Assembly: GCA_026391595.1 (NCBI GenBank)
Contig: JAPLDY010000204.1
Span: 1 to 49,636, forward strand
Direction: 5' to 3'
From: Bacteroidia bacterium
GTDB lineage: Bacteria > Bacteroidota > Bacteroidia > Bacteroidales > VadinHA17
DNA: 49,636 nucleotides
This document shows positions 1 through 49,636 of the stretch, in pieces (positions within the stretch are counted from its first letter, which is position 1; each line of letters begins with the position of its first letter). The position numbers and the translations under genes are program-made. The notes under the pieces were generated by a model that saw only the letters and a list, made by a program, of their open reading frames with translations, made no database searches and was not told the origin of the DNA.

Positions 1-220
1 TATTAAATACTACAATGATATGGTTATTTACAATGTATATCCTATTAATATTTGTCAGCATTCTTTTCTGTACCAAATTACTGATTTTTGTGACAGAAGA
101 ATTTTTTAAATGCTAAATAGAATAAAATCCAGTTGTTAAAACACATAAAATCAGTAAGATAAAGTATAAGTGTAAAATTTACAAGATTTTTTGAAATTAT
201 GATTTTTATTAAATTTTAAT

Positions 221-228
221 TATATTTG
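221..228 (+). promoter_or_regulatory. Candidate Bacteroidota -7 promoter box (TATATTTG)
   Basis: The AT-rich stretch 1-299 contains no gene I can support. TATATTTG fits the Bacteroidota -7 consensus TAnnTTTG and lies about 70 bases before the first start codon of the PUL, so it is a plausible promoter for the envelope operon. The nearest upstream TTG (191-193) is about 27 bases away, longer than the usual spacing to the -33 element, so the match is only partial. Confidence 0.35.
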
Positions 229-299
229 AAACAACCTAACTGATTTTTTTATTCGAATTCTGCTCAAATCTTATTAATAATCTGAGAAACTCTACAATT

Positions 300-2516
300 A
301 TGAAGAGAATTTTACGGATTTCACCGGTATTTCTATTGTTAATGCTCTTTCTCACAGGATGTGTCAAGAAAGAGTTTGAAGACTATTACGCACGTCCGGA
401 TAATCTGGCTCCGCCGATTTATCAGCAGCTGGAAGCCAGAGGGAACTTTAAAAGTATTCTGACTTGCATTGACAAAGCAAATTACAAGAGAACCTTAAGC
501 AATGCAGGTTACTGGACTTTTTTTGCACCAAATGATGCTGCTTTCCAGGCTTATTTTACAGAAAAGGGCATTGGCAATGCAAATGATATCGACTCTCTTA
601 CAGCCAAAAAGATTGTTACGTATGCCTTGGTTTACAACGCATTCAGAGTGGATCAGCTTTCAAGTTACCAGTCATCCACAGGAGTAATTCCGAACCAGGC
701 ATTCAAGAGGAAAACAGTTTTCTACGACTTTGTTCAGACCGAAAGCGGGACTTCAAGAAAAATTGTTGCCGCCAACAGGAACGGATCGTACGTTGCAGGC
801 GATAATAATAACAAGAATATTCCATATTTTACTGATGCCTATATGTCTGCAAAGGGATTGGGTGCGTCGGATTACAACTTCTTTTTCCCCGGAACAATCT
901 ATTCCGGATTGAATGTTACCGATGCAACTATCATAAATGCAGATATTGCTGCTGAAAATGGAATAATTCATGAGGTTGACAAGGTAGTCCTTCCGCTCCC
1001 AAGCATTGAACAGTATCTTGCAACCAATCCTGATTATTCTGAGTTCTATGCATTATTAAATAAAAGAGCTTCTTATGTTTCTAATGCTGACCTGACCCAT
1101 AGATATTATGTGTTATCAGGCTCTGCAGATTCTGTCTATGTCAAATTGTACAACATATCATTGGGCTTTTCTCCGAATAATGAGAACTATATAAATGCCG
1201 GGACAGATGCACAGACTGGCGGTTATACATTTATTGCACCAAAAAACCAGGAATTACTGAAATACACAAAAGGCTTGCTGACAAAATTCGGGACATTTGA
1301 TGCTGCTCCCCTAGAGGTACTGAATGACTTCATCAATGCTCACATGTTCACAGCCCAGGTATGGCCATCGAGGTTTACCCAATCCTCCAATTCACAGGGA
1401 GAAACTCCGACTATGTCAACAGCCAACGTGGTTGACGCACAGTTTTTGAGTAATGGTACTTTTTATGGCACAAACAAAGTGCAGGAAGCAAATGTCTTCA
1501 GGACAGTCTACTCAAAACCATATCTGGATCCTGCCTATACCCTTATGATAAAGGCGCTTAATGCAGAACTAAAATATTCAATTATAAATGCAAATGTAAA
1601 GTATACGATGTTCATGATGTCGAATGCTTCAATAAACGCTGCACATTATGATTGGAGCACTCAGCGTAATTCCTGGGCATATTCTTCCACAGCTCCCTAT
1701 ACCACCTGGGATTACACTACGAATGCACGGGACAGGCTTTACAGGATCCTGCAGACATCAGTTTCTGCACCGACTGTCGACCTGACATCTCTTTCGGGCA
1801 AGGGAATTATAGAAACGTATAATGGCGAATATCTCAGGTACAGTCACGATACAGTTTATGCAAGCGGAAATCTTGATGCCGGGAACTTCCTTGTAAAAGA
1901 CAGTTCCAAAACAGTTTTCAATGGAACCGTTTATTACATGCACGAATATGTTCCTGCAACGAAATTATCAACTGGCGGGCTTCTTACATTTACCGAAAAT
2001 CAGATTGGTTATCATCTAAATCTGCTTTCGACAAAGGATCCTAACAACTTCGGACATTATTATAACTATCTGAAAAATTCTACGATATATACTGCAGCAG
2101 CTTTTTCCATTACGGGAACTGTTGCCGGTAATTTCTATACGGTATTTGTCCCGAACAATGCCGCTATAGTCCAGGCTGTAAAAGATGGATTGCTTCCCGG
2201 GAATACGACAACGGGAGTACCAAATTTCACTCCTACGCTTGCCACAGACAAGGAGAAGGTTGTGAGATTCATCACATACCATATATTAAATAAGACCGCC
2301 CTTGCGACCGATGGTGTCAAAAACGGAGCCTTCGCAACCCTGTTGGCCAACTCTAACACTGATCCCACTTATATTTCAGTTATTAATCTGGTCGATAATA
2401 TGCAGCTCAGGGATGCTTATAATAATAGTGCGACGGTTGTTCTCTCAAAGAGCAATAACCTTTCGAACCGTACGGTAATTCATTCTATCAACAAAGTCTT
2501 AAAATATATATACTAA
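300..2516 (+). CDS. Fasciclin (FAS1) repeat lipoprotein, PUL surface protein
   Basis: This is a 738-aa exported lipoprotein. It has a basic N-terminus, a hydrophobic core and a lipobox ending in Cys21 (LTGC). A first FAS1 unit (about residues 45-235) shows both family signatures: an H1-like TFFAPNDAAF and an H2-like NGIIHEVDKVVLP. Further FAS1-like units follow (TFIAPKNQELL; TVFVPNNAAI; a final VIHSINKVL at the C-terminus), so the protein is a chain of three or possibly four units. FAS1 domains are extracellular adhesion/binding folds. The gene lies 5 bases before a susC, the place where surface glycan-binding lipoproteins occur in PULs, so a glycan-capture or SusCD-accessory role is inferred; no ligand can be read from the sequence. 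Confidence 0.85.
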   Translation: MKRILRISPVFLLLMLFLTGCVKKEFEDYYARPDNLAPPIYQQLEARGNFKSILTCIDKANYKRTLSNAGYWTFFAPNDAAFQAYFTEKGIGNANDIDSLTAKKIVTYALVYNAFRVDQLSSYQSSTGVIPNQAFKRKTVFYDFVQTESGTSRKIVAANRNGSYVAGDNNNKNIPYFTDAYMSAKGLGASDYNFFFPGTIYSGLNVTDATIINADIAAENGIIHEVDKVVLPLPSIEQYLATNPDYSEFYALLNKRASYVSNADLTHRYYVLSGSADSVYVKLYNISLGFSPNNENYINAGTDAQTGGYTFIAPKNQELLKYTKGLLTKFGTFDAAPLEVLNDFINAHMFTAQVWPSRFTQSSNSQGETPTMSTANVVDAQFLSNGTFYGTNKVQEANVFRTVYSKPYLDPAYTLMIKALNAELKYSIINANVKYTMFMMSNASINAAHYDWSTQRNSWAYSSTAPYTTWDYTTNARDRLYRILQTSVSAPTVDLTSLSGKGIIETYNGEYLRYSHDTVYASGNLDAGNFLVKDSSKTVFNGTVYYMHEYVPATKLSTGGLLTFTENQIGYHLNLLSTKDPNNFGHYYNYLKNSTIYTAAAFSITGTVAGNFYTVFVPNNAAIVQAVKDGLLPGNTTTGVPNFTPTLATDKEKVVRFITYHILNKTALATDGVKNGAFATLLANSNTDPTYISVINLVDNMQLRDAYNNSATVVLSKSNNLSNRTVIHSINKVLKYIY

Positions 2517-2521
2517 AGCGT

Positions 2522-3424
2522 ATGAAATCAATTTCAAGAATAATAGCCTTTTGCTTCATTGCTTTGGTCATGCTTTTCAGCATTCAGCTGAAAGCGCAGG
2601 AAGTAACCGGAAAAATTACTGTTAGAGGAAAGGTAGTCAGCAAACCTGATAATAAGCCCATTGTAGGCTGCTATGTTATTGAACGCGATAAAGATATGCG
2701 TTATATTAACGGATCGGCAACCGATATAAATGGTAACTATGCCCTTACTGTAACGAATTCTCAGAATCTTATTTCTTTTTCCTTTATCGGGTATGAAACA
2801 AAAATTCAACCTGTTAATGGAAGGACTACTATAAACCAGGAGCTTGAATCTTCTTTTATCGGACTGGGAGAGGTTGTAATTTCCGATGAAAAAACTGTAA
2901 CCGGAGGTAATAATGGAACTGGTTTAAATGTACTGCAGCGTGATCAGACAACCGCTGTTTCTACCATCCAGGTAACTGAAGTACAGGACCTGAGTGTCAG
3001 CTCTATAGATCAGGCACTCTCCGGCCGTTTATCCGGAGTCGATGTGGGGACTACCACCGGCGACCCGGGTGCAGGGATGTCTATCCGCATCAGGGGTACA
3101 GCCTCAATAAACGGTTCTGCCAATCCGCTGATAGTTGTCGATGGGATGCCCTATGAAACACAGATCCCTTCGGATTTCAACTTTGGGACCGCAGATGAGC
3201 TGGGGTATGCACAGTTACTGAATATAGCGCCTACAGACATCAAAGACATTACGGTTTTAAAGGATGCTGCTTCAACTGCTGTCTGGGGATCAAGGGCCGC
3301 AAATGGCGTCCTTATAATTAACACCAAACGTGGTACAATTGGAAAGCCATCAATAACATACAATTTCCCAGAATTCCGACTGGATAGGTGCTATAACACA
3401 ACTTGGGTATTCACAGGATCATAA
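2522..3424 (+). CDS. SusC/RagA TonB-dependent transporter, N-terminal fragment of a broken gene
   Basis: This 300-aa fragment has a signal peptide (cleavage near LKAQE), a CarboxypepD_reg-like beta-sandwich (about residues 30-110) and most of the plug domain, with SusC-typical motifs: LSGRLSGVDV, IRIRGTASING, PLIVVDGMP and DITVLKDAASTAVWGSRAANGV. After KPSITYN the reading frame leaves the family pattern, gives about 20 unrelated residues and stops at 3424. The rest of the protein continues in the +1 frame at 3363-5633. Compared with SusC proteins as I know them, roughly 50-70 residues between the plug and the first barrel strands are also absent. As read, this fragment cannot form a transporter. 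It is either a pseudogene or a sequencing/assembly fault. Confidence 0.85.
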   Translation: MKSISRIIAFCFIALVMLFSIQLKAQEVTGKITVRGKVVSKPDNKPIVGCYVIERDKDMRYINGSATDINGNYALTVTNSQNLISFSFIGYETKIQPVNGRTTINQELESSFIGLGEVVISDEKTVTGGNNGTGLNVLQRDQTTAVSTIQVTEVQDLSVSSIDQALSGRLSGVDVGTTTGDPGAGMSIRIRGTASINGSANPLIVVDGMPYETQIPSDFNFGTADELGYAQLLNIAPTDIKDITVLKDAASTAVWGSRAANGVLIINTKRGTIGKPSITYNFPEFRLDRCYNTTWVFTGS

Positions 3425-3431
3425 CATTTCA

Positions 3432-5633
3432 ATGCAGGGCGGTGGAGAAAAGGCAAGATATTATGCTTCACTGGGTTATTTTAATCAGGCAGGAACAACG
3501 GTAGGAACTGGAATGGACAGAATAACGACAAAAATAAATCTCGACTATAACGTTTCAGACAGGATCCGTTTCAGGACAGACATCACATATACCCATGTGG
3601 CCACTGATTTCAACTATACAGGCTCGATCCGGAATATAGCCTATACAAAAATGCCAAACATGGCTATTTATCAGTATGATGAATATGGAAATGAGACTCC
3701 CAATTATTTCTCTCCGGCTTCAAATATCCAGGGACAATATTCAAGTACCTATAATCCGCTTGCAATGGCTCTGATTGGAGTTAATCATCAGTTAGGCGAA
3801 AGAATTACACCGAAGTTTCAGTTGCAGTACGCTCTTATTCCAAATTCGGTTCTGACAGGAACGTTTGACATTCAGTTCGATGTTAATAATTCCAAGACAC
3901 AGACTTTTTTACCTCAGCAGGCAACCGGAAGGCCGACAAATGAAACATCTGTCAACCGCGCAACAGACAGTGATGGAGATGGTTTAAATATTCAAACAAA
4001 AACCAACCTGATTTATCAGCCTAAATTGAAAGAGGGTCATGCATTTCAGGCTCTGTTATCGTTACAGTCAAACGATACCCGAAACGTATCGCATAACGTT
4101 GCAACTACCAATACAGCCTCCGATATTCTTCAGGATGCATCAAATCCTTCAAGAACCCAGAACTCAGATTTGACCTTAGCGTCAAGTTCGAGCCAGTACC
4201 GGTCGGTAGGAGCATTGCTTTCAGCTCAATATGGTCTTTACGACCGTTATCTGGTGAATGTAGGGCTCAGAGCTGATGGCAATTCAAGATTTGGTCCCAA
4301 TAACCGTTATGGCTTATTCCCGTCTGTATCAGTAAGATGGCGTGTCTCAGGTGAAAATTTCATGAAGAGTCTTACATATGTCGATGAATTGAGTTTGCGT
4401 GCAAGTTACGGGCACAGCGGTAATGTGCCGGGCAGCAACTATTCATTCTATAACTTCTACCAGCCATTTAGTTTTTCATATTGCGGCATGTCGGGGGTAT
4501 ATCCTTCAAATATGGAACTTGTCAACCTTAAATGGGAAACATTGATTGGTAAGAACATAGGATTTAACCTGGCAATGTTTAAGAACCGTTTCAAGGTGGA
4601 TGCAGAGTATTATATGAATACCACGAAGGACATGTTCTACACCGGTCTGCAGATTTCGTCCTTTACAGGTTTCGACAATGTATCAATGAACGTGGGGACT
4701 ATGGATAATACAGGTTGGGAAATAGGACTTAACACTGTACCATATAAAAATACCAACTGGTCCGTAGGTTTTGACTTTAACATTGCAAAGAATATAAATA
4801 CACTGCGATCAGTATCAGAATTCTATCCTAAAACCAACGGTGCGAAGATCAATACTAATGGAGTATATCAGACATATCTCCAGATCGGTAATCCGTTCGG
4901 ATCATATTACGGCTTCCGGTATCTTGGAGTTTATACGGATGCTGATGCGACTATTGCAAGAGATGCCCAGGGCAATAAGATTATCGGGCCTAATGAACAG
5001 GTTGTTCAGATGCGTTTCAATTATCCGTCAATTGATTATCAGTTCCAGCCCGGAGATGCAAAGTATGAGGACGTCAACCATGACGGGAACATTGACTATA
5101 TGGACATTGTTTACCTGGGAAATGGCATACCGAAGTTTACGGGAGGATTTGGTCCTAATGTTACATACAAGGGTAATCTTAAACTTACATTATTCTTCAG
5201 TTATCGTGCAGGATATCAGCTTATTAACGGCACAAAAATGACAACTTCCAATATGTACGGCTTCAATAATCAGAGTACAGCTGTCTTAAGAAGATGGCGT
5301 AATCCGGGTGATGAAACCGATATCCCGAGAGCATTATATAACAGCGGCTATAACTGGCTAGGATCAGACCGTTATGTGGAGGATGCATCATTTATAAGGC
5401 TGAGATCCATGACGCTCAGATATAATTTCCCTCAGGAGCTTCTTAAAAGGATTAAATTCAAAACCGGAAGCTTCTATATAACCGCTGAGAACCTTTTCAC
5501 ATGGACAAAATATACAGGTCAGGACCCGGATGTTTCGTCCAGCAGAAACAACGATCCCCTTTCGTACAATGTGGATAACTCTATGACCCCTCCCGGAAAG
5601 ACATTTTCAATGGGATTATCAATTGGATTTTAA
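3432..5633 (+). CDS. SusC/RagA TonB-dependent transporter, C-terminal barrel fragment
   Basis: This 733-aa open frame encodes the 22-strand-barrel part of a SusC protein and ends with the usual C-terminal aromatic strand (FSMGLSIGF). Recognisable family segments include the GEKARYYASLGYFNQ start, LRADGNSRFGPNNRYGLFPS and the C-terminal WTKYTGQDPD. The same frame is open upstream to 3363 and reads NSDWIGAITQLGYSQDHNIS, which is the SusC segment that normally precedes MQGGGEKAR, so Met at 3432 is an internal residue and not a real start. There is no signal peptide, so this part could not reach the outer membrane alone. The partner SusD follows 25 bases downstream. If the break is an assembly artefact, 2522-5633 is one gene. 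Confidence 0.85.
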   Translation: MQGGGEKARYYASLGYFNQAGTTVGTGMDRITTKINLDYNVSDRIRFRTDITYTHVATDFNYTGSIRNIAYTKMPNMAIYQYDEYGNETPNYFSPASNIQGQYSSTYNPLAMALIGVNHQLGERITPKFQLQYALIPNSVLTGTFDIQFDVNNSKTQTFLPQQATGRPTNETSVNRATDSDGDGLNIQTKTNLIYQPKLKEGHAFQALLSLQSNDTRNVSHNVATTNTASDILQDASNPSRTQNSDLTLASSSSQYRSVGALLSAQYGLYDRYLVNVGLRADGNSRFGPNNRYGLFPSVSVRWRVSGENFMKSLTYVDELSLRASYGHSGNVPGSNYSFYNFYQPFSFSYCGMSGVYPSNMELVNLKWETLIGKNIGFNLAMFKNRFKVDAEYYMNTTKDMFYTGLQISSFTGFDNVSMNVGTMDNTGWEIGLNTVPYKNTNWSVGFDFNIAKNINTLRSVSEFYPKTNGAKINTNGVYQTYLQIGNPFGSYYGFRYLGVYTDADATIARDAQGNKIIGPNEQVVQMRFNYPSIDYQFQPGDAKYEDVNHDGNIDYMDIVYLGNGIPKFTGGFGPNVTYKGNLKLTLFFSYRAGYQLINGTKMTTSNMYGFNNQSTAVLRRWRNPGDETDIPRALYNSGYNWLGSDRYVEDASFIRLRSMTLRYNFPQELLKRIKFKTGSFYITAENLFTWTKYTGQDPDVSSSRNNDPLSYNVDNSMTPPGKTFSMGLSIGF

Positions 5634-5658
5634 TTGTTGAAAAATAAAATTTTAAGAG

Positions 5659-7170
5659 ATGATTCGAAAAATTAAATATTCAATATTAATTGTACTGGCT
5701 GTAATGCTTGGTACATCCTGTGAGAAATGGCTTGACCTGAAGCCGGAAGATGGAATTATCCGACAGAATTTCTGGAAAACAAAGGAAGATGTAAAATCTT
5801 CAGTGATCGGATGTTATTCTTCATTGTTTGCTACCACCCAGACTCTTTTCCTCTGGGGAGAAATTCGCGGAGATATGATTACATCTACTCTTAGAAGCTC
5901 AGCTGAACAAACTGAGATTATGAATGGTAATATATTGTCTTCAAACAGTATAACAAACTGGCGTGTAATTTATAAAACCATCAATTATTGCAATACTGTC
6001 ATAGACTTTGCTCCCGATGTCCTGAAAACTGACCAGACCTTCAAAGAGGAAGATCTGAACGGGTATCTTGCTGAAGTCCGTACTTTAAGAGCATTAATGT
6101 ATTTTAACCTGCTGAGATCCTTTGGTGAAGTGCCGTTAAAACTCACAGCTACCGCAAGTGATGCTGATCTCGTACAACTGGAAAAAAGTTCGCAGCAGGA
6201 TGTGTACGATCAGATAGTTGCAGATCTGGCATTTGCCGAACAGTATGCTCCATTGACTTACGGAGTCAGGGAACAGGACAAAGGAAGGATTACAAGATAT
6301 GCCGTCTATGCCTTGCAGGCAGATGTCTATCTCTGGATGGAAAATTACACGGATTGCATTACTGCATGCGACAAAGTGATAAACTCAAATCAGTTCGGAT
6401 TAATTGCCGGACGGATACCCAATGAGGATAATACTGACAGTATTCCCAATCCGCAATGGTTTAATACTGTATTCTATGTAGGCAATTCGAATGAAAGTAT
6501 ATTTGAGTTCCAGTATGATAATCAGATATTGAATCCCTTCTATAACCTGGTGATCTCTTCAAACAGACAATTCACGGGGTCCACTTTTGTAATGGATGAG
6601 ATGTACACTATTGACCTTCTCGACGATACGAAAAAAGACATCCGGGGTGATCTTGCATCAATCAGGTCAAGTGACATGGTAATCTGGAAGTATGCAGGCG
6701 CTAATAATACAGGATCTATGAGATCCCAAACCACTTCATATGCCCACTGGTTTGTGTATCGTTATCCCGATATTCTTCTTATGAAGGCAGAAGCACTTGC
6801 ATGGACCAGCCAGGGTCATGCAGCTCTTAATATTGTTAAGGAGATCAGGGACCGTGCCAATGCACTTGCTGCAACAGAAAGATCTCCCGATCCCTCTTCT
6901 GCAAGCGAGATTTCGGATTATATTATGGAAGAAAGAGCACGGGAATTTGCTTTTGAAGGTAAGAGGTGGTATGATATATTGAGAAATGCAAAACGTAATG
7001 ATTATGCAAATCTTCAGTATATGATTGACATAATAACAAAGATTGCTCCTGCCGACAGGCAACAATCCATGATTAACAAGTACATGGATGTCAGGAGCCA
7101 TTATCTGCCTATTAATTTATATGAGTTGCAGACCGATAAGAATCTGGTGCAAAACCCTTTCTATCAATAG
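5659..7170 (+). CDS. RagB/SusD family glycan-binding outer-membrane lipoprotein
   Basis: This 503-aa lipoprotein has its lipobox Cys at residue 21 (LGTSC) followed by EKWLDLKPEDG, the usual start of mature SusD proteins. The helical TPR-rich N-terminal half (LAEVRTLRALMYFNLLRSFGEVPL) and the C-terminal signatures (YRYPDILLMKAEAL, IRDRANAL, IMEERAREFAFEGKRWYDILR) are those of the RagB/SusD family. SusD caps the SusC barrel and binds the incoming oligosaccharide at the cell surface. It follows the broken susC by 25 bases and belongs to the same transcription unit; it should be intact even if its SusC is not. Confidence 0.93.
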   Translation: MIRKIKYSILIVLAVMLGTSCEKWLDLKPEDGIIRQNFWKTKEDVKSSVIGCYSSLFATTQTLFLWGEIRGDMITSTLRSSAEQTEIMNGNILSSNSITNWRVIYKTINYCNTVIDFAPDVLKTDQTFKEEDLNGYLAEVRTLRALMYFNLLRSFGEVPLKLTATASDADLVQLEKSSQQDVYDQIVADLAFAEQYAPLTYGVREQDKGRITRYAVYALQADVYLWMENYTDCITACDKVINSNQFGLIAGRIPNEDNTDSIPNPQWFNTVFYVGNSNESIFEFQYDNQILNPFYNLVISSNRQFTGSTFVMDEMYTIDLLDDTKKDIRGDLASIRSSDMVIWKYAGANNTGSMRSQTTSYAHWFVYRYPDILLMKAEALAWTSQGHAALNIVKEIRDRANALAATERSPDPSSASEISDYIMEERAREFAFEGKRWYDILRNAKRNDYANLQYMIDIITKIAPADRQQSMINKYMDVRSHYLPINLYELQTDKNLVQNPFYQ

Positions 7171-7195
7171 TTTAACGTTTTAAATAACTAAGAAA

Positions 7196-8899
7196 ATGAG
7201 AAGGATTTCAATAAAAAAGCTGCTAACAGGCTTCATTTTAAGCCTCATGTTGCTGGGTGGATTTTGGGGATGTATTAAAGAAAACCTTATATATAATACC
7301 ACCACTGATACAAACATTACTGCATACCTGGAGAAATATCCTGAAAGATTCTCTGAATTAAGAGAAATACTGGATTTATCCTCGACTGCAACCTACCTAA
7401 ATGCTTATGGTGCATATACCTTATTTGCCCCAACAAATGATGCCATAGATGGTTATTTGCAGGAAAAAGGCAAATCATCGGTGAACGATTTAAGTGCAGA
7501 CGAATGTAAAAACCTGATAAGATTCCACCTTTTGTCTGACACCATCCGGTCAAAAGAATTTACCGATGGTAAATTACCCTCGCTGACAATGTACGGGCAG
7601 TATCTGGTGACAGGTGCCAGAAACGTCGATGGAGTAACAAAGATTGTGATTAACCGCCAGGCAAATGTTATTGAAAGTGATATTAAGGTTGGAAATGGTC
7701 TTATACATGTAATTGACAATGTATTAAGACCTGCACAATACAGTGTGGCACAGCTTGTTGAAAACGATGCAAGATATTCTATTCTTACCCAGGCATTAAA
7801 AGAGACCGGATTTTACGATACTTTAAATATCCTGCCGGCTGATAATCCGGATGCAAGAAGGAAATTCCTTACACTTTTAGCCGAAACAGACTCTGTACTT
7901 AAGGTAGCCGGATTTAATACATATGCTGCTTTAAAGGCAAAGTACTGCAATACAGGCAACCCTGTAAGCATATTGGACAGCCTGCATAAATTTGTTGCTT
8001 ATCATATTATTTTTGATGCAAAGTATCTTGCCGATATTGCTACCTCACAGTCTCAAACTACGCTGGCGCCGCTTGAAGTAATAACATCTACGATAACAGG
8101 TACTACAATACTTCTTAATGATATTACTTTCCTGGGAGTTCACGAACCGGGAGCCACCCTTGACAGGACTAAAAGTGACAATTCTGCTACCAACGGAGTT
8201 TTAAACAGTGTAAAACAGCATTTCACTCTGAAGATCAGGAAACCGGTACGTGTTGATTTTGATGTTGCGGATCAGCCTGAGATCAGAAAACTGACTGCAA
8301 TATTCCGTAAATCTACCACGACAGTAGGCTGGACAAAAGCTGCAGGTAATCCCTTTGTTGACATTGACTGGCAGGATGGCGCTATGCTTTTCGGTCCGAC
8401 ATACTCATGGAGCACTACAAGTACAATTACCAGATATTTTCTGTACAATGATATGCTGATGATGCCTACCGGCGGACCTAACCGTGTCCTTTGGTGGGAA
8501 TTCAGGACCCCATTGATTGTCCGTGGAAAATATAAAGTATGGATTGGTTACAGGAATCAAAAACAGTCAGGCAGCTCGACAAATGTAAATCAGATCTCCG
8601 TTGACGGTGTCGTCCTTCCAAGGCTTCTGGAATTTACTGTCGTCAGACCTACAGGAACAGATGCGGAACTTGAAGCCCAGGGCTGGAAACAGTATAGTGA
8701 AAATTCAGACCAGAACGTCGGAGCCCGGCTGCTGGGGATAATAGATATCAAAACAACTGATCGTCATATCGTTAGAATCACAAACATCTCAGGGACTCAG
8801 AACAACAACAACCTGGATCTGATTCAGTTTATCCCTATTAATGATGATCAGGTTTATCCACGATTTAAGCCGGATGGTACTTTGATACCGAAACCTTAA
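7196..8899 (+). CDS. FAS1 lipoprotein with C-terminal carbohydrate-binding-like module
   Basis: This 567-aa lipoprotein has a long signal sequence ending at Cys26 (GFWGC). A first FAS1 unit (about 40-180) shows YTLFAPTNDAIDGYL and NGLIHVIDNVLRP. A second, weaker unit follows to about residue 360 (PVRVDF marks the end). The C-terminal part, about 370-567, is a different beta-rich segment (VLWWEFRTPLIVRGKYKVWIGYR; LDLIQFIPIND near the end) resembling galactose-binding-like/CBM modules in layout. The gene starts 25 bases after susD. By position it would be a surface glycan-binding protein of the first SusCD pair; the carbohydrate-binding assignment of the tail is inference. Confidence 0.83.
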   Translation: MRRISIKKLLTGFILSLMLLGGFWGCIKENLIYNTTTDTNITAYLEKYPERFSELREILDLSSTATYLNAYGAYTLFAPTNDAIDGYLQEKGKSSVNDLSADECKNLIRFHLLSDTIRSKEFTDGKLPSLTMYGQYLVTGARNVDGVTKIVINRQANVIESDIKVGNGLIHVIDNVLRPAQYSVAQLVENDARYSILTQALKETGFYDTLNILPADNPDARRKFLTLLAETDSVLKVAGFNTYAALKAKYCNTGNPVSILDSLHKFVAYHIIFDAKYLADIATSQSQTTLAPLEVITSTITGTTILLNDITFLGVHEPGATLDRTKSDNSATNGVLNSVKQHFTLKIRKPVRVDFDVADQPEIRKLTAIFRKSTTTVGWTKAAGNPFVDIDWQDGAMLFGPTYSWSTTSTITRYFLYNDMLMMPTGGPNRVLWWEFRTPLIVRGKYKVWIGYRNQKQSGSSTNVNQISVDGVVLPRLLEFTVVRPTGTDAELEAQGWKQYSENSDQNVGARLLGIIDIKTTDRHIVRITNISGTQNNNNLDLIQFIPINDDQVYPRFKPDGTLIPKP

Positions 8900-8914
8900 T
8901 ATTTTAAGAAATTG

Positions 8915-8946
8915 CTCTCCTGCTTCGCAAATGCATTGCAGGAGAG
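8915..8946. repeat. Intergenic hairpin, 9-bp perfect stem
   Basis: CTCTCCTGC at 8915-8923 pairs exactly with GCAGGAGAG at 8938-8946 across a 14-base loop, in the 82-base gap between the two adjacent FAS1 genes. There is no T-run after the stem, so it is a poor terminator; partial attenuation or mRNA processing within the operon is possible. Confidence 0.6.
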
Positions 8947-8981
8947 AATTAAAAGAGTATTAATAATTAAGATATAGAAAA

Positions 8982-10478
8982 ATGACCGCAATTAAAAATC
9001 AGCATTTTATCTTCCTGTTTCTTTTCATTGCCATTGTTTTATCGGGTTGTAATGATAAATGGGAAGATCATAACCAGATCCAGGATCCGGTTCTAGCGGA
9101 CAACTTACTCGAAATAATAGTAAATAACAGCGATCTGAGCACTTTCGCAGGTTATCTGGCTGCAACAGGATATGATGAGGTTATTGCATCTTCAAAAGTG
9201 TTTACGGTATGGGCTCCGACAAACCAGGCTCTGGCGAACCTGGATCCGGCTATAGTAAATGACGGTTCTTTATTAAAGCAGTTTGTCGCCAACCATATTT
9301 CCAATCAGGCTTATTTTACGAGAAACGCTAATCCTTTGCTTACAATAAGGACTTTGAATGGCAAGAACGTGTTGTTTACAAAAACAATGTTTGAAGAAGC
9401 CAATATAACTGCAGCGGACCTTTTTACAGGCAATGGAGTTTTACATATAGTAGATATGGCAATTGTTCCGAAATTGAATGCCTGGGAATTCCTTAACAAC
9501 TCTGCCGCCTCATTGCAGAAAACATTTCTGCAATCACAGAATTATACATACAGAGACCTGTCGCAGGCAGAAATAATAGGTATAGATCCAAAGACCGGGA
9601 ATCCTATTTATAAGGAGGGAACAGGGTATTTTTCAGAAAACTATTTTCTGCGGAGTGTTACCGATTTAAGCAATGAAGATGGAAAGTACACATTTGTAAT
9701 ACTGACCGATGCTGCCTTTAGTGCAGAAAAAACGAAAATTGCTCCATTTTATACGGTAAGTATTTCAGGCGCAACTCCGGCCCGCAATGCATTTGTTACC
9801 GATAGTTTGACCACCTGGGATATCGTTAAGGATCTGGTTTTTGTTGGTGATTATTCTGTTGATAATCTTCCTGACACATTAATCTCATATGATAGTTTAA
9901 AGGTTCATCTTGATAAAACTGCTATTGTAGAAACCCATAAGGTAAGCAATGGTGTGGTTTATGTGATGAGCAGTATTAAATATAAAATGTCAGGTAAACT
10001 TAAACCCGTTATTATAGAAGGTGAGAATTATGTAGCTTATACAAATGCCGTTCCTCCGTTAGCCGCTTATGCGAACACAAACGGGACCAGGAGTATTAGA
10101 ACACGAAGGAATCCTTATACTAATGCTGACTTCACGGAAATCTATTTTTCTGGTCACTCGACAAGCGCCTATTGGATCCATTACCTTCCGACAGTAAATG
10201 CAGTGAAATATAAAGTTTACTGGGTGGCTGTCAGAGATTTTAACACTACCGGTACAATTACCTATTTTACTCAGAGGGTTGCATTTAAAGACCGGACAGT
10301 GGTTTCAATACCGTACAAACAAGTGGATCTGCTGAATTATAATGAGGTCTATCTGGGTGAATATACACCTGCCAATTATGGGGCTTTGGATACTTTCCTG
10401 GTTAGCTTTACATCTACCACCAACACCCTAAATTCGCTTGTTCTTGATTATATTAAAATGGTACCCGTAACAAATTAG
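8982..10478 (+). CDS. FAS1 lipoprotein with C-terminal carbohydrate-binding-like module
   Basis: This 498-aa lipoprotein has its lipobox at Cys23 (VLSGC). FAS1 unit 1 (about 40-165) contains FTVWAPTNQAL and NGVLHIVDMAIVP; unit 2 (about 165-340) contains YTFVILTDAAF and NGVVYVMSSIKYKM. The C-terminal 150 residues begin with KPVIIEGENY and end with LVLDYIKMVPV, a start and finish typical of beta-sandwich carbohydrate-binding modules and similar in plan to the tail of the preceding FAS1 protein. The stop codon is 4 bases before the next susC, so the two are probably translationally coupled. A role in presenting oligosaccharides to the second SusCD pair is inferred. Confidence 0.83.
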   Translation: MTAIKNQHFIFLFLFIAIVLSGCNDKWEDHNQIQDPVLADNLLEIIVNNSDLSTFAGYLAATGYDEVIASSKVFTVWAPTNQALANLDPAIVNDGSLLKQFVANHISNQAYFTRNANPLLTIRTLNGKNVLFTKTMFEEANITAADLFTGNGVLHIVDMAIVPKLNAWEFLNNSAASLQKTFLQSQNYTYRDLSQAEIIGIDPKTGNPIYKEGTGYFSENYFLRSVTDLSNEDGKYTFVILTDAAFSAEKTKIAPFYTVSISGATPARNAFVTDSLTTWDIVKDLVFVGDYSVDNLPDTLISYDSLKVHLDKTAIVETHKVSNGVVYVMSSIKYKMSGKLKPVIIEGENYVAYTNAVPPLAAYANTNGTRSIRTRRNPYTNADFTEIYFSGHSTSAYWIHYLPTVNAVKYKVYWVAVRDFNTTGTITYFTQRVAFKDRTVVSIPYKQVDLLNYNEVYLGEYTPANYGALDTFLVSFTSTTNTLNSLVLDYIKMVPVTN

Positions 10479-10482
10479 TCAA

Positions 10483-13400
10483 ATGCTTACTATAAAACTG
10501 AATTCCATGCATATAATTACAAAAGCGGCCAGGAGAATATTGTTTTTAAGCATTATTGTCACTTTGACAAGTGCTTATGCAATTGCTCAGAATAATCCGG
10601 GAAACAGTACTGCAACTGATGTAACTACTCAGAAAACCAATATTACGGTGACAGGAACAGTCAAAGATGCCTCGACCGGAAATCCTTTGGCTGGCATAAA
10701 TGTCACTGTTGCGGGATACTCTGCCGCCCTGACAGACGATAAAGGCTTCTTCAGCATTTCCCTGCCTGATATGAATACATCTATTATTGTATCAGGTCCG
10801 GGCTTTCAGAAAAGAGAGGTTGCCCTTAAAGGAAGAACTTCAGTTGATGTAAATCTATTTGAAGATACTTTCAAATCTGTTTATGATGAAGCGAGTATGC
10901 CCTATGGCAAAATTCCTTTAAACAAAACTACAAACGCAGTAACATCGATCAATACGGATGGTAACTGGGAACGAGCCAATGAAACTCCTGATACGTATCT
11001 GCAGGGAAGGGTAGCAGGACTGGATGTCATCAGACGCTCCGGAACCCCTGCAATTGGAGCAAACCTGTATCTGCGCGGTTTCAATTCATTGTATGCTACC
11101 AACCAGCCACTGATAGTGGTGGATGGTGTCATCTATGATATAAATTCTTATGGTAACTCATTGATTTCCGGACATGTAAATAATCCTCTTGCAGATATTG
11201 ATGTAAAAGATATAGATAATATTACCGTGATTAAGGATGGAGCCTCCATATATGGAACCCGAGGTGCAAATGGAGTAATTCTGATCACCACTGGCAAAGC
11301 CGAGGATGTGGCTACAAAAATTGACTTTGCTGCCTATGGCGGATTTAATCCGGTTGTCAAAAAAATACCGGTGTTGAATGCAGCTGATTACCGGACCTAT
11401 TTATCAGATGTATTGAAAACCACCGGTCTGTCTGATGATGAGATCCAGGCTCTTCCATTTATGATTGATGATGTGACAAATCCTGATTACTACAGGTATC
11501 ACAATCAAACAGACTGGCAGGACGAGGTTTTGAAAAGTAGCTTCAACCAGAATTATCATTTGAAAGTCACAGGGGGTGACGATATTGCTACATATGCACT
11601 TTCTTTGGGAACAACAAGCAATAAAGGAATTACTACCAATACCGGTCTCAACCGCTATTTTATGAGATTCAATGCTAACCTGAAGCTGACCTCTAAATTG
11701 ACCGCTGATGCCAATCTGGCCTTTACAAGCACCGAACAAATTTTAAGAGACCAGGGGATAAATGCCAAGACCAATCCTTTATTCCTTGGTCTGGTTAAGG
11801 CACCAATACTTCCTGTGAACCAGATGGGGGATGATGGTTCTGTTTCTCCTAACCTTGCAGATGCCGACATCTTTGGGATAAGTAATCCCGCTGCTGTAAT
11901 TGAGAAGATCCAGGACATCAATAAGAACTACCGTTTTTCAGGTATGGTCGCCTTCAAGTATCTGCTGAATAAGAACATTGATATTAACACTGTGATCGGC
12001 CTGACATTCGATAAAGTGCGTGAGAGATTCTTTGTTCCTGCTAATGGTATAGCACATGATACTCTGAGTCTGGCTGTTGCAACAAACAGATCAGGTAGCA
12101 ACGTTCTGCGTCTGTTCTCTTTATACAATGACACAAGGATCACATATCATAAAACTTTCAATTTTATCCATGCTTTTTCTGTTACTGCAGGAGAAAGGTA
12201 TAATACCAACAGCAGTCAGGCCGACTATGGATTGGGTTACAATTCAGCCACTGATAATTTCGTCAGCGTTGGAAATGGAATCAACTCACTCAGAAAAGTC
12301 GGTGGAGAAATAGGAGACTGGAATTGGCTGGACTTTTACCTGAATGCTGATTATGGTTATCTGAACAGGTATTTTATCTCTCTCAATGCTGCAGCTGACG
12401 GATCATCCAGATTTGGTGAGGAGAACAGATGGGCATTTCTTCCATCAGTGGGTGCAGGATGGCTGGTTTCCTCAGAGAACTTCATGTCTCAGATGAGTTT
12501 CATCGACATGTTGAAATTAAGAGTCAGCTATGGTCTTGTCGGCAATGACGACATTGGCAATTATACTTCCAGGCGATACTATATCTCTCAAAATCTTTTA
12601 GGAATGGAGGGGCTGGTAAGAGGCAATATTGGTAATCCTGAACTTAAATGGGAAACTGTAGGTAAATTCGATGTTGGTTTTGATGCTGCTTTCCTGGATG
12701 AGAGGCTTAATTTAAGCCTGGATTTCTTTAGCAACAATACGACAAATATGATTATGTACGAACCGATAAGTTCAGTATCCGGTTTCGATTATGCTGTTAC
12801 AAACAGCGGTGGGATGAAAACCAGCGGACTGGAATTAGCTTTGACCGGGAGAGTGATCAATAAGGAAATAAAATGGGATATTGGCTTGAATTTTATGACT
12901 ACAAAGAACGAGATCACTAAATTACCTGTCAATAGTTTACTTACTGAGGTTGGAGGTGCCACGATTTTAACTGAAGTTGGCAAAGCAGCAAATTTATTTT
13001 ATGGATATAAAACAAATGGAATATACCTGTCAGACGATGAAGCTGCAAATGAAGGTCTTTCCTATAGAAATATTGACGGCACTTTAACTCCCTTCAAGGC
13101 TGGTGATGTAAGGTTTGACAATCCGGATGGCAATTCTGTCATTGATGAAGAAGACATGCAGGTAATTGGTAACCCGAATCCTGACTTTACCGGTTCGATC
13201 TCCAATCTTGTTTCCTGGAAAAGATTTTCCTTTGACGCTTTGATCACTTTCAGCGAGGGTAATGACATTTTTAATCATACACGTTCAATGCTTGAATCGA
13301 TGTCCGGCCCATACAATCAGACACCAGCAGTATTAAACCGGTGGAGAACAAATGATCAGGTAACATCTGTTCCAAGAGCCGCCTGGGGAGATCCTTCAGG

Positions 13401-13671
13401 TAATGCACGCTTTTCTGATCGTTGGATTGAAGATGGATCTTATCTGCGCCTGAGAACAGTATCCTTAGCGTATGATATACCTTTCAAGGAAGGAACGATA
13501 ATCAGATATGCCAAGATCTATGCTACCGCAAATAACCTGGTCACTTTTACCAAATATCTGGGTTATGATCCTGAATTCAGTGCTTCAGGAAGCGTATTTA
13601 CTCAAGGAATTGATCTCGGTTTGGAACCTCAATTCAAGACCGTACAATTGGGTGTAAGAATTGGATTCTAA
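10483..13671 (+). CDS. SusC/RagA family TonB-linked outer-membrane transporter
   Basis: This intact SusC protein has 1,062 aa from the first ATG; a second ATG nine codons in (10507) gives a more normal signal peptide start (MHIITKAARRILFL) and may be the true one. Order: signal peptide ending near AIAQ, CarboxypepD_reg-like domain (about 55-130, VTGTVKDASTGNPLAGINV), plug (LQGRVAGLDV, YLRGFNSL, PLIVVDGVIY, ITVIKDGASIYGTRGANGVI) and a beta-barrel ending in a terminal VQLGVRIGF strand. It would import pectin oligosaccharides using TonB energy. It lies 4 bases after a FAS1 lipoprotein gene and 37 bases before its susD. Unlike the first susC in the locus it has no frame break. Confidence 0.94.
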   Translation: MLTIKLNSMHIITKAARRILFLSIIVTLTSAYAIAQNNPGNSTATDVTTQKTNITVTGTVKDASTGNPLAGINVTVAGYSAALTDDKGFFSISLPDMNTSIIVSGPGFQKREVALKGRTSVDVNLFEDTFKSVYDEASMPYGKIPLNKTTNAVTSINTDGNWERANETPDTYLQGRVAGLDVIRRSGTPAIGANLYLRGFNSLYATNQPLIVVDGVIYDINSYGNSLISGHVNNPLADIDVKDIDNITVIKDGASIYGTRGANGVILITTGKAEDVATKIDFAAYGGFNPVVKKIPVLNAADYRTYLSDVLKTTGLSDDEIQALPFMIDDVTNPDYYRYHNQTDWQDEVLKSSFNQNYHLKVTGGDDIATYALSLGTTSNKGITTNTGLNRYFMRFNANLKLTSKLTADANLAFTSTEQILRDQGINAKTNPLFLGLVKAPILPVNQMGDDGSVSPNLADADIFGISNPAAVIEKIQDINKNYRFSGMVAFKYLLNKNIDINTVIGLTFDKVRERFFVPANGIAHDTLSLAVATNRSGSNVLRLFSLYNDTRITYHKTFNFIHAFSVTAGERYNTNSSQADYGLGYNSATDNFVSVGNGINSLRKVGGEIGDWNWLDFYLNADYGYLNRYFISLNAAADGSSRFGEENRWAFLPSVGAGWLVSSENFMSQMSFIDMLKLRVSYGLVGNDDIGNYTSRRYYISQNLLGMEGLVRGNIGNPELKWETVGKFDVGFDAAFLDERLNLSLDFFSNNTTNMIMYEPISSVSGFDYAVTNSGGMKTSGLELALTGRVINKEIKWDIGLNFMTTKNEITKLPVNSLLTEVGGATILTEVGKAANLFYGYKTNGIYLSDDEAANEGLSYRNIDGTLTPFKAGDVRFDNPDGNSVIDEEDMQVIGNPNPDFTGSISNLVSWKRFSFDALITFSEGNDIFNHTRSMLESMSGPYNQTPAVLNRWRTNDQVTSVPRAAWGDPSGNARFSDRWIEDGSYLRLRTVSLAYDIPFKEGTIIRYAKIYATANNLVTFTKYLGYDPEFSASGSVFTQGIDLGLEPQFKTVQLGVRIGF

Positions 13672-13708
13672 TTCCGGACAGCAATTATAATATAATAATG
13701 AAGCTATT

Positions 13709-15487
13709 ATGAAAAAGAAATTATCCATAAGTTTTATAAGTGCCTCCCTGGTAATAATGCTGATGAGCACTGTCTCATGTACTGATATGTTTGACATAAT
13801 GCCTAAGTCGGCCATCTCGTCTGAACAAATGTATCGTAACGTATATGATGCAGATGCAGCAGTGATCGGGATCTATGGTAAGTTTTTGAATATTCTTGAC
13901 CGGTATATAATACTGAATGAGTTAAGAGCAGACATGGCAGATGTCACTGCAAATGCCGATCAGTACCTGGTACAGCTTAGTACACATTCAGTTACAGAGG
14001 ATAATCCCTACGCAGACCCGAAGCCGTGGTACGAGGTGATTTTGAACTGCAATGACGCATTAAAGAATTTTGAAATTATGCGGGAGGAGCATAAGCTGGA
14101 TGAAAGCCAGTACCAGCAGAGATTTTCAGATGTCATGGCTCTTCGTTGCTGGCTCTATCTTCAAATGGGAATTCAATACGGAAGTATTCCTTATGTGACG
14201 GATCCAATTGAGAATATCAGCGATCTGGATAATGAAACTTTGTTCCCTAAGACAGGTTTTACAGATCTCTTAAACATCCTTATAACTGAAATGGAATCAC
14301 TGCCATATAAAATTCCATATCCTGCAGGCAGTACTCTTCTTACTACCATTGATACTTACAATACGGAAAAAATATTCATCAACAAGAACACTCTGCTTGG
14401 AGATCTGTATCTGTGGAGAGGTGACTGGACAAGTGCCGCCACAACCTATAGGGAAGTACACCGGATCGGACAACTCCCTTATACTACACCCCTGCCGGTA
14501 GGAGAACAATACTATGAGTATTATATGCTGGCTTACACAGCCAATCTTGGCGGGAATTACTGGATAAATATTTTCAGTCAGCCATTTGGAGAGCGTTATT
14601 CCAATTATGAGATCATGTGGAATATTCCTTTTGATAAGAACTTCAGTCCCAAAAATCCGTTTATTGATCTGTTCAAGACCTCCGGCTCATACAAAATAAA
14701 ACCCTCTGATCTGGCTATCAATAAATGGAATTCTCAGTACAGAAATGACAATGGCCTTTTACCGGGAACACCAGGTGACAGACGAGGAATAAATTTCTCA
14801 TATAAATTGGTAGGCGGTCAGCCTGAAATAAATAAATTCACTTATAACTACAATCCGGCGCTGCCTTTTGAAACAAACAGTAAAATTGTTCTGTACCGTG
14901 CCGCTACAATGTTCCTGCGGTATGCTGAAGCAGCAAATCATGACGGGCGTCACAGAATAGCTTATTCTTTTCTTAATGATGGTATAACCGCCAGTTTTGA
15001 CAACAATCCGGGAGCTGGTAATTCAAGAGATAATACAAATAATCAGCAGACTTATAATGAACTTACACGAGCCTGGGAAGTGCCGCCATATTATTTTGAT
15101 GCACGCTGCGGCGACTATCCTCAATACAGAAATGGATGGTATCGTAATATCGGAGTAAGATCAAGAGTATCAACAATGAATGTCAGGGTGGATTCAACAT
15201 TGTATTTCAATCTGACTGTTATCCCGAGAACATATACCAACGAACCTGGTCTGGTAACTGCCCTTGAGAATCTTATTATTGAAGAAGCCTCTCTTGAAAC
15301 GGCTTTCGAAGGAAACCGCTGGGGTGATCTGTTAAGGATAGCGTTAAGAAGGCAGACTACTGAACCTAATTTCCTGGCCAATAAAATAGGTGCCAAATTT
15401 GATGCTGCCGGTAGTCCTGATGCAGGTGCTATAAAAGCCAGGCTTGCAGATCCGGCCAACTGGTATCTCCCTTTTAAATTGAAGTAA
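13709..15487 (+). CDS. RagB/SusD family glycan-binding lipoprotein, second pair
   Basis: This 592-aa lipoprotein has its lipobox Cys at residue 24 (STVSC), followed by TDMFDIMPKSAISSEQMYRNVYDADAA, typical of mature SusD proteins. The C-terminal signatures are present (MFLRYAEAANHDG; LIIEEASLETAFEGNRWGDLLRIA). It is about 90 residues longer than the first SusD of the locus. As the partner of the SusC at 10483 it should cap the barrel and bind the oligosaccharide. It is the last gene before a terminator hairpin, so it closes the envelope operon. RagB/SusD identity is secure; the ligand is not readable. Confidence 0.92.
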   Translation: MKKKLSISFISASLVIMLMSTVSCTDMFDIMPKSAISSEQMYRNVYDADAAVIGIYGKFLNILDRYIILNELRADMADVTANADQYLVQLSTHSVTEDNPYADPKPWYEVILNCNDALKNFEIMREEHKLDESQYQQRFSDVMALRCWLYLQMGIQYGSIPYVTDPIENISDLDNETLFPKTGFTDLLNILITEMESLPYKIPYPAGSTLLTTIDTYNTEKIFINKNTLLGDLYLWRGDWTSAATTYREVHRIGQLPYTTPLPVGEQYYEYYMLAYTANLGGNYWINIFSQPFGERYSNYEIMWNIPFDKNFSPKNPFIDLFKTSGSYKIKPSDLAINKWNSQYRNDNGLLPGTPGDRRGINFSYKLVGGQPEINKFTYNYNPALPFETNSKIVLYRAATMFLRYAEAANHDGRHRIAYSFLNDGITASFDNNPGAGNSRDNTNNQQTYNELTRAWEVPPYYFDARCGDYPQYRNGWYRNIGVRSRVSTMNVRVDSTLYFNLTVIPRTYTNEPGLVTALENLIIEEASLETAFEGNRWGDLLRIALRRQTTEPNFLANKIGAKFDAAGSPDAGAIKARLADPANWYLPFKLK

Positions 15488-15505
15488 TAAACCTCTGAAT
15501 GAATC

Positions 15506-15533
15506 GGGGCTTTATCAAGAGCCCCTTTCTTTT
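15506..15533 (+). terminator. Rho-independent terminator after second susD
   Basis: GGGGCT (15506-15511) pairs with AGCCCC (15520-15525) over an 8-base loop and is followed by TTTCTTTTA. It lies 18 bases after the susD stop and separates the envelope genes from the enzyme genes. Confidence 0.75.
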
Positions 15534-15547
15534 ATATAGCCCCTAAA

Positions 15548-15602
15548 TTCCGCTTTGCGGAACTATTGATTTACAGATACTTGTTAAGCCCCCCTTGGGG
15601 GG
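15548..15602. repeat. Short palindromes: TTCCGC-TTT-GCGGAA and CCCCCC-TT-GGGGGG
   Basis: Two perfect small palindromes lie between the susD terminator and the next gene: a 6-bp stem at 15548-15562 and a 6-bp C/G-run stem at 15589-15602 followed by GTTAGGGGG. Both motif types recur elsewhere in the window (TTCCGCn3-4GCGGAA at 49402 and 49526; C/G-run palindromes at 23178, 26882, 26942, 34460, 41166 and 47054), so they are dispersed intergenic repeats. Confidence 0.65.
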
Positions 15603-15651
15603 TTAGGGGGTGAAAAGACGAGTTTTGAGACAGCCTCAATTTTTATTCATT

Positions 15652-18600
15652 ATGATCACAAGTACTATCTCAGGAAACAGGATTATTTCATCCAGTATTG
15701 CATTTATTTTACTTTCCTTAACGGGATTGAATTCATTTTCACAGGAACTGTACCCTGTAAAGATCCCGGATGGATTATGGCATAACCAGCAACGCGATCT
15801 GAGATACAAGCCTGATGGTGAAGATTTTGTAATAACCAACGGCAACCGGCTTTTTACCAGGGCACTATATGGGACCAATACAGCTTTCAGGGTGGAAACC
15901 GGAGACAGGCCTGAATTTGCCCTCTACATGTCTGGTATGGGTGGTAATTTTAAAATGGGAATTGAGGCTGATGGCAGCAGCAAATGGCTGACAGAGGCAA
16001 ACACAATTACAGCAATATACAAGGCCGGCTCGAGGCTCTATACCATTGAAGACCCGATATTTGGAAGCGGCAGGTTAAACCTCGAAGTCCTGGCAATGGC
16101 CGACGCCGACGGATTCATTGTTAAAGCCCGCTTTGAAGGTCTGGAGAAACCGTTAATCCTTTACTCTGTTTTCGGAGGTGCCACTGGTAAAAAATTCACC
16201 AGGGACGGTGATATGGGTACAGACCCGGAATCAGTCTTTTATCTTAAAGCAGAGAATTGTCTGGATAACAACTATACCTTAGACAACGGTAGTTTCACCT
16301 TGAAGTATGGTTCAGGTTCTCTAGCCGGAAAGGAATTAACCGGGATATTCCCTCCCGGGACAGCTGTTAAACTGGCTGATGCAGGAAAACAAAAATCACC
16401 ACAGGATTTGTATCAGTCATCTGCAGGTAGTGCTCCTGCAATTATAGGAAAGTTGAAAGTGTTGACAGGAACGGATTATTATTTTGCAATTCATAATCCT
16501 GTTACAAAACCTGCATTTAATTATGAGGCAGCGACCGGAATATTCGAGCATGCAGAGGCTGCAAGAGAGCTTTTAGCCAACAGGGTAAAGATAAAGACGC
16601 CTGATCCCTATATTAATACCATTGGAGGAACCCTGGCAATGGCTTCTGATGCTGTATGGGAAGAACCTTCTTATCTTCATGGAGCTATAGGCTGGAGAAT
16701 GCGGCTGGATGGCTGGAGAGGAGCTTATACAGCTGATGTGCTGGGTTGGCACGACAGGGCAAAAATGCATCTGAAGAGCTATGCTCAATCACAGCTTACC
16801 AGCCCTGCTTCAGGACCAGTTATTGCAGATACCGTTCACCATCTGGCAAGGAGCCTGGAGAAAATAGGTGTTGGGATGTTTACAAGCGGTTATATAACCC
16901 GCGATCCACTGGGTAAAAATCCAAGAGCCCATCATTATGATATGAACCTCGTCTATATTGACCAGCTGTTGCGCCATTATGCCTGGACGGGTGACATCAG
17001 TTTTTTGAAAGAGACATGGCCAGTCATCAAACGCCACCTCGAATGGGAAACCAGGAACTTTGATCCTGACAGGGATGGTCTGTACGATGCATATGCTGCA
17101 ATTTGGGCCAGTGATGCACTTCAGTACAGCGGTGGAGATGTAACACATACTTCAGCTTATAACTTTTATGCTTATAGTAAAGCTGCAGAGATAGCAGCAT
17201 TGATGGGAGAGGATCCTTCCCCTTACCGGAAAGAATCGGAAAAGATATTGAAGGCGATGAATACGATATTATGGATGCCTGATAGAGGTTCATACGCCGA
17301 ATTTAAAGATGCTCTTGGTAACAGGCTGCTTCATCCGGCTGCTGCCTTGTGGACCATTTATCATAGCATGGACTCAAAAACAATGGATCCTTTCCAGGCA
17401 TATCAAAGTATGAGGTATATTGATAACGAAATTCCTCATATACCGGTCAGGGCAAACGGACTGGAGGATAAGGGTTATTATACGATTTCCACTACAAGCT
17501 GGATGCCATACATATGGTCCCTGAATGACGTCGCGCTTGCCGAATCAATGCATACCGCACTTGCTAATTGGCAGGCAGGACGCACCGACGAAGCCTTTAA
17601 ACTATTTAAAAGTGAGATACTTGCGTACATGTATCTTGGGGGAAGTCCGGGGAATGTCGGACAGATTTCATATTATAACGGCAGTGAGAAATACAGGGAT
17701 TTTGCAGATCCCGTCGGGATGTTTTCACGTGCTCTTGTGGAAGGGCTTTTTGGAATTGTGCCTGATGCTCTGAACAAGACTTTTACTATTCGGCCCGGTC
17801 TTCCCTCTGACTGGGATTATGCTTCTTTTTCTCAGCCCGATATCTCCTTTGACTTTATGAGGAATGGAAAAACAGATAGTTATCAGATAGTTCCCGGATT
17901 TCCTGAGAAGCTTGACCTGAAATTCCAGGTCATTGCTCAGGGACAGGTTAAAAGAATAACGGTTAACGGAAAAAGTTATGACTGGAAAAACATCAGCGCT
18001 TCAGTAGGCAAGCCCATTATTGAGATAAATGCGCCTGCATCAGATAAATACGTTATTAATATAACCTGGAAAGGGGCAAAGCCTGTTATGCCGTCAGCTG
18101 AAAAGACTTATGTGGCCGGAGATTTTTTGACTGAGAACATTCCGGGAGCAATTGTTCTTAAGGTTTACGATCCGCAGAATGCACTTACTGATATCAGAAC
18201 AGGCTCTTTCGGATTTACTGCGAAAGTTAATTCCGAAAAAGGAAGTCATACTGCATTTGTTCAGTTACAACAGGGAGCCTTATCGTGGTGGATGCCGGTA
18301 TGCTTCCGGGTTGAGCAGGCGATTACCCTGCTTCCCTTAAATGGGAATGAAGCAAGCAATCAGTCATTCCGGCTGCTCAACACTACATCAGCCGATCTGT
18401 CAGCATCGGTTACGGTAAATTCATTCAATACGTCCCTTAATATCTCTGCCGGAAAAGTCTCTGATGTCATCAATGTCCCCAAAGGCGACTTGATAACAGG
18501 TACTAATTCTGTGACAATCAGGCTTCAGGATGGTAAAACAGTTACCGGCTGCCTTACAGACTGGACCGCAAATACGCAGAAAAAACTTGATTTGATTGAC

Positions 18601-20754
18601 CTGTCGGATTATTTTAATGATAAGGTCACACAGATATTCAGGAACAAATACCTGACACCGAGGCCACAGGTTACTACCCTTCAGCTTCCCTGGCAGGGTG
18701 TCGGAGACTGGCCGGGTTCATTAGTGACTTATAACATTGATGACAGAGGTCTTCGTAAGGTTGCAGGTGATGAGAACAGGATAGATCTTCCCCAGGGGAT
18801 AAGCTTTTTTACTCCGGGAACAGAAGGGGAGAATAATATCCTGTTTACTTCACAATGGGATAATTATCCAAAAGAATTCAGTATTCCGCTTTCAGGGAAT
18901 GCTTCTCACGCCTGGTTTCTTATGGCTGGTTCAACCAATCCGATGCAGAGCCAGTTGGATAATGGAGTACTGGTTGTTGAGTATACCGATGGAACAATGG
19001 ACTCTCTTTCATTACGAAATCCGGAGACCTGGTGGCCGATACAGGAGGATTATTATACCGACGGTTTTGCGTTTAGATTGAAGCAGGCAAGACCCATACG
19101 AATACATCTGAAATCAGGTGAAATAATTATTCCTGATGGAATATCCATTGCTAAATACAATGGGAAAAAAATTGACGGAGGCGCAGCGACCGTTCTTGAT
19201 ATGATCCTGGACCCTTCAAAAACGTTGAAGAAGATCACATTAAAAACTATTGCCAACGATGTGGTTATAGGATTAATGGGAATGACGCTTGCCCGTGAAC
19301 CTGATGATTTTCAGCAGCCAACACCTCCCCGAGTAACCATTAAACTTCCGAATGGCAGGGCAGCAGAAATTCCCAAAGGGCCATATAAACCAAGCTGGGA
19401 ATCCATGAAGGAAAACTATAAGACACCAGAATGGCTTATGGATGCCAAATTCGGAATATTTATTCATTACGGTGTTTATACTGTGGCAGCGTATGCAAGC
19501 GAGTGGTATCCCAGGCATATGTACAGTAATGCTGGAGTACAGAAATGGCATACTGAACATTTTGGACCAGTCGATAAATTCGGCTATAAGGATTTTATTC
19601 CGCTTTTTACAATGGAAAAATTTGATCCGGCGGAATGGGCAGAATTATTTAAGAAGGCAGGCGCCAGGTATGTAATTCCGACAGCAGAACATCATGATGG
19701 TTTTGCCATGTATGATAGCAGGTTGACAAAATGGAATTCAAAAAATATGGGCCCCAAACGTGATTTTATAGGCGAACTTGGTGATGCCGTACGCAAACAG
19801 GGAATGAAATTTGGTGTTTCGGATCACCGGATGGAGCACTGGGATTTCATGTACCCTATGTTAAATGTAAAGACTGACCTGTTCGATCCTGAATATGCAG
19901 ATTTTTATGGACCCCCGCAGCGTCCGCAGCAGGCAAAAACACCTGCTGGCAGCAGTGATATAAAAATTCCCCCGGATGATGCTCCTCAGAGCCAGGCATT
20001 CCTCGAAGAATGGCTTGCCAGATGTCAGGAAATCATTGATAAATACAGACCTGATGCGCTTTATTTTGATAATGGCGTAAACAGCAGGAACCTTGATTCA
20101 ATTAAATTACGACTCGCCGCTTATTATTACAACCGCGCAGCATCATGGAAGAAACAGGTAACCATTGTCACAAAAAGTGATGCATATCTGGCAGGGAGCC
20201 TGAAGGATTATGAAAGGCAAGGCCGTGCACCCAAAGACCTTACTGAATATTACTGGCAGGTAGATGATCCGGTAGGGGAGAAATTTGGATATGTCGAAGG
20301 AATGAAACTGTCAAACGCAGGTGCCGTGGTAAACAGGATTATAGAGAATGCCAGTAAGAACGGAAATTATATGCTGAACATATCTCCCAAAAGCGACGGT
20401 ACGATACCGGATGAACAGCGTCAGATCTTGCTTGGAGTCGGAAAATGGCTCGATATAAACGGTGATGGTATTTATGGTACACGCTCCTGGACGAGATATG
20501 GTGAAGGACAGTTCCGGTTTACAACAAAAGGAGATGTTTTATACGCCATCTCTTTGAAATGGTCTGACCAGCCTGTATTGATTTCTCTGGTTTCCACTGA
20601 AATAATGAACGTTAAAAGTATACAGATGCTTGGACATACGGGACAGATTCCTTTTACCCAGGATGAGAAAGGATTGAGAATTACATTTCCTTCTGACAAA
20701 CCATGTGAATTTGCCTATACATTTAAAATTGAGGGTTCAGGATTAAAGAAATAA
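15652..20754 (+). CDS. DUF4450-like toroid glycosidase fused to GH29 alpha-L-fucosidase
   Basis: This very large exported enzyme (about 1,700 aa) begins at ATG 15652, which gives a clean signal peptide ending near NSFSQ. A GTG at 15610 would add 14 residues lying in repeat DNA and is less likely. Residues about 25-720 resemble DUF4450 proteins: an N-terminal beta part (FRVETGDRPEFALYMSGMGGN) and an (alpha/alpha)6-type helical part (about 300-720; GWRMRLDGWRGAY, DPDRDGLYDAY). About 720-1240 is beta-rich linker or accessory domain. About 1250-1700 is GH29: KFGIFIHYGVYTV, HHDGFAMYDS, and YFDNG with the probable nucleophile Asp1473, then a C-terminal beta domain. It would remove alpha-fucose (or a similar sugar) plus a second, unknown linkage. 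It is the first enzyme gene after the terminator. Confidence 0.85.
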   Translation: MITSTISGNRIISSSIAFILLSLTGLNSFSQELYPVKIPDGLWHNQQRDLRYKPDGEDFVITNGNRLFTRALYGTNTAFRVETGDRPEFALYMSGMGGNFKMGIEADGSSKWLTEANTITAIYKAGSRLYTIEDPIFGSGRLNLEVLAMADADGFIVKARFEGLEKPLILYSVFGGATGKKFTRDGDMGTDPESVFYLKAENCLDNNYTLDNGSFTLKYGSGSLAGKELTGIFPPGTAVKLADAGKQKSPQDLYQSSAGSAPAIIGKLKVLTGTDYYFAIHNPVTKPAFNYEAATGIFEHAEAARELLANRVKIKTPDPYINTIGGTLAMASDAVWEEPSYLHGAIGWRMRLDGWRGAYTADVLGWHDRAKMHLKSYAQSQLTSPASGPVIADTVHHLARSLEKIGVGMFTSGYITRDPLGKNPRAHHYDMNLVYIDQLLRHYAWTGDISFLKETWPVIKRHLEWETRNFDPDRDGLYDAYAAIWASDALQYSGGDVTHTSAYNFYAYSKAAEIAALMGEDPSPYRKESEKILKAMNTILWMPDRGSYAEFKDALGNRLLHPAAALWTIYHSMDSKTMDPFQAYQSMRYIDNEIPHIPVRANGLEDKGYYTISTTSWMPYIWSLNDVALAESMHTALANWQAGRTDEAFKLFKSEILAYMYLGGSPGNVGQISYYNGSEKYRDFADPVGMFSRALVEGLFGIVPDALNKTFTIRPGLPSDWDYASFSQPDISFDFMRNGKTDSYQIVPGFPEKLDLKFQVIAQGQVKRITVNGKSYDWKNISASVGKPIIEINAPASDKYVINITWKGAKPVMPSAEKTYVAGDFLTENIPGAIVLKVYDPQNALTDIRTGSFGFTAKVNSEKGSHTAFVQLQQGALSWWMPVCFRVEQAITLLPLNGNEASNQSFRLLNTTSADLSASVTVNSFNTSLNISAGKVSDVINVPKGDLITGTNSVTIRLQDGKTVTGCLTDWTANTQKKLDLIDLSDYFNDKVTQIFRNKYLTPRPQVTTLQLPWQGVGDWPGSLVTYNIDDRGLRKVAGDENRIDLPQGISFFTPGTEGENNILFTSQWDNYPKEFSIPLSGNASHAWFLMAGSTNPMQSQLDNGVLVVEYTDGTMDSLSLRNPETWWPIQEDYYTDGFAFRLKQARPIRIHLKSGEIIIPDGISIAKYNGKKIDGGAATVLDMILDPSKTLKKITLKTIANDVVIGLMGMTLAREPDDFQQPTPPRVTIKLPNGRAAEIPKGPYKPSWESMKENYKTPEWLMDAKFGIFIHYGVYTVAAYASEWYPRHMYSNAGVQKWHTEHFGPVDKFGYKDFIPLFTMEKFDPAEWAELFKKAGARYVIPTAEHHDGFAMYDSRLTKWNSKNMGPKRDFIGELGDAVRKQGMKFGVSDHRMEHWDFMYPMLNVKTDLFDPEYADFYGPPQRPQQAKTPAGSSDIKIPPDDAPQSQAFLEEWLARCQEIIDKYRPDALYFDNGVNSRNLDSIKLRLAAYYYNRAASWKKQVTIVTKSDAYLAGSLKDYERQGRAPKDLTEYYWQVDDPVGEKFGYVEGMKLSNAGAVVNRIIENASKNGNYMLNISPKSDGTIPDEQRQILLGVGKWLDINGDGIYGTRSWTRYGEGQFRFTTKGDVLYAISLKWSDQPVLISLVSTEIMNVKSIQMLGHTGQIPFTQDEKGLRITFPSDKPCEFAYTFKIEGSGLKK

Positions 20755-20803
20755 TGGCTTACTTTATTGCATATTATTAAGTTAAATATTTTACTCAGGT
20801 AAT

Positions 20804-23164
20804 ATGAACGAAAAAATTATGGTCAAGCTGAAATATGGTTTAGCACTGTCCTTCAGTGCTGTTTTAATCATGATGACTTTATCGGTACAGTCCCAGAATG
20901 TTAAAGAGACTGCCAGAAGAGTACTGAATTTTGACAATGACTGGCGATTCATTAAAGATGATGCCAAAGGATCAGAAGCAATTACATTTGATGATTCAGG
21001 CTGGCGCAAGCTGGACGTTCCACACGACTGGAGCATCGAAGGACCCTATGATAATGCTAACCCGACCAGCCGTGGAGGCGGGTACTTACCTGCCGGTATT
21101 GGATGTTATCGCAAGAGTTTTACACTCAATGCTGCTGATGCAAAAAAGAAGATTTTTATCGAATTTGACGGGGTGATGGCCAACAGCGATGTATGGATAA
21201 ACGGATTTCACCTGGGCAGGCGTCCATATGGGTACAGCAGCTTCAGCTATGACCTGACAGGCCATCTTAAGTTCGGGAAGGGAGAATCAAATGTACTTGC
21301 TGTCAGAGCAGATAACTCTCTTCAACCTGCCTCAAGATATTATACCGGCGCCGGCATCTATCGTCATGTTCGTCTCGTAATTACCAATCCTGTTCATTTT
21401 GAGCAATGGGGTGTTTATGTATCAGCTTCACAAGTAACAGATAAAAAGGCTGTTGTGAATTTACAGGCATCAATTGCAAATGAATCAGCTTCATCAAATC
21501 AAATAGTCCTGGAGATCACGATTATTGATCCCTCGGGAAAAACCATAAGATCATTGGAATCAAAGCAATCGGTTCCATCAGGCAAATCTGTAGTGGTAAA
21601 TCAGTCACTGGAGGTTGCTTCCCCTATGCTTTGGGATATTGATCATCCCAGTCTGTACAAAGCAATTACCAGGATAAAGTCGGGGAAAAACATCATCGAT
21701 GAGCAGATAAGCATTTTTGGGATCCGCGACAGTAAATTTGATGCTGCAACAGGTTACTGGGTAAATGGCAGAAACATAAAAATCAAAGGTGTCTGCCTTC
21801 ACCATGATGCAGGCGCATTAGGATCTGCTGTTCCTCTCAGGGCATGGGAACGTCGTCTGGAACTGCTTAAAGAAGCAGGTGTAAATGCCATCCGGACTGC
21901 ACATAATCCGGTAGCTCCTGAATTCCTTGACCTATGCGACAGGATGGGTTTCCTGGTTATGGATGAAACATTTGATACCTGGACCGCATCAAAACCTAAC
22001 GGAGAGAAGGGATATAATTTATATTTTAATGAATGGTGGGAGAAAGATACAAGGGCTATGGTGCTTCGCGACCGTAACCATCCATCAATTATTATATATA
22101 GTGCAGGGAATGAGATCCGTGATAACCTTAACGATTCTACCGGTTTTAAAAAATATAAAGATCAACAGGATCTGATTCATCAGTTAGATCCGGGACGGCC
22201 TGTTACAATGGCATTGTTTCGTCCTGGTTCTTCAAAAGTCTATCTGAACGGATTCGTGGAAAAAATGGATATTGTAGGTCAGAATTACAGGGAGAGGGAG
22301 TTGGTTGATGCACATCTTGCGAAACCGGAGCGTATAGTAATCGGTACCGAGAATGGACATGGTTTAACGGAATGGCTTATCCTTCGCGACAATCCGTTTA
22401 TGTCGGGGCAGTTCCTGTGGACAGGAGTTGATTATCTGGGCGAAGCGCTATGGCCATCGGTTGCCAGCAGAAGCGGACTGTTCGACCGTACAGGCGGATG
22501 GAAACCAATGGGCTTTCAGCGTCAGAGCTGGTGGTCAGAAAAACCCGTCGTTCACATAGTAAGAAACGATGATAATGCGGGACAGGGCAGCTGGGTGGCA
22601 AACTGGACACCCGTTGATGCCGGCACTTACGATGATGCCCGGGTTCAGGCCTACAGCAATTGCGATGAAGTGGAACTATTTTTAAATGGCAAGTCCCTTG
22701 GTGCAAAAGAAAGACCCGCTGACGATTCTCCCAGATCATGGGAAGTCACTTTTGAAAAGGGAACCCTGAAAGCTGTTGCAAGGAACAAAGGGAGAGTAGT
22801 AGTGGAAGATGAACTTAAAACTGCCGGCAGCCCGGCAAAGATTATCCTTGTGGCTGACAAACCAAAAATCTCAAAAAGTTGGGATGATGTATCATATGTT
22901 ACTGCATATGTTGCAGACGCAGATGGAATAACATGCCCGAATGCTGATAAGTTAATCTCATTTTCCATTTCAAATGAAGGTATAATTTCTGCAGTTGACA
23001 ACGGTGATACCAACAGCCATGAACCATATCAGGCCTCTGAGCGACATATATTTAATGGTCAATGTATTGCAATTGTCAAGGCAAATACTGCATCTGGTAA
23101 GATCACTGTTAAAGCAAGCTCCCCTGAATTGATTTCAGGATCAATAACAATAGAAATAAACTAA
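20804..23164 (+). CDS. Glycoside hydrolase family 2, beta-galactosidase-like
   Basis: This 786-aa exported GH2 enzyme has a signal peptide ending near SVQSQ, a sugar-binding jelly-roll domain (about 35-200; RVLNFDNDWRFIKDD, WRKLDVPHDWSIEGPY, GVMANSDVWINGFHLGRRPYGYSSF), an Ig-like domain (about 205-305) and a TIM barrel (about 310-590). Probable acid/base is Glu437 in SAGNE and probable nucleophile Glu516 in IGTENGHG. C-terminal DUF4982/Ig-like domains follow (EVELFLNGKSLGAKE). The family removes terminal beta-galactose or related sugars. In this RG-I context a beta-galactosidase acting on galactan side chains is most likely, but beta-glucuronidase or other GH2 specificities cannot be excluded. 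An alternative start six codons in is possible. Confidence 0.9.
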   Translation: MNEKIMVKLKYGLALSFSAVLIMMTLSVQSQNVKETARRVLNFDNDWRFIKDDAKGSEAITFDDSGWRKLDVPHDWSIEGPYDNANPTSRGGGYLPAGIGCYRKSFTLNAADAKKKIFIEFDGVMANSDVWINGFHLGRRPYGYSSFSYDLTGHLKFGKGESNVLAVRADNSLQPASRYYTGAGIYRHVRLVITNPVHFEQWGVYVSASQVTDKKAVVNLQASIANESASSNQIVLEITIIDPSGKTIRSLESKQSVPSGKSVVVNQSLEVASPMLWDIDHPSLYKAITRIKSGKNIIDEQISIFGIRDSKFDAATGYWVNGRNIKIKGVCLHHDAGALGSAVPLRAWERRLELLKEAGVNAIRTAHNPVAPEFLDLCDRMGFLVMDETFDTWTASKPNGEKGYNLYFNEWWEKDTRAMVLRDRNHPSIIIYSAGNEIRDNLNDSTGFKKYKDQQDLIHQLDPGRPVTMALFRPGSSKVYLNGFVEKMDIVGQNYRERELVDAHLAKPERIVIGTENGHGLTEWLILRDNPFMSGQFLWTGVDYLGEALWPSVASRSGLFDRTGGWKPMGFQRQSWWSEKPVVHIVRNDDNAGQGSWVANWTPVDAGTYDDARVQAYSNCDEVELFLNGKSLGAKERPADDSPRSWEVTFEKGTLKAVARNKGRVVVEDELKTAGSPAKIILVADKPKISKSWDDVSYVTAYVADADGITCPNADKLISFSISNEGIISAVDNGDTNSHEPYQASERHIFNGQCIAIVKANTASGKITVKASSPELISGSITIEIN

Positions 23165-23177
23165 AATGACCAAAAGA

Positions 23178-23265
23178 ACCCCCTTTCCCGTTTCCCTCAG
23201 AGGGGAAAAGCCTTACCTGGTACTCCTTCCCCCGTGGAGGCAGGTTGGGATGGGGGTAATAACTA
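23178..23265. repeat. G/C-run intergenic repeat element
   Basis: This element contains runs of C (ACCCCCTTTCCC, CCTTCCCCC) followed by G-runs (AGAGGGGAAAAG, GGGATGGGGG) and ends in GGGTAATAACTA (23254-23265). The same 12-base end occurs in the element at 41166-41200. It fills most of the 177-base gap between the GH2 and CE12-PL11 genes; the remainder of the gap is AT-rich. Confidence 0.55.
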
Positions 23266-23341
23266 TATAATTATTTATTATTTTATTCATTATTTTCGAT
23301 ACACCAATTAACTGATAATCATCATTATAAACTATTATGAT

Positions 23342-25945
23342 ATGAAAATCAAAGATATAACGAGAATACTTCTTCCGGGTCTCTTATTTACAGGAGTGCT
23401 TGCAGCTGCATTCATGAAACCGCAAAAACCTGTATTGTATATTATCGGAGATTCGACAGTAAGAAATACAAACAGACCGGGATGTGGTTGGGGAGAGGTG
23501 ATTTACACACAATTCGACACCTCGGGGATCAGAATTTCGAACCAGGCTATGGCCGGCCGGAGTACCCGTACTTTTATTAGCGAAGGCAGATGGGATAAGG
23601 TATTGGCTGCTTTAAAACCAGGTGATTTTGTTATCATGCAGTTTGGCCATAATGAAGGCAGCATGCCAGATACGACCAGAATGGGCAATCGTGGTGTTTT
23701 AAGAGGAACCGGTGAGGAAACCAAAGACCTGATATGGCGCAATGGCAGAACTGAAACTGTTCATACCTATGGCTGGTATTTACGTAAGTTCATCAATGAT
23801 TCTAAAGCAAAGGGTGCTATTCCTATAGTTGCATCCATGATACCCAGAAATGAATTCCGGGAGGGAAAAGTAATAAGGGCTTCAAATGATTATGGGAAAT
23901 GGGCTTCTGAGGTTGCTGCTGAAAGCAAAGCCTTTTTTGTCGATTTGAACGGCATTACGGCTGATAAATACGATAAAATGGGGCCTGTTGAGGTTAAGAA
24001 ATTATTTCCCGGCGATCATACTCATACAAATGTTGACGGTGCAATGATTAATGCTGCCTCAGTAGCAGAAGGATTGAAAGGACTAAAGAAATGTCCGCTG
24101 AACAGGTATCTCCTCAAAAATGTTCCTCAGACAACCACTCAGAGACAAATGGAGAACCTCGACAGAGGAGTTATTGCAGTTCGAATCCCCGGCGATTCGG
24201 TTTTCATTGGATGGCGAATGCTTGGAACTGAACCCGATGAAATTGCATTCAATATCTACCGTCAGAGCGGAACCGGAAAGCCGGTCAAACTCAATAAAAC
24301 ACCTATAATGGAATGCACGGATTTTCTCGATAGTAATATAAACTTCAAAACAGATAATTCCTGGTTTGTAATTCCAGTGCTGAATGGCAGGAATCTGGAA
24401 AAAAGCAAATCTTATACTTTAAAAGCCGATTCTCCTGTGCAGCAGTATTTTACTATTCCATTAAGAACCCTGGCAGGTTATTCTGCAAATGATGCTTCTG
24501 TCGGTGATCTTGATGGCGACGGGGAATATGATATAGTACTTCATCAGTCTGGAAGGGGTATTGATAACCCTTCGACAGGTATCTCTGGTATCCCCGTCTT
24601 TCAGGCTTATAAGATGGATGGGACATTTTTGTGGCAGATAACTCTTGGCAGGAATATTCGTGAAGGAGCGCATTATACTCAGTTCATGGTTTATGACCTC
24701 GATGGTGATGGAATTTCAGAATTTGCATGTAAAACAGCTGATGGAACAATCGACGGACTGGGAAAAGTAATCGGCGATTCCACGAAAGATTATCGCAATT
24801 TAAACAGAACCAGTGGTATCTTTTATGGTAAAATCCTTGACGGACCGGAATATTTCACAATTTTCAGCGGTAAAACAGGTGAAGCGCTCGCTACAACCAA
24901 TTACATTCCAAACCGTTATCCGCTTAACGGATGGAACGGACATGGTGGTAATGATGGAAAAGACAGCTCCGGAAATCGTGTTGACCGTTTTCTTGCCTGC
25001 GTTGCTTATCTCGATGGTATTCATCCGAGTGTTGTCATGTGCAGGGGTTATTATGGCAGATCAGTGCTGGCTGCATGGGACTGGAGAGACGGGAAACTGA
25101 CTTCACGCTGGGTATTCGATAGTAAAGATTCTGAGAATCCATATTCAGGTCAGGGGAACCATAACCTGGCCGTTGCTGATGTCGATGCTGATGGGAAGGA
25201 TGAAATTGTTTATGGCTCCATGGTTGTTGATGATGATGGGAAAGGCTTGTTTTCAACGGGATTCCGGCATGGCGATGCTCTGCATGTTGGTGACCTTGAT
25301 TTAAGTCGTCCGGGGCTGGAAGTATTTACAATCCATGAAGTTGAAGACAGAACGAAAGGACCCGGAGCTACTGTTTTTGATGCCAGAACAGGCGAAGTTT
25401 TGTACAAAGGATCGATAAACATAGATGTTGGTCGCGGTGTAGCCGAGGATATTTTTCCTTCAAACCCGGGAGCAGAAATGTGGTGGGACAGATCTGAAGG
25501 GCTGTTAAACATGAAAGGTGAGAAGATCGGAGATATGCCATCATCTAATCAATGGCTGATCTGGTGGGATGGAGACCTGAGCAGGGAGTTACTGGATGGG
25601 AATCGGATAGATAAATACAAAGCCGGCCGAATATTTACTGCTGAAGGTTCTATCGCTGCTGCCGGCTCAAAAAACACTCCTGTATTAAGTGCCGATTTAT
25701 TTGGCGACTGGCGTGAGGAGATAATTTACAGGACTCCTGATAATAAAAGTCTGAGGGTTTATACAACTACTATTCCCACAAAGTTCCGGATTTATACTTT
25801 AATGCATGATCCTCAGTACAGGTTGGCTGTTGCATCTGAAAATGTGGCATATAATCAACCTCCTCATACAAGTTTTTTCCTTGGTACCGATATGAAGAAA
25901 GCTCCGAAACCAAATATTGTTCTGGTTAAAAAGAGTAGTAAATAA
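23342..25945 (+). CDS. Rhamnogalacturonan acetylesterase (CE12) fused to rhamnogalacturonan lyase (PL11)
   Basis: This 867-aa exported fusion has a signal sequence ending around residue 24. Residues about 30-255 are an SGNH hydrolase of the CE12 rhamnogalacturonan acetylesterase type: YIIGDST with Ser38, the AGRSTRTF block, the QFGHNE block and GDHTHTN with Asp225/His228. Residues about 268-867 are a PL11 rhamnogalacturonan lyase: NLDRGVIAVR, VFIGWRML, and beta-propeller calcium loops (GDLDGDGEYDIV, YDLDGDGISEF, ADVDADGKDEI). The first part removes acetyl groups from galacturonate residues in RG-I, and the second cuts the Rha-GalA backbone by beta-elimination, so one chain de-blocks and cleaves. 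This gene gives the clearest evidence for the PUL substrate. Confidence 0.93.
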   Translation: MKIKDITRILLPGLLFTGVLAAAFMKPQKPVLYIIGDSTVRNTNRPGCGWGEVIYTQFDTSGIRISNQAMAGRSTRTFISEGRWDKVLAALKPGDFVIMQFGHNEGSMPDTTRMGNRGVLRGTGEETKDLIWRNGRTETVHTYGWYLRKFINDSKAKGAIPIVASMIPRNEFREGKVIRASNDYGKWASEVAAESKAFFVDLNGITADKYDKMGPVEVKKLFPGDHTHTNVDGAMINAASVAEGLKGLKKCPLNRYLLKNVPQTTTQRQMENLDRGVIAVRIPGDSVFIGWRMLGTEPDEIAFNIYRQSGTGKPVKLNKTPIMECTDFLDSNINFKTDNSWFVIPVLNGRNLEKSKSYTLKADSPVQQYFTIPLRTLAGYSANDASVGDLDGDGEYDIVLHQSGRGIDNPSTGISGIPVFQAYKMDGTFLWQITLGRNIREGAHYTQFMVYDLDGDGISEFACKTADGTIDGLGKVIGDSTKDYRNLNRTSGIFYGKILDGPEYFTIFSGKTGEALATTNYIPNRYPLNGWNGHGGNDGKDSSGNRVDRFLACVAYLDGIHPSVVMCRGYYGRSVLAAWDWRDGKLTSRWVFDSKDSENPYSGQGNHNLAVADVDADGKDEIVYGSMVVDDDGKGLFSTGFRHGDALHVGDLDLSRPGLEVFTIHEVEDRTKGPGATVFDARTGEVLYKGSINIDVGRGVAEDIFPSNPGAEMWWDRSEGLLNMKGEKIGDMPSSNQWLIWWDGDLSRELLDGNRIDKYKAGRIFTAEGSIAAAGSKNTPVLSADLFGDWREEIIYRTPDNKSLRVYTTTIPTKFRIYTLMHDPQYRLAVASENVAYNQPPHTSFFLGTDMKKAPKPNIVLVKKSSK

Positions 25946-25989
25946 GAAGATAGTTTGTAAACTTTGACTAATAATTAATTCACGATCAA

Positions 25990-26847
25990 ATGAAAGCCAA
26001 AATTCATTCATACAACGGTTTTTTTACAATAATCATTATTGTTCTGTTCCTGTTTCCAATACCGTTAATGTCTCAGGATAACGCTATAAAACTCGTCTAT
26101 AATTATCCTGGAGGGACTCCTGTCAGATATATTAATACCAGCAAGGTAAAGCAAGATATGAATATCGATGGCCAATCAATGGTTGTTAATGTCTTAAAGA
26201 TACTTGGAACTACTGTAAAATCTTCCGGCATTGATGATAAAAACCTGGTTCTCGAGATAACTATAGATACCCTTGCACAGACAGTTGATACCCCGGGAGG
26301 ATTAACAGGGGGAGCAATTAAGGACGTATTGGGAAAATCATTCAGCATGAAAATCAATCCTCAGGGAAAAGAGATCGATATTTCAGGTGCAGAAAAGATA
26401 ACTTTCACGACTGACGACGGAACCACATCCAGTGCCGCACAGTCTTTCAATGACTTTTTTCCCGATCTGCCAGAAGATGCAATTATTCCCGGATATATTT
26501 GGAGTTCAACAGATACCGTGAGGAACAAGACATCTGTAATGAAACAGGTTACGGTCGTTAAGTCTGAGAACAAGTTTGAGGGTTTTGAACAGTTGAATGA
26601 TACAAAATGCGCTAAAATAACCTATTTATTATCAGGCTCGTGGGAAATTAAAACTCAGAGCCAGGGTATGGAACTCAATATCAAAGGTCCATTTACCGGT
26701 TCAGGAGTATTGTACTTTTCACCTGAAAAAGGTTATTTCCTGAAAAACGATATCAAAACCAGGATGACTGGGAACATGGAAATAGCTGAGCAAAATGTGT
26801 CAATCCCGATTATCATGGACATGAGTTCAACTACTGAAGTCAGGTAA
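25990..26847 (+). CDS. Exported protein of unknown function (DUF6263-like)
   Basis: This 285-aa protein has a signal peptide (hydrophobic stretch about 10-28, cleavage near PLMSQ). The rest is beta-rich and polar with no Cys cluster or catalytic motif I recognise. The pattern KLVYNYPGGTPVRYINTSKVKQDM, an internal G-S-x-x-M-K-I-N block and the C-terminal FSPEKGYFLKNDIKTRMTG recall the DUF6263 type of secreted Bacteroidota protein, but this is from memory and weak. It lies 44 bases after the CE12-PL11 gene on the same strand and could be co-transcribed, though nothing in it points to glycan chemistry. Confidence 0.7.
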   Translation: MKAKIHSYNGFFTIIIIVLFLFPIPLMSQDNAIKLVYNYPGGTPVRYINTSKVKQDMNIDGQSMVVNVLKILGTTVKSSGIDDKNLVLEITIDTLAQTVDTPGGLTGGAIKDVLGKSFSMKINPQGKEIDISGAEKITFTTDDGTTSSAAQSFNDFFPDLPEDAIIPGYIWSSTDTVRNKTSVMKQVTVVKSENKFEGFEQLNDTKCAKITYLLSGSWEIKTQSQGMELNIKGPFTGSGVLYFSPEKGYFLKNDIKTRMTGNMEIAEQNVSIPIIMDMSSTTEVR

Positions 26848-26863
26848 ACAACCCCCGTCATCA

Positions 26864-26956
26864 TCCAATTGGCTGATGACTGCCCCCTAAAGGGGGCCTC
26901 AATCCAATGATTTTATCATGTACTAGATTTATCAGGGATAGCCCCCCTTGGGGGGG
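26864..26956. terminator. Hairpin cluster between convergent genes (bidirectional terminator candidate)
   Basis: The 126-base gap between converging genes holds three stems: GTCATCA/TGATGAC (about 26858-26880), GCCCCCT-AA-AGGGGGC (26882-26897) and CCCCCC-TT-GGGGGG (26942-26955). The first two follow the + strand gene. The third lies just after the stop of the minus-strand CAP gene. Strong stems without long T-runs, so termination is likely but not certain; the last two belong to the G/C-run repeat family. Confidence 0.5.
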
Positions 26957-26973
26957 TTACCAGCAACCGGAAA

Positions 26974-27924
26974 CTATTTTGTTACCCTTATAACTATACC
27001 TGAATACGGAGTCTTTCCTTTAGTGTTTAACCTGGTAGGAGAGGTGATCTCCTTTTCATCAGTATAGATTTGTATGTAGTAAAGCCCTTCCTTTTTAAAG
27101 ATCAGAGGCATAATATACTGACCTGCATGTTTATATCTGGCTATTTCCCAAGCAGTCAGTTGAAGGTATTCCTCATTTGAGAAATCAGGATAGCTTCCTG
27201 TCCGGTTAAGTTCTGAAGGCTTTCTTGGCTTTGGAAAATCTTCCCTGTAAATCAGGATAAAATAAGGGTAATATCTCCCTGTACATCTGAAGGTTATGCT
27301 GGTCTTTTCGCCTGCTCTGACCTGAACAGGAATATTTTCAAACTCAAGATACCTGTCAATAAACTCTTCATTGTACCGGAACTCATCACCAGTGAGGTAA
27401 AAACCTATCCCAACGAAATTGTGCGTCTTGCTTATGATATTCTTCTTGTGTCCGTCGGCAGGGGCCCTTTCGGACATAAATGATGTATGGCCGCTTTTCA
27501 TTAAATTTAAAATATCCGAAGGTGAGCTTTCAAAGGTGCCGGACGTAGATTCTCCATATACATTTTCCGACACATGATCATATCCTCCTGCGAAAGCATA
27601 TCTATGGTATGGCTTTTCTCCCGACATGTTCCAGTGAGATATGTAACCATTTTCAGCAGCTTCCCTGCATGCCTTGTTTGCAACCCTTGATGCAAGAATA
27701 TCAAGCTCAACCGGTCCGGCCTTGTGTTTTTTTCTGCTTACGTTGATAACATCAAGCTGAGTAAGCTTGAGCTTCAGGGCCTCATCATCATCCCTGAATT
27801 TCTGAAGTCTGGTTTCAGTGTCATTCAGACGTTTGTAATAATCAAACGTACGTACATCGCTGTTAACATTCTCCTCAGAATTTAATAGTATTGTTAAAAG
27901 GATAATATTTAATAATTTTATCAT
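26974..27924 (-). CDS. CAP (SCP/PR-1-like) domain exported protein
   Basis: This 316-aa protein has a short N-terminal hydrophobic segment (IKLLNIILLTILL). Its CAP domain, about residues 70-195, keeps the family cavity residues: SHWN (His), SENVYG (Glu) and ADGHKKNI (His). About 200-316 is a beta-rich tail with no recognised family. CAP proteins in bacteria are secreted and bind lipids or cations, or act as unusual proteases; the specific role here is unknown. It is divergent from the glutathione peroxidase gene (58-base gap) and convergent with the unknown exported protein. Confidence 0.82.
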   Translation of the reverse strand: MIKLLNIILLTILLNSEENVNSDVRTFDYYKRLNDTETRLQKFRDDDEALKLKLTQLDVINVSRKKHKAGPVELDILASRVANKACREAAENGYISHWNMSGEKPYHRYAFAGGYDHVSENVYGESTSGTFESSPSDILNLMKSGHTSFMSERAPADGHKKNIISKTHNFVGIGFYLTGDEFRYNEEFIDRYLEFENIPVQVRAGEKTSITFRCTGRYYPYFILIYREDFPKPRKPSELNRTGSYPDFSNEEYLQLTAWEIARYKHAGQYIMPLIFKKEGLYYIQIYTDEKEITSPTRLNTKGKTPYSGIVIRVTK

Positions 27925-27982
27925 TGATATCTGAACAATTGTACTGAAAGCTTGTTATAGGTTAAAAGTAAACTTTAATAAA

Positions 27983-28525
27983 ATGGAAACGAAAAAAATT
28001 TATACTCTATTATTTCTGATAATGATTTCAACAACACTATTTTCACAATCGTCCTTTTATGATTTCAAAGTAAAGACACTCGAAGGCAAGGAGTTCGATT
28101 TTGCATCTTTGAAGGGCAAGAAGGTAATGGTGGTAAATACCGCATCAAAATGCGGATTTACTCCTCAATATGAAGATCTCGAGACATTGTATGAACAATA
28201 TGGACAGAAGCTAGTAATAATAGGTTTCCCTGCCAATAACTTCATGAACCAGGAGCCTGGCAGTGCAGAGGAAATAAGGCAGTTTTGCACTGATAAATAT
28301 GATGTCACCTTCCCCATGATGGAAAAGATATCAGTCAAGGGTAGCGATATGCATCCGGTATATCAGTGGCTTACTTCGAAAGATAAGAATGGTGTGATGG
28401 ATTCCTCTGTAAAGTGGAATTTCCAGAAATATCTCATTGATGAGAACGGAAAACTTGTTGATGTTATCTATTCAAAGGAGAAACCGAATTCTGATAAAGT
28501 TATTAGCTGGCTGAGTTCAAAATAA
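27983..28525 (+). CDS. Glutathione peroxidase family, Cys-type, exported
   Basis: This 180-aa thioredoxin-fold peroxidase reduces hydroperoxides. The N-terminal about 22 residues look like a signal peptide (LFLIMISTTLFSQ), so it probably works in the periplasm. The catalytic set is present: Cys57 in NTASKCGFTPQY (Cys instead of selenocysteine), Gln90 in NQEPG, Trp145-Asn146 in KWNFQKY. A second Cys102 in FCTDKYDVTFP matches the resolving Cys of thioredoxin-dependent members, so thioredoxin-like proteins rather than glutathione are the probable reductants. It is a single gene, divergent from the CAP-domain gene. Confidence 0.93.
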   Translation: METKKIYTLLFLIMISTTLFSQSSFYDFKVKTLEGKEFDFASLKGKKVMVVNTASKCGFTPQYEDLETLYEQYGQKLVIIGFPANNFMNQEPGSAEEIRQFCTDKYDVTFPMMEKISVKGSDMHPVYQWLTSKDKNGVMDSSVKWNFQKYLIDENGKLVDVIYSKEKPNSDKVISWLSSK

Positions 28526-28635
28526 AATCTGGAACCCGGAACCTTTAAATTCATAAAGACCACCGCTCGACTCTCCTCTACCCTTTATTCACAAGTATAA
28601 TTGTGCTAAGAAAGAATTTCGTTTTCTTTTATGTA

Positions 28636-28827
28636 GATTCCTCATGCATCCTCCTGCGTCGGATTTATTCGGAATGACAGGACCATTTAGTGGGAAAGGT
28701 GGAAGAAGCGGCGATTCGTAGTAATAAATTGAATATGTATAACTTAGTATTCGAATCGTCGCTTCTTCCACCCACACTTAAACAACAAGATGTCATTCCG
28801 AATCCCGAGCATTCGGGATGAGGAATC
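28636..28827. repeat. Nested inverted-repeat (MITE-like) element in a gene-free gap
   Basis: The 485-base gap 28526-29010 has no supported gene. Inside it are three nested inverted repeats: GATTCCTCAT (28636-28645) with ATGAGGAATC (28818-28827); ATTCGGAATGACA (28667-28679) with TGTCATTCCGAAT (28791-28803), perfect; and a 21-bp arm pair (28698-28718 with 28752-28772) with one mismatch around an AT-rich centre. The right outer unit also contains CCCGA-GCAT-TCGGG. A related module, TGTCATTCCGAA...GAGGAATC, recurs at 47709-47734. No transposase is present; the element looks like a non-autonomous repeat. The remainder to 29010 is AT-rich, with a small CCCTC-GAAG-GAGGG stem at 28994-29007. Confidence 0.7.
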
Positions 28828-29010
28828 CCCCTATTTATCCATATATCATCATAAGTCGAGGTGACCAAGAATTAGGATATTAAAAGTTCTCATGGAATCT
28901 TCAACCATACTTTTGGTCTTGATTAAAGGATATAAATTAGTGGTATAAATTTATATATCAACATAATACAGAGATGTGTATAAAGAGTAGAGCCCCTCGA
29001 AGGAGGGTAA

Positions 29011-29547
29011 TTAAAAGAGATAGGGAATAAACATTTTGGTCTCGGTCATATACTTTAGATAATCGGGACCAAATTTTTTTGTCATCTCTTTCTCTTCAAT
29101 CCTTGCAGTGAAATAAATTGCAAGCAGGTTTACAGCTCCAAGAATAAGCTGAAGTTTCCCCGGATCCTTGAACATTACTCCCGTTCCCAGAATAAGAAGC
29201 GAACAGTACAGGGGATGGCGAATATATTTAAAAATACCTGACTTCACAACGACAGTCGTTCTTTCAATATGGTTATCTTCAGGTTTACCTTTTTTATGCA
29301 GAGTAATATACCCTGCAATACCAGGATAGATTGATACAAACAGAAGCACCCATGAAATGATCTGAAAACCGGAAAATGGATCTTTGAACCATACTTTCAA
29401 GTTCAGCATTAACAGGATGAAAATGCTTTCAAATGAAAAAAAACGTGCAAATCCATGATATCTCTTTTCCCTGATTGAGAAATACCATGAAAAGGCAATT
29501 ATAATTATGGTTCCGATAGTAAGAGTTATGTAATTCATATTTGGCAT
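29011..29547 (-). CDS. ICMT-like membrane methyltransferase (isoprenylcysteine/phospholipid methyltransferase fold)
   Basis: This is a polytopic membrane protein of about 178 aa. An upstream TTG at 29571 also opens the frame, but ATG at 29547 (or 29538) is more likely because the first membrane helix begins there. Four to five hydrophobic segments are followed by the family signature for SAM binding: YIRHPLYCSLLIL, then ARIEEKEMTKKFGPDYLKYM. The family includes isoprenylcysteine carboxyl methyltransferases, NnrU-like and phospholipid N-methyltransferase-like proteins; bacterial members mostly have unknown substrates. It is 23-47 bases after ppk1 on the same strand, so it may be the last gene of the polyphosphate operon. 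Confidence 0.82.
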   Translation of the reverse strand: MPNMNYITLTIGTIIIIAFSWYFSIREKRYHGFARFFSFESIFILLMLNLKVWFKDPFSGFQIISWVLLFVSIYPGIAGYITLHKKGKPEDNHIERTTVVVKSGIFKYIRHPLYCSLLILGTGVMFKDPGKLQLILGAVNLLAIYFTARIEEKEMTKKFGPDYLKYMTETKMFIPYLF

Positions 29548-29594
29548 CAACTTTTCATTTATACGGCTCAATGGCTCAAAGGTGTAATTGATTG

Positions 29595-31655
29595 TTATTT
29601 TTCTGAAGATTTGGATTTCGGTGCATTAAGGAAGTTATACACTTCTACCTGAGCCTGGAATGGAGTTTTACCTGGTTTGACAAACTTGTTCGACAGAGTA
29701 GCATCTATCTTCCGGGCTTTTACATTATCATGCCAGAGTATATCAAAGATCTTTTTCAGCTCGATTTTTATGCTCTTATCGAATACCGGACATGTGACTT
29801 CTATCCTGTGCTCAATATTTCTTGTCATCAGATCAGCTGATGAGATATAATATTCCTCATTACCACCGTTGCAGAAGATCATCAGCCTGCTGTGCTCGAG
29901 AAAACGATCGACAATACCGATTGCTTTAATATTCTCGCTCACATCTTTTAGTCCCGGAACCAGTGAGATCATTCCCCTGACTATCAGCTTAATAATTACG
30001 CCTGCCGCACTTGCCTCATACAGATTATCTATGATCTCGCTATCGGAAATATTATTCAGTTTGAGATAGATATATGCATTCTTGCCAGCCTTGGCATTTC
30101 TTATCTCATTTTCGATCAGCAAGTTCATTTTATTCCTGAGAGCAAATGGAGATAGCACCAGGTGGTAATAATTGTCTTTCTTATAGTTGACATTGAAGAA
30201 ATTAAAGGCTTTTTGAACTTCATTCGTTATTTTGAGATTGGTTGTCAGCAAAAGGTGGTCTGTATATATCCTGGCTGTATCTTCATTGAAGTTGCCGGTG
30301 CCAATGGCTGCATACCGCTGTGTGATATCATTCTTGACTCGGGTGATAAGCAAAAGCTTGGAATGAACTTTTAGTCCGGGTACACCATATATTACCTTGA
30401 CTCCCTCCTCCTGGAGCTTATTACCCCAGAGTATATTTGCCTCCTCGTCGAACCTTGCCTGCAGTTCCACGACGGTAGTCACATGTTTTCCGTTGCGTGC
30501 AGCATTGAGCAGGGCATTTATTACGCTGGAGTTGCGGGCAAGCCTGTAAAGTGTTATCTGTATTGAAGTTACGTATGGATCAATGGATGCTTCCCTTAAA
30601 AGGTCAATAAAATGATCGAAGGAGTGGTAAGGGAAATGAAGCATTACATCCTTCTTCTTGATAGCCGACAGGATACTTTTACCGGTCTGGATATCCTTGT
30701 GAGGAACAGGTACTATAGGTTCAAAATAGAACTTCTTCTTCCCAAGCCTTGGGAAACGCATGAAGTCCTTCAGGTTATGATATCTTTCTGCAGGGATTAT
30801 AGCATCATCCGGCCCGAAGTTGAGCTTTTTTGTAAGTATCCTGAGAAGATCATCAGGCATCTTTTTATCATAAATAAACCTTACCGGAGAGCCCCACTTC
30901 CTCTGATGAATACTCCGTGCTAACTTCTCGATATAGCTCTCAGAAATATCATCGGCTATTTCAAGCTCGGCATCCTTGGTGAGTTTTATAGTGTAAGCAT
31001 TGAAATCATCAAAATCGAAAATGGAAAAAATATCCTTAAGTCCAAAACGGATTATATCGTCGAGATAGATGATATACTTGTCGTCGCCTGTTTCAGGGAG
31101 GGCGATGAAGCGCGGAAGCACATCGGTGGGTACCTCAAGCAAGGCATATCTTCTTTTATCGGTTCCCTTTTTATGCAGGATTATTGCCAGGTAGATTGCG
31201 TCATCAGTGAGGTTCGGGAGCTCGGCATCACTCTCTATGAGGTAAGGCATGAGCCGCGATCGCACCTCTTTTATAAAGAAGTTCCTTATGAACTCGGCAT
31301 GCTCGGGGCTCAGCTGCTTTTCATTAATAAAATGGATATTATGCTTGTCAAGTTCCTGGATGAGCGATGAGTAGATCTTTTCGAACCTGACGTTTTGAGA
31401 AATGACTATCTCATGGATCTTCTTCAGGGTTGCTTTCGGATTGTATCCAAGGATGTTCTTGGATTTTGGTCCTATCTGGGCCATTCTTTTAAGTGTGGCT
31501 ACCCTCACCCTGAAATATTCATCGAGGTTATTCGAGTAGATACCCAGGAATTTAAAGCGCTCGACAAGCGGAACATTCTTGTTTTCGGCTTCCTGGAGAA
31601 CACGTTCGTTAAACGTTAGCCAGCTGATCTCCTTTGGAATATATGTCTTGCTCAT
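29595..31655 (-). CDS. ppk1: Polyphosphate kinase 1
   Basis: This 686-aa protein is full length for PPK1 and polymerises ATP gamma-phosphate into inorganic polyphosphate (reversibly). The N-terminal domain starts with the typical ISWLTFNERVLQEA and SNNLDEYFRVRVA. The two catalytic histidines are visible: His431 in KVHSKLLLI (the autophosphorylated one in the family) and His588 in EHSRLMIF. Other family blocks are YRLARNSSVINAL and IGTGNFNEDTA. It is a cytoplasmic or membrane-associated enzyme. Its start codon directly follows the sixA stop with no gap, so translation is coupled. The context (sixA, pfkA, CHAD) supports a polyphosphate-metabolism locus. Confidence 0.97.
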   Translation of the reverse strand: MSKTYIPKEISWLTFNERVLQEAENKNVPLVERFKFLGIYSNNLDEYFRVRVATLKRMAQIGPKSKNILGYNPKATLKKIHEIVISQNVRFEKIYSSLIQELDKHNIHFINEKQLSPEHAEFIRNFFIKEVRSRLMPYLIESDAELPNLTDDAIYLAIILHKKGTDKRRYALLEVPTDVLPRFIALPETGDDKYIIYLDDIIRFGLKDIFSIFDFDDFNAYTIKLTKDAELEIADDISESYIEKLARSIHQRKWGSPVRFIYDKKMPDDLLRILTKKLNFGPDDAIIPAERYHNLKDFMRFPRLGKKKFYFEPIVPVPHKDIQTGKSILSAIKKKDVMLHFPYHSFDHFIDLLREASIDPYVTSIQITLYRLARNSSVINALLNAARNGKHVTTVVELQARFDEEANILWGNKLQEEGVKVIYGVPGLKVHSKLLLITRVKNDITQRYAAIGTGNFNEDTARIYTDHLLLTTNLKITNEVQKAFNFFNVNYKKDNYYHLVLSPFALRNKMNLLIENEIRNAKAGKNAYIYLKLNNISDSEIIDNLYEASAAGVIIKLIVRGMISLVPGLKDVSENIKAIGIVDRFLEHSRLMIFCNGGNEEYYISSADLMTRNIEHRIEVTCPVFDKSIKIELKKIFDILWHDNVKARKIDATLSNKFVKPGKTPFQAQVEVYNFLNAPKSKSSEK

Positions 31656-32147
31656 CTATTTTTCTGGTTTAAGGAAGTACTCCTGTTTGCCTTTGCCAAG
31701 CTTGATATCTTTCCATGATTTTATCGGAAAGGAAATACAAACAATACTGGTTTTAGTAAGGAATTCGCATCCGCTTTCGCAAAGCCGGTCAGGTATCTCG
31801 GTGAAAGCAGGATTGTGACCGAACAGGGTTATAGTATTGATATCTTCATTGACTCTTTCAAGAAGCCCGAGCAGGTGCCTGATATCTGCTTTATAGTACA
31901 AGTTGCTGTCTATCATGATATTATCGGGTTTTATGCCGAATTCTTCAGCAAAGATGAATGCAGTTTCGAGAGCTCTGAAAGCCGGGCTTGTGATAAACAA
32001 TCCCGGATTGCTCTCATTTCCTTTGAACCTGCGTGCCATCTCCTTTGATACGATTTTCCCCTTGACAGTAAGGGATCTTTCGAAGTCGGATATTCCGGAG
32101 ACCGGATCTTCCGCTCTGGCGTGTCTTATAAAAATGATCTTTTTCAT
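31656..32147 (-). CDS. sixA: SixA-like histidine phosphatase
   Basis: This 163-aa protein of the histidine phosphatase (phosphoglycerate-mutase-like) superfamily is at the short length of the SixA group. The phosphorylated His is His9 in IRHARAED, and a second conserved His lies in LFGHNPAF. SixA in E. coli dephosphorylates phosphohistidine on signalling/PTS proteins. Here it lies between pfkA (2-base gap) and ppk1 (no gap) on the same strand. Since PPK1 works through a phosphohistidine, a regulatory link is conceivable but unproven. The gene symbol follows family resemblance. Confidence 0.85.
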   Translation of the reverse strand: MKKIIFIRHARAEDPVSGISDFERSLTVKGKIVSKEMARRFKGNESNPGLFITSPAFRALETAFIFAEEFGIKPDNIMIDSNLYYKADIRHLLGLLERVNEDINTITLFGHNPAFTEIPDRLCESGCEFLTKTSIVCISFPIKSWKDIKLGKGKQEYFLKPEK

Positions 32148-32149
32148 AT

Positions 32150-33190
32150 TCAGTTACCAAAACTTGTTCCCATGTTTCTTGCCTGCGTAACCAGCGGATT
32201 GTCAGGGTCAACCAGCTTCAGTTTTCCCGATACATCGGCAAGAGGTACGGATACTATCTTATTGTTTTTAAGAGCTACCATGTTCCCAAAGTCCCTTTTA
32301 GCAATCATATCTGCGGCAGCTGTGCCATAACGTGTTGCAAGAACGCGGTCCATAGGAGAGGGGGTGCCTCCGCGCTGTAAATAACCCAGGACTGTTTCTC
32401 TGGTTTCAAGTCCGGTCATCTCAAAAATCCTGTCGCTGAGGTAGTGAGCTACCGATCTTTCCTTGCCTGGATTCTTGATTCCTTCTGCCACCACTACAAT
32501 TGAATATGGTTTATTTTCTTCAACACGGTGAAGAAGATATTCGGCTATTTTTTCCTCTTTGTATGGTATCTCGGGAATGAGTATTACATCACCTCCGCTG
32601 GCTATACCCGAATAGAGCGCTATCCATCCTGCATTGTGCCCCATCAGTTCGATAAGCATTATCCTCTTGTGTGAATTGGCGGTGGAATGAAGTCTGTCGA
32701 TGGCTTCTGTTGCGATATTCACCGCAGAATCGAATCCGAATGTTTTGTCAGTTCCCCATACATCATTATCTATTGTTTTGGGGATACCCACTACATTCAA
32801 ACCCTCCTGTGCGAGAAGATAAGCAGTCTTAAGCGTCCCATTGCCTCCGATGCAGACAAGGCAGTCGAGGCCCATCTGCTCGTAGTGTTCCCTTATGAGG
32901 TCGGGTTTGCTTATCTCGCTTTTCTTTTTGCCGTCGCTCTTGAATGGTTTTTCCCTTGAAGTGCCAAGAATCGTGCCTCCGACGGTGAGGATACCGGAAA
33001 GATCTTTTTCAGTTAGTTCACGGCAATCCTTGTTTATCAGGCCGGTGAAGCCGTCACTGATGCCGATAACCTCCATTCCGTATTTTACAATTGCTGTCTT
33101 ACCTACGCCACGGATCGCTGCATTGATACCCGGACAATCTCCTCCTGCCGTGAGGATGCCGATCCTCATCCCGGAACTCTTCTTTACCAT
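32150..33190 (-). CDS. pfkA: 6-phosphofructokinase with Gly/Lys mixed active-site motif
   Basis: This 346-aa PfkA-fold enzyme phosphorylates fructose 6-phosphate to fructose 1,6-bisphosphate. The family motifs are in order: GGDCPGINA (residues 16-24), IGGNGT (114-119), PKTIDND (137-143, catalytic base Asp141), LMGHNAGW, and AEG for sugar-phosphate binding. The residue after GGN is Gly118, which favours ATP, whereas the Lys138 before TIDND is the residue found in PPi-type and non-canonical ATP-type enzymes. Asn117 replaces the usual Asp of GGDG. A second ATG at codon 8 (33169) is also possible. It heads the minus-strand pfkA-sixA-ppk1 group and is divergent from the CHAD gene. Confidence 0.94.
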   Translation of the reverse strand: MVKKSSGMRIGILTAGGDCPGINAAIRGVGKTAIVKYGMEVIGISDGFTGLINKDCRELTEKDLSGILTVGGTILGTSREKPFKSDGKKKSEISKPDLIREHYEQMGLDCLVCIGGNGTLKTAYLLAQEGLNVVGIPKTIDNDVWGTDKTFGFDSAVNIATEAIDRLHSTANSHKRIMLIELMGHNAGWIALYSGIASGGDVILIPEIPYKEEKIAEYLLHRVEENKPYSIVVVAEGIKNPGKERSVAHYLSDRIFEMTGLETRETVLGYLQRGGTPSPMDRVLATRYGTAAADMIAKRDFGNMVALKNNKIVSVPLADVSGKLKLVDPDNPLVTQARNMGTSFGN

Positions 33191-33210
33191 ATAAATATAT
33201 TTAGGTATAA

Positions 33211-33218
33211 CAAATTTA
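33211..33218 (-). promoter_or_regulatory. Candidate -7 box for the pfkA-sixA-ppk1 operon (TAAATTTG)
   Basis: On the minus strand TAAATTTG fits the TAnnTTTG consensus, about 20 bases before the pfkA start, in the 85-base divergent gap with the CHAD gene. No TTG is seen at the usual -33 distance, so the support is partial. Confidence 0.3.
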
Positions 33219-33275
33219 GCTTTTTCAGGGGATATTGAAAATAGTACTAATTTTATTAGCTAAAGATTTCAAAGA

Positions 33276-34157
33276 ATGGAACCCGATTATGTAAAGCTGA
33301 GGGAGATCAAGCCGGTTCTTGCCGGTTACATCAGGGAAGCACAGGGACTGCTCAGGCAGTCGCCGGTACCGGATGACAAGGCTGTACATGATGTAAGGGT
33401 ACTGATGAAAAAATGCAGAGCGGTAATGCGGCTGATAATCAGCCAGATAGAAAAGGAGTCTTTCCAGAGAAATTATGATGCTTTCAGGGAGACTGGCCGC
33501 CTGCTGAGCTCATGGAGGGAAACCTCTGTTCACCGGAAGACCCTGAAGGAACTTAAAAAGAATCATTCGAAGCTATTTGCCTCTTTAAACGAAAATGAAA
33601 AGCTGGCACTCCTCATGAGGAAAGCAGATATTCCTGCAGAACCCTCACCTGAAATCAAGATCGACCTGGAAAAGATTGAAGAACTGCTGAATAAGGCTGG
33701 TTTCAGGCTCCGGTTCCAGAAGATGGACAATATGGATGCGAAGCTTCTTCTGAAAGAGCTTGAAAACTCCTATAATATTGTTGTTGACAAGTACCTCATT
33801 TGCAGAAATAGCCCCAAACCCGCAAACCTTCATATGTTCAGAAAAAAGGCCAAGGATTTTCTCTATCAGCTCTGGTTCTTCCGGCCGCTTAATCCGGCTA
33901 TAGTAAAATCGCTGGAGAAGAAGCTTGACGCCATGACCCAGAACCTTGGAAAATACAATGATCTCTCACAGCTGGTAGCAACCCTCGAATACAAATATTC
34001 TGGTCCCGGAGAAACGCCGGCCATGGATGAGCTGATCATTCTTGTCCGTGAGGCACAGGATAATTATCTCTCGAAGGCATGGCCTGTTGCCTATAAGGTA
34101 TTCTGTCCGGGCAAGAAGCTCGTAAATATCCTGGGATTCAGGCTATTGATGATATGA
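33276..34157 (+). CDS. CHAD-domain protein (polyphosphate-binding fold)
   Basis: This 293-aa cytoplasmic, helix-rich, Lys/Arg-rich protein has an N-terminal half that shows the conserved-histidine signature KAVHDVRVLMKKCRAVMRL, and GRLLSSWRETSVH. The second half repeats the four-helix pattern with LHMFRKKAKDFLYQLWFFRP and LGKYNDLSQL. CHAD domains have been shown to bind inorganic polyphosphate through basic surfaces. There is no attached CYTH (triphosphate tunnel) domain. Its location, divergent from pfkA-sixA-ppk1, fits binding or localising the polyphosphate that PPK1 makes; a direct functional role in this organism is inference. Confidence 0.88.
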   Translation: MEPDYVKLREIKPVLAGYIREAQGLLRQSPVPDDKAVHDVRVLMKKCRAVMRLIISQIEKESFQRNYDAFRETGRLLSSWRETSVHRKTLKELKKNHSKLFASLNENEKLALLMRKADIPAEPSPEIKIDLEKIEELLNKAGFRLRFQKMDNMDAKLLLKELENSYNIVVDKYLICRNSPKPANLHMFRKKAKDFLYQLWFFRPLNPAIVKSLEKKLDAMTQNLGKYNDLSQLVATLEYKYSGPGETPAMDELIILVREAQDNYLSKAWPVAYKVFCPGKKLVNILGFRLLMI

Positions 34158-34217
34158 TCTGAACAATTATCCGTATGGTTTGTTTCAAGTTTAGAATTTT
34201 AACCAAATAAAATTAAA

Positions 34218-34430
34218 ATGATGAAAAAAAACATGGGAAATCTTGACAGGATAATCAGGCTTCTGGTTGCAGCTGTTATTGTGGTGCTTTATTTTCTGAA
34301 TGTGATCAGCGGAACTCTGGCAGTAGTTTTACTGGTGGTTGCTGCAATATTCCTGGTAACAAGCATTTTTAGCTTCTGTCCGCTTTATCTGCCTTTTAAG
34401 ATAAGCACACGTCCAAAAGAACAGAAGTAA
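34218..34430 (+). CDS. Small DUF2892 (YgaP-type) membrane protein
   Basis: This 70-aa protein has two hydrophobic helices (about 14-30 and 33-52) after the typical MGNLDRIIRLLVA start, and the FCPLYLPFKI finish. This is the stand-alone form of the transmembrane domain found at the C-terminus of E. coli YgaP, a membrane rhodanese; the function of stand-alone copies is unknown. Two adjacent ATG codons (34218, 34221) are possible starts. It follows the CHAD gene by 60 bases and is convergent with the aminotransferase gene, with a terminator between. Confidence 0.82.
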   Translation: MMKKNMGNLDRIIRLLVAAVIVVLYFLNVISGTLAVVLLVVAAIFLVTSIFSFCPLYLPFKISTRPKEQK

Positions 34431-34459
34431 GGATTTTAATTATGATTGAACCCCTCCAG

Positions 34460-34490
34460 CCTTCCCCCGCAGGGGAAGGGCTTCTTTTAG
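34460..34490 (+). terminator. Terminator-like hairpin after the DUF2892 gene
   Basis: CCTTCCCC (34460-34467) pairs with GGGGAAGG (34472-34479) over a CGCA loop, followed by GCTTCTTTTAG. It lies between convergent genes and also belongs to the G/C-run palindrome family, so it may serve both. Confidence 0.6.
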
Positions 34491-34491
34491 T

Positions 34492-35997
34492 TCAATCCAG
34501 ATCGAACCATTTCACATATTCCGAACTCTCATTTTCAGGAAAACTCTTGTAATAAAACTCGTTTGAGTGATTATTGTAATTGTAATCCTTTGACCATTCT
34601 GATGCATTTTCTATTGTAGATCTTATTGAGCTGATTATGTATTTCAGATCATCATCAGACATGGTGGGGTGCAGTGAGATCCTTACCCATCCTGGTTTTA
34701 GTGAAAGATCGCCGGCTTCAATCCTGTCGGTGATCTCCTTCGATTGCTTAAGGTCTACCTTGAGCAGGTAATGGCCATAGGTCCCAGCGCATGAACAACC
34801 ACCCCTCACCTGGATGCCAAATCTGTCATTAAGTAGTTTTGTAATCAGGTTGTGGTGTATATTGTCGACATAGAAAGAGAATACTCCGAGACGTTCAGTT
34901 ATATTCTCTGCGAGTATATGAAGTCCTTTTATCCTGCCTAATCCATTAAAGGCAATTTCGATGAGCTCCCGTTCCCTTGGGAGAATATTATCAGTTCCCA
35001 TTTGCTCCTTTAACCTGATGGCAAGGGCTGCTTTTATACCCTGCAGGAATCCGGGTGTGCCCCCATCTTCTTTAACTTCAATATCACTGATGTAGCTGTA
35101 TCCGCCCCACCTGTTTGTCCATTTTACGGTCCCCCCACCAGGAGTATCGGGAGTCACATTTTTATATAACTCTTTGTTAAAAATCAATACTCCGGCACTT
35201 CCGGGTCCTCCAAGGAATTTATGGGGAGAAAAGAATATCGCATCAAGCTGTTGCATTCTATTCTCAGGATGCATATTTATGCTGACATAAGGAGCTGAAG
35301 CTGCAAAATCAACAAAACAATAGCCATTATGCTCATGCATTATTTGCGCCAGTTCATAATAAGGCGGAATATAGCCAGTTACATTTGAACATGCAGAGAA
35401 TGAGCCGATTAACATAGAGCGATCATGGAATTTTATTATTTCTTTTCTTAAGGTATCCGGGTTGACCCTCATATCGCTGTCAGGCTCAAGGACCACAACA
35501 TCAGCAATTGTTTCAAGCCAGGAGGTTTGATTTGAATGGTGTTCAATGTGGGTAAGAAAAACAACCGGTCTGACGTTGTCTGATTCATTTTTGCAATTGT
35601 ACAGCTGCCCTCTGGCTACAGGACAATAATTTTTAGCCTGTTCAGGTATCTTAAGACCAAGCAATCTCTGAAGTTTTGCGACTGCTGACGTCATCCCTGC
35701 TCCGGTAAACAGAAGTAAATCATTTTCGTCAGCATTTACATGTTGCTTAATGATTCTCTGTGCCTGCCTGTAAGCATTTGTCATCGCTATGCCCGTAGCG
35801 GATGATTCTGAATGGGTGTTGCCTACCATCGGTCCTATATCACAAGAGATCCTTTTTTCGATGGGTTTATATAATCTTCCGCTTGCTATCCAGTCAGCAT
35901 ATACCAGCTTCTTTAACCCAGAGGGGGTCTCTATCTCTGAATCGAGGCCAATTATATTTTTACGGAACGTACCGAAATATGTTTCAAGATCTTGCAT
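34492..35997 (-). CDS. Class V aminotransferase, SufS/cysteine-desulfurase-like
   Basis: This 501-aa PLP enzyme of fold type I carries the PLP lysine Lys260 in SPHKFLGGPGS. Upstream family positions are HIEHHSNQTSW, FSACSNVTG and YCFVDFAASAPY. A Cys-rich loop, RGGCSCAGTYG (Cys401 and Cys403), sits where SufS/Csd desulfurases carry their persulfide Cys, although the CSC arrangement is atypical. It is about 90 residues longer than SufS, with extra residues at the C-terminus (EYVKWFDLD). It may release sulfur from cysteine or a related substrate, but another class-V reaction is possible. It is divergent from the molybdoenzyme operon (130-base gap), a position compatible with sulfur metabolism. 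Confidence 0.85.
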   Translation of the reverse strand: MQDLETYFGTFRKNIIGLDSEIETPSGLKKLVYADWIASGRLYKPIEKRISCDIGPMVGNTHSESSATGIAMTNAYRQAQRIIKQHVNADENDLLLFTGAGMTSAVAKLQRLLGLKIPEQAKNYCPVARGQLYNCKNESDNVRPVVFLTHIEHHSNQTSWLETIADVVVLEPDSDMRVNPDTLRKEIIKFHDRSMLIGSFSACSNVTGYIPPYYELAQIMHEHNGYCFVDFAASAPYVSINMHPENRMQQLDAIFFSPHKFLGGPGSAGVLIFNKELYKNVTPDTPGGGTVKWTNRWGGYSYISDIEVKEDGGTPGFLQGIKAALAIRLKEQMGTDNILPRERELIEIAFNGLGRIKGLHILAENITERLGVFSFYVDNIHHNLITKLLNDRFGIQVRGGCSCAGTYGHYLLKVDLKQSKEITDRIEAGDLSLKPGWVRISLHPTMSDDDLKYIISSIRSTIENASEWSKDYNYNNHSNEFYYKSFPENESSEYVKWFDLD

Positions 35998-36024
35998 AAA
36001 TTGAATATACCATTTTTGAGGTCA

Positions 36025-36032
36025 CAAAAATA
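36025..36032 (-). promoter_or_regulatory. Candidate -7 box for the aminotransferase gene (TATTTTTG)
   Basis: On the minus strand TATTTTTG fits TAnnTTTG and lies about 28 bases before the start codon, in the divergent gap 35998-36127. No good -33 partner is visible, and I see no convincing box for the opposite operon. Confidence 0.25.
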
Positions 36033-36127
36033 GATATAACTATTGGATTAAGCAGAATACTCACATTTGTCATATTAAGTAATTGAATCTGATTTTTTTC
36101 TACATTAGCACACACATTAATTATGTT

Positions 36128-38371
36128 ATGGCTAACAGGCGGGAATTCATCAAGATTTCATTGTACGGTGCCGGATTTCTGGCTGCAGGCACCGGTACCT
36201 ACAAAGTGATAAAGGCTTTGTCGAAAAGGGAAAAAGAAGAAATCACAAAACTTGCGATCGATCTGAAACGTACGCCTACCTACTGTGAGGTATGTTTCTG
36301 GAAATGTGCCGGATGGGTTTACAAAACTCCGGAAGGCAAGATCTGGAAGATAACCGGTAATGACGAGGATCAACATTGCAATGGCCGGTTCTGCCCGCGA
36401 GGCACAGGCGGTATAGGAATGTACTATGATGAGGATCGCCTTAAAACTCCACTTATCAGGACTGAGGAGCGTGGGAAGCAGGTATTCCGGGAGGCAACCT
36501 GGGATGAAGCCCTTGATCATATTGCATCGAAAATCAAAGAGATTTCTTCAAAATACGGACCTGAGAGCCTCGCCCTCTTCACACACGGATCCGGCTCTGC
36601 TTATTTTACCTCACTCTTCAAGGCTATAGGGACAGACAGTATAGCTGAACCTTCCTATGCCCAGTGCCGCGGTCCAAGAGATGAAGCCTTCTTTGCAACA
36701 TTTGGCGAAGAAGCATATTCACCTGAGATTACGGATATAAGGGATACAAAATGCCTTGTCCTGATTGGCTCGCATATAGGTGAAAACATGCATAATGGCC
36801 AGGTACAGGAGATGTCGGATGCCATTGATAAGGGTACCACCATCATAACTGTCGATCCGCGGTTCTCGACTGCGGCCGGCAAATCAAAATACTGGTTGCC
36901 GATAAAGCCTGCAACCGATATGGCGCTGCTTCTTGCCTGGATACATGAAATAATTTACAATGAGTACTTCGATAAAAAATATGTAGAAAAATATTGTACA
37001 GGATTCGATCAGCTGAAGGCTCATGTGAAAGACTTTACTCCGGAATGGGCATATGGGATCACAACTATTAAACCTGACCTGATCAGGAAAACAGCAAAGG
37101 AGATGGCTGATGCTTCACCAGCCGTATTAGTTCATCCCGGACGTCATGTCACCTGGTACGGGGATGATACTCAGCGTGTCAGGGCAATAGCCATATTAAA
37201 TGCTCTTTTGGGATCATGGGGCAGGAGAGGCGGCTTCTACCGTCCGGCAAGATTTACTCCTGCATCACCTGAAATTCCTGCATACAAAGTACCGTCAAAA
37301 AGCTGGACGGATCTTTTCCCGGGAAAATTCCCTGTTGCGACATCACCAATAAGCAATGCTCTTATAGATGCTTCAATTCCTGAAAACAATCCAGGTTTTC
37401 CTATAAAGGGATGGTTCATCAACGGGACAAACCTGATTCAGACAATTCCCGACCAGGGTAAGACTCTTAAAGCGATTCAGAACCTTGATCTTTTAGTAGC
37501 GGTCGATACAATGCCAATGGAGATCACAGGTTGGGCTGATGTTATTCTGCCTGAATGCACATATCTGGAACGTTATGATGCAATGAGAGCAAGTCCCCAC
37601 AGGAAACCGGCACTAGCTCTCAGGATGCCTGCTGCTGAAACAGCATACAATACTAAACCTGACTATTGGATTGCCAGGGAGCTGGCTGTAAAGCTTGGAC
37701 TAGGAAGCTATTTTCCTTTCGAGAAGCAGGAAGAGCTCCTCGACTGGCAACTTAAGAAAATAGGTTCATCGCTCGAGGAGATGCAGAGAGTTGGCGTCAA
37801 AAACTTCGATCGGGAATACGATGATCTTTATATTGCAGATGATGAAGATGTTACAATTTTTACTGATTCCGGCAAGATCGAATTGTACTCAGCTTATTTT
37901 AAGCAGAACGGATTTGATCCGCTCCCAAAATATATACCTCACGAGGAACCATCTGAAGGATATTACAGGCTTATTTATGGCCGTGCTCCTATGCATACTT
38001 TCAGCCGTACCTCAAACAATCCAAACCTTACCGATCTGATGGACGAAAATACAGTATGGATAAACCCAAAGGTTGCGAAAGAGTGGGGGATTACCAATAA
38101 CCAGCTTATCTGGCTCAAGAACCAGGATGAAGTGATTTCGCAATTTCCGATCAAGGCAAGGGTGACGGAAAGAATCAGATGGGACTCGGTTTACATGGTT
38201 CATGGATTTGGTCATGCACAGAAACAGATGAAGCGTTGTTTCGGAAAAGGAGCAAGTGACACACAGCTGATTACCAAAGTTCTTGAAGATCCGATAATGG
38301 GAGGGACGGGCATGAGAGGAAATTTTGTGACATTCATTCTTGAAAAGACAGAAACGGAGGTTGCATCATGA
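36128..38371 (+). CDS. PsrA/PhsA-like molybdopterin oxidoreductase, Tat-exported catalytic subunit
   Basis: ATG 36128 gives a 747-aa protein starting MANRREFIK, a twin-arginine signal; the in-frame TTG at 36083 would put unlikely residues before it. The N-terminal [4Fe-4S] motif is Cys53-x2-Cys56-x3-Cys60...Cys89 (YCEVCFWKC; FCPRG). Cys180 in YAQCRGPRDEAF is the likely Mo ligand. The molybdopterin-dinucleotide domains follow (VDPRFSTAAGKSKYWLPIKP; HPGRHVTWYGDD; C-terminal LIYGRAPMHTFSRTSNNP). With the PsrB- and PsrC-like partners this is a periplasmic polysulfide/thiosulfate/tetrathionate-type reductase or oxidase. The exact substrate cannot be read from the sequence, although the sulfur genes downstream favour a sulfur compound. 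Confidence 0.92.
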   Translation: MANRREFIKISLYGAGFLAAGTGTYKVIKALSKREKEEITKLAIDLKRTPTYCEVCFWKCAGWVYKTPEGKIWKITGNDEDQHCNGRFCPRGTGGIGMYYDEDRLKTPLIRTEERGKQVFREATWDEALDHIASKIKEISSKYGPESLALFTHGSGSAYFTSLFKAIGTDSIAEPSYAQCRGPRDEAFFATFGEEAYSPEITDIRDTKCLVLIGSHIGENMHNGQVQEMSDAIDKGTTIITVDPRFSTAAGKSKYWLPIKPATDMALLLAWIHEIIYNEYFDKKYVEKYCTGFDQLKAHVKDFTPEWAYGITTIKPDLIRKTAKEMADASPAVLVHPGRHVTWYGDDTQRVRAIAILNALLGSWGRRGGFYRPARFTPASPEIPAYKVPSKSWTDLFPGKFPVATSPISNALIDASIPENNPGFPIKGWFINGTNLIQTIPDQGKTLKAIQNLDLLVAVDTMPMEITGWADVILPECTYLERYDAMRASPHRKPALALRMPAAETAYNTKPDYWIARELAVKLGLGSYFPFEKQEELLDWQLKKIGSSLEEMQRVGVKNFDREYDDLYIADDEDVTIFTDSGKIELYSAYFKQNGFDPLPKYIPHEEPSEGYYRLIYGRAPMHTFSRTSNNPNLTDLMDENTVWINPKVAKEWGITNNQLIWLKNQDEVISQFPIKARVTERIRWDSVYMVHGFGHAQKQMKRCFGKGASDTQLITKVLEDPIMGGTGMRGNFVTFILEKTETEVAS

Positions 38372-38901
38372 GGTATGCTATGGCAGTTGATACCAGGAAA
38401 TGTGTGGGATGCAGCGATTGTGTTGTGGCCTGTCAGACTGAAAATAATGTACCAATTGGTTATTGCCGCGACTGGGTAGTAGAGGTCACTGATGGGACAT
38501 ACCCGCAGCTTGAAATGGAGATCAGGTCGGAACGCTGTAACCATTGTGCAAATGCTCCATGTGTCCGCTGCTGCCCTACGGGTGCCAGCCACATTGTGGA
38601 AGGAGGCATAGTGCTGGTCGATTCCACCCAGTGTATAGGATGCGGAGCCTGCATCGCATCGTGCCCTTATGATGCCAGGTTCCCTCATCCAAAAGGATAT
38701 GTAGATAAATGCACCTTCTGCGAACACCGGATCAAAAACGGAATGTCGCCTTCATGTGTGGAGGTTTGCCCTACAAAATGCCTCTATTTCGGTGATCTTG
38801 ATGATCCCAGCAGCAATGCGTCTGTTGTTCTGAAAAAGAGGAAATATAAAACACTTATCCCGGAAGCCGGGACAGACCCTCAATTATATTTCTTAATTTA
38901 A
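38368..38901 (+). CDS. PsrB-like four-cluster ferredoxin subunit
   Basis: This 177-aa electron-transfer subunit has four Cys clusters arranged as in PsrB/DmsB/NrfC: CVGCSDCVVACQTEN, CNHCANAPCVRCCPTGA, CIGCGACIASCPYDA and CTFCEHRIKNG...CVEVCPTKC. Together these bind four [4Fe-4S] centres. It passes electrons between the membrane anchor and the molybdopterin subunit. There is no signal peptide, as expected for a subunit co-exported with its Tat partner. The ATG overlaps the stop codon of the catalytic subunit by 4 bases (ATGA), so translation is coupled. Confidence 0.95.
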   Translation: MRYAMAVDTRKCVGCSDCVVACQTENNVPIGYCRDWVVEVTDGTYPQLEMEIRSERCNHCANAPCVRCCPTGASHIVEGGIVLVDSTQCIGCGACIASCPYDARFPHPKGYVDKCTFCEHRIKNGMSPSCVEVCPTKCLYFGDLDDPSSNASVVLKKRKYKTLIPEAGTDPQLYFLI

Positions 38902-38922
38902 GATATTAATATTCAGATAAAT

Positions 38923-39864
38923 ATGAAAGAAGAGATCATAGTAAGCGGTAGGATGAACCCCATGGTTGATCCTAACCTGCAGATATGGCACTGGCAAATA
39001 CCACTATATCTTTTTCTGGGAGGGATGGCTGCCGGTATCCTTTGCATAGCTGCTGTTTATTTCATCAGAGGAAGGGAAAATGATTACCGGACTGCTGTCC
39101 GCCTTACACCGTTCCTGGCACCTGTACTTCTGGTGCTGGGCTTGCTAGCTCTCTTCTTCGACCTGAGACACAAGCTCTACTTCTGGCAGCTCTATACCAA
39201 TATCAGGCTGCAGTCGCCAATGTCATGGGGCGCCTGGACACTCATGGTTATCACACCTGTTTCATTTATCTGGTGCGCACTTCACATGCAGGACCTCTTT
39301 CCGAATTGGGACTGGAAATACAAATGGCTTAAGGCTCTTGAAAGTTTCTTCAATAAGTACAAGAAAACACTGGCATGGATTATGCTTATTTATGGAATCA
39401 TCCTTGGCATTTATACCGGAATATTATTATCAGCGTTTAATGCCAGACCTCTCTGGAACACGTCCATCCTTGGTCCGCTGTTCCTTGCATCAGGTATTTC
39501 CGCGGGAGCAGCTGCTACACTTTTATTGTCGAAGAATATTGAGGAGCGGAGGCAATTTGCCCGTATAGACTTGATAATGATAGGCATAGAACTATTTCTG
39601 ATAGTTCATATGTTCATGGGATTTCTTGCAAGCACACAGGTTCAGATTGACGCAGTCAGGATGTTCCTGGGTGGACAATATACCGCTTCATTCTGGGTAT
39701 TCGTAATCTTTTTAGGATTACTGATTCCGGCGTTACTGGAGATTATGGAACTGAAGAAATATCATATTCCCGCTATCATCCCTGCTGTGATGGTATTATT
39801 TGGCAGTTTGATGCTGCGGTTCATTATAGTATATGCCGGGCAGATGAGCAGGTGGCTTTATTAA
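38923..39864 (+). CDS. NrfD/PsrC-like quinone-interacting membrane anchor
   Basis: This 313-aa integral membrane protein has about eight hydrophobic helices. The N-terminal WHWQIPLYLFLGGMAAGILC and the LFFDLRHKLYFW motif are those of NrfD/PsrC proteins that exchange electrons with menaquinone. It completes the three-subunit enzyme and begins 21 bases after the ferredoxin gene. The direction of electron flow (quinol oxidation with sulfur reduction, or the opposite) is not shown by the sequence. Confidence 0.93.
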   Translation: MKEEIIVSGRMNPMVDPNLQIWHWQIPLYLFLGGMAAGILCIAAVYFIRGRENDYRTAVRLTPFLAPVLLVLGLLALFFDLRHKLYFWQLYTNIRLQSPMSWGAWTLMVITPVSFIWCALHMQDLFPNWDWKYKWLKALESFFNKYKKTLAWIMLIYGIILGIYTGILLSAFNARPLWNTSILGPLFLASGISAGAAATLLLSKNIEERRQFARIDLIMIGIELFLIVHMFMGFLASTQVQIDAVRMFLGGQYTASFWVFVIFLGLLIPALLEIMELKKYHIPAIIPAVMVLFGSLMLRFIIVYAGQMSRWLY

Positions 39865-39865
39865 A

Positions 39866-39937
39866 GGCGACAGGCGACGGGCATAAGGCATCAGGCAGGA
39901 TCTCCTGACGCCCGATGCCTGAAGCCTGATACCTCGT
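39866..39937. repeat. Imperfect inverted repeat of GGCATCAGGC type
   Basis: The 104-base gap after the anchor gene holds repeated AGGCGAC and GGCATCAGGC-type words; GGCATCAGGC (39887-39896) pairs with GCCTGATACC (39924-39933) at 9 of 10 positions. There is no T-run, so read-through into the YeeE/YedE genes is plausible. Confidence 0.5.
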
Positions 39938-39968
39938 AAAACGGAAACAGAATCTAAAATATAAATAT

Positions 39969-40502
39969 ATGACTGAAACAAAAGAAGTTAAGAAGACTAA
40001 GTACCTGAATCCTTATCTGGGTGGGGTTTTACTTGGTCTGGTCCTGCTCTCTGCAAATTTCATTGCAGGCCGTGGCCTGGGAGCGAGCGGAGCCATTAAG
40101 AGTACAATTGTCGCAACCATGACGACTGTTGCCCCTGTAGCTTCGGAAAAATCAGGATTCATTAAGGAATTCCGCGAGTCGCATGGAGGAAAGCCCATGA
40201 AGACATGGCTTGTCTTTGAAATGCTTGGTGTCCTGGTAGGAGGTTTTATTTCGGGAGCACTTGCAGGACGCCTTAAATTCAAGGTGGAACATTCACCTAA
40301 AATTACATCGAGGAAAAGGCTGTTTCTGGCTCTTACAGGAGGGGCTCTTTTTGGTTTTGGATCTCAGCTAGGAAGAGGGTGCACAAGTGGTGCTGCCCTG
40401 AGTGGGATGGCTGTGCTCTCTCTCGGAGGGTTCATTACTATGATGGCGATCTTCGGTACCGCTTATGCGCTTGCTTATTTCTTCAGAAAGAATTGGATTT
40501 AA
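39969..40502 (+). CDS. YeeE/YedE family half-transporter (sulfur transport), first half
   Basis: This 177-aa membrane protein has about four hydrophobic helices (GGVLLGLVLLSANFIAGRG; FEMLGVLVGGFISGALAG; LFLALTGGALFGFGSQLGRGC; LSLGGFITMMAIFGTAYALAYFF). The GRGCTSGAALSG loop contains the conserved Cys of YeeE/YedE proteins, which in TsuA takes part in thiosulfate passage. Full-length TsuA is about twice as long; the second half is encoded by the next gene, so the two probably form one unit. Placed after the PsrABC-like genes, it most likely moves thiosulfate or another sulfur species across the inner membrane. Confidence 0.9.
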   Translation: MTETKEVKKTKYLNPYLGGVLLGLVLLSANFIAGRGLGASGAIKSTIVATMTTVAPVASEKSGFIKEFRESHGGKPMKTWLVFEMLGVLVGGFISGALAGRLKFKVEHSPKITSRKRLFLALTGGALFGFGSQLGRGCTSGAALSGMAVLSLGGFITMMAIFGTAYALAYFFRKNWI

Positions 40503-40540
40503 TAACGGAATGCACGACTGCAAAACAAAAAGATAAGAAA

Positions 40541-41131
40541 ATGGGACCACTAGTTATAAACGAAATAATATCAGAAAACACCAACCTCTTTTTAGCTTTT
40601 ATAATCGGGATTGGATTTGGATTTGTTCTGGAGAGCAGCGGATTCTCCTCCAGCAGAAAGCTGGCAGGTGTCTTTTACGGATACGACACTGTTGTTCTTA
40701 AGGTGTTCTTTACCGGAGCAATAACCTGCATGCTGGGATTACTATTCTTCAGTCTCTTTGGCTGGATTGACCTGAACCTGGTATATGTAAATCCCACATA
40801 TCTTACATCAGCAGTTGTAGGTGGAATAATAATGGGTGCCGGTTTTATCATCGGCGGCTTTTGTCCGGGGACAAGCTTCTGCGGAGCCGCTATAGGAAAA
40901 CTCGACGCGATGGTTTTTGTTGTCGGATTATTCCTTGGTGTTCTGATCTTCGGACTAGGATACAATCTTTGGGACGGACTCTATATGGCTAAGAACCTTG
41001 GTGCACCAAAGATTAGTGAATCGTTGGGGATGAGTGATGGAATATTCGCACTTATTCTTATCCTCATAGCTCTTGCCATGTTCACGGCAGGAGAATGGGC
41101 TGAGAAAAAATTTCCGCGGGAAGAATATTAA
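40541..41131 (+). CDS. YeeE/YedE family half-transporter (sulfur transport), second half
   Basis: ATG 40541 gives a 196-aa membrane protein. The frame is open upstream to 40379, but that part overlaps the previous gene and reads as non-membrane, arginine- and Cys-rich sequence, so it is not real. About five helices are visible. The conserved loop GGFCPGTSFCGAA carries two Cys residues comparable to those needed by TsuA. An LESSGFSSSRKLAGVFYG segment near the N-terminus is typical of the family. It follows its partner by 38 bases. It is likely to pair with it as a split thiosulfate/sulfur channel-transporter. Confidence 0.9.
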   Translation: MGPLVINEIISENTNLFLAFIIGIGFGFVLESSGFSSSRKLAGVFYGYDTVVLKVFFTGAITCMLGLLFFSLFGWIDLNLVYVNPTYLTSAVVGGIIMGAGFIIGGFCPGTSFCGAAIGKLDAMVFVVGLFLGVLIFGLGYNLWDGLYMAKNLGAPKISESLGMSDGIFALILILIALAMFTAGEWAEKKFPREEY

Positions 41132-41165
41132 GACAAAAGACACAAGACACAAAACCCAAGAAAAT

Positions 41166-41200
41166 CCCCTCCTGGGAGGGGTGGGGGTGGGTAATAACTA
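41166..41200. repeat. G/C-run palindrome CCCCTCC-TG-GGAGGGG
   Basis: A perfect 7-bp stem (41166-41172 with 41175-41181) is followed by TGGGGGTGGGTAATAACTA. The last 12 bases equal the end of the element at 23178-23265. It lies 20 bases before the rhodanese-like gene inside the sulfur operon. Confidence 0.65.
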
Positions 41201-41219
41201 GAAACAAATAACAAAAAAT

Positions 41220-41840
41220 ATGAAACCACGAATTTTACTTGCATTATTTATCATTCCGCTGGGACTGATAATTGCGGCTGTTCCACAGAATACTACCAAG
41301 CCCTATAAGCTTACTGCCGGCGAAATGCTGAGCGAGGCCAATACCAGGACACAGTTTGTCACCCCTGAGACGGTTGCGGACATGATCGTAAATAAAGATC
41401 CGCTTCTGAGGCTTATCGATGTAAGGAGTCAGGAAGAATTTGAAAAATTCAGCCTTTCTGGCGCGATAAATATTCCGCTTGCAGACATCCTGTCTGACCA
41501 GTATGTTGACATTCTCAATCAGGATGTTAAAATGAATATTTTCTACTCAAACGGAACTCTCAATGCCAACGAGGCCTGGATGATAACCCGTCAGCTTGGT
41601 TATTCAAACAATTACGTCCTTGAAGGCGGAATTAATTACTGGTTCGATGCAATACTAAACCCTCAGAAGCCTGCTTCCACCAGTTCCGACGAAGAGTTTG
41701 CTAAATACGACTTTCGCAGAAGTGCAGGTCAGGCGCTTGGAGGAGGAGCTGTGCAAGCTGAACAGAATAAGGCAAGTACAACTGCCAAACCGGTCATCAC
41801 AGCAGGCCCAAAAAAGAAGAAGGCATCAGGAGGGTGCTGA
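41220..41840 (+). CDS. Exported rhodanese-like protein, Ser at catalytic position and C-terminal Gly-Gly-Cys
   Basis: This 206-aa protein has an N-terminal signal sequence (hydrophobic 4-20). The rhodanese fold covers about residues 48-155: RLIDVRSQEEFEKFSLSGAINIPL and NYVLEGGINYWFDA. The active-site loop, normally YCxxGxRS, reads YSNGTLNA, so the sulfur-carrying Cys is Ser110. The last 50 residues are low-complexity, rich in Ala, Ser, Thr and Lys, and end KKKKASGGC. Cys206, the final residue, is the only cysteine in the whole protein. Standard sulfurtransferase activity is therefore unlikely. A sulfur-carrier or binding role of the flexible tail, next to the sulfur transporters, is inference. 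The stop codon is 10 bases before mobA. Confidence 0.87.
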   Translation: MKPRILLALFIIPLGLIIAAVPQNTTKPYKLTAGEMLSEANTRTQFVTPETVADMIVNKDPLLRLIDVRSQEEFEKFSLSGAINIPLADILSDQYVDILNQDVKMNIFYSNGTLNANEAWMITRQLGYSNNYVLEGGINYWFDAILNPQKPASTSSDEEFAKYDFRRSAGQALGGGAVQAEQNKASTTAKPVITAGPKKKKASGGC

Positions 41841-41850
41841 AAACCTTTAT

Positions 41851-42438
41851 ATGGTAACCAGGATCTCAGGAGTGATCCTTGCCGGTGGCGCCAGCAAGAG
41901 GTTTGGCGGAATTACAAAGGCAAATATTATTGTTGAAGGAAGTACTATTATATCAAGAATAGTATTCACAATCAACGACATATTTGATGAAAAGATCATT
42001 GTCACCAACAGGCCTGAAGAATTTCAGGAATTCGATCAATGTAAAAAAATAAAAGACCAGTATCTGAAATCTGGTCCTCTTGGCGGAATTCATGCTGCTC
42101 TGAAATCGACATCAGCAGACGCTTGTTTCGTTTTTGCCGGTGATATGCCTTTTCTTGATAAAAAAATCATTGAAGATCAGATCCGTGAATTTAGCAGCAA
42201 TGAATATGATGTTTTAATTCCAAGGACTGGAAAATTAATTGAGCCTCTGCATGCAATTTACAGGAAATCAATCCTTGAAGATCTTGAAAATTTTTTATCT
42301 GATGGTAAAAGCAGGGCAGTAAGGGATTTTCTTATGGAAGTAAATGTCGGCTATATTCAGATTCCGGAAGGAGCGACAAGCAGAAAAGCCTTTGCAAATA
42401 TAAATTCACCCTCCGATATCTCCAAATTCATTTATTGA
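41851..42438 (+). CDS. mobA: Molybdenum cofactor guanylyltransferase
   Basis: ATG 41851 gives a 195-aa protein; the frame is open upstream to 41698 but that overlaps the rhodanese-like gene. The nucleotidyltransferase motif LAGGASKRFGG binds GTP, GPLGGIHAAL and FAGDMPFLD (metal-binding Asp) follow, and NINSPSDI closes the fold as in MobA. It attaches GMP to Mo-molybdopterin to give the bis-MGD cofactor required by the PsrA-like subunit. As the last gene of the operon it ties cofactor supply to enzyme production. Confidence 0.9.
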   Translation: MVTRISGVILAGGASKRFGGITKANIIVEGSTIISRIVFTINDIFDEKIIVTNRPEEFQEFDQCKKIKDQYLKSGPLGGIHAALKSTSADACFVFAGDMPFLDKKIIEDQIREFSSNEYDVLIPRTGKLIEPLHAIYRKSILEDLENFLSDGKSRAVRDFLMEVNVGYIQIPEGATSRKAFANINSPSDISKFIY

Positions 42439-42470
42439 CTTTTCATTGTGTGCAATTAATGGCATGTTTA

Positions 42471-42503
42471 TTGGATCAGATTCTATTAAAAATGCTACTT
42501 TTA
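42471..42503 (+). promoter_or_regulatory. Candidate promoter: TTG, 22 bases, TACTTTTA
   Basis: TTG (42471-42473) and TACTTTTA (42496-42503) approximate the Bacteroidota -33/-7 pair, with one mismatch in the -7 box, and lie about 24 bases before the next ATG. This suggests that the small exported gene starts a new transcription unit after mobA. Confidence 0.35.
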
Positions 42504-42526
42504 TATTGAATCAAAATTCCTTAATT

Positions 42527-42910
42527 ATGAAAAAGAGCTTATTATTAATGGTTTTGTTTTCAGTTCTTTATGCAAATGGAATAGCACAGGATGCCAATGT
42601 TCAGAAGAAAGATCCTGTTGGAAAATGGAAGTTTGAAGCTCCGGCTGCTAAAGAAGGATATACCGCTGGAACAATGATCATCAGCCTGGCAGAAAACAAG
42701 TACTCTGCCGGAGTGATCTTCAGCAACTTTGAGTACAAGTTCCCCGGAGAAAAGGTGAAATTCGTCAACGATTCACTTTCTTTTGTAGTCAGTATCCCGG
42801 GCCAGATGATTAATTATAAATTAAAAATCGAAGATCCTGCAAAGATGTCCGGCAAGGCCTTCTTTCCTGAAGGCCCTGTATCTCTTTTGCTTACAAGGAT
42901 CCCTAATTAA
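42527..42910 (+). CDS. Small exported protein of unknown function
   Basis: ATG 42527 gives 127 aa starting MKKSLLLMVLF, a signal peptide cleaved near NGIAQ. A TTG further up (42446) also opens the frame but puts 27 non-signal residues first. The mature part is a compact beta-rich domain: DPVGKWKFEAPAAKEGY at its start and MSGKAFFPEGPVSLLLTR at its end, resembling small lipocalin/calycin-like 'DPVGKW' proteins of the Bacteroidota. I do not recognise a named family. A hairpin follows it before the peptidase gene. Confidence 0.75.
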   Translation: MKKSLLLMVLFSVLYANGIAQDANVQKKDPVGKWKFEAPAAKEGYTAGTMIISLAENKYSAGVIFSNFEYKFPGEKVKFVNDSLSFVVSIPGQMINYKLKIEDPAKMSGKAFFPEGPVSLLLTRIPN

Positions 42911-42932
42911 GAATAAAATAAATTGTCTTTTT

Positions 42933-42967
42933 TTCCCGCAGTACTGAATACTTTCGGACTGCGGGAA
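42933..42967 (+). terminator. Terminator-like hairpin
   Basis: TTCCCGCAGT (42933-42942) pairs perfectly with ACTGCGGGAA (42958-42967) over a 15-base loop and is followed by CCCAATTTTT. It lies 22 bases after the small exported gene and 21 before the peptidase gene. Confidence 0.55.
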
Positions 42968-42988
42968 CCCAATTTTTAACCCGACCTG

Positions 42989-44959
42989 ATGAAGAAAACA
43001 TTATTGATCATTTTTTCCTTAATGTTTATTACCAGCGCATCAAATGCGCAGATAATAAACAAAGAACCGCTGAGCCAGCGGATTACAGGTTACAGGATCG
43101 ATGCAAAGCTTGACCCTGTGAAAAAAACCGTTACCGGAAGTATGGATGCTTTCTGGGTTAACAAAACCGCAGATACTGTTAATGATATTCAGCTTCATCT
43201 TTACATGAATGCCTTCCGTAGCAGTAAATCAACATTTTACATGGGGTCGTACCAGGTAAAAGATACAACTATCTATGGAAGAATTGATATCTCCAGCTTT
43301 ACCCTTGCCGATGGTACTGACCTTATTCCCCTTATTCAATACATCAGACCTGATGACGGCAATCCCAACGACAGCACCGTGGTTAAGATCATTCTGCCTG
43401 AGGCTGCAGAACCGGGTGATACCGTTTCGATAACGGTGAACTTTATGGTCAAGCTTCCCGGCAAGATCAGACGGACGGGTTACAACGATGACTATTTCTT
43501 TGTTGGACAATGGTTTCCTAAATTCGGAGTCTATGAACCTGCCGGAATGCGCTACCGGGCTGCAGGTGGATGGAACTGCCATCAATTCCACCCAAACTCG
43601 GAGTTCTATGCCAACCACAGCGTTTACGACGTAATACTTACTGTTCCTGATGAATATATCGTTGGCTCCGGAGGTATGCTCATTAGTGAGGCCGACTGCG
43701 GTGACGATAATTCATATAAAACTCTTACCTACAGGGCTGAGGATATTGTTGATTTTGCCTGGACTGCATGGCCTGGGTATGCCGTTTTTACCGACCAGTG
43801 GAGACATGTTAAAATAACGCTTCTTCTTCCTGAAGACAGAAAGGAACAGGTTGCCAGACAGTTTACGGCCGTAAAAAACACCCTGGAATACCTGACCGGG
43901 AATGTAGGTACATACCCATGGCCGCACCTTACTTTCGTTGACCCTCCTGCAAAAGGATCAGGAGCTAGCGGTATGGAGTATACAACAATCTTTACATCGA
44001 TGTCGTCATATAAAATGCCCGGGTTTATTCACTTTCCGGAAATGGTGACGGTTCATGAGTTCGGACATGCTTACTTTATGGGAATACTGGCGACCAATGA
44101 ATTTGAGGATCCATGGATGGACGAAGGGATCAATTCATTCTGGGAAGCAAGGATAATGGATCATTACTGGGGAGAGAACTCCGGGATGATTGATCATCCT
44201 CTTTTCAAAATGGCTGATAAGACGTCTGCAAGATCCTCTTATGTTTATTCTCCAAACCGCCAGGTTGTAAGCAACAAGGAGAATTCATGGAACTATCCTC
44301 TGGGAACTTATTCAATGATGTCGTACATGAAGACATCTACATGGCTCTATACTTTGATGGGAATAATAGGAGAGGAGACAACCAATGATGTTTTCAGGGA
44401 GTATTATAAAAGGTGGGCTTTTAAACATCCTGCTCCGAAAGATTTCATCGATGTTGTAAATGATGTTGTAAAAAAGAACTACGGTGATAAGTTCGGCCCG
44501 GACATAAACTGGTTTTTTGATGAGACACTTTACGGAACAGGAATTTGTGATTACAAAGTTGCCGCTTTCAATAATATCAGGCAGGATACTGCAAAAGTCA
44601 GAAAAAATGAAGCTGACACACTACTAAGAATTAAGCCATCAACTGATTCATTGTACAAGTGTTCTGTAGGACTGGATAGACTGGGAGAGGTGATGCTTCC
44701 GGTTGAAGTGCTTATTCACTTCAGCGACGGACACGAAACTCTTTCAAATTGGGACGGGAAAGATCGTTTCAAAAAGATTGAAGTTCTCAGCAACAGCGAG
44801 ATCCAATGGGTTAAGATCGATCCTGAGTACAAGATAAGAATGGATGTGAACTTTATTAACAACTCGCTTACGTACGAACCTGATCGTGTTCCGGTAAAGA
44901 GGATTACAAACAAGTTCATCTCATTCCTACAGTTTTTCGTAAGTTCAGTTACATTGTAA
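42989..44959 (+). CDS. M1-family (gluzincin) exported metallopeptidase
   Basis: This 656-aa protein has a signal peptide ending near SNAQ. The N-terminal beta domain starts with YRIDAKLDPVKKTVTGSMDAFWVNK, typical of M1 aminopeptidases. The zinc site is complete: His356-Glu357-x-x-His360 (HEFGH) and Glu379 in WMDEGINSF, 19 residues on. The exopeptidase GxMEN motif appears as ASGMEYT. It would cut peptides outside the cytoplasm. It precedes a membrane protein gene by 11 bases and may share its transcript. Confidence 0.9.
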   Translation: MKKTLLIIFSLMFITSASNAQIINKEPLSQRITGYRIDAKLDPVKKTVTGSMDAFWVNKTADTVNDIQLHLYMNAFRSSKSTFYMGSYQVKDTTIYGRIDISSFTLADGTDLIPLIQYIRPDDGNPNDSTVVKIILPEAAEPGDTVSITVNFMVKLPGKIRRTGYNDDYFFVGQWFPKFGVYEPAGMRYRAAGGWNCHQFHPNSEFYANHSVYDVILTVPDEYIVGSGGMLISEADCGDDNSYKTLTYRAEDIVDFAWTAWPGYAVFTDQWRHVKITLLLPEDRKEQVARQFTAVKNTLEYLTGNVGTYPWPHLTFVDPPAKGSGASGMEYTTIFTSMSSYKMPGFIHFPEMVTVHEFGHAYFMGILATNEFEDPWMDEGINSFWEARIMDHYWGENSGMIDHPLFKMADKTSARSSYVYSPNRQVVSNKENSWNYPLGTYSMMSYMKTSTWLYTLMGIIGEETTNDVFREYYKRWAFKHPAPKDFIDVVNDVVKKNYGDKFGPDINWFFDETLYGTGICDYKVAAFNNIRQDTAKVRKNEADTLLRIKPSTDSLYKCSVGLDRLGEVMLPVEVLIHFSDGHETLSNWDGKDRFKKIEVLSNSEIQWVKIDPEYKIRMDVNFINNSLTYEPDRVPVKRITNKFISFLQFFVSSVTL

Positions 44960-44970
44960 ATCAAGTTGTT

Positions 44971-45879
44971 ATGAAGATATTTAAAGCTTTGGCAGCCGGC
45001 TTCTACCGGACATTGAAAGCATGGAAAGGCATCCTTCTTATCTGGTTCGGATCGCTGCTGACCGTCTCTCTCGTTGCAATCCCCATGAAAGGATTTCTTA
45101 AGTCAGCCTTAGGTGGCAGCATGATAACGGAAAAACTCAGGGATGGAATAGATTTTGAAGTCTTTGGTGACCTTGGCTCTGGTTTCCGGAACCTTATCGC
45201 ATCTTTCCCTTCAGGTCTGTTGTTGCTTGTCCTGCTCGGAATTCTGCTTAATGCCTTCCTTTCCGGAGGTATTTTTGATACTCTGAAAGGATCGTCTCCA
45301 AAGTTCACAGGGAATGATTTTTTCAAAGCATGCGCTAAAAACTTCTGGTCATTTCTTGTGATTTCATTGATCATTAGTGCAATATTATCGGTGCTTTTTA
45401 TTCTTTTGTTTATACTGCCAATCGCGCTCGTAGCTCAGTCAGATTCAGGATCTGAAAGTGCTCCTTACATTACAGCTGTTATTTCGTTTGCATTATTCTT
45501 TTTTGTTTCTTTGATTTTCATTCTGACTGCTGATTATGCCAGGGCATGGCAGGCAGCTAATGATAAGTCCGCCTGTTTTTCAGCAATTGGTTACGGATTC
45601 AGCCGTACCTTCAGCAAGTTCCTGTCATCATTTCCAACAATGCTGATACTTGTTGCAGTACAAATGCTTTTTACTTTTCTGGTATTTGCAATTATGGGCA
45701 GGTGGACTCCGGATACAGGCGGAGGTGTCTTTCTGCTGTTTATAATATCACAAATAGCTTTTTATACTAAATCAGGACTGAAGGTATGGAGATATGGAAG
45801 CGTAACATCTCTTAAAGAGATTAATGATCTAATGAAAGAAGAGGTTGCTCCACCTGTTTCACAAAATTTTCAGGCATGA
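44971..45879 (+). CDS. Polytopic membrane protein of unknown function
   Basis: This 302-aa protein has about six hydrophobic segments, including long ones at about 75-95 (SGLLLLVLLGILLNAFLSGG), 118-150 and 165-195. Basic residues at the N-terminus (FYRTLKAWKG) and ADYARAWQAANDKSACFSAIGYGF between helices are notable, but I recognise no family with confidence. There is no signal peptide and no motif for transport or catalysis. Its stop overlaps the start of the next gene (ATGA), so the two are translationally coupled. Confidence 0.78.
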   Translation: MKIFKALAAGFYRTLKAWKGILLIWFGSLLTVSLVAIPMKGFLKSALGGSMITEKLRDGIDFEVFGDLGSGFRNLIASFPSGLLLLVLLGILLNAFLSGGIFDTLKGSSPKFTGNDFFKACAKNFWSFLVISLIISAILSVLFILLFILPIALVAQSDSGSESAPYITAVISFALFFFVSLIFILTADYARAWQAANDKSACFSAIGYGFSRTFSKFLSSFPTMLILVAVQMLFTFLVFAIMGRWTPDTGGGVFLLFIISQIAFYTKSGLKVWRYGSVTSLKEINDLMKEEVAPPVSQNFQA

Positions 45880-47027
45880 AAAGAATTGCTTTTATCCTTT
45901 CTTTGTCGGCTATCCTGATAAGGTCTTTTTCACAGGGAATTGACAATGATAACTTTATTTTGACTCATGGCCCCTGGCTTCAGAATATGGGGACATCGGA
46001 AGTAACAATCATCTGGACAACTAACAAACCTGCCATTCCCGGCATTACATTAACCTTACCGGACGGTAAAACCAGGTTCGTAAGAAACAGCCATGATGGA
46101 ATGATTGACGGAGGAGGCACTCTTCACAAAGTAAAGATTGATGGTCTGCTGCCGGCCACCACATATAAATACAGCCTGAATTCTGTACAGATACTGAAGT
46201 ACCAGGCTTACAAGGTCTACTATGGCGACACTCTCAGGGGAAAGCAGATCAGTTTTAACACTATGCCCTCGCAGTCACCCAATGTCTGTTTTACGGTCTT
46301 CAATGATGTCCATGAGCTATCGGGAAAGATGGCTTCGTATTTGAAACACAATGATATAACGTCACAGGATTTATACTTCTTCAATGGCGATATGATGGAC
46401 TGGCTGCAGGATCCGGAGGAGCTTTACCTGGCCTTTCTTGATACAGCATCTTTCTATTTTGCTGGCAGCAAGCCTTTTATTTATATAAGGGGAAATCATG
46501 AAACCAGGGGATATGCTGCCCGTGAGCTAAAGAAGTGGTTCGATTACAAGGATGACAGGTTTTACTACAGCTTCACTTATGGTCCCTGTCATTTTACAGT
46601 GCTCGATAGCGGGGAAGACAAGGAGGACAATAACAAGAATTATTACGGTCTTGCTGATTATGATACTTACAGACTGGAAGAGCTTAAATGGCTTAAGGAG
46701 GAAATTGAAAGTATTCCATTTAAAAGTGCAAAATACAGGATTGTAATGGTGCACCAACCGATACTTAGGGCAGAGAACCAGAACTATGCCATGACTTTTC
46801 TGTCAGAAAATTTCGGTCCTGTCCTAAAGAAGGCAGATATCGATCTTATGATGAGCGCCCATACTCACAGGAATTCATTTTACGAAAAGGATAAAACAGG
46901 CTACGGTTACCCGCTGCTGGTAAATTCAAATAACTCCTTTGTAGAAGTGAATGCCGATAACAACCAGATAAAGGCAGTGGTTAAAGATGTGGAAGGAAAA
47001 GTCATTTCAGAATATGATTTTAAATAG
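45876..47027 (+). CDS. Exported metallophosphoesterase with N-terminal FN3/purple-acid-phosphatase-like domain
   Basis: This 383-aa protein has a signal peptide ending near SFSQ. Residues about 28-130 form an Ig/FN3-like domain as in purple acid phosphatases (GPWLQNMGTSEVTIIWTT; GLLPATTYKYSLNS). The calcineurin-like domain keeps the dinuclear-metal motifs in order: FNDVHE, FNGDMMDW, RGNHETRG, VMVHQP and SAHTHRN. It would hydrolyse phosphate esters in the periplasm or at the surface. It overlaps the preceding membrane-protein gene by 4 bases. The substrate cannot be read. Confidence 0.9.
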   Translation: MKRIAFILSLSAILIRSFSQGIDNDNFILTHGPWLQNMGTSEVTIIWTTNKPAIPGITLTLPDGKTRFVRNSHDGMIDGGGTLHKVKIDGLLPATTYKYSLNSVQILKYQAYKVYYGDTLRGKQISFNTMPSQSPNVCFTVFNDVHELSGKMASYLKHNDITSQDLYFFNGDMMDWLQDPEELYLAFLDTASFYFAGSKPFIYIRGNHETRGYAARELKKWFDYKDDRFYYSFTYGPCHFTVLDSGEDKEDNNKNYYGLADYDTYRLEELKWLKEEIESIPFKSAKYRIVMVHQPILRAENQNYAMTFLSENFGPVLKKADIDLMMSAHTHRNSFYEKDKTGYGYPLLVNSNNSFVEVNADNNQIKAVVKDVEGKVISEYDFK

Positions 47028-47053
47028 TCATAATAATATGACCCCTATCCTGT

Positions 47054-47102
47054 CCTTCCCCCAGGGGGGAAGGGAAAGCAATCGTTTTCCCCTTTGGGGA
47101 AA
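47054..47102. repeat. G/C-run palindromes (CCTTCCCCC...GGGGGAAGG and TTTCCCC...GGGGAAA)
   Basis: Two neighbouring perfect stems, 9 bp (47054-47062 with 47065-47073) and 7 bp (47086-47092 with 47096-47102), lie between the metallophosphoesterase and DUF3788 genes. They share the CCTTCCCC/GGGGAAGG core with the hairpin at 34460. Confidence 0.65.
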
Positions 47103-47137
47103 TAAGAAAGGGGATCTTTAAGAAAAATATCAATCAA

Positions 47138-47569
47138 ATGGCAGAAAAAGAAAAATTTGTTTTTTCCGATCCGCATGTAAAGCCGGATGAGAAGCTTATC
47201 TTCTCAATAATTGGCGGTAAGAAGAATTTATGGCAGAGATTAATGGGCTTTATGTCAGAGAATTACAAGGATTCTGAAGGTGGCTGGAATTACTATAACG
47301 ACGGCAAGCGATGGTTATTCAAAATGGTCCTGAAGAAGAAGACAATCTTCTGGGCTACCATTCTTGAAGGAGGTTTCAGGATCACTTTTTACTTCGGAGG
47401 CAAGGCCGAACCTGTTATAATTGCCAGTGACCTTCCGGATAAAGCGAAACAACAATTCCTTACCGGACCCAGATATGGGAAGATAAGAGCAATAACTTCG
47501 CTGGTGAATGATATGTCGGATGTCAATACAATTGAGAATATTATTGCGATCAAAGTTAAAATGAAATGA
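47138..47569 (+). CDS. DUF3788 family protein
   Basis: This 143-aa cytoplasmic protein matches the DUF3788 type: FSDPHVKPDEKLIFSIIG at the start, WNYYNDGKRWLFKMVLKKKTIFWATI in the middle and a C-terminal NTIENIIAIKVKMK. The family is small, widespread in Bacteroidota and Firmicutes, and of unknown biochemical function (distantly like YdhG/SRPBCC-type small folds, not certain). No signal peptide. It is flanked by repeats on both sides and is probably transcribed alone. Confidence 0.8.
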   Translation: MAEKEKFVFSDPHVKPDEKLIFSIIGGKKNLWQRLMGFMSENYKDSEGGWNYYNDGKRWLFKMVLKKKTIFWATILEGGFRITFYFGGKAEPVIIASDLPDKAKQQFLTGPRYGKIRAITSLVNDMSDVNTIENIIAIKVKMK

Positions 47570-47645
47570 TTAATAATATTTTAAGGAGATTCTTCGCTAC
47601 TCCGCCTGAAGGCGTATTCGCTCAGAGTTGCCTTTGGTGGAATGT

Positions 47646-47734
47646 GGGATAGGAGGCGAATGGCGGCATTGTCGCCATTCGCCTCCTATCCCTTTCTTTC
47701 AAAAAGAATGTCATTCCGAACGAAGTGAGGAATC
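47646..47734. repeat. Perfect 20-bp inverted repeat plus TGTCATTCC repeat module
   Basis: In the 222-base gap 47570-47791 the arms 47646-47665 and 47673-47692 are exact reverse complements with a 7-base loop (GCATTGT), followed by TTTCTTTC. This could terminate transcription from the DUF3788 gene. Directly after it, 47709-47734 reads TGTCATTCCGAA...GAGGAATC, the same module as the outer repeats of the element at 28636-28827. Upstream, CGCCT-GA-AGGCG is another small stem. Confidence 0.75.
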
Positions 47735-47791
47735 TCATAAATTTAAAACTAATTTATTAATTTGCATTTATAACCAATCAACCTAATCAAG

Positions 47792-48739
47792 ATGAGAATA
47801 TTCTTTCGGCTTTTTATTGCAAGCCTGCTGCTCATAGGTTTTTCCGCAGCAGCCCAGACAACTGATATAAAACTTCCTGGCAGTTCTGCTTTCAATTTTA
47901 TTGTTATAAGTGACCATGGTCGTAATGGATACGACAACCAGAAAGAGGTTGCTGTAACTATGGGGGATGTGGCGAGTGATGTAAGTGCCAGGTTTATTGT
48001 AACCGGAGGTGATAATTTCCAGACAGCAGGAGTCCAGAGTGTCCAGGATCCGCTCTGGTGGTTCAATCACGAGAACATATACACTCATCCTTCCTTAAAT
48101 GTTGATTGGTATCCCGCTCTTGGAAATCATGATCACGGAGGCAACATTCAGGCGCAGATCGATTATTCAAATATAAGCCGCCGCTGGAGAATGCCCTCAA
48201 ATTATTATACTCTTGTCAAAACACGAAATGATGTAAGCATAAGGCTCATTATACTCGATACATATTCCATGGTCGAAGGATTTGGTAGTCCCGACGATAA
48301 ATATACTCTTAAGGCTGCACAGAAGCAGGTTCATTTCGTTGACAGCGTGCTGACTGTTGAAAAGGAAGACTGGGTAGTTGTTGTCGGGCATCATCCTGTC
48401 TATAGCGCGCATCCAACAAGGCATAACACGAAGGAACTTGTACAGTACCTGAATCCGGTGCTTAACAGGCATGATGTCGATTACTTTGTCGGAGCCCACG
48501 ACCATATCTTCCAGCATCTGAAAGATCCCAACAGCAAGATCGATTATTTCGTGAATACTGCAGGTTCGGAAGTACGTGACACTGCATCCAATGCTATGAC
48601 ACAGTTTACTGCCTCTGCTCCGGGTTTCAGCATCGTTTCAGCAACCAGGACAGATCTGTCAATGTATTTTGTTAATAAGGAAGGCAAAGTGCTTTACAAA
48701 TATACCCGGGTAAAACCGGCTGCGGTGCCTGTCAACTAG
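47792..48739 (+). CDS. Exported purple acid phosphatase-like metallophosphoesterase (ACP5/TRAP type)
   Basis: This 315-aa protein has a signal peptide ending near SAAAQ. The dinuclear metal motifs are those of the tartrate-resistant acid phosphatase group: ISDHGRNGYDNQ (with SDHG where GDWG is usual), TGGDNFQ, ALGNHDHGG, VVGHHPVYS and GAHDHIFQH. Length matches ACP5-like enzymes without an FN3 domain. It would release phosphate from organic esters outside the cytoplasm. It precedes the PAP2 gene by 10 bases, suggesting a phosphate-scavenging pair. Confidence 0.9.
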   Translation: MRIFFRLFIASLLLIGFSAAAQTTDIKLPGSSAFNFIVISDHGRNGYDNQKEVAVTMGDVASDVSARFIVTGGDNFQTAGVQSVQDPLWWFNHENIYTHPSLNVDWYPALGNHDHGGNIQAQIDYSNISRRWRMPSNYYTLVKTRNDVSIRLIILDTYSMVEGFGSPDDKYTLKAAQKQVHFVDSVLTVEKEDWVVVVGHHPVYSAHPTRHNTKELVQYLNPVLNRHDVDYFVGAHDHIFQHLKDPNSKIDYFVNTAGSEVRDTASNAMTQFTASAPGFSIVSATRTDLSMYFVNKEGKVLYKYTRVKPAAVPVN

Positions 48740-48749
48740 AATTATACTG

Positions 48750-49364
48750 ATGAAAAAGATCCTTTTCTTATACATGCTTCTTTTTCTACCTGTTACTGTT
48801 TTTTCACAAAACATCGTTATACAGTTGCTCAGGTCAATCAACTCTCCCGAACCTCAGGGGTCTGATGATTTTTTCAGATTTGTATCAAATTCTGATGCTT
48901 TCGTTGTTGTCGGCGTTCCTGCCGGAATGGCTGTTACCGGTTTAATTACAAAGGACAAGGAATTATTCAGGAATGCTTGTGTAACTGCTGTTGCATCAGC
49001 ACTGACTGCCGGAATTGTAAATGGATTAAAATATTCAATTAATCGCGACAGACCATTCGTGACATATCCGGATATAAATAAGAAATCAAAAGCCGGTAGT
49101 CCGTCATTTCCTTCGGGCCATACCTCAAGTGCCTTTGCAACAGCTACTTCCATAAGCCTTTCATATCCAAAATGGTATGTTATTGTGCCATCTTATTTAT
49201 ATGCAGGAACAGTTGCATATTCAAGAATGGATCTTGGTGTTCATTATCCGAGCGATGTTCTGGCTGGTGCTGTTATCGGTTCAGGCTGTGCCTATCTTAC
49301 CTGGAAAATAAACCAGAAACTGCTTCTCAAAAACAAACATAAAGCCTGCAACTGCCCTAAATAA
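48750..49364 (+). CDS. PAP2-superfamily phosphatase, exported or membrane-bound
   Basis: This 204-aa protein has an N-terminal signal/anchor (ILFLYMLLFLPVTVFSQ). The three PAP2 motifs are complete: Lys94-x6-Arg101-Pro102 (KYSINRDRP), PSGH at 121-124, and Ser158-Arg159-x5-His165-x3-Asp169 (SRMDLGVHYPSD). Members act on lipid phosphates such as undecaprenyl or phosphatidylglycerol phosphate, or as non-specific acid phosphatases. Hydrophobic segments around 50-90 and 135-190 fit a membrane protein. The C-terminus is Lys/Cys-rich (KHKACNCPK). It is paired with the preceding phosphoesterase gene. Confidence 0.9.
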   Translation: MKKILFLYMLLFLPVTVFSQNIVIQLLRSINSPEPQGSDDFFRFVSNSDAFVVVGVPAGMAVTGLITKDKELFRNACVTAVASALTAGIVNGLKYSINRDRPFVTYPDINKKSKAGSPSFPSGHTSSAFATATSISLSYPKWYVIVPSYLYAGTVAYSRMDLGVHYPSDVLAGAVIGSGCAYLTWKINQKLLLKNKHKACNCPK

Positions 49365-49367
49365 AAT

Positions 49368-49606
49368 GTCTTGCAAGTCTTGCAGGTCTTGCAGGTCTTG
49401 CTTCCGCTGCGCGGAACTTCGTCACTACGTTCCTTGAGTCTTGCTTTGGCAGCCCTAGCCTTGTCGCTTACGCTCCATAGCTTCAGCGACGGAGCGGCGA
49501 AGGCTGGCAGTCTTTTTCTCTACCTTCCGCTGTCGCGGAATCTCCGCTTCGCTACGATCTCCCTTTCATTTTTTTCACCCCTGCACCGCTGTACCGCTGT
49601 ACCGCT
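49368..49606. repeat. Right-end repeat patch: tandem 9-mers, 8-mers and small palindromes
   Basis: No gene is seen in 49365-49636. Four copies of a 9-base unit (GTCTTGCAG and variants) run from 49368 to 49403. Palindromes TTCCGC-TGC-GCGGAA (49402-49416) and TTCCGC-TGTC-GCGGAA (49526-49541) repeat the motif at 15548. An imperfect inverted repeat with AGCCTT/AAGGCT arms spans about 49448-49510. Three copies of an 8-base unit (GTACCGCT and variant) lie at 49583-49606. Confidence 0.7.
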
Positions 49607-49636
49607 GAGCCATTGTGCCTATAAGTATAAATACCC

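Follow-up and report, generated by a model that had tools for sequence, protein, structure and literature searches.

A split YeeE/YedE transporter and a cysteine-tailed rhodanese-fold protein form a conserved unit with psrABC and also accompany an octaheme cytochrome

Why would a quinone-linked molybdenum enzyme be encoded together with the two halves of a sulfur transporter and a rhodanese that has lost its catalytic cysteine? The question is raised by seven same-strand genes (psrA, psrB, psrC, Y1, Y2, Rhd and mobA; 36128–42438, + strand) in the window, by which we mean the whole 49,636-nucleotide stretch of DNA that was analysed. The first-pass annotation had listed the seven genes with these coordinates, which a check of open reading frames bore out, and its names for the parts (PsrA/B/C, YeeE/YedE halves, rhodanese, MobA) were supported by family matches.

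Components of the window unit

The first gene, psrA (36128–38371, +), encodes a 747-aa bis-MGD catalytic subunit of the Psr/Phs kind with Tat-type export; its twin arginines, R4 and R5, are invariant across 14 aligned proteins. It overlaps psrB (38368–38901, +), the electron-transfer 4Fe-4S subunit, in an ATGA, and is followed by psrC (38923–39864, +), an NrfD-type quinone subunit in the membrane (187 bits in a profile search), so that both subunits expected of Psr/Phs enzymes are present. By profile, PsrA matched the Molybdopterin domain (137.5 bits) and was closest to characterised Psr/Phs enzymes (867 versus 269); the best NCBIfam model was PhsA at 451 bits, below its equivalog cut-off of 694. 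The nearest solved catalytic subunit was Thermus PsrA (2vpw, named thiosulfate reductase), matched over the full length (E 1e-195) at 655 bits, with the next structure at 204. The ArrA model gave 139.7 bits against a cut-off of 1600, and PsrA matched the ArrA structure at 119 bits, compared with 655 for the Thermus enzyme. On these scores, identification of PsrA as an Arr or formate enzyme was rejected. Placement of PsrA in a non-sulfur clade had been named beforehand as counter-evidence; the profile and PDB-sequence scores instead point to Psr/Phs. Against plasmid sequences, the best match to PsrA was PhsA, at 30% identity. The idea that a TorD chaperone is missing was also rejected, as a PF02613 protein is encoded elsewhere in the genome. 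We conclude that psrABC probably encodes a periplasmic quinone-linked molybdenum enzyme of the Psr/Phs kind, with polysulfide or thiosulfate reduction as its putative activity; Psr, Phs and Sre types are described as indistinguishable by sequence, from which their substrate cannot be inferred (PMC8359478).

Y1 (39969–40502, +; 177 aa) and Y2 (40541–41131, +; 196 aa) matched complementary halves of the Pfam Sulf_transp profile: Y1 (74 bits) aligned to positions 169–309, the C-terminal half, and Y2 (43.5 bits) to positions 9–157, the N-terminal half. PmpA and PmpB, which Y1 and Y2 respectively resemble, are likewise YeeE halves with one conserved cysteine each (PMC11582611), and Y1 and Y2 each have a single family-wide cysteine: C138 of Y1, its only cysteine, is kept in at least 97% of 98 proteins, and C108 of Y2 in at least 97% of 93 (also 33/33). 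PmpA and PmpB are about 130 aa long (PMC11582611); Y1 and Y2 are longer and, unlike them, are linked with Rhd and a respiratory enzyme. Y2 had no useful match among PDB sequences, and its predicted structure was poor (pLDDT 67.5) and gave no PDB fold match. From family resemblance, Y1 and Y2 are likely to form a PmpAB-type split YeeE channel with predicted transport function.

Between psrC and Y1 lie 104 nt (39865–39968), a gap singled out in the first-pass annotation, with a strong hairpin (39866–39945, +; z −4.3). We rejected this palindrome as a conserved regulator and do not regard it as a conserved feature of the operon, because it is a dispersed repeat with nine genome matches including itself and because 70 of 98 loci have at most 50 nt between the two genes.

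The last gene, mobA (41851–42438, +), belongs to the Mo-cofactor guanylyltransferase family (NTP_transf_3, 115 bits in a profile search). The suggestion in the first-pass annotation that the unit makes its own cofactor was too strong: MobA is the one cofactor gene that the unit contains, and 45 of the 107 loci described below have a MobA-like gene close to the module. Profile searches found no SoxY or SoxZ match among the window genes scanned; neither TusA nor DsrE was matched among ten of them, and the gene set of a YTD disproportionation cluster (yedE with tusA, dsrE and hypothetical genes) was not found. The genome's only TusA-family match lies elsewhere, carries a sub-threshold DsrE match, and adjoins a gene that looks like selD.

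A rhodanese fold with its cysteine at the tail

Rhd (41220–41840, +) is a predicted membrane-anchored protein that matched the Rhodanese Pfam family (51 bits) and, in a Foldseek comparison with the PDB, the rhodanese fold with probability 1.00. We assigned the catalytic position through alignment to 3gk5. This position is Tyr109 in the window protein; among 100 family members it is tyrosine in 92 and cysteine in 1, and a cysteine lies next to it in 5. The window protein has a single cysteine, the C-terminal residue Cys206 (codon 41835–41837, +), so its description in the first-pass annotation as a Cys-less rhodanese with a GGC tail was right.

The tail cysteine is a trait of the family. The GGC is invariant in all 42 aligned Rhd proteins, and across the family the proteins end in -GC, -GGC or -GGCx after a lysine-rich disordered stretch. 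Of 112 Rhd-scoring ORFs, 101 terminate in GC, GGCS or GGCG; the remaining 11 comprise six double-domain rhodaneses, one ordinary rhodanese, one ORF cut by a contig end and three short ORFs. Distant psr-linked Rhd proteins end in EGC or DGC. Only one cysteine occurs within the last 200 residues in 82 of 99 proteins, and the 15 residues before the tail hold on average 5.9 K+R and 0.24 D+E. In the predicted structure, pLDDT exceeds 90 in the domain and is 44–66 in the tail. A plasmid search with Rhd returned two weak matches.

The motif of SoxY is GGCGG. The GGCG ending of four Rhd proteins resembles it, and the invariant Gly-Gly-Cys of the aligned proteins corresponds to the C-terminal arm of SoxY. 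Unlike SoxY, Rhd has a rhodanese fold and a membrane anchor, and its cysteine is the last residue or the last but one.

Recurrence beside two unrelated enzymes

We retrieved 107 loci of this PsrA clade. Y1, Y2 and Rhd were present in 84/84 of those with more than 4.7 kb of downstream sequence, and Rhd was GC-tailed in 83 of these, the exception being L061, where the ORF is short. The counts leave out L092–L094, which lie on the same contigs as L040–L042, and the short loci L001–L008 and L011–L039. Accidental gene order was therefore rejected, and psrABC-Y1-Y2-Rhd is a conserved unit whose order is kept far beyond chance; order kept in no relative, the finding that would have spoken against a unit, was not what we saw. 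At L046, Y2 and Rhd form one ORF. At L043, psrABC is followed directly by two GGC-tailed Rhd genes with no Y1-Y2 between them. Thus, the channel is not always there, which slightly lowers our confidence in Rhd as a carrier.

The module does not extend to a more distant PsrA family, f75, where 0/8 loci with more than 4.7 kb downstream had any of Y1, Y2 and Rhd. Fourteen f75 genomes have PsrA, and loci were fetched from 12 (G280 and G401 were left out). These 12 make up the low-score PsrA group of 13 loci together with L076, where PsrA is cut by the contig. Across 395 genomes, all 39 with Rhd (E ≤ 1e-25) also had PsrA or an octaheme cytochrome; the Fisher test on the union of the two enzymes was chosen post hoc, and the genomes, being related, are not independent. 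At this threshold the search missed the Rhd encoded at L045 (G358), L061 (G508) and L063 (G601).

The second partner is an octaheme cytochrome of the tetrathionate-reductase family (TIGR04315, 578 bits against a cut-off of 375), the family of the octaheme tetrathionate reductase 1sp3 (E 4e-122). We examined 51 of 60 such places, the other nine all being f75. Y1 and Y2-Rhd follow the cytochrome gene in 35 of the 51; among these 35, Y2-Rhd is a single fused protein in 34 and a cytochrome b gene is present in 33. Compared with the 1sp3 enzyme, the operon here adds cytochrome b, Y1 and the Y2-Rhd fusion. The module was absent at the other 16 loci, including L253, counted as module-less, where the sequence ends less than 1 kb past the gene. 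Since the module is missing from these 16 and from eight f75 PsrA loci, both enzymes are able to function in its absence. The family is described as reducing tetrathionate, nitrite and hydroxylamine (PMC11237559), and the role of the octaheme enzyme, tetrathionate or nitrite, is regarded as uncertain (PMC11237559, PMC7509429). In lucinid symbionts, a divergent soxY lies downstream of otr (PMC11237559).

Part of this arrangement has a precedent. In Ca. Thermonerobacter thiotrophicus, a MerR gene is followed in turn by psrABC, a pair of Sulf_transp genes and a gene for a rhodanese, the same psrABC-transporter-rhodanese order as in the window, and its PsrABC is reported to be 60–78% identical to those of M. 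roseus and I. album (PMC6338057). The first-pass annotation knew of no description of this exact combination, and on this point it was mistaken. The gene order was thus already known; the available part of PMC6338057 says nothing about the loss of the catalytic cysteine, the cysteine at the C terminus, the joining of Y2 to Rhd, an octaheme partner or how widely the unit is distributed. We also found no mention of the tail cysteine in the parts available of the literature on the psr-transporter-rhodanese combination. The first-pass annotation likewise did not note that the tail cysteine is shared across the family, that Y2 can be fused to Rhd or that the module has a second enzyme partner.

Sulfur hand-over and its alternatives

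The same Y1-Y2-Rhd kit beside two unrelated respiratory enzymes may represent a portable sulfur hand-over device. We tentatively propose, judging it about as probable as its opposite or slightly less so, that it is a periplasmic sulfur carrier plus channel serving two quinone-linked enzymes in the manner of SoxY and YeeE. Rhd would be anchored on the periplasmic side of the inner membrane, where the C-terminal cysteine on its flexible, positively charged arm could carry sulfane sulfur or an S-thiosulfonate. It would pass this sulfur between the enzyme and the Y1+Y2 channel, as SoxY does for Sox enzymes and the SoxT/YeeE importer, with the rhodanese domain perhaps retained for binding or docking and not for catalysis. 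The same module would serve the octaheme cytochrome, usually with cytochrome b. The likeness to SoxYZ with SoxT/YeeE lies in a periplasmic carrier, a sulfur-binding cysteine on a mobile arm and a YeeE-family importer (PMC11582611, PMC11237559); sulfur on SoxYZ is proposed to enter through SoxT1A (PMC11582611). Unlike SoxYZ, the partners of Rhd are respiratory enzymes of reductase families. The Psr operon of Desulfurivibrio dismutans likewise has an exported rhodanese beside Psr, and at another site of the D. dismutans genome YeeE/YedE is found together with a porin and periplasmic sulfurtransferases; the exported protein is described as a sulfurtransferase with three rhodanese domains, and the available part of the paper mentions no carrier with a GGC arm (PMC12142623). 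Several points weigh against our proposal: the physiology of Melioribacter roseus given below; that of Caldithrix abyssi, which has two sulfurtransferases close to its psrABC and, given acetate or H2, respires neither S0 nor thiosulfate (PMC5317091); the lack of Y1-Y2 at L043; the f75 PsrA and octaheme loci that have no module; the lack of a TusA or DsrE match in the window unit; the poor Y2 model; and the five Rhd proteins with a cysteine beside the catalytic position.

We favour a reductive direction, in which polysulfide, thiosulfate or tetrathionate sulfur would be presented to the enzyme and reduced. A bolder form of the proposal, which we regard as doubtful, makes Rhd a new class of periplasmic carrier, a dead rhodanese with a SoxY-like arm acquired by convergence, and Y1-Y2-Rhd an adaptor through which PsrABC and the octaheme enzyme would act on protein-bound sulfur in place of polysulfide or tetrathionate in free form. 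The octaheme cytochromes would then have a carrier-bound sulfur species as their natural substrate. A shared carrier would also explain how reactive sulfur stays bound between enzyme and membrane.

The opposite direction is unlikely. PsrABC would oxidise sulfide or polysulfide to bound sulfane sulfur and send electrons to quinone, Rhd would take up the sulfur and Y1-Y2 would import it. Psr-like enzymes may run in reverse (PMC8359478), an importing role is described for the YeeE family (PMC11582611), and genes near psrABC in the 107 loci for cytochrome b-multiheme or multiheme proteins (14) and Rieske proteins (10) could take quinol electrons; however, an octaheme partner from a family of tetrathionate, nitrite and hydroxylamine reductases is hard to fit to sulfide oxidation (PMC11237559).

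The enzyme might mainly reduce a non-sulfur acceptor such as arsenate, and the module would then deal with thio-arsenic species, or with by-products such as sulfide and thiols, instead of with the main substrate. In Melioribacter roseus, the related psrABC (MROS_1774–1776; psr/phsA) is strongly induced by arsenate and is proposed to encode a respiratory arsenate reductase, and S0, thiosulfate and sulfite do not stimulate growth of this organism (PMC5492636, PMC3534657). Respiration of inorganic sulfur, as the first-pass annotation had it, is thus not established for the unit. In 22 of the 107 loci, the neighbourhood of the module includes a MerR-family gene. Against arsenate stand the scores of PsrA (140 bits for the ArrA model against 451 for PhsA, and the structure comparison above), the conserved sulfur-transport and rhodanese parts, which fit sulfur better, and the presence of the module beside a tetrathionate-reductase-family cytochrome. 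We consider this reading improbable.

Less probable again, the tail cysteine could be structural, as a disulfide tether or a site for metal or lipid, and Rhd a scaffold or sensor of the complex. This would fit the loss of the catalytic cysteine, the physical closeness implied by fusion of Y2 to Rhd, and the duplication of Rhd in several loci, where the copies could be scaffolds; however, the Gly-Gly before the cysteine and the disordered lysine-rich linker suit a mobile thiol, and the single family-wide cysteines of Y1 and Y2 are the expected transport cysteines. That the unit handles selenium is hardly credible, since the matches of Y1 (29 bits) and Y2 (25 bits) to the YedE selenium-transporter model fall far under its cut-off of 350 and both partner enzymes resemble Psr/Phs or tetrathionate reductases, even with a TusA-DsrE-like protein beside a selD-like gene.

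If Rhd is a single-cysteine carrier common to both enzymes, it would offer one mutable residue for probing their real substrates. The psr-linked module occurs in the cultured genera Marinifilum, Labilibaculum, Ancylomarina, Carboxylicivirga and Sunxiuqinia, which makes tests feasible.

The psrABC-Y1-Y2-Rhd gene order

All seven genes of the unit lie on the + strand at 36128-42438, as the first-pass annotation had placed them: psrA (36128-38371), psrB (38368-38901), psrC (38923-39864), Y1 (39969-40502) and Y2 (40541-41131), which encode YeeE/YedE-family (Sulf_transp) half-transporters, Rhd (41220-41840), encoding a membrane-anchored rhodanese-fold protein, and mobA (41851-42438). A dispersed, hairpin-forming repeat (39866-39945; z -4.3; nine matches in the genome, itself included) lies between psrC and Y1, and a short GC-rich inverted repeat (41166-41181), a single site in the window, separates Y2 and Rhd. 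The nearest solved relative of PsrA is Thermus PsrA (2vpw; E 1e-195, 655 bits versus 204 for the next structure). Searches of the window's own draft genome (95.5% complete) turned up no PF00384 protein besides PsrA and no Sulf_transp protein besides Y1 and Y2.

Among 247 genomes of the class, PsrA (E<=1e-100) and Rhd (E<=1e-10) occurred in the same three (the window's own, G141 and G172), adjoining in each. PsrA was detected at E<=1e-100 in 43 of 395 genomes of the phylum, and regions were fetched from 40. From a wider PsrA scan of one genome per species (84,980 species), we took the best 80 loci, which include Marinifilum, Labilibaculum, Ancylomarina, Sunxiuqinia, Carboxylicivirga, Mariniphaga and Marinoscillum, Marinimicrobia MAGs and many Bacteroidales MAGs. 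Three of the loci supplied the profiles with which all were scored; for Rhd, a later profile drew on 29 proteins. With three duplicates removed, the set comprised 120 loci (window, L009 and L010 included), and the closer PsrA clade accounts for 107.

More than 4.7 kb of sequence follows psrA in 84 of these 107 loci, and Y1, Y2 and Rhd follow psrABC in all 84, bearing out the expectation that gene order would be conserved in relatives. Rhd is GC-tailed in 83; L061 has a short Rhd ORF. At L046, Y2 and Rhd form one ORF of 461 aa. Among the 23 loci with less downstream sequence, all three genes were seen in seven. L043, among the remaining 16, genuinely departs from this order: two GGC-tailed Rhd genes come directly after psrC, with no Y1-Y2 between psrC and the pair (7-1314). 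In a more distant PsrA family, f75 (43-46% identical), psrABC was present at 12 fetched loci, eight with more than 4.7 kb downstream, and none of the 12 had Y1, Y2 or Rhd; nor did the Rhd profile search of 395 genomes reveal any f75 genome with Rhd at E<=1e-25. The excerpted text of PMC6338057 names a green sulfur bacterial relative PSRLC2, and we infer that f75 is this group.

The first-pass annotation did not know the exact combination as a described system. The excerpts of PMC6338057 already record psrABC accompanied by two Sulf_transp genes and one rhodanese gene. Excerpts of other papers describe psrABC near two sulfurtransferases (PMC5317091), discuss Marinimicrobia psrABC (PMC5688066) and report otr (octaheme tetrathionate reductase) with cytochrome b561 (PMC7509429). 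To judge from the literature searches, the new points are that a single-Cys tail characterises the family, that Y2 and Rhd can be fused, and that two unrelated enzymes share the module.

The module beside an octaheme cytochrome

The Rhd profile matched 39 of 395 genomes, 25 with PsrA and 14 without. All 14 PsrA-less genomes, G474 among them, have an octaheme cytochrome from the tetrathionate reductase family. At these loci it is accompanied by a cytochrome b, Y1 and a Y2-Rhd protein, which is for the most part about 395 aa long and has a GGC or GGCG ending. Rhd never occurred without PsrA or the octaheme cytochrome in these 39 genomes (Fisher p 3.5e-30 against the union of both enzymes, which was picked post hoc, in genomes that are not independent). 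At L197, the octaheme cytochrome matched TIGR04315 at 578 bits (cut-off 375) and 1sp3 at E 4e-122; the cytochrome b is thiosulfate-reductase-cytB-like (106 bits, below the cut-off of 204).

TIGR04315 matched 60 places in 55 of the 395 genomes, and 51 places were examined. Y1 and Y2-Rhd were present at 35, fused in one ORF at 34 and split at L236, with a cytochrome b gene at 33. Of the 35 tails, 33 are GGC, with or without one further residue, and those of L258 and L269 are GGLCS. The module was absent from 16 of the 51: ten short forms (about 460 aa; the sequence of one, L253, ends less than 1 kb downstream), five f75 loci with cytochrome b, and L237.

The Rhd tail and a proposed sulfur transfer

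Downstream of psrA, 112 ORFs score as Rhd. A GC, GGCS or GGCG ending is shared by 101; the remaining 11 comprise six exported double-domain rhodaneses, one ordinary rhodanese, one ORF cut by a contig end and three short ORFs (L061, L146, L154). G204-G205-C206, D67, R69, W120, G136 and G137 are invariant in 42 aligned Rhd, and the tail Cys is the sole Cys among the last 200 residues in 82 of 99. On average, 5.9 Lys/Arg and 0.24 Asp/Glu occur among the 15 residues preceding the tail. Alignment to 3gk5 sets the catalytic position at Y109. Of 100 Rhd, 92 have Tyr there and one has Cys; one position further on, 73 have Ser and five have Cys. An AlphaFold2 model gave pLDDT above 90 for the domain and 44-66 for residues 171-206, and Foldseek matched the model to rhodaneses. 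Rhd begins with a positive N-terminus and a hydrophobic helix (mean net charge 2.36 before, 0.25 after; 84 of 100 have the higher charge before the helix and 12 show no difference), so by the positive-inside rule the domain is predicted to be periplasmic.

We propose that Cys206 would be loaded with sulfane sulfur or S-thiosulfonate and that its arm would swing between the enzyme active site and the Y1-Y2 channel; loading, transfer, substrate and direction are all inferred. According to excerpts of PMC11582611, PmpA and PmpB are C- and N-terminal halves with one conserved Cys each, which Y1 and Y2, respectively, match in half and single conserved Cys. The same source proposes that SoxYZ-released sulfur enters the cell via SoxT1A, a YeeE-type protein; our proposal follows the same logic, with Rhd as carrier. 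Judged by eye, a hydrophobic stretch is retained in the Y2-Rhd fusions at the Rhd anchor position, which would fit a carrier tethered next to the channel. Since L043 has Rhd and no Y1-Y2 at the locus, the enzyme-Rhd link may be more basic than the channel link. The divergent soxY downstream of otr in lucinid symbionts (PMC11237559, in part) is an independent case of a carrier adjoining the octaheme enzyme.

Published findings count against this proposal. Excerpts of PMC3534657 and PMC5492636 report that Melioribacter roseus psrA responds to arsenate and that S0, thiosulfate and sulfite gave no growth stimulation; a psrABC that shares the MerR, transporter and rhodanese neighbours is reported as 60-78% identical to M. 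roseus MROS_1774-1776 (PMC6338057, in part). Labilibaculum euxinus and Ancylomarina euxinus are classed as fermenters, and we found the module in other species of both genera (L122, L124). It is unlikely that the enzyme works in the oxidative direction, and reduction of arsenate or another acceptor is somewhat less probable still.

Neighbouring genes

Near the module in the 107 closer-clade loci we found MobA (45), a MerR regulator (22), cytochrome b-multiheme or multiheme proteins (14), Rieske genes (10) and, named by appearance, moaA-like (9) and moeA-like (8) genes. A FadL/Toluene_X outer-membrane protein, assigned by searching one member of the group, lies downstream of Rhd at 15 loci (L047, L048, L051, L052, L055, L059, L097, L100, L102, L104, L109, L112, L114, L117, L122), directly after Rhd in 13. 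It could pass hydrophobic sulfur; a literature search on FadL and sulfur found no support for this.

A 501-aa class-V aminotransferase/SufS-like gene (34492-35997, -) is divergent from psrA; the family occurs near the module in 6 of 107 loci, window counted, and a similar-looking protein lies near the octaheme locus L193 (4585-6060, -). Elsewhere in the window's own genome, a TusA-DsrE-like protein adjoins a selD-like gene (L279, 49-1710).

Two tandem GC-tailed Rhd were seen at L009, L010, L043, L044, L127, L133, L142, L147, L153, L156 and L157. Exported double-domain rhodaneses, several with CYTGQ-type catalytic loops, lie near the module at L010 (190-1206), L044 (1962-3966), L055 (1593-2600), L127, L130 and L133. 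At L204 (6925-10363), a triple-rhodanese protein precedes Y1, Y2 and an Rhd with an FQC ending; the genome, G470, carries a psr locus as well.
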